Below, piece by piece: positions 1 to 35,287 of a stretch of DNA of 35,287 nucleotides. This DNA comes from an uncultured Bacilli bacterium (GTDB lineage Bacteria; Bacillota_I; Bacilli_A; RF39; UBA660). Numbering within the stretch: position 1 is the first letter of the stretch; each line of letters begins with the position of its first letter. A program made the position numbers and the translations under genes. A model generated the notes under the pieces. It was not told the origin of the DNA and ran no database searches. It worked only from the letters and a program-made list of their open reading frames with translations. The stretch lies in assembly GCA_947629135.1 (NCBI GenBank), contig CANRCN010000007.1, positions 1 through 35,287 on the forward strand, written 5' to 3'.

Positions 1-55
1 ATCGCTAAAAAACGGCGATAAATATGAAAAAGAAAAAAATCCGCAAAAAAACGGA
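1..55. repeat. Two short A-loop hairpins
   Basis: Two small inverted repeats lie side by side: ATCGC/GCGAT at 1-5 and 15-19, and TCCG/CGGA at 40-43 and 52-55. Each loop is mostly A. Read on the minus strand the second hairpin is followed by seven T (39 down to 33), so it could terminate minus-strand transcription. No minus-strand gene ends here, so its function is unclear. Confidence 0.35.
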
Positions 56-93
56 CTTTAGTCTAAAAATTTACGTATTGTTTATAACTATAG

Positions 94-123
94 TTGAATT
101 TTAAACCTAAAGCATAGTATAAT
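94..123 (+). promoter_or_regulatory. Promoter of the peptidase E-like gene
   Basis: TTGAAT at 94-99 and TATAAT at 118-123 are separated by 18 nt. They lie about 40 nt upstream of the chosen ATG at 162. Confidence 0.6.
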
Positions 124-161
124 TATCTTAATTAAAAATTATTAGATTGGAGTTGAATAAT

Positions 162-878
162 ATGAAATTATTACTTTGTGGAGGAGGTGCTGGTGAACAA
201 AATAAACTAGCAAATAAAAAACTTGATGAAATAATTGATCACAGTAAACCTTTATTGTATATACCACTTGCTATGGATGAAAATTATCAATCTTATGATA
301 GTTGTTTTGAATGGATTCGAAGTGAATTAGTTAATGTATCTATTCCTAGAATTGAAATGACTAGAACTTTTGAAGAACTTGCTTCTAAAGATTTAAAAAA
401 ATATTCAGCATTATATATAGGTGGTGGTAATACATATAAACTACTTGCAGGACTAAAACAAAGTGGTGCATTTAACAATATTAAAAATTATATTGATAAC
501 AACGGAATTGTAATTGGTGGAAGTGCAGGTGCAGTTATATTTGGATATGATATAAATATAATATCCAGTATGGATTTAAATGATGTTAATTTAACTGATA
601 CTAAAGGTTTTAATTCTGTATTAGATTTTTCTATTTTTCCTCATTATACTAATAAGAAATCTAAACTAACAGATAAAGAAAATGCAAAACTATTAAATAA
701 TTTTACAAATTCAATAATTAAATTTTCTAACACAATTGGCAAAGTTATTGCTATTCCTGAAGAAGATGCTATTTATGTTAATGGAAATAATATTGAAGTA
801 ATTGGTACTAGGTCTTATTATATTTTTAAAAACGGAAAAGTAGAAAAATTCGAAATAGAAACTAAAGAAATTAATTAA
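162..878 (+). CDS. Peptidase E-like (S51) / class I glutamine amidotransferase-like protein
   Basis: This 238-residue cytoplasmic protein belongs by motif to the peptidase S51 group, Ser peptidases with a class I glutamine amidotransferase-like fold; some members cleave Asp-X dipeptides. Visible are an N-terminal glycine turn (CGGGAGEQ), the strand-turn YIGGGNTYKLL near residues 85-95, and the nucleophile elbow GGSAGA with Ser121. A candidate catalytic His is in FPHY (His161), and PEED lies near the end. I prefer ATG 162 to the upstream TTG at 147, because GGAG at 149-152 is 9 nt before 162 and overlaps the TTG region. The stop overlaps that of the convergent gene (875-878). True substrate is unknown: many S51 relatives in Firmicutes are not proven dipeptidases. 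Confidence 0.8.
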   Translation: MKLLLCGGGAGEQNKLANKKLDEIIDHSKPLLYIPLAMDENYQSYDSCFEWIRSELVNVSIPRIEMTRTFEELASKDLKKYSALYIGGGNTYKLLAGLKQSGAFNNIKNYIDNNGIVIGGSAGAVIFGYDINIISSMDLNDVNLTDTKGFNSVLDFSIFPHYTNKKSKLTDKENAKLLNNFTNSIIKFSNTIGKVIAIPEEDAIYVNGNNIEVIGTRSYYIFKNGKVEKFEIETKEIN

Positions 879-1435
879 ATTTCATTTTTTATATTATTCA
901 AAATATTCATAACTTTTTTATACACATCCATACCATTACTAGCAGTTCCTGTACTATTATATGGTGTTACAAAATCATTAATTTCTTTTAAAACTAAATC
1001 TATATTATTTTTATTTATTTTTTCTTCAATTATTTTTAAACAAGTTTTTTCATACCCTCTTATTGCACATCCAGCTAAAGATTTATAATATGATAATTCA
1101 GGTAAATCTGATTTATTATAAAACTCTAAAGCCATTTCATCAGTCATTTTTCTTGGATTTTTAATAATTATTTTATTACTTCTAAAAACTCCATTAGGGC
1201 AAGAATTTGATTTACAATTTATCACAACAGCATCACTTGGAATTTCTACATCATATAAAGTATCTCCTCTAATTAACCATCTTAAAATTTTATCTTCAGT
1301 TGAAAAATTAAAACCACCCATTTCTTTAGGATCATCACTTGTTGGATTCCAAACAACAGCTTCATTTACTTCATTTATTTTATATTCATAATTAAAACCC
1401 TTGTTGCCAAACATAACTTTTAAATACTTAGACAT
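875..1435 (-). CDS. Conserved hypothetical protein (186 aa)
   Basis: This is a soluble protein with no signal or membrane segment. It resembles a conserved family of unknown function that I associate with Firmicutes and their phages. The recognisable core is the run around TLYDVEIPSDAVV, then GVFRSNKIII.NPR and a helical C-terminal half (ALEFYNKSDLPE, GCAIRGYEKTCLKII). ATG 1435 is chosen over GTG 1444 because the TAGGA ribosome binding site (1446-1450) is 10 nt from the ATG but almost touches the GTG. It is the last gene of a minus-strand operon, 12 nt after the acetyltransferase. I cannot assign a function. Confidence 0.75.
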   Translation of the reverse strand: MSKYLKVMFGNKGFNYEYKINEVNEAVVWNPTSDDPKEMGGFNFSTEDKILRWLIRGDTLYDVEIPSDAVVINCKSNSCPNGVFRSNKIIIKNPRKMTDEMALEFYNKSDLPELSYYKSLAGCAIRGYEKTCLKIIEEKINKNNIDLVLKEINDFVTPYNSTGTASNGMDVYKKVMNILNNIKNEI

Positions 1436-1447
1436 TTTTATCACATC

Positions 1448-1939
1448 CTATAATTCAAATAAATATATATTTTCTAAATATTTTCCTCTAAATAAGTTAT
1501 TACCAATATTTTTTCCACCAAGATGTTGATAAAATTTATTAGAAGGATTTTTATCTAAACAACCTATTACTAACTTTTTAATTCCAGATTCAACTATTTT
1601 TTGAACAGCAAAGTTATATAATAATTTACCATAACCATTACCCTGATATTCCTTTAAAACATATAATGCATGAATTTCAGCAGCATTCTCATATTTATCA
1701 CTAGTTAAATCAAAATTAATCCAACCAATTATTTTGTTTTGTAAAGTTAATACATAATAATATGGTTGTTCATTTATATTATTTTTTAATCTTTCAGAAG
1801 TTTCTTTTTCGTTTTTTAATAAACTTTTTAAAAATTCATCATCTACTATTTTCTTATAAGTAGTATTCCAAACAACTGCAATAGAATGAGCTAATTCGTC
1901 TGAATCTTCTATTTTTCTTTTTCTAATTATTACATCCAT
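1448..1939 (-). CDS. GNAT-family N-acetyltransferase
   Basis: This 163-residue protein is a single GNAT domain, which transfers an acetyl group from acetyl-CoA to an amine. The acetyl-CoA binding motif A is clear: AAEIHALYVLKEYQGNGYGKLLY, with the Q-x-x-G-x-G/A type loop GNGYGK near residues 101-106. It is followed by the motif B region IKKLVIGCLDKNPSNKFYQHLGG. An AGGGAG ribosome binding site lies 5 nt before the ATG. It sits 14 nt after the unknown 291-aa gene and 12 nt before the 186-aa gene, so all are probably cotranscribed. The acceptor (small molecule, tRNA-charged amino acid or protein) cannot be read from the sequence. Confidence 0.88.
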   Translation of the reverse strand: MDVIIRKRKIEDSDELAHSIAVVWNTTYKKIVDDEFLKSLLKNEKETSERLKNNINEQPYYYVLTLQNKIIGWINFDLTSDKYENAAEIHALYVLKEYQGNGYGKLLYNFAVQKIVESGIKKLVIGCLDKNPSNKFYQHLGGKNIGNNLFRGKYLENIYLFEL

Positions 1940-1953
1940 ATAAACTCCCTAAA

Positions 1954-2829
1954 TTAATTATCAATTTGAAATGATTTTATTTTAACTTTTTCATTAAACA
2001 ATTCTTGTAAATTAATTGTTTCCATTCCAAAATTCATATCATTTTTAACTCTAGGAAGTTCTAATATTTTTAATAAATCCATTGCAAAAATGCTTAAATC
2101 TATATTTTCTGTTTCAATTTTTCTAATTTCTCTATAATGTTCAAATCCCCCTTGTATTTCATATCCATTTTCTTTAAGCAATAAATCTATAATTTTATAT
2201 AGTTCTATACTATATTTTTCTGCATTTTCTCTATTTTGTCCTAAATACTTGATTATATCAATTGGAAATGGTCTTTTTTTCTCTTCTATATTTAAAGTAA
2301 TAAGTTTATTAATATTACTCATTAAACTTCTTATATAAGAATAAATATCTGGATATTCAAAACCCATCATCATCATATTATAATAATTTAAAAAATATTG
2401 CTCAATTTGCTGACCTAAAAATTTAATATATGATAATAAAGAAATATATATACTATTTCCTTCTTCAATTGCTAATTTACCATTAATAATTAAATCATTA
2501 TTATGTCTATCTATTCTATTAGATAGTTCAACTATTTCTCTTAATGTAAAATCTTGAAAAGGATAAGGGAAAAATAAACCATTTCTTTCATTTAAAGAAT
2601 TAAACATTTCTTTATATTCTAATACATAATCTTCAAGCATTCCTACTGCACCTTTCATATTAAGAATACCAATTGTATTATAATTTTCATCTAATAAAAC
2701 AAAAATATCCTTTTTAGGTGAATTTAATATAATAACATTTTCATATATATTAAAATTATCAAAATCTAATCCATATTTATTGCACTTTTGAACAAAATTT
2801 ATATCATTCTTTAATTCATTTTTTATCAT
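1954..2829 (-). CDS. Hypothetical protein (291 aa), operon with PP2C-like phosphatase
   Basis: I do not recognise this protein. The N-terminal 60 residues look like a small beta-rich module (IILNSPKKDIFVLLDENYNTIGIL). The rest is mainly helical, with a methionine run near residue 152 and no signal peptide or membrane helix. The ATG at 2829 has AAAGGA about 12 nt upstream. It begins 35 nt after the PP2C-like gene and ends 14 nt before the acetyltransferase. A physical or regulatory link to the phosphatase is possible but is only an inference from the operon. Confidence 0.65.
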   Translation of the reverse strand: MIKNELKNDINFVQKCNKYGLDFDNFNIYENVIILNSPKKDIFVLLDENYNTIGILNMKGAVGMLEDYVLEYKEMFNSLNERNGLFFPYPFQDFTLREIVELSNRIDRHNNDLIINGKLAIEEGNSIYISLLSYIKFLGQQIEQYFLNYYNMMMMGFEYPDIYSYIRSLMSNINKLITLNIEEKKRPFPIDIIKYLGQNRENAEKYSIELYKIIDLLLKENGYEIQGGFEHYREIRKIETENIDLSIFAMDLLKILELPRVKNDMNFGMETINLQELFNEKVKIKSFQIDN

Positions 2830-2864
2830 AATTAATAATATTCCTTTCTATAACAATTTTTAAT

Positions 2865-3707
2865 TTAAAATTTATATAACACCATTGTTTTTTCTTTTCC
2901 ATACAAATCATAGTCACTTGTAGATTTATTGTTTACATATTTTTCAAATGATGTTTTATCAAAATTTTTTATTTCATCTATAAAATCTTTTTCGTGTAAA
3001 AAGTTACTAAAACCATCACTATATACTATAATAAAATCTCCTTTCTCTACTTTTTTATTTCCACTTCTTATAAACTTTAAAGCTTCATCTTCTCCAGTAA
3101 TTGCACCATATGAAACACATTTTCCATCTTTAATATTATTTGGATTATTTCGAAAATCCCTACGAACAATAACTCTCGATTCTGGTAAATGCCAAGGAAT
3201 TCCAATTTTATTTATATATGGATCACTATATATAAGTTTATCATCTTCAGTTTGAAATTTAATATCCCCGTTTGCATCATAAATAATAATTCCACAATCA
3301 CTTATATATGCATATTCTAAATAATCATTATAAAAATGTATACAAGCTACTACAGCTCCATAATAATCATTTTGTAAATAATCACATTTAATTATATTTT
3401 TTTCATTTAAAATTTTAATTTTTTTATTAATTTCTTCTAATTTTGATTTTAATGTTCCATTAATTTTAGGAAAAATTTCACAAATCTCTCTTGCAGCTAA
3501 TTCAGCTCCACTTGGTCTAGGATATCTTTTTAACATTTCTTCAAAACTACACGAAGTTAAATCAAAAACTCCAATAGGATCTCTTGTAATTCCATCTGCT
3601 ACAATAGCCTCTTCTTGATCTGCATAAAACTGATCTTCAACAGGAAAATTACAACCAGTCGTTTTTATATTTTCAAAAGTATTTTTATACAGTAACACTA
3701 AAATCAT
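2865..3707 (-). CDS. PP2C-like protein phosphatase
   Basis: This 280-residue protein has the order of acidic motifs expected of PP2C/PPM metal-dependent phosphatases. These are E24-D25 near the N-terminus, VADGIT (D38-G39), GAELAARE, YGAVVACIHF, YISDCGIIIY (D137) and GDFIIVYSDGFSNFL (D231). The terminal KEKTMVLYKF takes the place of the usual DNxT strand. Such enzymes remove phosphate from Ser/Thr using Mn2+ or Mg2+. The usual partner kinase is not in the window. The ATG at 3707 directly abuts AAGAG; an in-frame GTG at 3698 has that sequence 9 nt upstream and may be the true start. It is the first gene of a four-gene minus operon with a strong promoter at 3841-3813. Confidence 0.75.
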   Translation of the reverse strand: MILVLLYKNTFENIKTTGCNFPVEDQFYADQEEAIVADGITRDPIGVFDLTSCSFEEMLKRYPRPSGAELAAREICEIFPKINGTLKSKLEEINKKIKILNEKNIIKCDYLQNDYYGAVVACIHFYNDYLEYAYISDCGIIIYDANGDIKFQTEDDKLIYSDPYINKIGIPWHLPESRVIVRRDFRNNPNNIKDGKCVSYGAITGEDEALKFIRSGNKKVEKGDFIIVYSDGFSNFLHEKDFIDEIKNFDKTSFEKYVNNKSTSDYDLYGKEKTMVLYKF

Positions 3708-3812
3708 CTCTTTTCTATTTTTTAATATTATTTTAACAATTAAAGCAAAGTAATAACCAATGATAAAGAATTAGTAATATATAATTCAAATCTAAATCTT
3801 TCTTGACACATT

Positions 3813-3841
3813 ATTATATCCTAATTTATCTTTTTATTCAA
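3813..3841 (-). promoter_or_regulatory. Promoter of the PP2C operon
   Basis: On the minus strand TTGAAT (3841-3836) and TATAAT (3818-3813) are 17 nt apart. Transcription would start near 3806, giving a leader of about 100 nt before the phosphatase gene. Confidence 0.6.
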
Positions 3842-3867
3842 GTAAATTTTTTAGATTTTTTCATACA

Positions 3868-3898
3868 AACTATAATAGTCCAAGTTTGATATCAATCT
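3868..3898. repeat. Hairpin repeat, copy 1 (distal)
   Basis: This 31-nt segment matches 5039-5068 at 28 positions, with two substitutions and a one-base length difference. It can form a CAAACT/AGTTTG hairpin (from 3866) and ends in ATATCAATCT. Copy 2 ends identically, right against the 3' end of tRNA-Leu. The two copies bracket the JAMM-like gene. Apart from this repeat, a small ORF and the hairpin at 4077-4113, the non-coding stretch 3708-4237 shows only promoters. Confidence 0.7.
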
Positions 3899-3917
3899 GT
3901 TACAAAAGTGTAGTTAT

Positions 3918-4028
3918 TTACAACTTTTTCCATATCTTTTTTATAAATTCTTCTAATTCTATTAATTTTAATAATTCTTTATCTATTGTATATTCAATTG
4001 GTAGATATTTTACTTTCATTGCATCCAT
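3918..4028 (-). CDS. Small ORF or gene remnant (36 aa)
   Basis: This short open frame starts MDAMKVKYLPIEY and continues with KELLKLIELEEF to a TAA. Its charged, amphipathic composition and codon use look protein-like. An in-frame stop lies 12 codons upstream of the second candidate start, and I see no convincing ribosome binding site. It may be a true micro-protein or the surviving N-terminus of a decayed gene on the repeat-bounded patch. No family is recognisable. Confidence 0.3.
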   Translation of the reverse strand: MDAMKVKYLPIEYTIDKELLKLIELEEFIKKIWKKL

Positions 4029-4076
4029 TTGTATCATCCATAATAAATATTAGCATATAAAGTTAGAAAAGTAAAA

Positions 4077-4113
4077 AAAAATGCACAATATTTTGGAATT
4101 ATTGTGCATTTTT
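4077..4113. terminator. Bidirectional hairpin terminator-like element
   Basis: A perfect 14-bp inverted repeat (AAAATGCACAATA type arms at 4077-4090 and 4100-4113) surrounds a 9-nt loop. It has A-runs on one side and T-runs on the other. It would insulate the JAMM-like gene from the minus-strand transcripts to its left. Confidence 0.6.
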
Positions 4114-4167
4114 GCATTTTTTTGACATAATTTTCACAATTAAAGTGCATTTTTACAGAATTAAGCT

Positions 4168-4196
4168 TTAAATAAATTGAATTTTCATGATATAAT
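4168..4196 (+). promoter_or_regulatory. Promoter of the JAMM-like gene
   Basis: There is an extended -10, TGATATAAT (4188-4196), with a weak -35 (TTAAAT, 4168-4173) 17 nt upstream. The start codon is about 40 nt downstream. Confidence 0.55.
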
Positions 4197-4237
4197 GTTT
4201 ATAGATTTATGATAACAAAATTTGAAGGAGAATCCGA

Positions 4238-5002
4238 ATGAAAAGAGAAGAGGCTAAAAATATTGCAATTAAATGTTTACTAGAAAATAATTCTAATAGA
4301 GATTTTTATGCAAATAGTTTTGAGAAGTTTTTAAATCAAGGATATAATCCTGAAAATATACCGATACCGCCATTATATTTAGATAATGTAAGTGAAAATA
4401 ATAATGTAGTCTTTATCGAAGAAAATGTATATAATGAATTATTAAAAATAAGAAATATAACTGAAATAACTAATAATGAGATACCATATTTTATTATTGG
4501 ATTTGAACAAAAAAATGGAAGTGTAGTTTTTAAAAATATCATAGCAGATATTGAACAAAATTCTATTCAAGAAACAGATTATGATAGAATAACTACTTAT
4601 TTTGCTGAATATTTAAGACAATTAAATGATACAGATATTGAAAAAAATGGAAAATTAATAATATGTAAGGACCATACCCATGGAATTGGAAGTGTATCAG
4701 ATAATTTTTCATTTGGTGATTTAATTGGCTATGTTTCATTCAAATCTCAAATTAGAAATTTTGTTAAAACATATAATCATAAAGGTGTTAATCCAAATGA
4801 TATAGATACAGTTGGTATGCTTATGAATCCATGTAGTGATTTTAATATTGTCTATTATGATGATAATCCTTATCAAATGGGATTTTATAAGTTTACAAAT
4901 ATTTTTTTAAAAACCAAAGATAATAAAGCGATTTTATTACCATCACTTAGTGAAAATGGTAATTATATAAAAAAAGATATAGAAAATAGAAAATTACAAT
5001 AA
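4238..5002 (+). CDS. JAMM/MPN-like metallopeptidase candidate
   Basis: The 254-residue protein carries a pattern strongly reminiscent of JAB1/MPN/Mov34 (JAMM) zinc peptidases. Glu90 lies in the strand YFIIGFE, followed by DHTHGIGSVSDNFSFGDL with His146, His148, Ser158 and Asp161. The classical motif is H-x-H-x7-S-x2-D; here the spacing between the second His and Ser is nine. A beta strand follows (VGMLMNPCSDFNIVYYDD), also as in that fold. Known JAMM enzymes cleave isopeptide or peptide bonds or deacylate small molecules. It has no signal peptide and probably acts in the cytoplasm. GAAGGAG precedes the ATG. It stands alone between two hairpin repeats beside a tRNA, suggesting a recent insertion. 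The assignment rests on motif reading only. Confidence 0.6.
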   Translation: MKREEAKNIAIKCLLENNSNRDFYANSFEKFLNQGYNPENIPIPPLYLDNVSENNNVVFIEENVYNELLKIRNITEITNNEIPYFIIGFEQKNGSVVFKNIIADIEQNSIQETDYDRITTYFAEYLRQLNDTDIEKNGKLIICKDHTHGIGSVSDNFSFGDLIGYVSFKSQIRNFVKTYNHKGVNPNDIDTVGMLMNPCSDFNIVYYDDNPYQMGFYKFTNIFLKTKDNKAILLPSLSENGNYIKKDIENRKLQ

Positions 5003-5031
5003 TATAAATATTAATAATTTTTGATATTTTA

Positions 5032-5057
5032 AAACTCGAACTATAAAGTCCGAGTTT
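5032..5057. terminator. Terminator hairpin shared by the JAMM-like gene and tRNA-Leu
   Basis: AAACTCG (5032-5038) pairs with CGAGTTT (5051-5057) around a 12-nt loop, between the convergent JAMM-like gene and tRNA-Leu. It overlaps hairpin repeat copy 2. Confidence 0.6.
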
Positions 5058-5068
5058 AATATCAATCT
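5039..5068. repeat. Hairpin repeat, copy 2 (tRNA-proximal)
   Basis: This is the partner of 3868-3898. It ends at 5068, and the encoded CCA of tRNA-Leu starts at the next base. Confidence 0.7.
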
Positions 5069-5152
5069 TGGTGCTCGTGAAGGGAATCGAACCCTTACAT
5101 CAAAGATACACGATTTTGAGTCGTGCGCGTCTACCAGTTCCGCCACACGAGC
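5069..5152 (-). tRNA. tRNA-Leu(CAA)
   Basis: On the minus strand the 7-bp acceptor GCTCGTG/CACGAGC is intact, with discriminator A and an encoded CCA (5071-5069). The anticodon stem CACGA/TCGTG holds loop CTCAAAA, giving anticodon CAA, which reads TTG leucine codons. The extra arm is long, as expected for a leucine tRNA, and the T arm AAGGG/CCCTT carries TTCGATT. Its 3' end directly adjoins a hairpin repeat, the classic place for integration of small islands. Confidence 0.95.
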
Positions 5153-5164
5153 AACTACTAGTTA

Positions 5165-5194
5165 ATTATAACACACTTTTCGAAAAAATAACAA
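5165..5194 (-). promoter_or_regulatory. Promoter of tRNA-Leu
   Basis: On the minus strand TTGTTA (5194-5189) and TATAAT (5170-5165) are 18 nt apart. The mature tRNA 5' end is about 12 nt past the -10. Confidence 0.55.
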
Positions 5195-5199
5195 AAAAC

Positions 5200-5228
5200 T
5201 TGCTAAATTTAAAAAAATTCTTTATAAT
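5200..5228 (+). promoter_or_regulatory. Promoter of the NahK-like kinase
   Basis: TTGCTA (5200-5205) and TATAAT (5223-5228) are 17 nt apart. The leader before the ATG at 5245 is very short. Confidence 0.6.
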
Positions 5229-5244
5229 TAAGTTGGTGATATAA

Positions 5245-6375
5245 ATGAATGAAAAAATAGAAAAGATTGCAAATAAGTTTAAATTTAGTGGAACTTTAAC
5301 TAATATTGAAGAAAATAATCAGGGAAACATTAATAAAAGTTATATTTTAACTTATCAAAATGGATCTGAAAAAAAGTATTTATTACAAAAGATAAATTCT
5401 AATGTTTTTCAAGAACCTTACTTAGTTATGAAAAATATGGAATTAGTTACTAATCATATAAAAAAGAAATTAAAGAAAAGTAATGATACTGTTCATCAAA
5501 CTTTAAATATTATTAAGACTTTAAATAATGAAAACTTATATACTTATACTAACTCTGAAGGTGAAAAAGAATATTATCGAGCTTTTGATTATATTGAACA
5601 TTGTTTCTCATATGATAGTTTAAAAGACTCTGATAATGCTATTGAACTTGCTTATCAAGCAGGAAAAAGCTTTGGATTTTTTCAAAAGTTATTAATTGAT
5701 TTCCCTGCTAATATGTTAGGCGAAACAATTAAAGACTTTCATAATACTAAAAAAAGATTTAATGATTTACTTTTAAGTATTGAAAATAAAGTTACTAACC
5801 GAGCTTTTGAATTTCCTAGTGAAATAATTGATTTGATTTCTAAAGTTAAAGAATGTTCTGTTATAATAGAATCATTAGGTAAAACAATTCCAATTAGGGT
5901 CACTCATAATGATACTAAACTAAATAATATCTTAATGGATGAAAAAACAGGAGTTGGAATTGCTATTATAGATCTTGATACTGTTATGCCTGGGGCTAGT
6001 TTATTTGATTTAGGAGATGGAATAAGATCTGCTTGTAGTAACTCTTTTGAAGATGAAACAGATAAAGATAAAATTTTCTTAAATTTAGATTTAACAAAGT
6101 CTTATTTAAAGGGTTACTTAGAAGAAATGGCTAATCATTTAACATCTGACGAAATAAATTGTCTTGGATTATCTATCAAAATTTTAACTTATGAGTTAGC
6201 TATTAGATTTTTAACTGATTATATAAATGGTGATACTTACTTCAAAATAAAATATGAAGAACATAATCGAGATAGATTCTTAAATCAATATACTCTACTT
6301 CAAGATATTGAAAATAAACTTGAAGAAATAAATGATTTCGTTATAAAAACTATTAATCAAGTACAAACTAATTAA
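5245..6375 (+). CDS. APH-family kinase resembling N-acetylhexosamine 1-kinase (NahK)
   Basis: This 376-residue protein is a small-molecule kinase of the aminoglycoside phosphotransferase (APH) fold. The catalytic loop is RVTHNDTKLNNILMD (His221, Asp223, Asn228). The metal-binding segment is AIIDLDTVMPGASLFDLGDGIR (Asp243/Asp245). The phrase VTHNDTKxNN...IDLDTVMPG is characteristic of NahK, which phosphorylates GlcNAc or GalNAc at C1 in the lacto-N-biose pathway, so the likely substrate is a hexosamine. No lacto-N-biose phosphorylase, epimerase or transporter lies nearby, so the gene is detached from the usual cluster. The only ribosome-binding hint is GGTGAT. Its 3' end runs into a terminator. 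Confidence 0.8.
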   Translation: MNEKIEKIANKFKFSGTLTNIEENNQGNINKSYILTYQNGSEKKYLLQKINSNVFQEPYLVMKNMELVTNHIKKKLKKSNDTVHQTLNIIKTLNNENLYTYTNSEGEKEYYRAFDYIEHCFSYDSLKDSDNAIELAYQAGKSFGFFQKLLIDFPANMLGETIKDFHNTKKRFNDLLLSIENKVTNRAFEFPSEIIDLISKVKECSVIIESLGKTIPIRVTHNDTKLNNILMDEKTGVGIAIIDLDTVMPGASLFDLGDGIRSACSNSFEDETDKDKIFLNLDLTKSYLKGYLEEMANHLTSDEINCLGLSIKILTYELAIRFLTDYINGDTYFKIKYEEHNRDRFLNQYTLLQDIENKLEEINDFVIKTINQVQTN

Positions 6376-6385
6376 TAGTTTTTTT
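6345..6385. terminator. Bidirectional terminator
   Basis: AAAAACTATTAAT (6345-6357) pairs with ATTAATAGTTTTT (6371-6383) and is followed by more T. It overlaps the kinase stop codon and separates it from the convergent small gene. Confidence 0.75.
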
Positions 6386-6662
6386 ATAACTTAAATATTT
6401 TATCTAAATACTTTCTTTCAAGAGAAATTCTTTGCTTATAGCTTTTAATTCTCTTTTTAATTTTATTTTCTTGTTCTTGATAAGATTTTAATTTTTTCTT
6501 TTGAAACCAATATGGTTTTTCAAATTCTAATAAGTTTAATTCTAACTCAGCCATTTTTACCCCTACTTCTAATATCTCGATTAATTTTTGAGACTCTGCT
6601 ACATCATAATTAAAAAATAAGTCATCTAAGTCTTTATTTAATTTCTTTGATACTTCTTTCAT
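6384..6662 (-). CDS. Small charged helical protein (92 aa)
   Basis: This is a predicted all-helical, lysine- and glutamate-rich protein. The C-terminal half (KKKLKSYQEQENKIKKRIKSYKQR) has heptad-like spacing and may form a coiled coil. There is no signal peptide or recognised domain. The ATG at 6662 is preferred over upstream codons (6704) because GAGGT (6672-6668) stands 5-6 nt before it. It is divergent from the tandem-HTH regulator, and AAAATAGCAAAA repeats lie in the shared control region, so it may be under that regulator. Function unknown. Confidence 0.6.
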   Translation of the reverse strand: MKEVSKKLNKDLDDLFFNYDVAESQKLIEILEVGVKMAELELNLLEFEKPYWFQKKKLKSYQEQENKIKKRIKSYKQRISLERKYLDKIFKL

Positions 6663-6694
6663 GATATACCTCAACATAATGGTAATTATAACAT

Positions 6695-6728
6695 AAAATA
6701 GCAAAAATAATAACTAAAAATAGCAAAA
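6695..6728. promoter_or_regulatory. Direct-repeat operator candidate AAAATAGCAAAA x2
   Basis: AAAATAGCAAAA occurs at 6695-6706 and 6717-6728, a 22-nt period (about two helical turns), between the divergent small gene and the tandem-HTH gene. The first copy lies just upstream of a minus-strand TATAAT (6690-6685), in the position where a repressor would block it. Confidence 0.5.
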
Positions 6729-6776
6729 TCCTGAAATTTTCATATTAAATGCGAAAATTAAAATGGTGGTAAATAT

Positions 6777-7232
6777 ATGCTAGATTTTAAAAGACTTAAG
6801 GATTTAAGAGAAGATCATGATTTGACACAATCAGAAATGGCAGAAATTATTGGAGTTAAAAGAAGTGCATATTCACTATGGGAATTAGGTATTAATATAA
6901 TTCCAATAAAAAGTCTTGTCATATTTTCTGACTATTTTAAATGTAGTCTTGATTATGTTTTAGGATTATCTAATCAAAAACACTCTCATGAATTAGTAGA
7001 AGGAATTGATTTCAATGTAGTTGGAATTAATCTTAAAAAGATTAGAATTGCTAATAAACTATCTCAAGAAAATGTAGCTAATTTATTAAATATATCTCAA
7101 GCCTGTGTTAATAAATATGAAAAAGGTTTAATTGAAATATCTACATCAAATCTTTATCAATTTGCAAAACTATTTAAAGTTTCTATAAACGACTTATGTG
7201 GAAAGACAAAAGAAAAAGTTAAAGTTGACTAA
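6777..7232 (+). CDS. Tandem HTH (Cro/C1-type) transcriptional regulator
   Basis: The 151-residue protein consists almost wholly of two HTH_3 (XRE) domains. The first is at about residues 5-64 (LREDHDLTQSEMAEIIGVKRSAYSLWELG then SLVIFSDYFKCSLDYVLGL). The second is at about 84-143 (KIRIANKLSQENVANLLNISQACVNKYEKG then LYQFAKLFKVSINDLCG). Each has the usual Q-x3-A recognition pattern. Most XRE regulators have one HTH and dimerise. Two in one chain would suit a direct-repeat operator, such as the pair upstream at 6695-6728. GGTGGT lies about 6 nt before the ATG. It is followed by the transglutaminase-like gene, which has its own promoter. Confidence 0.88.
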   Translation: MLDFKRLKDLREDHDLTQSEMAEIIGVKRSAYSLWELGINIIPIKSLVIFSDYFKCSLDYVLGLSNQKHSHELVEGIDFNVVGINLKKIRIANKLSQENVANLLNISQACVNKYEKGLIEISTSNLYQFAKLFKVSINDLCGKTKEKVKVD

Positions 7233-7254
7233 TAAATGCCATCCATAGTATAAT
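7225..7254 (+). promoter_or_regulatory. Promoter of the transglutaminase-like gene
   Basis: TTGACT (7225-7230) and TATAAT (7249-7254) are 18 nt apart. The -35 overlaps the end of the HTH gene. Confidence 0.65.
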
Positions 7255-7277
7255 ATTGAGATGTTTTGAGGTGTACT

Positions 7278-8204
7278 ATGGAAATAAATGAAGAATTAAA
7301 AAATTATGTTATTAATAGTTTACCAATTAATTTAACTAAACTTGAACAAGCTATATTTATCTATATATTATTATGTAAACATTTTATTTATGATGAAGTA
7401 TTCTTTATCATGAATAATCAAGGTTCAATTGCCAAATATCATGAAGATATTAATAATTTTAAAAATATTTCTTTTTATAACAATAAAATTGTTTGTTATG
7501 AATTTAACGATATCTATGCATATTTTTTAACTATTCTTGGAATAAAATATCAAATTCAAGATTATTCTAAGAATAAATTTACTAAAGGTCATGCTAACTT
7601 AATATTTAAAATAGATAATTTTCTTGTATCTGCAGACTCAGTCTCTTCTATTCTTATGGGTGATTTAACTTTGGCAAAACTTAACTATCCTGTCAAAGGT
7701 TTAATTTGTAAAAATAACCCTTTAGAATTTAATAAAATAGTCTTGAAAATTCAGCAATTATTTCAAGATAAAATTCAAGAAGAAACTAAAGAAGATATTG
7801 AAAAAGAATATAATATTTCTAATTTAATGCAATTAAGTTTATTAGAAAGAATTAAAATAATAACTGATAAAGTTAAAAGAAAACAATTTCAAATAATTGA
7901 TAATATTTCTTATTTTTTAATTCTAAGAAATATATTATTTAAATTCGATGAAAAAATTTCTAATTGTAGAATATCTCTTATTAAAGATAATGAATCTTTA
8001 AAACCAATTATGATTATATCTTTAAATGAGTATGATTTAGAATTAGATCAAGATGAAACCAATTATTATTTAATTGATAACTATGAATTAAAAGAAATTA
8101 GTATTGAAGATTTAAGAACTAATTTTAATAATTTAAAATTTGAATATTTTGAAAATAATTTAGCAAGAATACCTGATATTAATTTTAAAACGTATAAAAA
8201 ATAA
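7278..8204 (+). CDS. Transglutaminase-like cysteine protein
   Basis: Residues about 20-140 of this 308-aa protein follow the transglutaminase/protease-like fold. The nucleophile region is NNKIVCYEFNDIYAYFLTILGI with Cys73. The His strand is KGHANLIFKID with His105, and the Asp position is FLVSADSV with Asp120. Bacterial members act as peptidases, amidases or cross-linking enzymes. There is no signal peptide, so a cytoplasmic role is likely. The C-terminal 150 residues are helical then beta-rich and unrecognised. ATG 7278 is chosen because GAGGTG (7268-7273) precedes it; the upstream TTG at 7266 would overlap that site. The stop codon lies at the edge of a terminator stem. Confidence 0.65.
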   Translation: MEINEELKNYVINSLPINLTKLEQAIFIYILLCKHFIYDEVFFIMNNQGSIAKYHEDINNFKNISFYNNKIVCYEFNDIYAYFLTILGIKYQIQDYSKNKFTKGHANLIFKIDNFLVSADSVSSILMGDLTLAKLNYPVKGLICKNNPLEFNKIVLKIQQLFQDKIQEETKEDIEKEYNISNLMQLSLLERIKIITDKVKRKQFQIIDNISYFLILRNILFKFDEKISNCRISLIKDNESLKPIMIISLNEYDLELDQDETNYYLIDNYELKEISIEDLRTNFNNLKFEYFENNLARIPDINFKTYKK

Positions 8205-8242
8205 AACGTGAAACTTTATTAAAAAAGTTCACACGTTTTTTT
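8203..8242. terminator. Bidirectional terminator
   Basis: AAAACGTG (8203-8210) pairs with CACGTTTT (8232-8239), extended by AAACTTT/AAAGTT and followed by T-runs. It separates the convergent transglutaminase-like and membrane protein genes. Confidence 0.75.
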
Positions 8243-8840
8243 AAATTAATTTTTTAGTTTTTGAATCATCCTTTGGCATTAAATCATAATCCTGTAATAG
8301 TTCAATAATCTTAGAACTTTTTTCTTCTTTACTTATTTCAAGAGACATTATTTCTTCAATCTTGCTTTTTAATTCAATTGCTAGACCTAAACTTGTATTT
8401 CTTTTACAATATAAAGGAGATTCTTTTTTAGAATAGTTTGTTTGATTTATAGAAACTACTTGTTCTTCTCTAACAGGTTTTGATTTAATTAAACCTTCTT
8501 GAATTGATTTAAGAGATTTTATTCCAACTTGATTATAAACAGTTTTTTCTTCTTCAGTCATTTGAATTAATGTGTTATTATCAATATTTTTTTCTATTAA
8601 TTCTCTTATTTTTTTATCATTACTATTTTTTAAAATAGCAATAATATTAACTATTGGTATATATAATAATAGTTTATTAGATTCAAAATTTATAATATGA
8701 TTTTCATTTGATTTATCTAATTTATATCCTAAACTTGCTGCTCTTTTAACTATTTCATCTTTGATTAACTCTAATATACCAATAGAAATTTGACCAGTTA
8801 TAATCAATAAAAGAAGATATAATGAAATTCCAATAACCAT
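8241..8840 (-). CDS. Small membrane-anchored hypothetical protein (199 aa)
   Basis: The N-terminus (IGISLYLLLLIITGQISIGI) is a membrane helix, and a second hydrophobic stretch lies near residues 56-70 (LLLYIPIVNIIAIL). The remaining 130 residues are soluble, charged and helical. GAGGTG precedes the ATG, and a TATAAT (8866-8861) lies about 20 nt upstream of the start. No domain is recognised. It is transcribed away from the Crp/Fnr gene's promoter side but in the same direction, with an 82-nt gap, so cotranscription is possible. Confidence 0.65.
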   Translation of the reverse strand: MVIGISLYLLLLIITGQISIGILELIKDEIVKRAASLGYKLDKSNENHIINFESNKLLLYIPIVNIIAILKNSNDKKIRELIEKNIDNNTLIQMTEEEKTVYNQVGIKSLKSIQEGLIKSKPVREEQVVSINQTNYSKKESPLYCKRNTSLGLAIELKSKIEEIMSLEISKEEKSSKIIELLQDYDLMPKDDSKTKKLI

Positions 8841-8922
8841 TTTTTCACCTCAATCGAGTTATTATACTAACACATTAAATTTTTTAATTCAAGAGATTTA
8901 AATAATTTTTTAAATAATTTAA

Positions 8923-9558
8923 TTAATAACTTATTAAAGTAATTCGCCTACCATTGGTTTTAATAAAACCATCATCTTTTAAATTCTTAATTTCTCGCAT
9001 CATAGCACTTCTATCAACTGATAAATAATCAGCTAAATCTGTATAAGTAAAAGGAAGAAGAAATGATCTTTTAGGATTAGTACTTGCTAGTAATTCAAAA
9101 TAAGATAAAAGTTTATCTCGAATAGAACGTTTTGATAAAATATCTAATCTTTCGTTTAACTCAACAATCTTTTTAGATAATAATTTTAAAACATTATTAA
9201 TTAAAGCATTATGATAAGGACAATTCTTCTTACATCTTTTTATTAAATGTTCATACTCAATAAATAAAACTTCACAATCACTAGTAGCAATTACTGAAAT
9301 ATCACTTCCAAGTCTTGAAAATACTTCTCCAAAAACCGAATTTTCTTCAAGGCTTTCAATAATTGAACGATTACCATTATAATCATATCTAATAATATTA
9401 GCAGTTCCACTAAGAATAATTCCTATCATCTTAACATTAATTATATTTGTAATAATTGTTCTATCTTTTTTAAATGTCATTTTTCTTGCTTCAAAGCATT
9501 TAAGCATCTTATTTACATCTTCTTCAATTATACCTTCAAAAATTGAATTAACTTCCAT
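8923..9558 (-). CDS. Crp/Fnr-family transcriptional regulator
   Basis: This 211-residue protein has an N-terminal cyclic-nucleotide-type effector barrel (about 5-110, with GIILSGTANIIRYDYNGNRSIIESL and NSVFGEVF). A long dimerisation helix follows, then a C-terminal winged HTH (about 145-208; TYTDLADYLSVDRSAMMREIKNLKDDGFI). Four cysteines (21, 95, 109, 113) are not in the N-terminal FNR cluster layout, so oxygen or redox sensing is possible but unproven. ATG 9558 is chosen because AAGAAGGG ends 5 nt upstream; the earlier ATG at 9585 has none. It is divergent from nrdD with a palindrome between them, which suggests it controls anaerobic ribonucleotide reduction and itself. Confidence 0.9.
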   Translation of the reverse strand: MEVNSIFEGIIEEDVNKMLKCFEARKMTFKKDRTIITNIINVKMIGIILSGTANIIRYDYNGNRSIIESLEENSVFGEVFSRLGSDISVIATSDCEVLFIEYEHLIKRCKKNCPYHNALINNVLKLLSKKIVELNERLDILSKRSIRDKLLSYFELLASTNPKRSFLLPFTYTDLADYLSVDRSAMMREIKNLKDDGFIKTNGRRITLISY

Positions 9559-9593
9559 TTTAACCCTTCTTTCCATAATAATCATGTAATTTA

Positions 9594-9622
9594 ATTATAT
9601 TACCATTTTGTTGCAAATGCAA
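9594..9622 (-). promoter_or_regulatory. Promoter of the Crp/Fnr gene
   Basis: On the minus strand TTGCAT (9622-9617) and TATAAT (9599-9594) are 17 nt apart. The -35 lies inside the palindrome 9610-9623, so binding there should shut this promoter. Confidence 0.6.
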
Positions 9623-9623
9623 C
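9610..9623. promoter_or_regulatory. Palindromic Crp/Fnr operator candidate
   Basis: GTTGCA-AA-TGCAAC is a perfect 6-2-6 palindrome. Relative to the nrdD -10 (9646-9651, predicted start 9658) its centre is at -41.5, the class II activation position for Crp/Fnr proteins. Relative to the regulator's own promoter it covers the -35. Confidence 0.7.
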
Positions 9624-9642
9624 TATTTTTTAACTTTTTATT

Positions 9643-9651
9643 TGTTATAAT
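9643..9651 (+). promoter_or_regulatory. Extended -10 of the nrdD promoter
   Basis: TGTTATAAT is a strong extended -10. No -35 match is found 16-18 nt upstream (the hexamer there is CTATTT), as expected for an activator-dependent promoter. Confidence 0.6.
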
Positions 9652-9695
9652 TTTCTTAGATAATTTATATATATAAATTGAAAGGATAGATAAAT

Positions 9696-11831
9696 ATGAT
9701 GAAAATTGTCAAGAGAAATGGTAAATTTGTTGACTATGATCCTGATAAAATTAAAATTGCAATTAAAAAAGCTAACAATGATGTTGCAGATGAAGATAAA
9801 GCTAGTGATACAGAAATTAATAAGATAATTAGGTATATTGAAAATTCTAATAAAAACAAAAAAAGACTTTTGGTTGAAGACATTCAAGATATAATTGAAA
9901 AAAAATTAGTTGAACTTAATAAATATGAATTATCTAAAGCTTATATGCTATATAGATATGAAAGAGAATTAATTAGACGAGCTAATACAACAGATGAATC
10001 CATTTTAACTTTAATTAAAAATAGTAATAAAGAAGTTATGGAAGAAAATTCTAATAAAAATGCTTCGGTTGCTGCTATTCAAAGAGATTTAATTGCAGGA
10101 GAAGTTTCTAAAGATTTAACTAAAAGAATTTTACTACCAGAAAAAATTAGTCAAGCTCATGAAGATGGTATTCTTCATTTCCATGATGCAGATTATTTCT
10201 TACAGCCAATTTTTAATTGTTGTTTAATCAATATCGAAGATATGCTTGATAATGGAACTGTTATAAATGGAAAATTAATTGAAAGTCCTAAAAGTTTTCA
10301 AGTAGCTTGTACTGTTTTAACTCAAATAATTGCGGCCGTTGCTTCTAGTCAATATGGAGGTCAGTCTGTTAATATTAGCCACCTTGCTAAATATTTAAAG
10401 AAAAGTGAAGAAAAATTTAAAAAGAATTTTTCTCATAAATATAAAGATAAATTAGATAAAGATATTATTAAAGAGTTAATTCAAGATAGATTAAAAGAAG
10501 AACTTTCAGCTGGAGTACAAACTATTCAATATCAAATAAATACTCTTATGACTACCAATGGACAAGCTCCTTTTGTAACAATATTTATGTATCTTGATGA
10601 AAAAGATCCTTATTTAAAATATACCGCTATGATTATTGAAGAAATATTAAATCAAAGATATCAAGGAATTAAAAATGAAAAAGGAATTTATATAACTCCA
10701 GCTTTTCCAAAACTTATCTATGTTCTTGATGAAAATAACTCACTTAAAGGTGGAAAATATGATTATTTAACTAGACTTGCTGTTAAATGTTCTAGTAAGC
10801 GACTTTATCCTGATTATATAAGTGCTAAAAAAATGCGAGAAAATTATGAAGGTAATGTCTTTAGTCCTATGGGGTGTCGTAGTTTCTTATCACCTTATAA
10901 AGATGAAAATGGAAATTATAAATTTGAAGGAAGATTTAATCAAGGAGTAGTTAGTCTTAACTTACCTCAAATTGCTATTTTAGCAGATGGTGATGAAAAG
11001 AAATTCTTTGAACTTTTAGATGAACGACTTGACTTATGTTATGAAGCTTTAATGTGTAGGCACCATGCTTTAATGGGAACTTTATCAAATGTTTCCCCTA
11101 TTCATTTTCAATATGGAGCAATTGCAAGACTTCCTAAAAATGAACCAATTGATAAATTATTAAAAAATGGATATTCTACTATTTCATTAGGATATATTGG
11201 AATTTATGAGATGACCAAATTAATGAAAGGTGTTTCTCATACTGATCAAGTTGGCAAAGAATTTGCTTTAAAAGTAATGAATATAATGCGAAAAAGATGT
11301 GATAAATGGAAAAAAGAAACAGGAATTGGATTTGGATTATATGGTACACCTGCTGAATCATTATGTTATCGCTTTGCTCGAATTGATAAAGAAAAATTTG
11401 GTAGTATTAAAGACGTAACAGATAAAGGATATTATACAAATTCTTACCATATTGATGTTAGAGAAGAAATTGATGCTTTTTCTAAATTAAAATTTGAAAG
11501 TGAATTTCAAACTATCTCATCAGGTGGAGCTATTTCTTATGTTGAAATACCTAATATGCAAAATAACTTAGAAGCTTTAGAAGAATTAGTTAAATTTATC
11601 TATGACAATATTCAATATGCTGAATTTAATACTAAAAGTGATTATTGCCATGTTTGTGGATTTGATGGAGAAATCATTATAAATGATGATCTTGAATGGG
11701 AATGTCCTAATTGCCATAATAAAGATAAAAGTAAAATGAATGTTACCAGAAGAACCTGCGGATATTTAGGAGAAAACTTTTGGAATGTTGGTAAAACTAA
11801 AGAAATTAAAGCTAGAGTTTTACATTTATAG
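9696..11831 (+). CDS. nrdD: Anaerobic ribonucleoside-triphosphate reductase, large subunit
   Basis: NrdD is an oxygen-sensitive glycyl-radical enzyme that makes dNTPs from NTPs. The 711 residues begin with an ATP-cone (about 1-95; VKRNGKFVDYDPDKIKIAI). The catalytic barrel includes the conserved run HFHDADYF and a GQAPF segment. Four zinc cysteines follow, Cys651, Cys654, Cys670 and Cys673 (CHVCG, CPNCH). The glycyl-radical motif is RTCGYLGENFW with Gly689. Length and motif order are complete. AAAGGA precedes the tandem ATGATG start. It is followed after 7 nt by its activase gene, nrdG, and then dut. A Crp/Fnr-type operator sits upstream. Confidence 0.97.
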   Translation: MMKIVKRNGKFVDYDPDKIKIAIKKANNDVADEDKASDTEINKIIRYIENSNKNKKRLLVEDIQDIIEKKLVELNKYELSKAYMLYRYERELIRRANTTDESILTLIKNSNKEVMEENSNKNASVAAIQRDLIAGEVSKDLTKRILLPEKISQAHEDGILHFHDADYFLQPIFNCCLINIEDMLDNGTVINGKLIESPKSFQVACTVLTQIIAAVASSQYGGQSVNISHLAKYLKKSEEKFKKNFSHKYKDKLDKDIIKELIQDRLKEELSAGVQTIQYQINTLMTTNGQAPFVTIFMYLDEKDPYLKYTAMIIEEILNQRYQGIKNEKGIYITPAFPKLIYVLDENNSLKGGKYDYLTRLAVKCSSKRLYPDYISAKKMRENYEGNVFSPMGCRSFLSPYKDENGNYKFEGRFNQGVVSLNLPQIAILADGDEKKFFELLDERLDLCYEALMCRHHALMGTLSNVSPIHFQYGAIARLPKNEPIDKLLKNGYSTISLGYIGIYEMTKLMKGVSHTDQVGKEFALKVMNIMRKRCDKWKKETGIGFGLYGTPAESLCYRFARIDKEKFGSIKDVTDKGYYTNSYHIDVREEIDAFSKLKFESEFQTISSGGAISYVEIPNMQNNLEALEELVKFIYDNIQYAEFNTKSDYCHVCGFDGEIIINDDLEWECPNCHNKDKSKMNVTRRTCGYLGENFWNVGKTKEIKARVLHL

Positions 11832-11838
11832 GTGAATT

Positions 11839-12366
11839 ATGAATTATGCTAAAATAAAATGCCATGATGTTGCAAATGGTCCTGGTGTTAGAGTTTCTAT
11901 ATTCGTATCAGGATGTAATCATCATTGTAAAGGATGTTTTAATAAAGAAACTTGGGATTTTAACTATGGAGAACCTTTTACTGAAAAAGAAATTGATTTA
12001 ATAATTGAAGCTTTAAAGCCAGACTATATAAGTGGATTATCCGTTATTGGAGGAGAACCATTTGAACTTGTTAATCAAGAAGGATTATTACCACTTCTAA
12101 AAAAAGTTCGAGAAGTATATCAAGATACCAAAAGTATCTGGGCTTATTCAGGTTTTACCTATGAAGAACTTCTAAAAATGAAAAATCCAAATACTTCGGA
12201 AATATTAAATATAATTGATGTACTAATTGACGGAAAATTTATTGAAGATTTAAAAGATCCACTACTCTACTTTAGAGGATCTAGTAATCAAAGAATAATT
12301 GATATGAAAAAAACTAGAAAAAATAAAAAAGTAATTTTACATGAAAAAAATAAAAGGAGATGTTAA
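11839..12366 (+). CDS. nrdG: Anaerobic ribonucleotide reductase-activating protein (radical SAM)
   Basis: NrdG uses a [4Fe-4S] cluster and S-adenosylmethionine to generate the glycyl radical on NrdD. The radical SAM motif is GCNHHCKGCFN (Cys26, Cys30, Cys33). GPGVRVS before it, and the SAM-binding GGEPF near residue 75, fit the family. The length of 175 residues is normal. It starts 7 nt after nrdD. The lysine- and arginine-rich tail contains, in the DNA, the AGGAG that serves as the ribosome binding site of dut. Confidence 0.96.
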   Translation: MNYAKIKCHDVANGPGVRVSIFVSGCNHHCKGCFNKETWDFNYGEPFTEKEIDLIIEALKPDYISGLSVIGGEPFELVNQEGLLPLLKKVREVYQDTKSIWAYSGFTYEELLKMKNPNTSEILNIIDVLIDGKFIEDLKDPLLYFRGSSNQRIIDMKKTRKNKKVILHEKNKRRC

Positions 12367-12368
12367 AA

Positions 12369-12809
12369 ATGTTAGAAGGTAAATTACAAATTAAAAAATT
12401 AGATGAAAGAGCAACTATTCCAACTTATGGAACCGTTGATTCAGCTGCAGCTGATTTATATGCAGTTTTAGATAAAGAAATTACAATTGAACCAGGAGAA
12501 ATGGTCATGATTGGAACTGGTTTATCAATGGCAATTCCAAGAGGATATGCTGGGTTAATATATGCAAGAAGTTCTCTAGGCAGTAAAAAAGGTCTTGCAC
12601 CTGCTAATAAAGTTGGAGTAATTGATGCAGATTATAGAGGCGAAGTTAAAATACCTTTATATAATCATTCTAAAACTCCTCAAACAGTAAGTCCTAATGA
12701 AAGAATTGCTCAAATGATAATTACACCTTATTTAAAAGCTAATTTTGAAGAAACTTTAGAATTAGATGAAACCGATAGAGGAACTGGAGGATTTGGTTCA
12801 ACCAACTAA
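12369..12809 (+). CDS. dut: Deoxyuridine 5'-triphosphate nucleotidohydrolase (dUTPase)
   Basis: dUTPase hydrolyses dUTP to dUMP and pyrophosphate, keeping uracil out of DNA and feeding dTMP synthesis. All five motifs of the trimeric family are present: SAAADLYA (25-32), GLIYARSSLGSKKGL (62-76), NKVGVIDADYRGE (80-92), NERIAQMII (110-118) and the C-terminal RGTGGFGSTN (137-146). The length of 146 residues is typical. ATG 12369 is preferred to 12360, because AGGAG (12355-12359) is 9 nt upstream of the former and touches the latter. It lies 2 nt after nrdG, completing a nucleotide-metabolism operon. Confidence 0.96.
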   Translation: MLEGKLQIKKLDERATIPTYGTVDSAAADLYAVLDKEITIEPGEMVMIGTGLSMAIPRGYAGLIYARSSLGSKKGLAPANKVGVIDADYRGEVKIPLYNHSKTPQTVSPNERIAQMIITPYLKANFEETLELDETDRGTGGFGSTN

Positions 12810-12820
12810 ATCTTTTTTTC

Positions 12821-12849
12821 TTGCTTTTTTTACATATATAGTATATAAT
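12821..12849 (+). promoter_or_regulatory. Promoter of the triplicated-family operon
   Basis: TTGCTT (12821-12826) and TATAAT (12844-12849) are 17 nt apart. CTTGCT (12820-12825) and AGCAAG (12852-12857) form an inverted repeat that spans the whole promoter, a possible operator. Confidence 0.55.
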
Positions 12850-12875
12850 ATAGCAAGGAAAAAGGGGGAATTACC

Positions 12876-13925
12876 ATGCAACTAAAAAGATATGATGAAA
12901 ATACAATCAAAAATAAAGGAGAAAAAGTTTATACTGAATACCTTAAATTAATAAAATCAGGAAATATTCAAGTTGGACTTGAAGTAGCTTTAGATAACTT
13001 AAAAATGAATCGAACTAAATTTATTTCTATTTTAATGCAATACATTGAAAGACAAGATGAAGCTGATGATTATTCAAGAGTCTTTGCTGAACTATTAAGT
13101 AGTTCAGATCCAAGACAGTACCTAAAAGATAATAATATTCCAGCTGATTTTTTAAGTTCTAATCTAAATAATTATTTATATTATAAAAGACCAGATATTT
13201 TATTTGGTAATAAAAATATTTTAAAAATTCTAAATTCTCTTATTGAATATAATAATAAATTATGGAGAGAAAGAGAAAAAGAAATTAAAGATAAAGAAAC
13301 TATTTTACCATTTGTAGAAAATATTATTCAAGAATTTTTAAATCAAGATTATTCACTTGAAAGATTTTGTATTCAAAAAAATATTGGTAAAAACTTATTA
13401 AATCCAAGTGATGGTTATTATATAAGAGAACTTGCATTATACAATAAAGAATTATATCAAAAATTTATAGATGATATTACGATAAGAGAAAGTAATAAAA
13501 ATAAAACTATCCAAGATGATATTTATAAAATTCTTACTATGCTAAAAGATAATATCAATCTTGATTCTATAGACTTCTATTTAGCAACCAAATATGGCCC
13601 AGTAGAATTTATAGAAAAAGCTGAAGCTATATTACCAATTGAAGATTCTAGAATAATTAGAGATTTTATTAATAAATTTAAATATGGATATATAACCAAT
13701 TATAGAAAATGTAATTTAAGACAAGAATTAATAAATGATAAATATACTATAAACATTAATGGTACTTTAGTTGAAACAACACCTGAAGACAGAAGCGAAA
13801 TATTAGATTTCTTAGAAGAAAATTTTATACCTATTACTTCAATGACTGTTTTTCAAGATGCTTGTAAAAGATACTATAGAAATGAACTATTAAATTCTAA
13901 AGCAAGGAGCATACAACATGACTAA
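12876..13925 (+). CDS. Triplicated helical family, paralogue 1 (349 aa)
   Basis: I do not recognise this family; its two neighbours are full-length paralogues. Shared blocks, in order, are an N-terminal YxEYLKxxK helix, a helix pair ending QYIER, and NNIPADFL...YYKRPD (about 86-107). Next come the most conserved stretch DYSLERFCIQKNIG (158-171), an IDFYLATKYGPVEFIEKA segment, and a C-terminal VETTPEDR (299-306) followed by FIPITSMTVFQDACKRYY. Several blocks have the helix-turn-helix look of short DNA-binding modules, but no catalytic motif, signal or membrane segment is visible. GGGGG precedes the ATG. Its stop overlaps the next start by 8 nt. Confidence 0.7.
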   Translation: MQLKRYDENTIKNKGEKVYTEYLKLIKSGNIQVGLEVALDNLKMNRTKFISILMQYIERQDEADDYSRVFAELLSSSDPRQYLKDNNIPADFLSSNLNNYLYYKRPDILFGNKNILKILNSLIEYNNKLWREREKEIKDKETILPFVENIIQEFLNQDYSLERFCIQKNIGKNLLNPSDGYYIRELALYNKELYQKFIDDITIRESNKNKTIQDDIYKILTMLKDNINLDSIDFYLATKYGPVEFIEKAEAILPIEDSRIIRDFINKFKYGYITNYRKCNLRQELINDKYTININGTLVETTPEDRSEILDFLEENFIPITSMTVFQDACKRYYRNELLNSKARSIQHD

Positions 13926-14928
13926 TTTATATACTATAAGCAATTTAATTTATAAAGATTATTTACAAATGTTAAAAGATCATGATAATCCTATGGTTTG
14001 GTTTGAATTAACATCTTCTAAGTATCGAACTAATACGACTATCATTCTTAAAGTATTAAAACACTATATTGAAAACGAACTTGAAAAGCCCGAATTTGTA
14101 ACCATTTTTGAAAAAATTGATGAATTAGAAAATCCATATGAATATCTTTATTTCAACAATATAACTCCAGCCTATTTAAAAGAACATTTAGAAGAATATC
14201 TAATTTACTACAGACCAGAATATAAACTTAGATCTGATAATAAACTAATGAATAACTATAGAGGAATTATAGCTAAATATGCTAAATATTATCAAAGTCA
14301 AACAAATATAAAAATGGAAACTGAATATAAAAAAATAATTCTTGAATTTATAAATTCTAATTATAGTTTAGAAAGATTCTGTATTTTTAAAGGATTATCT
14401 TTAAACGATTTTAATTATAAAAGAAATGGTATTTATATTAAAGCTATGAAAAATGATCCTGAATTATATTCTAGATATCTATCTTATTTAGAAGAAAAAA
14501 ATAAAAAAGAAATTATTCAAGGTGAAGTTAAAAAAGTTTTAGAAGCTATTTATACCTTAGGAAATGATTTTTCTATAATTGATTTATTTTTAATAACAAA
14601 CTATGGTGTACTTGAATTAATTAAAGAATCAGATAATATCTTAGCAAATGATGATTTAAAGATATTTAGAAAATATATGGATAGTTGTTATAGAGAATAT
14701 ACATTATATGGTAATTTCACGGATAATAATAAAATTAATATGTTAATAACAACACCTTATAGTATTTTTATAGATAATAATTTAGTCGAAACAAGTGAAG
14801 AAGATAGATATCAAGCTATTAACTTTTTAATAACTAACAAAATTCCTATAAATCAAAAAACATTTGAAACAGTATTAAAAAGATTTTATAAAGATAAAAA
14901 GATAAGAAAGAAGGATAAATATGAGTAA
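13918..14928 (+). CDS. Triplicated helical family, paralogue 2 (336 aa)
   Basis: Paralogue of the flanking genes, aligned end to end without large gaps. It has YKDYLQMLK, KHYIEN, NNITPAYLKEHLEEYLIYYRPE (80-101), NYSLERFCIFKGLS (148-161), IDLFLITNYGVLELIKES and LVETSEEDR with KIPINQKTFETVLKRFY near the C-terminus. The basic tail (KKIRKKDK) contrasts with paralogue 1. It starts inside the preceding gene (ATGACTAA, 8-nt overlap), so translation is probably coupled. Its function is unknown. Divergence between the copies is large, so the duplication is old or fast-evolving. Confidence 0.7.
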   Translation: MTNLYTISNLIYKDYLQMLKDHDNPMVWFELTSSKYRTNTTIILKVLKHYIENELEKPEFVTIFEKIDELENPYEYLYFNNITPAYLKEHLEEYLIYYRPEYKLRSDNKLMNNYRGIIAKYAKYYQSQTNIKMETEYKKIILEFINSNYSLERFCIFKGLSLNDFNYKRNGIYIKAMKNDPELYSRYLSYLEEKNKKEIIQGEVKKVLEAIYTLGNDFSIIDLFLITNYGVLELIKESDNILANDDLKIFRKYMDSCYREYTLYGNFTDNNKINMLITTPYSIFIDNNLVETSEEDRYQAINFLITNKIPINQKTFETVLKRFYKDKKIRKKDKYE

Positions 14929-15949
14929 TAATAAAATTATAACAACTGATAAAGAAATAGTTGCTTATCATGAATATATAACTTATTTAAAAGAAAATCC
15001 TAATAATATAGAAGGTTTATATGATGTAATAGATACTTTAGGATGGCCTCAACAAGAATTCTTTGATTCACTTATTAATTATATAAATAAAAATATAGTT
15101 AAACCTAGATATGCTCTTGCATTTGATGAAATTTTAGAAACTATTATTTGTAACAATGATAAAAATATTTATATGAGTCTTAGAAAACAAGGTATTTCTC
15201 CAGATGAACTTCATTTAAATCTAGGTAAATATCTTACTTACTTCAGACCAGATATCAATTATACTAACAGATATTTACCTAAAATATTAGAAATTTTAAG
15301 AAATTATACAGATTATTTAAAATTAATAGTTGAAAAAGATAGAACTCTTAAAGAAAAAACAGCATATACAGCCAATCATATAATGGATTTTCTTAATTCC
15401 CCTTATAGTTTAGAAAGATTCTTCATGCCAAGAAAAATTTCTTCAACAGAGTTTATTAGAAGATATGCTAATCCATTAAAACATAATAATCCTGAACTTT
15501 ATAATAAATTAGAAGAAAATATCATGATAAAAAAAGAAGTTAAAAAAGCAACTATTAAAAATGATGTCTTATTAATATTAAATTTAATTAAAGAATTAGG
15601 AGCAGATTTTACTTGTATTGATTTATTTAAAAATACTTTATTTAGTCCTAAAGAATTAGTTAAAGCAGCTGATGGATTTCTTAATCCAGAAGATTTAAGG
15701 TTATTTAGAACTAGAATTAATCGTTATGGATCAGGTGATTTCATGGGATCAATTCTAGGTGAACTTAGAATAAAAAATTTTATTAATTCCCAATTTGCTA
15801 TTACAATTAATGGAGAATTATATGAAACTTCTGAACAAGAAAGAGAAATAGTTATTAATGATTTAAAAGATTATTGTATACCTGTAACCTCTGAAACTAT
15901 AATGGATGATTTTAAGAAATTAAAGAAAGAAAAGCATTTAATTAAATAA
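14921..15949 (+). CDS. Triplicated helical family, paralogue 3 (342 aa)
   Basis: Third member of the tandem set. It carries YHEYITYLK, INYINK, QGISPDELHLNLGKYLTYFRPD (90-111), PYSLERFFMPRKIS (161-174; Cys replaced by Phe in the core), IDLFKNTLFSPKELVKAADGFL and YETSEQER with CIPVTSETIMDDFKKL. It overlaps paralogue 2 by 8 nt (ATGAGTAA) and ends at a terminator, so the three form one coupled operon. Equal lengths and strict gene order suggest that the three proteins assemble together or act on similar targets. That is an inference. Confidence 0.7.
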   Translation: MSNNKIITTDKEIVAYHEYITYLKENPNNIEGLYDVIDTLGWPQQEFFDSLINYINKNIVKPRYALAFDEILETIICNNDKNIYMSLRKQGISPDELHLNLGKYLTYFRPDINYTNRYLPKILEILRNYTDYLKLIVEKDRTLKEKTAYTANHIMDFLNSPYSLERFFMPRKISSTEFIRRYANPLKHNNPELYNKLEENIMIKKEVKKATIKNDVLLILNLIKELGADFTCIDLFKNTLFSPKELVKAADGFLNPEDLRLFRTRINRYGSGDFMGSILGELRIKNFINSQFAITINGELYETSEQEREIVINDLKDYCIPVTSETIMDDFKKLKKEKHLIK

Positions 15950-15960
15950 ATGTTTTTTTT
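15935..15960 (+). terminator. Terminator of the triplicated operon
   Basis: CATTTA (15935-15940) pairs with TAAATG (15947-15952) and is followed by eight T. It overlaps the stop codon of paralogue 3. Confidence 0.7.
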
Positions 15961-16002
15961 CATTATTTAAACTAAACTTCATATAATTAAATGAGGTGAA
16001 GT

Positions 16003-16632
16003 ATGAAAGATAATATTTATATTGTTAAAAAAGGAGATAATTTATATGATATAGCCAATAAACATAATACAACTGTTGGGATATTAAAAGCTTTAAATAA
16101 TTTAAATTCTAATTTTTTACAAATAGGTCAAGAATTAAAATTACCAACAACTATAGTTGAAGAATCTCTTCCAAGTGATTATATTATTTATACAATTAAA
16201 CCTAATGATAACTTATATAGTATTGCTCAAAAATATGGAATTACTTTAGAAGAATTAATTAATTTTAATGAACAAGGTACTACTCTTCTCAATATTGGAG
16301 ATCAATTACTTGTTCCAGTTAAAGGTGAAAATAATAATTTAACTTACGTAGTATCTCCAGGTGATACTTTATATAATATTGCTAAACGTTATAATACTAC
16401 AGTTGATGAGTTAAAAAAAGTTAATAATTTAGATAATAATTTATTAAAGATAGGAGAAACTTTGATTATACCAGAATCTAATAATTATCAAACTTATGTC
16501 GTTAAAGATAATGATACTTTAGATAGTATATCAAACTATTTTAATATATCAAAAGAAGATATAAAAAAAGCTAATAATATGTTAACTGATGATATATTAA
16601 TAGGACAAATAATGGTAATACCAAAAAAATAG
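16003..16632 (+). CDS. Four-LysM protein
   Basis: This 209-residue protein is made of four LysM modules and little else, at about 5-48, 62-106, 114-157 and 163-207. Each has the Y-x-V-K/S-x-G/N-D-x-L-x-x-I-A pattern and ends in an ...IGQxLxxP strand. LysM binds N-acetylglucosamine-containing glycans such as peptidoglycan or spore cortex. There is no signal peptide, membrane helix or attached hydrolase. In sporulating Firmicutes such proteins (SafA or YaaH type) reach the spore without Sec export, so a forespore or mother-cell location is possible. GAGGTG precedes the ATG, and TATAAT lies at 15982-15987. Confidence 0.9.
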   Translation: MKDNIYIVKKGDNLYDIANKHNTTVGILKALNNLNSNFLQIGQELKLPTTIVEESLPSDYIIYTIKPNDNLYSIAQKYGITLEELINFNEQGTTLLNIGDQLLVPVKGENNNLTYVVSPGDTLYNIAKRYNTTVDELKKVNNLDNNLLKIGETLIIPESNNYQTYVVKDNDTLDSISNYFNISKEDIKKANNMLTDDILIGQIMVIPKK

Positions 16633-16655
16633 AGAGCATAAGTTCTCTATTTTGT
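16626..16655. terminator. Bidirectional terminator
   Basis: AAAATAGAGA (16626-16635) pairs with TCTCTATTTT (16644-16653). On the minus strand it is followed by seven T, so it serves both the LysM gene and the convergent surface protein gene. Confidence 0.75.
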
Positions 16656-16717
16656 TAATATCTAGTTCTTACAGTTAGATATTTTATTATCTCTGACTAA
16701 AACTATCCTTAGTTAAG

Positions 16718-17920
16718 TTAATAAGCTATCACTTTGTAGGCAGAACTTTTGCTCGTTCCATCACCATCATAGACTCTAGTAAGAGTTCCAGAAAGATTAA
16801 GAACTGGTCGAGCAACATTTTCAGCATAATAAACAAAACAACCAGTTACAGCACCATCACCTCGCACACGAGATGCAAAATAAGGAATAGTAGACAAAGG
16901 AGAAATCAATGAACTAGTCGTCATTTTAGTATCTGACATTGTACTATATATCCAACTTGTTTCTTTTCCTTGTTCCATATAATTACATAATGTTGTACTA
17001 TCCCAATAAGTCTCACTTGCACTAAATCCATAATCACTAGGATACATTAGTCCTATTTTTCCTGTCCAAGTTGCACTATTTCCATTCCATACTCGACATG
17101 CTTCTGTATCTGTAAAACCATTATAATTACTTATTTTTCCTTTTCCATCACTACAATCAGTTGCTCTTTCGTATTTATAAGCTTGCTTCGTTGTATCAGT
17201 AACTCCAAAGTTATTGGTATAAGTTACTGTTCCTAAATATAATTTCTTAGCTACTAATAGTTTTTTTACATCTGATGATAAATAACTTAAGAATCCATTA
17301 TTACCACTTGTGTCTTGCTCACTATTTAAATAATATTGTAATCCTGCAATGCTCCAATCATTTTTATCAGTTGTATCACCTGCTTGATAATTCCAAAAGA
17401 CAGTATTTGATGAACCTTTTATTTTATATGTAGTTCCTTCTACTATATAATTTGTAGGTAAATATGTTTCTGGTAATGACAGATCCCTTACTACTCTTAA
17501 GTATTCATCGCCACTTTCATCACTAAAAATTCCAATTATCCGCCAATCTTCTTCCACTCCATTATTATTGGTTAACTTCAGATAATTGTTTGCTGTTGGG
17601 CCACTATATCTATATTCTATTATCTTACCTTTACAAGCTTCTAGACTTTCACATTTTTTAATATTATTTTTATCTGTTACATCAATTGCTATTAATTCTG
17701 CATCATTTGTATTGGTTTTTTCTTTTAAAATACTTATTATTGACTTTGGAAACTCTGATACTGTATGAATTTCTACTATTCTTTTATTTGATGTAACATC
17801 CCTTTTAAATAAAGCATATGATTTCTTATTAATTAAAAATATTATATTAAAAATAGATAATAAGACCAATACTATTATTAATATTTTGTTTTTTTTAGTA
17901 ATTTTATTGCTTTTGTCCAT
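16718..17920 (-). CDS. Membrane-anchored surface protein (400 aa)
   Basis: A basic N-terminus (MDKSNKITKKNK) precedes a membrane helix (about 13-32) and then SYALFKRDVTSNKRIVEI. This resembles the start of TasA/camelysin-type surface proteins. The extracellular part is rich in Ser, Thr, Tyr, Gly and Trp. It includes DWRIIGIF, an AGDTTDKNDWSIAGLQYYLN stretch, IGLMYPSDYGFS with paired cysteines, and a terminal SARVRG/ARPVLNLSGTL-like segment. I associate this arrangement with large families of secreted proteins (DUF6273-like) in gut Bacilli, but the domain name is tentative. The coding region is visibly less A+T-rich than its neighbours. GAAAGG lies about 10 nt before the ATG. Confidence 0.7.
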   Translation of the reverse strand: MDKSNKITKKNKILIIVLVLLSIFNIIFLINKKSYALFKRDVTSNKRIVEIHTVSEFPKSIISILKEKTNTNDAELIAIDVTDKNNIKKCESLEACKGKIIEYRYSGPTANNYLKLTNNNGVEEDWRIIGIFSDESGDEYLRVVRDLSLPETYLPTNYIVEGTTYKIKGSSNTVFWNYQAGDTTDKNDWSIAGLQYYLNSEQDTSGNNGFLSYLSSDVKKLLVAKKLYLGTVTYTNNFGVTDTTKQAYKYERATDCSDGKGKISNYNGFTDTEACRVWNGNSATWTGKIGLMYPSDYGFSASETYWDSTTLCNYMEQGKETSWIYSTMSDTKMTTSSLISPLSTIPYFASRVRGDGAVTGCFVYYAENVARPVLNLSGTLTRVYDGDGTSKSSAYKVIAY

Positions 17921-17972
17921 AACATTTATACCTTTCCTATAATTTATATTCTAATCTATTATAATCAAGTTA

Positions 17973-18001
17973 ATTATAACAATTTTAGGCCACATTGTCT
18001 A
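17973..18001 (-). promoter_or_regulatory. Promoter of the surface protein gene
   Basis: On the minus strand TAGACA (18001-17996) and TATAAT (17978-17973) are 17 nt apart, with an extended TGT before the -10. Confidence 0.6.
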
Positions 18002-18060
18002 GAACTTTAATGAAATACAAATTAGAAATGAAATTATTCCATAATAGAAAATAAAATTAA

Positions 18061-18084
18061 AAAAACAAGTTTTACTTGCTTTTT
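18061..18084 (-). terminator. Terminator of the abi-htrA unit
   Basis: CAAGT (18066-18070) and ACTTG (18074-18078) form a short stem around TTT, extended by A/T pairs. A T-run follows on the minus strand, just past the htrA stop. Confidence 0.6.
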
Positions 18085-18085
18085 T

Positions 18086-19216
18086 TTATTTATATTCAGT
18101 TAATTTAACTTTAGTTGTTCTTTCTTTACCATCTCTTAGATAAGTTAAAGTAATAGTATCACCAACATTATATTTATAAAGTTCATATCTTAAATAAGCA
18201 ACATCTCTTGTTGGTTCATCGTTTAATTTAGTTATGACATCACCTTTTTTAATATCTGATTTACTAGCTCCTGAATTACTTGTAATTTCAACAACAACAA
18301 CACCTGATGTTATATCATCATCTAGAATAATACCATTTCGATATAATTTGTAAGTATCAGTTGCATTAGCCATACTAATTCCAAGCATAGGTCTAACAAT
18401 TGCTTCGCCTTTTTCAAGACTTTCAATATGACTCATAGCATATTCAATAGGTATAGCAAATCCCATATTTTCAACTTCTGTCTCAACAAGTTTTAAAGAA
18501 ATAATTCCAATTACTTCTCCTTGGGCATTTAGTAAAGGCCCTCCACTATTACCTGGATTAACAGCAGCATTAGTTTGTAATACTTTCATAATCCAATCAT
18601 TAGTTGAAGATAAGCTTACAGCTACTTCTCTATCTTTTCCAGATAAAATTCCATCAGTAACTGTTCCTCGATATTCATAACCTAAAGGTGAACCTATTGT
18701 AAAAACTGTATCTCCAAGTTTTGATTTTTCACTTGTACCAATTGCTATAGTATCAATTATATCTTTTTTATCAAGTCTTACAACTGCTAAATCTAAATAT
18801 TCATCACTTCCTAATACTTTGCCTTCAATCTCTTCATCATCACTTCTAATTAAGGTAATTTTAGATGCTCCTTCAACTACATGATGATTTGTCATCAAAT
18901 AAGCATACTTTGAATCTGTCTTATATACAAATCCACTACCTGTGGATTGAACTGTATCTTGGTTTTTATAATTTCTAATCATCATAACTGCATCATAAGC
19001 TTTTTCGACACTTGCTGATAATGAACCATCATTTACAATAACGGTATTACTACAAGCTCTACAAGTATTATTAGTACTATTACTACTATTTCCAGTTACA
19101 GAGGCATTTTGAAAAACATCTGTATTAATAGCAATAACATACATAAGTAAACCACCTAAAATAAATGCTACAAATAAATAGATAATTAAATTAGAATTTC
19201 TTTTTTCTCTTACCAT
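18086..19216 (-). CDS. htrA: Membrane-anchored HtrA/DegP serine protease with PDZ domain
   Basis: HtrA proteases degrade or refold damaged proteins outside the membrane. In 376 residues there is an N-terminal membrane anchor (about 9-30), then a short linker with CRAC. The trypsin-like domain has the triad His112 (TNHHVV), Asp142 (YLDLAVV) and Ser224 (NPGNSGGP). One PDZ domain (about 277-372) carries GVVVVEI...GDVITKLN. ATG 19216 is chosen over GTG 19225 because GAGGTG lies 6 nt before it. That ribosome binding site overlaps the TGA of the upstream Abi gene, so the two are translationally coupled. This is unusual, since htrA is normally monocistronic or paired with a two-component system. Confidence 0.95.
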   Translation of the reverse strand: MVREKRNSNLIIYLFVAFILGGLLMYVIAINTDVFQNASVTGNSSNSTNNTCRACSNTVIVNDGSLSASVEKAYDAVMMIRNYKNQDTVQSTGSGFVYKTDSKYAYLMTNHHVVEGASKITLIRSDDEEIEGKVLGSDEYLDLAVVRLDKKDIIDTIAIGTSEKSKLGDTVFTIGSPLGYEYRGTVTDGILSGKDREVAVSLSSTNDWIMKVLQTNAAVNPGNSGGPLLNAQGEVIGIISLKLVETEVENMGFAIPIEYAMSHIESLEKGEAIVRPMLGISMANATDTYKLYRNGIILDDDITSGVVVVEITSNSGASKSDIKKGDVITKLNDEPTRDVAYLRYELYKYNVGDTITLTYLRDGKERTTKVKLTEYK

Positions 19217-19226
19217 TTTTATCACC

Positions 19227-20156
19227 TCAATCTAAATTTTTTAAATCATAATAATTCTTTGGGAATCCCATTCTATCTAGTACTTTATCAATACTTATTG
19301 TATGTAAATTTAATGATAAGTTTTCTAGATTATGAGCAAATTCCTCAATCAAATTAGAAAATTCTTCATGTGATAACATTTGTTTCATTATAATAATTAA
19401 AGCAAATACGTCAGATTTTCCATAGATATATTCATCATCCATAATTGGAATATTCAATAATTTATGATATTTATTATCCTCTATTTGTCTTTGAGTTTTA
19501 TTTTCATAGACAATATCTTCATGAGCACATAAATTACGATAATTAGATAAAATTGTTAAATAGTTAATTAAAGTATCTACTTCTAAATTATATATTTCAG
19601 CAACTCCAAGCTGATCTTCTTTTTTTAATATAGAATATAATTCTCCAACTATTCCAAATGATAATACTTTTACTAAAACCCATAAAGGAATATAACCATA
19701 GTTATTAACATAATGCATTGTTGCTGAATGTTGAGTAGCATTAATGTTAATTTGTCTTTTCATTTTCTTTAAAATATCATTAACTTGTCTTACTTTTTCT
19801 TTATTAGCAGTAAAGTTCTTAGGTGTTAAATAATCTCTTTCTTTATAACCATATTTTAAAGATAATTGATAACTAATTATAGATTTTATATTATTTTCAA
19901 TCATCAATATATTTTTAAATAAAATATTTCTAAAGGTTCTATCAAATAAAAACAAACTATAAAGTTCTTCAAATGTTGTTCCCTCTATATATCGCTTATC
20001 AACACTACTTCGCATGAACAAATGCCTATAACCATTTAAAAAGAAATAATTTTCTCTAAACAATACTTCTTTGGCATATTCAGGATTTTCAACCACTAAT
20101 CCTTTATTTTTTAGTATCTCTATCTGTTCTTCTAATGTCTTAAACTCCTTTTTCAT
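19227..20156 (-). CDS. Abi_2-family (AbiD/AbiF-like) HEPN protein
   Basis: This 309-residue cytoplasmic protein matches the Abi_2 family of phage abortive-infection proteins. It has an N-terminal LEEQIEILKNKGL, then YFFLNGYRH, and the core LFLFDRTFRNILFKNILMIENNIKS (about 68-92). The HEPN ribonuclease motif R-x4-H is YRNLCAHED with Arg207 and His212. Family members are thought to arrest translation by RNA cleavage, some as toxins or as ancestors of Cas13. AGGAG precedes the ATG. Its TGA stop is embedded in the htrA ribosome binding site. No obvious antitoxin is adjacent; HtrA or the upstream DUF308 protein are the only neighbours on this strand. Defence activity is an inference from the family. 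Confidence 0.85.
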   Translation of the reverse strand: MKKEFKTLEEQIEILKNKGLVVENPEYAKEVLFRENYFFLNGYRHLFMRSSVDKRYIEGTTFEELYSLFLFDRTFRNILFKNILMIENNIKSIISYQLSLKYGYKERDYLTPKNFTANKEKVRQVNDILKKMKRQININATQHSATMHYVNNYGYIPLWVLVKVLSFGIVGELYSILKKEDQLGVAEIYNLEVDTLINYLTILSNYRNLCAHEDIVYENKTQRQIEDNKYHKLLNIPIMDDEYIYGKSDVFALIIIMKQMLSHEEFSNLIEEFAHNLENLSLNLHTISIDKVLDRMGFPKNYYDLKNLD

Positions 20157-20178
20157 CTTATCTTCTCCTACTCTTATA

Positions 20179-20187
20179 AGTATATCA
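20179..20187 (-). promoter_or_regulatory. Extended -10 of the abi-htrA promoter
   Basis: TGATATACT on the minus strand lies about 20 nt upstream of the Abi start. No clear -35 is seen. Confidence 0.45.
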
Positions 20188-20248
20188 TACTTTTCTGAAA
20201 AAAATATGTTTTTTTGATGAATTTTTGAGATTTTTTTAATATTAAAGA

Positions 20249-20276
20249 AACCAAGAGTTAAAAATAACTTTTGGTT
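20249..20276 (-). terminator. Hairpin after the DUF308 gene
   Basis: AACCAA-G-AGTTA (20249-20260) pairs with TAACT-T-TTGGTT (20265-20276), a 12-bp stem with one wobble. It lies between the DUF308 gene and abi on the same strand; the following T-run is weak. Confidence 0.5.
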
Positions 20277-20957
20277 CTATTTCTTTTTGTCTTTCTTATC
20301 TTTTTTTTCTTTTTTCTTCTTTTTAGTTTCTTCTTTTGTCTCTTCTTTAGTTTCAATTACTTTGATATCTTCAACAACTTCTGCATCTTTTACATTAGAT
20401 TCTTTAGGTTTAGTTTCATTTTCAAACACTATTCCTTCTTTACGACTAAAGACATGACCAAATATTTCAAGAATTGAATAAATCATTAGAATTAATCCTA
20501 AAGTTTGGAAAACTAAATTCTTTTCTAAAATTGTATATAATCCTGCTGCAATTAGTAATAAAGATAAAACAAGTAATACCCAAAAGCTAGTTTCTTTTTT
20601 TTCAATTGATAAAGCATTAGCAAGACGAGTAATACCACAAAGAAGAATCCAACCACCAATTATAAATCTAACTAATGTTTCAATTACTCCTCCTAGAAAT
20701 ATAAAAATTAAACCTACAACTACTAACATAATACCTAGAACCATGCCTTTAGATGATGTTGTATTATCTTTTTTTACTTCAATATAATTTTTAACACAAT
20801 TGAATACTCCTGTTAAAGTAATTAAACCTCCTATTACATACGTTACAACTAAAACTACTTCATTAGGATTAGAATAAATTAAAGCTCCTAATATAAATAG
20901 TACAACTGAACTAATTAATAACATAATACTTGAATAAGCTGATATTTTTATTTTCAT
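20277..20957 (-). CDS. DUF308-type membrane protein with lysine-rich tail
   Basis: Six predicted membrane helices arranged as three hairpins fill residues about 8-168, with repeated GxxxL and GGxIxLxG motifs, as in HdeD/DUF308 proteins. The C-terminal 50 residues are highly charged, Glu- and Lys-rich, ending in KKKKEKKDKKDKKK, and probably face the cytoplasm. HdeD-like proteins have been linked to acid resistance in enteric bacteria, but function here is unknown. AGAGAGGT precedes the ATG and a good promoter lies at 21011-20983. The poly-Lys tail creates a T/C-rich plus strand that mimics an open frame. Confidence 0.8.
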   Translation of the reverse strand: MKIKISAYSSIMLLISSVVLFILGALIYSNPNEVVLVVTYVIGGLITLTGVFNCVKNYIEVKKDNTTSSKGMVLGIMLVVVGLIFIFLGGVIETLVRFIIGGWILLCGITRLANALSIEKKETSFWVLLVLSLLLIAAGLYTILEKNLVFQTLGLILMIYSILEIFGHVFSRKEGIVFENETKPKESNVKDAEVVEDIKVIETKEETKEETKKKKKEKKDKKDKKK

Positions 20958-20982
20958 TTTTTTCTACCTCTCTTATAATAAG

Positions 20983-21011
20983 ATTATACACTAATTTTTT
21001 AAATTTGAAAA
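20983..21011 (-). promoter_or_regulatory. Promoter of the DUF308 gene
   Basis: On the minus strand TTTTCA (21011-21006) and TATAAT (20988-20983) are 17 nt apart. Confidence 0.55.
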
Positions 21012-21039
21012 TATTTTCTTTAATTTTATTATAAATAAT

Positions 21040-21067
21040 TTGTTTTAGAATAAATATATGGTATAAT
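21040..21067 (+). promoter_or_regulatory. Promoter of pyk
   Basis: TTGTTT (21040-21045) and the extended -10 TGGTATAAT (21059-21067) have a 16-nt spacer. Confidence 0.6.
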
Positions 21068-21091
21068 CACAACAGATAGGAGTTAATATTA

Positions 21092-22510
21092 ATGAAAAAA
21101 ACTAAAATAATTTGTAGTATTGGACCTAGTAGTTCCAATGTTGAAACTTTTTTAAATATGGTTAAAGCTGGATGTAATGTTGCAAGAATTAATTTCTCTC
21201 ATGCAAGTATTGAAGAAAGAGAAATGGTTGTTGATATAGTTAATCAAGTTAGAAATATAACTAAAGATGCAATTGGAATTTTATATGATACTAAAGGACC
21301 TGAATTCAGGAATGGTATAGTTAAAGAAAACGGAATTAATTTAGTAACTGGTAAAACAATTAAAATTGTTAAGGAAGAAGTAATTGGTAACGAAGAAAGA
21401 TTTTCAGTTAATCATCCTAATGCAATTAATTCTATAAACGTTGGTAATATTATTCTACTCGAAAATGGATTAATGAAATTAGAAGTAATTGAAAAAGAAG
21501 ATACTTTTATTAATTGTAAAATTTTAGCTGGTGGAATTCTTGAAAGTAAAAAAAGTTTATCTGTTCCTGGAGTAAAGCTTGATATTCCCTTTATTTCTAA
21601 AGAAGATTATGAAGATATTATTTATGCTTGTAAACATGAAGGAAACTTTTTAGCTTGTTCCTTTGTTTCATCTAAAGAAGAAGTAATTGAAGTTAGAAAG
21701 ATTTTAGAACGTGAAGGCAGAAGCGATATGATTTTAATTGCTAAAATTGAAAGTCAAACTGGAATTAATAATTTAGAAAGTATTGTTGATGTTGCTGATG
21801 GAATTATGGTAGCAAGAGGAGATCTTGGAGTTGAAGTACCAATGGAAGATTTACCAGTTTATCAAAGAAAAATTGCTAGGATTTGTAGAAAAAAAGGAAA
21901 AATTTGTATAGTTGCAACTGAAATGCTTGAAAGTATGAAAAAAAATAATCGACCAACTAGGGCCGAAGTTACAGATATTGCTAATGCCGTTTATAATGGA
22001 GCCGATGCTGTTATGTTAAGTGGTGAAACAACAACAGGATTACACCCAATTAAAGCTGTTTCTTACATGGCTAAAATATGTGAACATACTGAAATTTCTG
22101 ATGAAGGTGAAAGAATATATGAAAATCTTGACTTGAATGATAAAGTAGTAGCTATAGCCAAAAGTACAGTTTCAACTGCTAATGATTTAAAAGCTAAATT
22201 AATTGTTATTCCTACAATTACAGGAACAACTGCTAAACTTGTTTCTAACTTTGAACCAATTTGTCCAATTCTAACTTTAACTACTAATAAACAAGTAGCT
22301 GAATCTTTAGTTTTAAATTACGGAATTTATCCTAAAGTAATTCCTGAATATAAAGTAACAAGTGAAATATTTGAGGAAGCAAGAAATAAAGCTTTAGAAT
22401 TCATGCCTCTTCAAAAAGATGATATTATTTTAATTACAGCAGGTTTTAAAACTGATAGTAAATCTAAAGATATACCCAAAACTAATTTAATGAAAATTGA
22501 GGTAATTTAG
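21092..22510 (+). CDS. pyk: Pyruvate kinase
   Basis: Pyruvate kinase converts phosphoenolpyruvate and ADP to pyruvate and ATP, the last step of glycolysis. The 472 residues cover the full barrel, B-domain insert and C-terminal regulatory domain. They begin with KTKIICSIGPSS and include ARINFSH, YDTKGPEFR, LIAKIES, ARGDLGVEVP, CIVATEMLESM, RPTRAEVTDIANAV and GADAVMLSGET. There is no extra PEP-utiliser C-terminal domain, unlike many Bacillus enzymes. TAGGAG precedes the ATG. It stands alone and converges on the surface-protein gene, with a small GCTAA/TTAGC hairpin across the two stops. Confidence 0.97.
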   Translation: MKKTKIICSIGPSSSNVETFLNMVKAGCNVARINFSHASIEEREMVVDIVNQVRNITKDAIGILYDTKGPEFRNGIVKENGINLVTGKTIKIVKEEVIGNEERFSVNHPNAINSINVGNIILLENGLMKLEVIEKEDTFINCKILAGGILESKKSLSVPGVKLDIPFISKEDYEDIIYACKHEGNFLACSFVSSKEEVIEVRKILEREGRSDMILIAKIESQTGINNLESIVDVADGIMVARGDLGVEVPMEDLPVYQRKIARICRKKGKICIVATEMLESMKKNNRPTRAEVTDIANAVYNGADAVMLSGETTTGLHPIKAVSYMAKICEHTEISDEGERIYENLDLNDKVVAIAKSTVSTANDLKAKLIVIPTITGTTAKLVSNFEPICPILTLTTNKQVAESLVLNYGIYPKVIPEYKVTSEIFEEARNKALEFMPLQKDDIILITAGFKTDSKSKDIPKTNLMKIEVI

Positions 22511-22516
22511 CTAAAA

Positions 22517-23338
22517 TTAGCATTTTCTTACCCCAATTTTTTTCTGCTTACTAGTTTTTTTATTACTTAAAGCTACTATATTTTTATTACTTTCTTCCCC
22601 TTCTGTAAACCAAGCATCAGGATCTTCTGTTTCCTCTATCTCTTCTTGTTCTTCTTGCTCTTCTTCAGATGATTCTGTATCAAAGAACTCCTCACTTGAA
22701 TCATCCATTCCCCAACCAAAAATGCTTTCAAAGTCTTCATCTAATTCTTCTACATCTACTGGTATATAAAGGCTTTCCATTTTTACATAAGGATAATCTT
22801 CACTTATATTAAAGATTGAAGCTGTATAACCACTTTGAACAAATGTATCAGTTTCAGAATCATAGTAATAACCATAAAAACCTGGAACTTTGGATATAGC
22901 TTCTCCATTTTCATTATAAATTCTTTGATAACTAACACTGTTCTCGATGTAAGTTATTAAATCTCTATTATCTTCAACAAGAACTAGTCCATTTTCATAT
23001 AATTTATTAGCAAGTTCTATATCACTATCTGAAAATATTGGTTTAACCTTATTTAATTTAACAAAGTCACCAACCATTGCTTCTTCACTAGCAAGATATG
23101 TAATAAAGCCATTACTATTGATATAGCAATGTAAATGTTGACAAGGAACTTTACATTCACTTTCCACTTGGTTTACACCAACAGGTTTACTGTCTTTTTT
23201 TGTATAATAAGCTGCTGTTCCCATTATTCCAACCATAGATCCAATAAGGGTCCAAGTAATACCTTCGATTAAGTAATCTTTTGGTGTAGGTCTTCTTCTT
23301 ATATTATTTTTTTTTTTAATATTATTTCCTTTTTCCAT
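22517..23338 (-). CDS. Membrane-anchored HxH-module protein (273 aa)
   Basis: An N-terminal basic segment (KKKNNIRRRPTPKD) precedes a membrane helix (about 23-44). The outer part opens with a Cys/His patch, ECKVPCQHLHCY (Cys62, Cys66, His68, His70, Cys71), and INSNGFITYLASE. A middle region ends in a YPYVKMESL motif. The tail is acidic (repeated E with SSEEEQEEQEEIEETED) and then basic. The same module recurs in the lipoprotein at 23754-24314, so the two are paralogues. ATG 23338 is chosen because AGAGGTT precedes it; a longer frame to 23389 lacks a site. No known family recognised. The clustered His and Cys could bind metal, which is an inference. Confidence 0.7.
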   Translation of the reverse strand: MEKGNNIKKKNNIRRRPTPKDYLIEGITWTLIGSMVGIMGTAAYYTKKDSKPVGVNQVESECKVPCQHLHCYINSNGFITYLASEEAMVGDFVKLNKVKPIFSDSDIELANKLYENGLVLVEDNRDLITYIENSVSYQRIYNENGEAISKVPGFYGYYYDSETDTFVQSGYTASIFNISEDYPYVKMESLYIPVDVEELDEDFESIFGWGMDDSSEEFFDTESSEEEQEEQEEIEETEDPDAWFTEGEESNKNIVALSNKKTSKQKKIGVRKC

Positions 23339-23360
23339 ACTAACCTCTTTTCGGCTACAT

Positions 23361-23389
23361 ATTATATCATAAATAAAGAAAAAATGCAA
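23361..23389 (-). promoter_or_regulatory. Promoter of the anchored HxH protein
   Basis: On the minus strand TTGCAT (23389-23384) and the extended -10 TGATATAAT (ending at 23361) have a 17-nt spacer. Confidence 0.6.
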
Positions 23390-23454
23390 GAAATTTTGTA
23401 TTATCCTTGATTTTACTATAATAGAGTGCTACAATCAAATAAAGGAGTGAGATT

Positions 23455-23742
23455 ATGGACCGTGAATATATTAAAACTTTAAATGATGATGATACTCTAC
23501 TTGTTAAAACAACACTACTTCTTTATATGTATTCTTATTATGAAGAAGAAGGAATACTTGATGATGATTTAAAAAAATTATTTAATAATATTATAAGGCT
23601 TACTAAATATAGTAATTGTAGAATTACTCCACCTTACTTTAAAATGACTATTAAAGATATAAAAATGATATTTGCAAAAGCTCCAACTGATATATATACA
23701 AGTGCATCTTTTAAAGAAGAAACATCTATTAAAAAAAGGTAA
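23455..23742 (+). CDS. Small hypothetical protein (95 aa)
   Basis: This is a soluble, mostly helical protein with an acidic first half (LNDDDTLLVK, YYEEEGILDDDLKKLF) and a basic end. It has no recognised domain. A strong AAAGGAGTGAG site and a TATAAT at 23417-23422 support expression. It lies between the two diverging or converging members of the HxH pair, in the opposite orientation, which may be chance or may mark a module. A weak A/T hairpin (TAAAATA/TATTTTA, 23740-23761) lies between it and the convergent lipoprotein gene. Confidence 0.65.
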   Translation: MDREYIKTLNDDDTLLVKTTLLLYMYSYYEEEGILDDDLKKLFNNIIRLTKYSNCRITPPYFKMTIKDIKMIFAKAPTDIYTSASFKEETSIKKR

Positions 23743-23761
23743 AATAGAAAATTTTATTTTA
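23740..23761. terminator. Weak bidirectional A/T hairpin
   Basis: TAAAATA (23740-23746) and TATTTTA (23755-23761) surround an 8-nt loop between two convergent stops. Confidence 0.4.
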
Positions 23762-24314
23762 TCTTTTCTTTTGTATCTATATGTCTTATAATATCTCTAA
23801 TATCAACCATTTCAATAAAATTATTAACGTCAATATAAGGGTATTCATCCATGGCATCTCTTAAATCTTCATAGTATGAACTATAAATTTTTCTATTATT
23901 TTCAATTTTTACAGCTCTATAACCATAAACATATTTTCTTATATCTCCACCTAAGATGTTATTTCTATAAGTATATTCTCCTTGTAAATCTTTTTGATAT
24001 TCAAGAATTAAATCAAGATTTTCATCAATTCTAACCAAATCAGCATCAAGCAATCTATTTTCTAATTTTTTATTTGATTCGGAAATTAATCTATAATCAT
24101 CTTCCCTTTTATAAATTCTTCCTTTGTAAGTTTTAACATTAGATTTTTCACTTTCTAAATATCTTACAAATCCTTTAGTATTTCTATATAAATGAGTGTG
24201 TTTTTCTTTAATATTACAACTTTCATTAGGTTCTTTTTGACAGCCTGCTAAGACTAATATACTTGATGCTAATATCAAAGACAATATCTTTTTCTTATTC
24301 CATTTTATATTCAT
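23754..24314 (-). CDS. Lipoprotein with HxH module (186 aa)
   Basis: A type II signal peptide is clear: a basic start (NIKWNKKK), a hydrophobic core, then the lipobox VLAGC with the lipidated Cys25. The exported part begins with CNIKEKHTHLYRNTKGFVRYLESE (His39, His41). It shares the C..HxHxYxNxxGFxxYLxSE pattern with the membrane-anchored protein at 22517-23338, and both continue into an RID/VED segment and an EYPYIDV motif. A near-perfect AGGAGG precedes the ATG. It lacks the acidic tail of its paralogue. Family and function are unknown to me. Confidence 0.75.
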   Translation of the reverse strand: MNIKWNKKKILSLILASSILVLAGCQKEPNESCNIKEKHTHLYRNTKGFVRYLESEKSNVKTYKGRIYKREDDYRLISESNKKLENRLLDADLVRIDENLDLILEYQKDLQGEYTYRNNILGGDIRKYVYGYRAVKIENNRKIYSSYYEDLRDAMDEYPYIDVNNFIEMVDIRDIIRHIDTKEKIK

Positions 24315-24337
24315 ATATATTTTCCTCCTGGGTAATT

Positions 24338-24365
24338 ATTATAATATTTTTTTATTTTAAGTCAA
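24338..24365 (-). promoter_or_regulatory. Promoter of the lipoprotein gene
   Basis: On the minus strand TTGACT (24365-24360) and TATAAT (24343-24338) have a 16-nt spacer. The -35 lies within a GTCAA/TTGAC inverted repeat (24361-24374). Confidence 0.6.
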
Positions 24366-24427
24366 CTAATTGACAAATATCTTTAAAAAAATAATTATAT
24401 TTGTTATAATTTAAGTGGGTGATATGT

Positions 24428-26011
24428 ATGACGGATTATGAAATAAGTAAAAAGGCTAAACTTAAACCTATTAAAGAAGTTGCTAAGAAAATTAATATCA
24501 AGGAAGATGATCTTATTCCTTATGGAAAGTATATGAGTAAAATTAAAGCTCTTGATAAAAAGAAAAAAGGTAAATTAATTTTAGTTACCTCAACCAATCC
24601 TACACCTTATGGAGAAGGTAAAACAACTTTAGCTGTTGGACTAAATGATGCTTTAAATAAAAATGGTTATAAGTCTATTGTTGCTCTTCGAGAGCCTTCA
24701 TTAGGTCCTGTATTTGGAACTAAAGGTGGTGCTGCAGGTGGTGGACATAGTCAAGTTGCTCCTATGAATGATATTAATTTACATTTTACAGGAGATTTTC
24801 ATGCAATTACTTCTGCTAATAATTTAATATCGGCTATAATTGATAATCATATTTATCAAGGAAACAAATTAGGGATAGATAAAGTTTATTTTGAGAGATG
24901 TTTAGATGTAAACGATCGAGCTTTAAGACACATTAACCTAGGAAGTAGAGAAGAAAGTTTTACAATAACTGCAGCATCAGAAATCATGGCTATTTTTACA
25001 CTAGCTAAAGACCTTGATGATTTAAGAGAAAAACTTGATAATATCTTAGTTGGTTGTAATTTTCAAGGAAAAGAAATTTATTTAAAAGATTTAAAAGGAA
25101 CTGGTGCAGTTTTAGCTTTACTTAAAGATGCTTTTAAACCTAATTTAGTTCAAACTTTAGAAAATAATCCAGCAATAATTCATGGTGGACCGTTTGCTAA
25201 TATAGCTCATGGATGCAATTCAGTTGTTGCTACTAAAACTGCCTTAAGTTTAGCTGATTATGTAATTACAGAAGCTGGATTCGGAAGTGATATGGGAGCT
25301 GTTAAGTTTTTTGATATTAAATGTTCTTTGAATAATTTATATCCTGATTTAGTAGTCATAAATGCAACTATTAGAAGTTTAAAATATCATGGACAAGGAA
25401 ACCTTAAAAAAGGATTAGAAAACTTAAAATTTCATATTTTAAATATGCAAAAATTTAATGATAATGTTTTAGTAATATTAAATAAGTTTGATAAAGATAC
25501 TGATAAAGAAATTAAAACATTTGAAGAATATTGTCATAATTTAAATGTTCAAGTTTTAATTAGTAATATGTATAAAAATGGTAGTAAAGGTACTAAAAAG
25601 ATTGCTGAGACTGTAGTAGAATATGCTAATAAAGGTAATACTAAACATTATGAAATTTATGATTTAAATGATGATATTTTAACTAAAGTTAATAAATTTG
25701 CACATGATATATATGGAGCATCAGAAGTGGTTTATAAAGATAACCTTGATAAAGAATTAAAAAATCTTGATAAAAAGTATCAACATTATAAAATATGTAT
25801 TTCCAAAACTCCTGCTTCAATTACTGATAATAAAGATATTTTAGGTTATCCTAAAGATTTTACAATGACTGTTACTGGTTATAAAATTAATAATGGAGCT
25901 GGATTTATTACTATATTAATGGGTGGAGTTGTTAGAATGCCTGGTTTATCTAATGATGCTAATTATTTAAATATAGATGTTAAAAATGATGAAATAATAG
26001 GTATATTTTAA
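24428..26011 (+). CDS. fhs: Formate--tetrahydrofolate ligase
   Basis: Fhs makes 10-formyl-tetrahydrofolate from formate, THF and ATP, feeding purine and formyl-Met synthesis and one-carbon flux in anaerobes. The ATP loop is TNPTPYGEGKTT (56-67). The signature stretch EPSLGPVFGTKGGAAGGG is at 89-106, followed by QVAPMNDINLHFTGDFHAI. The length of 527 residues is slightly below the usual 550-560, with no obvious gap. The start at ATG 24428 follows GGGTGAT. An extended -10 TGTTATAAT lies at 24402-24410. Its stop enters a strong terminator. Confidence 0.97.
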   Translation: MTDYEISKKAKLKPIKEVAKKINIKEDDLIPYGKYMSKIKALDKKKKGKLILVTSTNPTPYGEGKTTLAVGLNDALNKNGYKSIVALREPSLGPVFGTKGGAAGGGHSQVAPMNDINLHFTGDFHAITSANNLISAIIDNHIYQGNKLGIDKVYFERCLDVNDRALRHINLGSREESFTITAASEIMAIFTLAKDLDDLREKLDNILVGCNFQGKEIYLKDLKGTGAVLALLKDAFKPNLVQTLENNPAIIHGGPFANIAHGCNSVVATKTALSLADYVITEAGFGSDMGAVKFFDIKCSLNNLYPDLVVINATIRSLKYHGQGNLKKGLENLKFHILNMQKFNDNVLVILNKFDKDTDKEIKTFEEYCHNLNVQVLISNMYKNGSKGTKKIAETVVEYANKGNTKHYEIYDLNDDILTKVNKFAHDIYGASEVVYKDNLDKELKNLDKKYQHYKICISKTPASITDNKDILGYPKDFTMTVTGYKINNGAGFITILMGGVVRMPGLSNDANYLNIDVKNDEIIGIF

Positions 26012-26012
26012 A

Positions 26013-26040
26013 AAAACTGTAGATTTGATTCTACAGTTTT
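26013..26040. terminator. Bidirectional terminator
   Basis: AAAACTGTAGA (26013-26023) pairs with TCTACAGTTTT (26030-26040) around a 6-nt loop, between convergent fhs and the cation exchanger gene. Confidence 0.8.
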
Positions 26041-26045
26041 AATAT

Positions 26046-26996
26046 TTAAATTACAAATACTAAAGTATAATAAATAGCAAATAAGACTAACAACATGACT
26101 CCTTCAATTCTATTTATTTTTCTTTTTGTAAAAGAAAATATAAATAAAATTAAAGATGATAAAATTAACATTATTAAATCTATATTTTGAAAACTTGCCA
26201 AAGTAATAGTTCCAAAGATAGCAACTGGTATACCAAGTACAACACATATATTAAAAATGTTACTACCAATTATATTTCCTAATAATAATTCTTGTTCTCC
26301 TTTTCGAGCTGAAACTATTGTAGTTACAAGTTCAGGAAGAGAAGTTCCAAAAGCAACAATAGTTAATGAAATAACTCTTTCACTTATACCTAATAATTTT
26401 GCAATATTAGAAGCATGATTAACAACTAAATTACTTCCTAATATAATACCTGATAAACCTAGTAAAACTAATCCTAAAGAGACACCCAAATTATATTTAG
26501 GTTTTTCTTTTTTATTAAATATCTTTTGCTTAGCAACAGTTAATAAATAATAGATAAATATTGTAAAGAAAATTAAAATTACAAATGCATCTGACCTAGT
26601 TATTTGATTTATAGATGCATTAGCCAATTTAGTATCCAAAAATAATACTACTAATAAAGTTGAAATAAGCAAAATTAAAGGTAATTCTTTCTTAATAGTA
26701 TTATCATTAATTTTTATAGGTCTAATAACAGCTGCAACTCCTAAAATTAATAAAATATTAAGGATATTACTACCAATAACATTTCCTAAAACCATATCAG
26801 TACTATGAGAAGCAAGAGCACTTATTGAAACAGCAAATTCAGGAGCACTTGTACCAAATGCAACTATAGTAAGACCAATAAGTATTTTAGGAACTTTAAA
26901 ATTTTGAGCAGTAGATGATGCACCTTCTACAAAAATATCAGCACCCTTAATTAAAAAAATAAATCCAGCTATCAATAATAAAATGCTAATTATCAC
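26046..26996 (-). CDS. CaCA-family sodium/calcium exchanger (YrbG-like)
   Basis: This 316-residue membrane protein has about ten helices in two inverted halves. Each half has the alpha-repeat of cation/Ca2+ antiporters: GTSAPEFAVS (48-57) with GNVIGSNI after it, and GTSLPELVTT (217-226) with GNIIGSNI after it. The conserved Glu (53 and 222) would bind the cation. It probably exports Ca2+ in exchange for Na+ or H+. The start is GTG 26996, with AGGAGAG about 9 nt upstream and no ATG nearby. It is divergent from the restriction-modification operon. Confidence 0.9.
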   Translation of the reverse strand: MIISILLLIAGFIFLIKGADIFVEGASSTAQNFKVPKILIGLTIVAFGTSAPEFAVSISALASHSTDMVLGNVIGSNILNILLILGVAAVIRPIKINDNTIKKELPLILLISTLLVVLFLDTKLANASINQITRSDAFVILIFFTIFIYYLLTVAKQKIFNKKEKPKYNLGVSLGLVLLGLSGIILGSNLVVNHASNIAKLLGISERVISLTIVAFGTSLPELVTTIVSARKGEQELLLGNIIGSNIFNICVVLGIPVAIFGTITLASFQNIDLIMLILSSLILFIFSFTKRKINRIEGVMLLVLFAIYYTLVFVI

Positions 26997-27023
26997 TTAA
27001 ACCACTCTCCTATCCTAAAACTT

Positions 27024-27052
27024 ATTATACTTAATTATTTTTCTAAATTCAA
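27024..27052 (-). promoter_or_regulatory. Promoter of the cation exchanger gene
   Basis: On the minus strand TTGAAT (27052-27047) and TATAAT (27029-27024) are 17 nt apart. Confidence 0.65.
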
Positions 27053-27125
27053 GTATTTATTTTCATTAAATATTTATATTCTATCATATGAATTGTAATA
27101 CAATAAAATTAGTTAGCAATTTGTG

Positions 27126-27139
27126 TCTACTTTAGTAGA
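27126..27139. promoter_or_regulatory. Palindrome at the restriction-modification promoter
   Basis: TCTACT-TT-AGTAGA is a perfect 6-2-6 palindrome. Its centre is about 38 nt before the predicted start of the methyltransferase operon (-10 at 27159-27164), so it covers the -35 position, where TAGAAA is no -35 match. No controller-protein gene is present. Confidence 0.5.
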
Positions 27140-27155
27140 AAAAAAAATATTTTAA

Positions 27156-27164
27156 TGATATAAT
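27156..27164 (+). promoter_or_regulatory. Extended -10 of the restriction-modification operon
   Basis: TGATATAAT lies about 35 nt upstream of the first methyltransferase start. Confidence 0.55.
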
Positions 27165-27197
27165 TGAATTATACAAAACTATGAAGGATGTGATGAT

Positions 27198-28280
27198 ATG
27201 TTAAGAGTTTTTGAAGCTTTTTCTGGTGTAGGTGCTCAATGTATGGCCTTAAGAAATCTAGAAAAAGAATATAAAGTAGTAGCAACCTGTGATATTGATG
27301 AATCTGCAACTCTTGCATATTATCATACTCATGCGAATAATAAAAAAAGTAACAAAAAATATAATGATAATAAAAAAAAAGAATTTATAATTAATAGAGG
27401 GATCGGAAATAAATCTAGAATAATGAAAATGAATTCTGAAACATTAGAAACATTATTTAATGCAGTAGATGTTTGCAATAATTTAGGAGATATTACTAAA
27501 TTAGAGGTAAAAGATATTCCTGATCATGATTTATTTACTTACTCATTTCCATGTCAAGATATTTCTTCTGTTGGAACTCAAAAAGGATTAGATATTGGAA
27601 GTGGTACAAGAAGTTCATTATTGTGGGAATGTAAAAAAATAATAGAAAATAAAAAACCAAAATATTTATTATTAGAAAATGTTAAAAATTTGACAACTGG
27701 TAAAAATAAAAAAAATTTTAATGATTGGCTTACTTATTTAGAAAAACAAGGATACACAAATTATTGGAAAATATTCGATGCAAAAGATTATGGAATTCCT
27801 CAAAGAAGACCAAGAGTTATTGTAGTTTCTAAATACGGAACATGTCATACTAATTTAATTAAAAATAATGAATTAAAAGTTAAAAAAAATATAAATGATA
27901 TAATAGATTTTAATGAAAAAGGATGGAAAAAATTTACACCAAAATCAGAAATAAAAGGTAATGTAAAAGAAGGATGCTATGCCTTTTTAGATGATCGTGA
28001 TTGGAAAAGAAATGGTGTAATGATTAGTAAAGTTTGTTCAACCCAAAGAGCAGGTCGAACTGGTTTAAAATTAATAAAAAATGAAAATGGACAATTATTT
28101 GAAAGAAAATTAAATGCATTAGAATGTTGTAGACTAATGGGATATAATGATTCAGATTATTATAATATGAAAAAAGGCAAATTATCCGATGGACAAATAA
28201 TGAAAATCTGTGGTAATTCAATAGTAGTAAATGTCTTAATGAATGTTTTTCAAAACATATATGAGGAGGAAGCAATATGA
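27198..28280 (+). CDS. DNA (cytosine-5-)-methyltransferase, subunit 1 of a restriction-modification operon
   Basis: This 360-residue m5C methyltransferase has the motifs in order: I FEAFSGVGAQ (5-14), IV SFPCQDIS (catalytic Cys119), VI LLLENV (ENV 160-162), VIII QRRPR (202-206), a variable target-recognition region, IX RKLNALECCRLMGY and X KICGNSIVVNVL. An insertion rich in Lys and Asn (about 46-78) separates motifs II and III. It methylates one strand of the protected site. AAGGA lies 9-10 nt before the ATG. Its TGA stop overlaps the next start (ATGA). Confidence 0.95.
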   Translation: MLRVFEAFSGVGAQCMALRNLEKEYKVVATCDIDESATLAYYHTHANNKKSNKKYNDNKKKEFIINRGIGNKSRIMKMNSETLETLFNAVDVCNNLGDITKLEVKDIPDHDLFTYSFPCQDISSVGTQKGLDIGSGTRSSLLWECKKIIENKKPKYLLLENVKNLTTGKNKKNFNDWLTYLEKQGYTNYWKIFDAKDYGIPQRRPRVIVVSKYGTCHTNLIKNNELKVKKNINDIIDFNEKGWKKFTPKSEIKGNVKEGCYAFLDDRDWKRNGVMISKVCSTQRAGRTGLKLIKNENGQLFERKLNALECCRLMGYNDSDYYNMKKGKLSDGQIMKICGNSIVVNVLMNVFQNIYEEEAI

Positions 28281-29380
28281 TAAATGGATTATCACTTTTT
28301 TCTAATGTTGGAATTGGAGAATTATTATTAAATAAATGTGGAATAAATATTGTGGTTGCTAATGAAATAAAAAAAGACAGAGTTAAATTTTATAAACATG
28401 TCTATCCTAAATGTGAAATAATACAAGGAGATATTAATGATCATTATGAAGAAATAATAAATGCTGCCAAAAGAAACAATTGTAAATTTTTAATAGCAAC
28501 CCCTCCATGTCAAGGAATGAGTATAGCAGGAAAAAGAGATTACTCAGATAGTAGAAATACTTTAATAATTCCTGTTTTAAATGCCATAAAAGATTTAGAT
28601 CCTGACTATGTACTAATCGAAAATGTTCCTCAAATACTCAAATTAAAAATTAGTTACAATAAAACTCATGATACAGTTGAAAACATAATTAAAAAAGAAT
28701 TTGGGAAAAAATATAATATAAATGATAATAAGATAATAAATGCACAAGAATATGGTGTACCACAAAATAGAAAAAGAGCTATAATATTATTAAATAAAAA
28801 AAATAAATGGGAATTTCCTAAAAAAGATAATAAAATTGTAACTGTTAGAGATACTATAGGAAATCTTCCAAGTGTTGAAGCTATTATTGATGGAAACATT
28901 AATTATTTTGTTGGTAATGACAAAAAAATAGAAGAATGCAAAAAAGTACATAAATGGCATGTCCCTAGAGAACACTCATTAAGACATGTTGAAATAATGC
29001 AACACACACCTACAGGACATTCTGCATTTGAAAATAAAATATATTATCCTAAAAAGATAGATGGTACTCGTGTTAAGGGATACAATACTACCTATAAAAG
29101 AATGGAATGGGATAAACCAGCCCCTACTATAACTATGGCAAATGGTAGCATTTCTTCACAATGTAATGTTCATCCTGGAAGATTAAATAAAGATGGTACC
29201 TATAGTGATGCAAGAGTACTAACAATTTATGAAATAATGAAATTATTTACAATACCTGATGATTGGAATATACCTGAATGGGCAAATGATAATTTTATAC
29301 GAAAAGTTATTGGAGAAGGTATTCCACCATTATTAATATATAAAATAGTAAGTAATATGGATGGTGATAATAATGAATAA
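28277..29380 (+). CDS. DNA (cytosine-5-)-methyltransferase, subunit 2 of a restriction-modification operon
   Basis: The second m5C methyltransferase is 367 residues. Motif I is SLFSNVGIGELLL, IV TPPCQGMS (Cys78), VI LIENV (ENV 115-117), VIII QNRKRAII (163-170), then APTITMANG, and a degenerate motif X, GEGIPPLL. It differs widely from subunit 1, so it is not a recent duplicate and likely reads a different half or strand of the site. Two m5C enzymes with one nuclease is the arrangement expected for an asymmetric recognition sequence, such as that of type IIS systems. It overlaps its neighbours by 4 nt upstream and 8 nt downstream. Confidence 0.93.
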   Translation: MINGLSLFSNVGIGELLLNKCGINIVVANEIKKDRVKFYKHVYPKCEIIQGDINDHYEEIINAAKRNNCKFLIATPPCQGMSIAGKRDYSDSRNTLIIPVLNAIKDLDPDYVLIENVPQILKLKISYNKTHDTVENIIKKEFGKKYNINDNKIINAQEYGVPQNRKRAIILLNKKNKWEFPKKDNKIVTVRDTIGNLPSVEAIIDGNINYFVGNDKKIEECKKVHKWHVPREHSLRHVEIMQHTPTGHSAFENKIYYPKKIDGTRVKGYNTTYKRMEWDKPAPTITMANGSISSQCNVHPGRLNKDGTYSDARVLTIYEIMKLFTIPDDWNIPEWANDNFIRKVIGEGIPPLLIYKIVSNMDGDNNE

Positions 29381-30803
29381 AGATGTATGGTTATTTCCTC
29401 AAAATTCTTGTGATATAAATCAATTCTTTGTAACATTAAATGTGTTTGGTAAATTAAATGGAATTAGCCGCAAAGAAAATGTACAACAATTACTTATGGA
29501 ACAACATTCAAAAATGGGTACATATAATCCACATATAAAAACAAATTTTTATGATTTTTCTTCTGCTAATCATAAAATTGATGAACCTCGTTTTTATGGA
29601 GCTATCTATGAAACATCAAACAAAAAAATTCATGTTAGTTCATATGGAGAATTATTATTAAAATATGAACATGATGAAATAAAAAGAAATAAAGTTTTTA
29701 TTGGAATGATTTTTAATATTCAATTTGATAATCCTTATAAAAAAATGAAAGGTTTTGATATATATCCATTACGACTTATATTTAAATTACTTACTGATAG
29801 CAAATTGAATTATAAATTAACAAATATAGAGGTTTCAGAAATACTTTATTATATAAAATCAGTTAAGAATAAAAATGATTATGATAATATTGTTAACAAA
29901 ATACTTGAATTTAGAAACACTAGTATGGAAAAAACTGTCGAAACATTAATTAGTGATGTAACTCAATTTATAAAGAATTATATTAGTTGTAATTATTTGT
30001 TTAACATTTTATCAGATATGAATATTACTATTCAAGAAAAATCTAGTAAACATTTTCCAATGCAATCTAAAGTCAGAAAAGATCCAACAATAATTACACC
30101 AAGAACATTTAAATTAACTTCAAATTTAAAAGAATTCGTTAATAAGTATTTATCTGAAATATCTTTGTATGAAGAAACAAAGAAACCTAATGGACTTAGA
30201 AGTGACTGGATAAGAGATATTTATAATAGTGTTCCAGAAATTTTGCTACATGAAATAGAAGAAAAAGAAGATATGTATACAGAATATCTTCAGATTCCTA
30301 AATTACTTGTTGAAACTTCAATTAATCCTGATAAATGGTCTAAATTTGAAGAATATATTACAAAAAGTTTCAATCTATTTGAAGATATTAATGCTGAAAC
30401 AATTGGAGGCCCTGGACAACCTGATTCTCTATGCCATTATTTAAAAGAAGATATTATTTTCTGTGCTGATGGTAAATCTACCCATAAGAAATTATCAAGT
30501 ATTAATGATGGAAGACTAAAACAACATAGAACATTGTACAATGCAAAATATACAATTATAGTTACACCTGGATATGTTCCAAGTGCAGTAGAAGATATTA
30601 AGGGTACTAACACCTGCATTATTACATCATATTGTTTTGCTGATTTAATAACAAAGTATATTTTCAAACTATATAAAAATCATGAAGAATGTAGTTATGA
30701 AATATTTAATAATTTAATTCTTAATAATCTTGGAACTGATTTAAGTGAAAAAATTTATTCAATTATAGATGATAAACTTGGTATTGATATTGATAATTTA
30801 TAA
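29373..30803 (+). CDS. Probable type IIS-like restriction endonuclease (PD-(D/E)XK candidate)
   Basis: This 476-residue protein follows two methyltransferases in a coupled operon, so it is most likely their nuclease. Its last third has the layout of a PD-(D/E)XK catalytic core: Glu327 in FEEYI, then GGPGQPD (Asp351), a 14-residue spacer and CADGKST (Asp366, Lys368). NAKYTIIVTPGYVPS follows as a further strand. The N-terminal two thirds (KDVWLFPQ..., EPRFYGAIYE) would carry the DNA-recognition domain. I recall AlwI-type enzymes having similar organisation, but cannot confirm it. ATG 29373 is chosen over 29361, with GGTGAT just before it. Confidence 0.65.
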   Translation: MNKDVWLFPQNSCDINQFFVTLNVFGKLNGISRKENVQQLLMEQHSKMGTYNPHIKTNFYDFSSANHKIDEPRFYGAIYETSNKKIHVSSYGELLLKYEHDEIKRNKVFIGMIFNIQFDNPYKKMKGFDIYPLRLIFKLLTDSKLNYKLTNIEVSEILYYIKSVKNKNDYDNIVNKILEFRNTSMEKTVETLISDVTQFIKNYISCNYLFNILSDMNITIQEKSSKHFPMQSKVRKDPTIITPRTFKLTSNLKEFVNKYLSEISLYEETKKPNGLRSDWIRDIYNSVPEILLHEIEEKEDMYTEYLQIPKLLVETSINPDKWSKFEEYITKSFNLFEDINAETIGGPGQPDSLCHYLKEDIIFCADGKSTHKKLSSINDGRLKQHRTLYNAKYTIIVTPGYVPSAVEDIKGTNTCIITSYCFADLITKYIFKLYKNHEECSYEIFNNLILNNLGTDLSEKIYSIIDDKLGIDIDNL

Positions 30804-30806
30804 TAT

Positions 30807-30831
30807 AAACTCACATACTTGTGAGTTTTTT
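30807..30831 (+). terminator. Terminator of the restriction-modification operon
   Basis: AAACTCACA (30807-30815) pairs with TGTGAGTTT (30820-30828) around TACT, and a T-run follows. Confidence 0.8.
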
Positions 30832-30884
30832 ATAAACTTAAAGGTATAGTAAAAAATGCAACAAGATAACATATACAACTTTCC

Positions 30885-30913
30885 TTGCTTTGTTGTACAA
30901 TAAGTGATAAAAT
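30885..30913 (+). promoter_or_regulatory. Promoter upstream of the uvrB leader
   Basis: TTGCTT (30885-30890) and the extended -10 TGATAAAAT (30905-30913) have a 17-nt spacer. Transcription would start near 30920, more than 120 nt before uvrB. Confidence 0.5.
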
Positions 30914-30939
30914 AATGATGTTAAGTGTTATATAGTTAT

Positions 30940-30992
30940 TTGTGGTAAGTTTATAGCTCAAATATGTCTATCAAAACTAACCACAATTTTTT
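30940..30992 (+). terminator. Terminator-like hairpin in the uvrB leader
   Basis: TTGTGGT-AAGTTT (30940-30952) pairs with AAAACTAACCACAA (30973-30986) with one mismatch around a 20-nt loop. Six T follow. Between the promoter at 30885 and uvrB it could end a small RNA or act as an attenuator. Confidence 0.55.
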
Positions 30993-31043
30993 CAAAATAG
31001 CATTAATTTTAAGGCTGATAATTGTCTTAGTAAAGGAGGAAAT

Positions 31044-32996
31044 ATGTTCAAAATTAGTTCAAACTATAAACCATCAGGAGATCAACCAGAAGCTATTTGT
31101 AAGTTAGTTGATGGAGTTAAAAATGGAGTTAAACATCAAGTATTATTAGGTGCAACTGGAACAGGTAAAACTTTTACAATTGCAAATGTAATACAACAAG
31201 TTAATAAGCAAACTTTAGTACTTGCTCATAATAAAACTTTAGCAGGTCAATTATATTCTGAATTAAAAGAATTATTTCCAAACAATAGAGTTGAATATTT
31301 TGTTTCTTATTATGATTATTATCAACCAGAAGCCTATGTCCCATCAAGTGATACTTATATTGAAAAAGATGCTCAAATTAATGATGAGATTGATGAACTA
31401 CGACATTCTGCAACTAGTGCTCTTTTATCTCGCGATGATGTTATTGTTGTTGCCAGTGTTTCTTGCATTTATGGTATTGGTGAGGTTTCTGAGTATAAAA
31501 ATAAAACTTTAACTTTAAAAATAGGTGATAATGTTGATAGAAATAATATAATGTTAAAATTAGTTGATATGTTATATGAAAGAAATGAATTTGATTTTAA
31601 AAGAGGAACCTTTAGAGTAAGAGGTGATACTTTAGAAATAATTCCATCAAATGAACACGAACACGGAATCAGAATTGAATTCTTTGGTGATGAAATTGAT
31701 AGAATAAGTGAAATAGATGTTTTAACAGGAGCTATTATAAATAATAAAAAAAGTGTTACACTTTTCCCTGCTAGTCACTTTGTTACAAATGAAGAAACTT
31801 TAAAAATTGCTATTAAAAATATTAAAGAAGAATTAGCTGAAAGAATAGAATATTTTAATCAAAATAATAAACCACTTGAAGCAGAAAGAATAAGAGAAAG
31901 AACAAATTACGATATGGAAATGCTTGAAGAAACAGGTTTTTGTCATGGAATTGAAAATTATTCAAGACATCTTGCATTAAAACCTGCAGGAGCAACTCCT
32001 ACTTGTCTTCTTGATTTCTTTAATAAGGACTTTCTACTTGTAATTGATGAATCCCATGTTACAATTCCTCAAGTAAGAGGTATGTATAATGGAGATAGAG
32101 CTAGAAAGTTAAATCTTGTTGACTATGGATTTCGACTTCCAAGTGCACTTGATAATAGACCTTTAAAATTTTCTGAATTTGAATCTAAACTTAATCAAGT
32201 AATCTACGTATCTGCAACTCCAGGAGATTATGAACTTAATCTTACAAATGGTAAATTTGTAGAACAAATAATAAGACCAACAGGACTTTTAGATCCAACT
32301 ATTGAAATTAGAAAAACAAAAGGTCAAATTGATGACTTAGTTGGAGAAATAAATGACAGAATTGAAAAGAATGAAAGAGTTTTAGTAACTACTTTAACAA
32401 TTAGAATGGCTGAAGAATTAACTAATTATTTAAAACAATTAGATATTAAAGTTGCATATCTTCACTCGGAAATTAAAACTTTAGAAAGAATGAAAATCAT
32501 AAGAGATTTAAGACTAGGAAATTATGATGTTTTAGTTGGTATTAATCTTTTAAGAGAAGGTCTTGATATTCCTGAAGTTAGTTTAATTGCAATTCTTGAT
32601 GCTGATAAAGAAGGTTTCTTAAGAAGTGATAGAAGTTTGATTCAAACTATTGGTCGATGTGCAAGAAATGCAAATGGACATGTTATTTTATATGCTGATA
32701 AAATGACAGATAGTATGAATTATGCAATTACTGAAACAAAACGAAGAAGAGATATTCAAGAAAAATATAACCTTGAACACGGAATTACACCTAAAACAAT
32801 TATTAAAGAAATTCGTGATTTAATTTCAAATATAGATACTACTTCTTCTAAGAAAGAGGATAAGAAGATGACTAAGAAAGAAAAAATGGATATGATCTTA
32901 AGACTCGAAAATGAAATGAAAGAAGCTGCTAAAAACTTAGATTTTGAAAGAGCTATGGAACTTCGAGATATTTTATTTGAAATGAAGGCTGAATAA
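31044..32996 (+). CDS. uvrB: Excinuclease ABC subunit B
   Basis: UvrB is the damage-verifying helicase-like subunit of nucleotide excision repair. The 650 residues include the Walker A GATGTGKT (36-43), the beta-hairpin [12 protein letters not shown] (89-100), IDESH, and helicase motifs near the C-terminus ([17 protein letters not shown]). The terminal UVR motif (about 616-650) contacts UvrC. The length is normal. A strong AAAGGAGG precedes the ATG. UvrA and UvrC are not in the window. No SOS (LexA) box is seen upstream, but a terminator-like hairpin is. Confidence 0.98.
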
Positions 32997-32997
32997 A

Positions 32998-33840
32998 ATG
33001 AAATTTACTAAAATATATGTTGAAATTACAAATATTTGTAATCTAAATTGTTCTTTCTGTAGTAAAGATAATCGACTTAAAGAAGAAATGTCTCTTGAAA
33101 ACTTTAAAATAATTTTAGATAAAATTAAAGATTATACCAAATCAATTTATTTACATGTTAAAGGTGAACCTCTACTTTATTCCAAATTAGATAAATTACT
33201 TTCTATATGTGATACTTATAATATGAAAGTTAAAATAACAACTAATGGTACTATTTTAAAAGAAAAAAAAGAAATTTTAAAGAAACATTCTTGTATTAAA
33301 CAATTAAATATTTCTTTACATTCAGAAAATAATAAGAAAGATTATTTTAAAGAAGTATTTACAGCTGTAGATGAATTAAAAAGTTTTTTCCCCATTGTTT
33401 ATCGGATTTGGTTACTTGATAACTTAAATTTAGATATTTTATCCACCAAAATTGTGGATAAAATTATTTCTTACTATAAATTAAACAATAATTTTAAGGA
33501 AGAAGTTATAAAAAATAAAAATATTAAAATTACTAATAATTTATATTTGGATAAAGATAATTATTTTGAATGGCCAAGTAATAGTATTAACAATAATAAT
33601 ATTAAAGGTACTTGTCTTGGAACCAGAAGTCATATAGCAATTTTAGTAAATGGAGATGTTGTTCCCTGTTGCTTAGATTCAAATGGTATTTTAAAATTAG
33701 GAAACATTTTTGATAATGATTTGGAATATATATTAAAGAGTGAGAAGTTTTTAGAAATTCATAATGGTTTTATAAATAATAAAATTATTCATGATATGTG
33801 CAAGAATTGTCAGTTTAGATGCCAAAAATTTAAATGTTAA
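32998..33840 (+). CDS. Radical SAM/SPASM protein
   Basis: The 280-residue protein has the radical SAM motif NICNLNCSFC (Cys14, Cys18, Cys21) and the SAM-binding KGEPLLY (about 55-61). Its C-terminal SPASM-like part has GTCLGTRSHIAILVNGDVVPCCLDSNG and a final CKNCQFRCQKFKC, enough cysteines for one extra Fe-S cluster. Such proteins often mature peptides or proteins. No precursor peptide is recognised nearby. It begins 1 nt after the uvrB stop with no separate promoter, so it is probably cotranscribed with uvrB, an uncommon pairing. Confidence 0.88.
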   Translation: MKFTKIYVEITNICNLNCSFCSKDNRLKEEMSLENFKIILDKIKDYTKSIYLHVKGEPLLYSKLDKLLSICDTYNMKVKITTNGTILKEKKEILKKHSCIKQLNISLHSENNKKDYFKEVFTAVDELKSFFPIVYRIWLLDNLNLDILSTKIVDKIISYYKLNNNFKEEVIKNKNIKITNNLYLDKDNYFEWPSNSINNNNIKGTCLGTRSHIAILVNGDVVPCCLDSNGILKLGNIFDNDLEYILKSEKFLEIHNGFINNKIIHDMCKNCQFRCQKFKC

Positions 33841-33841
33841 A

Positions 33842-33870
33842 TTGATTTTCTAATAAAAATATGATATACT
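33842..33870 (+). promoter_or_regulatory. Promoter of the TM2-DUF2752 pair
   Basis: TTGATT (33842-33847) and the extended -10 TGATATACT (33862-33870) have a 17-nt spacer. Confidence 0.65.
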
Positions 33871-33895
33871 CATAGTGTTTAAAGGAGTGATTGAA

Positions 33896-34249
33896 ATGGC
33901 TAAGTATTGTACTAATTGTGGCAAAGAATTAAAAGAAGGAGCAGATATTTGCTTAAACTGTGGAAAGATTATTAATCCTGAAAAAGCCGAAGAACAAGCA
34001 GCTAAACCTACTAATCCAAATGCAAAAAGTAAAATTGCAGCTGGTATTCTTGGTATTTTCCTAGGTTGTTTTGGTGTTCATAACTTTTATTTAGGTTATA
34101 CTGGTAAAGCTGTTGGACAACTATTAATAACTCTTCTATCATGTTTTATATTATCACCTATTTCAGCAATTTGGGGATTCATAGAAGGTGTATTAATTCT
34201 ATGTGGAAGTATTGATAAAGATGCAAGTGGGAATAAATTAGTTGACTAA
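33896..34249 (+). CDS. Zinc-ribbon TM2-domain membrane protein
   Basis: The first 25 residues form a zinc ribbon with Cys5, Cys8, Cys19 and Cys22 (CTNCGKEL...ICLNCGK). A linker rich in Ala, Glu and Lys leads to a TM2 domain (about 46-105). That domain has two membrane helices and the motif IFLGCFGVHNFYLGYTGKAVGQLL. TM2 proteins are small membrane proteins of unclear role. ATG 33896 has AAAGGAGTGA upstream; an earlier ATG at 33875 does not. Its stop overlaps the next start by 8 nt. Confidence 0.9.
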   Translation: MAKYCTNCGKELKEGADICLNCGKIINPEKAEEQAAKPTNPNAKSKIAAGILGIFLGCFGVHNFYLGYTGKAVGQLLITLLSCFILSPISAIWGFIEGVLILCGSIDKDASGNKLVD

Positions 34250-34610
34250 AGAAAATAAAAGATTAATCATCTTTTTTCTTTTGTTATCAATTTTTCTTCT
34301 TTTAATTTTATTTGGTTTTAAATTTTCTTGCCCAATTAAAAAAATATTTCATATCTCTTGTCCAGGATGTGGTTTAACAAGATCAATTACAAGCTTACTT
34401 CATTTAAATATATTAGATAGTCTTTATAATAATATATTAGGTATTCCTTTATTCTTATTCTTAATAACTTGTTATGTATTAATTGGAATAGATATTATAA
34501 AAAAAAGAAACTTTTTAACTAGTTTCTTAAATAAATTTACTAAATACTATTTTATTATTATTATCTTAGTCATAATAACTTTTATTCTTAATAATATTCA
34601 TAATATATAG
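34242..34610 (+). CDS. DUF2752 membrane protein
   Basis: This is a 122-residue protein with three membrane helices and the DUF2752 signature CPGCGLTRSI (Cys40, Cys43, Arg47) after the first helix. The role is unknown. It starts with TTG at 34242, since no ATG is in frame near it; GTGGG lies about 10 nt upstream. It overlaps the TM2 gene by 8 nt (TTGACTAA), so translation is likely coupled. TM2 and DUF2752 proteins are often neighbours in Firmicutes and may work together. Confidence 0.85.
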   Translation: MTKENKRLIIFFLLLSIFLLLILFGFKFSCPIKKIFHISCPGCGLTRSITSLLHLNILDSLYNNILGIPLFLFLITCYVLIGIDIIKKRNFLTSFLNKFTKYYFIIIILVIITFILNNIHNI

Positions 34611-34626
34611 TTATGAATATTTTTTT
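34593..34626. terminator. Bidirectional terminator
   Basis: AATATTCATAA (34593-34603) pairs with TTATGAATATT (34611-34621) and T-runs follow. It spans the DUF2752 stop and serves the convergent ZIP gene. Confidence 0.8.
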
Positions 34627-35287
34627 ATCCAAGCAAAACATCCAAAACCATCATAATTGTAAATCCTACAAGTGAACACATTGCCATTATATCTTTACTT
34701 TCATTAGTTTGACTTTCTGGAATTAATTCTTCAGTTACAACATATATCATAGCACCAGCCGCAAAGGCTAAAAGAAATGGTAAAATTATGCGAATTTTTA
34801 AAACTAATAAAGCCCCTAATACTCCAGCAATTGGTTCAACTATTCCACTTAACTGGCCTATAAAGAAAGATTTTTTTCTTGATACTCCTTCTCTTAAAAG
34901 TGGGACAGAAACAGCAGTTCCTTCTGGAAAATTTTGGATTCCAATTCCAAGAGCTAAAGTCCAAGCTGACATTAAAGTTGCTCCATCTAAACCATATAAA
35001 GTTGAACCAAAGGCAACACCAACAGCTAAACCTTCAGGAATATTATGAAGTGTAATAGAAGTTATTAACATCATTACTCGTTTATTTGTTGGGTATCTGT
35101 GTCTCTTCTCCATCTTCTTCATGATCTTATCACCAATAAATAGTAATAAACCACCTGATAAGAATCCAATTGAAACAACTAACATGGTATTCATATGTAA
35201 ATTTTCAGCCATTGCAATTGATGGAGATAAAAGAGACCAAAAAGAAGCTGCTATCATAACTCCAGCTGCTATTCCTAGCATTCCATC
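34625..35287 (-). CDS. ZIP-family metal transporter (5' end beyond window)
   Basis: This is a partial gene: the frame is open to the window end, so the N-terminus is missing and the ATG at 35281 is internal (Asp-Gly precede it). The visible 220 residues hold at least six membrane helices and two signature metal-site motifs: HNIPEGLAVG in helix IV and QNFPEGTAVSVP in helix V, each with the HN/QN-x-PEG pattern of GufA-like ZIP proteins. It imports zinc or related divalent metal ions into the cytoplasm. A His-rich loop (KRHRYPTNKR) lies before the first motif. Confidence 0.92.
   Translation of the reverse strand, partial: DGMLGIAAGVMIAASFWSLLSPSIAMAENLHMNTMLVVSIGFLSGGLLLFIGDKIMKKMEKRHRYPTNKRVMMLITSITLHNIPEGLAVGVAFGSTLYGLDGATLMSAWTLALGIGIQNFPEGTAVSVPLLREGVSRKKSFFIGQLSGIVEPIAGVLGALLVLKIRIILPFLLAFAAGAMIYVVTEELIPESQTNESKDIMAMCSLVGFTIMMVLDVLLG

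Follow-up and report, generated by a model that had tools for sequence, protein, structure and literature searches.

Three full-length members of one protein family stand side by side on one strand in a contig of an uncultured Bacilli bacterium (assembly GCA_947629135.1, contig CANRCN010000007.1; GTDB lineage Bacteria; Bacillota_I; Bacilli_A; RF39; UBA660). What kind of proteins these are, how three of them came to be kept together and what they might do are the questions raised by this locus, studied here within a stretch of 35,287 nucleotides (the window). The family – whose members at this locus we call X1, X2 and X3, or X where there is a single copy – is real, large, lineage-restricted and fast-evolving, while the claim that it consists of helix-turn-helix (HTH) proteins is weak. 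Our tentative preference, held with clearly less than even confidence, is for an operon of HTH arrays whose central module acts on nucleic acid, the three proteins forming a joint hetero-oligomer or representing three versions with different targets.

Three coupled genes in one transcription unit

The locus and its boundary markers comprise the following features.

12369-12809, + strand: dut (dUTPase), marks the left edge of the slot; 72-92% identity in genomes of the genus, where it invariably lies immediately 5' of X
12823-12866, + strand: sigma-A-like promoter (TTCTTGCTT...TATAAT) and ribosome-binding site 5' of X1, read by eye
12876-13925, + strand: X1 (copy 1), ORF of 349 aa; one clade of orthologues from five species, support 100/99
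13918-14928, + strand: X2 (copy 2), ORF of 336 aa; five-species clade, support 97/99; modelled, pLDDT 84.9
14921-15949, + strand: X3 (copy 3), ORF of 342 aa; five-species clade, support 100/98
about 15929-15958, + strand: intrinsic terminator of the triplet, 3' of X3; A/T-rich hairpin and U-run, -8.5 kcal/mol, z -4.0
16003-16632, + strand: four-LysM protein, marks the right edge of the slot and comes after X or X3 in almost all genomes of the genus; matches TIGR02899

An earlier note, made from the DNA letters, had described three full-length paralogues with shared blocks, joined by 8-nt overlaps between one promoter and one terminator, and this description is confirmed. The proteins can be aligned from end to end with 57 of 370 columns invariant, including YSLERF, Y-x-RP[DE] and ET-x(4)-R; identity to X1 is 34% for X2 and 32% for X3. 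Searched with X2, its own whole genome – a draft of 1.43 Mb in 114 contigs, 79% complete – returned X1 (at 3.9e-36) and X3 (at 1.2e-25) and nothing further, so that the relation among the three is not due to chance and the draft genome contains three copies.

Both junctions, X1/X2 and X2/X3, are overlaps of 8 nt (ATGACTAA and ATGAGTAA, respectively). Between dut and X1 lies a promoter of the form TTGCTT-N~17-TATAAT, followed by a purine-rich ribosome-binding site; it was recognised by eye and is missing from the list of an automatic consensus scan. A similar TTGN3-N~17-TATAAT element, also read by eye, is conserved before X or X1 in a comparison of 15 genomes. Single-copy relatives end in hairpins similar to the one after X3. 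X1-X3 have the layout of one operon of three diverged members of one family. No operator was found around its promoter: the flanking inverted repeat (TTTCTTGC...GCAAGGAAA) was considered for this role and rejected, as only the nearest species keeps the repeat and one side is altered in genome G157.

The slot in the genus and the origin of the triplet

The gene order nrdD-nrdG-dut-[X]-LysM-HtrA-Abi is kept across the genus, save for local insertions and gaps, and the family is present in 15 of 17 genus genomes. Ten of these have a single full copy of X in the dut-[X]-LysM slot, and five (G000, G153, G155, G157 and G158) have the triplet; locus L017 (CANRDV010000001.1, uncultured Bacilli bacterium), whose layout is that of G155, was counted with it as one genome. 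In G147 the slot is intact and empty – the end of dut is followed by a terminator and then by the start of the LysM gene – so a species can do without X genes. In G159 absence of X is not judgeable, the contig breaking off close to dut. The earlier note had spoken of strict triplication and had named a conserved triplet order in related genomes as support. What stands of this is the fixed order within a five-species clade, wherever the triplet exists; the triplet itself is not the conserved unit, since other species of the genus have a single copy and one has none.

Maximum-likelihood analysis of 25 rows puts X1, X2 and X3 each on one side of a branch (with the support listed above), and the four labels on the tree require only three changes. 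Judged from these sequences, the simplest reading is a single tandem triplication in the common ancestor of these five species, followed by vertical descent in fixed order; no conversion or reordering among the three is apparent in the tree. Because each forms one clade over five species, none has replaced another since the triplication. The junctions of the five triplets range from an 8-nt overlap to a gap of at most 10 nt, so tight coupling is conserved but the exact overlap is not.

The triplet genes also differ from their neighbours in rate. When the window was compared with G157 or G155 by the Nei-Gojobori method, dN was 0.19-0.33 for X1-X3 vs 0.05-0.11 for nrdD, dut and the LysM, HtrA and Abi genes – about 2-7 times as much non-synonymous change – while dS was similar in both sets, at about 0.4-0.8. 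The resulting dN/dS ratios, about 0.35-0.5 for X and about 0.06-0.14 for the neighbours, are rough, given a high dS and an extreme base composition. The X genes are under purifying selection, yet evolve much faster than their surroundings.

Several smaller observations concern the slot and its vicinity. In G156 (L047:706-2091), an additional N-terminal half of X is fused in frame before the full copy, a partial duplication within one ORF. Two triplet species (L035:3751-6849 and L036:9529-11742) have a large gene inserted between dut and X1, with a signal-like stretch at its start or an LPxTG-like anchor at its end. A conserved CATATAATTAAA element directly precedes the ribosome-binding site of the LysM gene in many species. 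The Abi_2-family protein (PF07751; window 19227-20156), of the abortive-infection type, is a stable neighbour in the genus at 82-90% identity, which is unusual for a defence gene. Further along (window 27198-30803), two C-5 cytosine methyltransferases and then an AlwI-like restriction endonuclease make up a restriction-modification system, which is also found near the triplet in G153 (L037:718-4353), at a different distance.

The wider family

How far the family was seen to extend depended on the profile used to search for it. A profile of X1-X3 alone found members in 12 of 145 genomes of the GTDB family and a 17-row profile in 38 of 193, whereas a 57-row profile of the C-terminal ~200 aa found them in 76 of 241 genomes of the order, spread over 35 of 92 genera; as the counts rise with profile quality, they are lower bounds. 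Small, A/T-rich genomes and a class shared with genomes in which TGA is read as tryptophan fit the placement of this order as RF39. In a phylum-wide sample of 195 genomes, the profile search gave no credible member beyond the family's own group, and its weak matches – a P-type ATPase, a LacI-type regulator and a MurE-like enzyme – were dismissed as chance.

Members are found in unrelated slots, whether alone, in twos or in clusters of at least four genes. Tandem arrays are recurrent, with pairs in G054 and G190 and several members at one place in G242. Lengths range from about 145 to 810 aa, the N-terminus being variable and the C-terminal ~200 aa conserved. G122 has an independent array of four tandem members (348, 350, 549 and 354 aa) between rplT and gyrB (L091:2896-7752). 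One ORF of 308 aa in G200 (L081:5476-6399) holds just two tandem C-terminal domains, so this domain can occur on its own and undergo duplication. Small Cys-rich or Met/Tyr-rich proteins are encoded near some divergent members (L090:3507-3863, L145:5054-5362 and L079:1562-1786), two of them adjacent.

Searches of Pfam, NCBIfam, PHROGs, PADLOC and PDB sequences, with single sequences and profiles, yielded scattered sub-threshold matches only. A match to a known family of single-copy proteins, which the earlier note had named as the finding that would speak against it, did not occur in these libraries, and its description of an unrecognised family is borne out by the lack of any profile match to a known one. 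X1-X3 had no match at all in NCBIfam, and hence none to its curated spore models. Among 25 + 34 members, Pfam gave no family-wide match and no transposase catalytic domain; Sigma70_r2 and Sigma70_r4 matched neither X1-X3 nor these relatives, the sole sigma-factor likeness being a region-3-like shape match (see below). In PADLOC-DB, 34 divergent members showed no consistent match (four models, one member each, the best at 0.0017), nor was there one in PHROGs. The sequences point to a large, fast-changing family that is apparently found only in this bacterial group and matches no named family.

That such a family lacks a name is of some consequence. It is in no curated library tried, yet members occur in roughly one in three genomes sampled from its order. 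That order is very common in the gut, and genomes as small as its own (1-2 Mb) rarely keep large unknown families; here up to seven copies are kept in one genome (G200). New to the libraries used here, the family may nonetheless have a mechanism of the familiar HTH kind. It may also be present, without annotation, in existing catalogues of unknown families from uncultivated taxa, such as that of the FESNov families (PMC10849945). Like these, it is limited to one uncultivated lineage and has no curated match; unlike them, it is not nearly universal in its own lineage and evolves fast, synapomorphic FESNov families being under stronger purifying selection (PMC10849945).

Predicted modules and possible roles

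X2 was modelled with AlphaFold2 from a six-row alignment that included its paralogues, giving a mean pLDDT of 84.9 and a pTM of 0.62. The earlier note's characterisation of the proteins as helical agrees with this model, which consists of helices throughout save for one β-hairpin near the C-terminus, and the shared fold that it had anticipated is consistent with a confident fold obtained with the paralogues in the alignment; X1 and X3 would share the predicted fold by virtue of their full-length homology. Neither the full model nor its C-terminal domain alone gave a Foldseek match with E below 0.001 in the PDB or BFVD, and rows for SOS and 14-3-3 were discarded at TM below 0.3. Three parts of X2 can be delimited.

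13927-14082, + strand: N-terminal HTH-like module, about residues 4-55; VIA-align matches of low Z
14323-14505, + strand: central HTH-like module with YSLERFC, about residues 136-196; lowest column entropy (1.49), basic, sub-threshold HTH matches in Pfam
14506-14925, + strand: C-terminal domain, about residues 197-336; common to the whole family, pLDDT 86.6 in a separate model

With VIA-align, the N-terminal module could be superposed on the small terminase 6ejq (Z 5.7, 1.7 A, 45 residues) and on region 3 of sigma70 in 6psq (Z 5.6, 2.9 A, 51 residues), and further on WhiG, SlmA and TetR-type regulators, all at Z 4-5.7; values under 8 are common for helical models, and these are too low to exclude a common arrangement of helices. 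The likeness to 6ejq, 6psq and WhiG (6pfj) would consist in a three-helix module of 45-51 residues superposable at 1.7-2.9 A, but it is confined to a single module at a Z of only 5-6, and X has neither a sequence relation to these proteins nor any other sigma or terminase feature.

The central module stands out in two ways: no helix of the family is better conserved than the one it contains, and no other module is basic in almost every copy. The consensus of this central module, NSNYSIERFCSKNGISKSKFKKYVKKLK (also written NSNYSIERFCSKNGISKSKFKKYVKKLKKYDPELYEKYLE), finds HTH families as its best Pfam matches – Mga HTH (PF05043; 0.0058), HTH_Tnp_1 (PF01527; 0.014) and HTH_28 (PF13518; 0.037) – all of them under the cut-off, with 16.0 bits against the curated 24.1 in the case of HTH_Tnp_1. 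It shares with them the sequence pattern of a helix, a G-I-S turn and a second helix, but differs in falling below every curated cut-off, in the absence of transposase or Mga domains elsewhere in the protein, and in being embedded in a helical chain of 340 aa with a family-specific C-terminus. The C-terminal domain, modelled alone, had no clear structural match. Evidence for repetition within the chain is slight: pairwise profile comparison gave a weak similarity between H1 and H2 (E 0.0007), the other pairs of modules being no better than chance or matching over fewer than 20 columns, and an internal repeat test gave 36 extra matches vs 24-28 in shuffled controls, a small excess. The several HTH-like segments of the earlier note thus come down to two weakly supported ones – the N-terminal by structure matches, the central by profile hints – and otherwise to predicted helices and pattern.

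As we tentatively picture them, the X proteins are soluble, nearly all-helical and lineage-restricted, each a short chain of HTH-type modules that would comprise, in order, an N-terminal module, a second module, a long helix, the basic central module with YSLERFC and the conserved C-terminal domain with its small β-hairpin. The central module would contact DNA (or RNA) and the remaining modules would contact partners. Because the proteins as a whole carry almost no net charge (pI 5.3-9.2), they are unlikely to bind DNA strongly over their full length. Co-translated, the three might work jointly in a hetero-oligomer or might be three versions that differ in their targets, the partners not being interchangeable; a multisubunit complex is suggested by the coupling of the genes and the retention of three diverged copies. 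Both the assembly of X1-X3 and their contact with nucleic acid are inferred, and their role would be regulatory or architectural. The proteins are probably cytoplasmic and would grip DNA or other proteins. A bolder version, which we consider doubtful, extends this to the family as a modular HTH-repeat system, with N-terminal modules that differ in number and type ahead of a fixed C-terminal domain; it would be an amplified, fast-evolving regulatory or architectural system of the whole order, with the triplet as an obligate heterotrimer.

A pure adapter role fits nearly as well as the HTH arrays, although we hold it, too, with less than even confidence. The X proteins would then be helical protein-protein adapters or scaffolds whose resemblance to HTHs reflects a common three-helix arrangement, with a variable N-terminus for different partners and a conserved C-terminus for a common one. 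Their near-neutral charge is in keeping with such a role, as are the wide variation of N-terminal length in a family that keeps its C-terminus and the structure matches for the middle and C-terminal parts, weak and mostly to helical proteins that do not bind DNA, such as type III gatekeepers and 14-3-3. These structure matches are, however, all weak and prove neither view, and the basic YSLERFC module – the most conserved of all, with an HTH-like sequence pattern – is less readily accommodated by adapters. If they are HTH arrays that bind nucleic acid, the X proteins would represent a new type of modular regulator from bacteria not yet culturable; otherwise, the family would be a new one of scaffold or spore proteins. 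For a first test, the evidence supplies defined constructs and residues.

The last-named option – a sporulation-linked set of lineage-specific, fast-changing proteins involved in spore formation or structure, next to a SafA-like gene – is rather improbable. RF39 is predicted to form spores (PMC10868615), and SpoIIP was found in 220 of 241 genomes of the order and 16 of 17 of the genus; X also occurs in three genomes without detected SpoIIP, however, and the association between the two is not significant (Fisher p 0.088). The downstream LysM protein, which has no obvious signal peptide, passes the TIGR02899 model (SafA/ExsA spore coat assembly) with 70.1 bits vs a cut-off of 67.85, but the conserved X promoter is sigma-A-like, not sigma-E/F/G/K-like. 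Two divergent members (in L090 and L145) are beside small Cys-rich proteins reminiscent of coat proteins, yet the small Cys-rich or Met/Tyr-rich neighbours match no NCBIfam model, spore families included, and most other members of the family are situated among housekeeping genes.

We give still less credence to a defence against phages or mobile elements, though it would account for fast evolution, patchiness, one loss and changes in copy number. The dN of the X genes is indeed high relative to that of their neighbours, the family is patchily distributed and amplified both in tandem and in scattered places, and it is cleanly absent from G147. Against this, no nuclease, NTPase or other effector domain and no consistent PADLOC match was found; a tblastn search with X2 found no member among 50,697 phage records and 72,556 plasmid records; and within the genus the slot descends vertically and is not a variable island. 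Least likely of all is a selfish or remnant family of decaying mobile-element genes (with transposase-like HTHs) lacking a host function: the central module does resemble transposase HTHs and members are scattered singly in unrelated slots, but there are no catalytic domains or viral or plasmid carriers among the search results, and the frames are intact over five species, in fixed order and with dN/dS well below 1.
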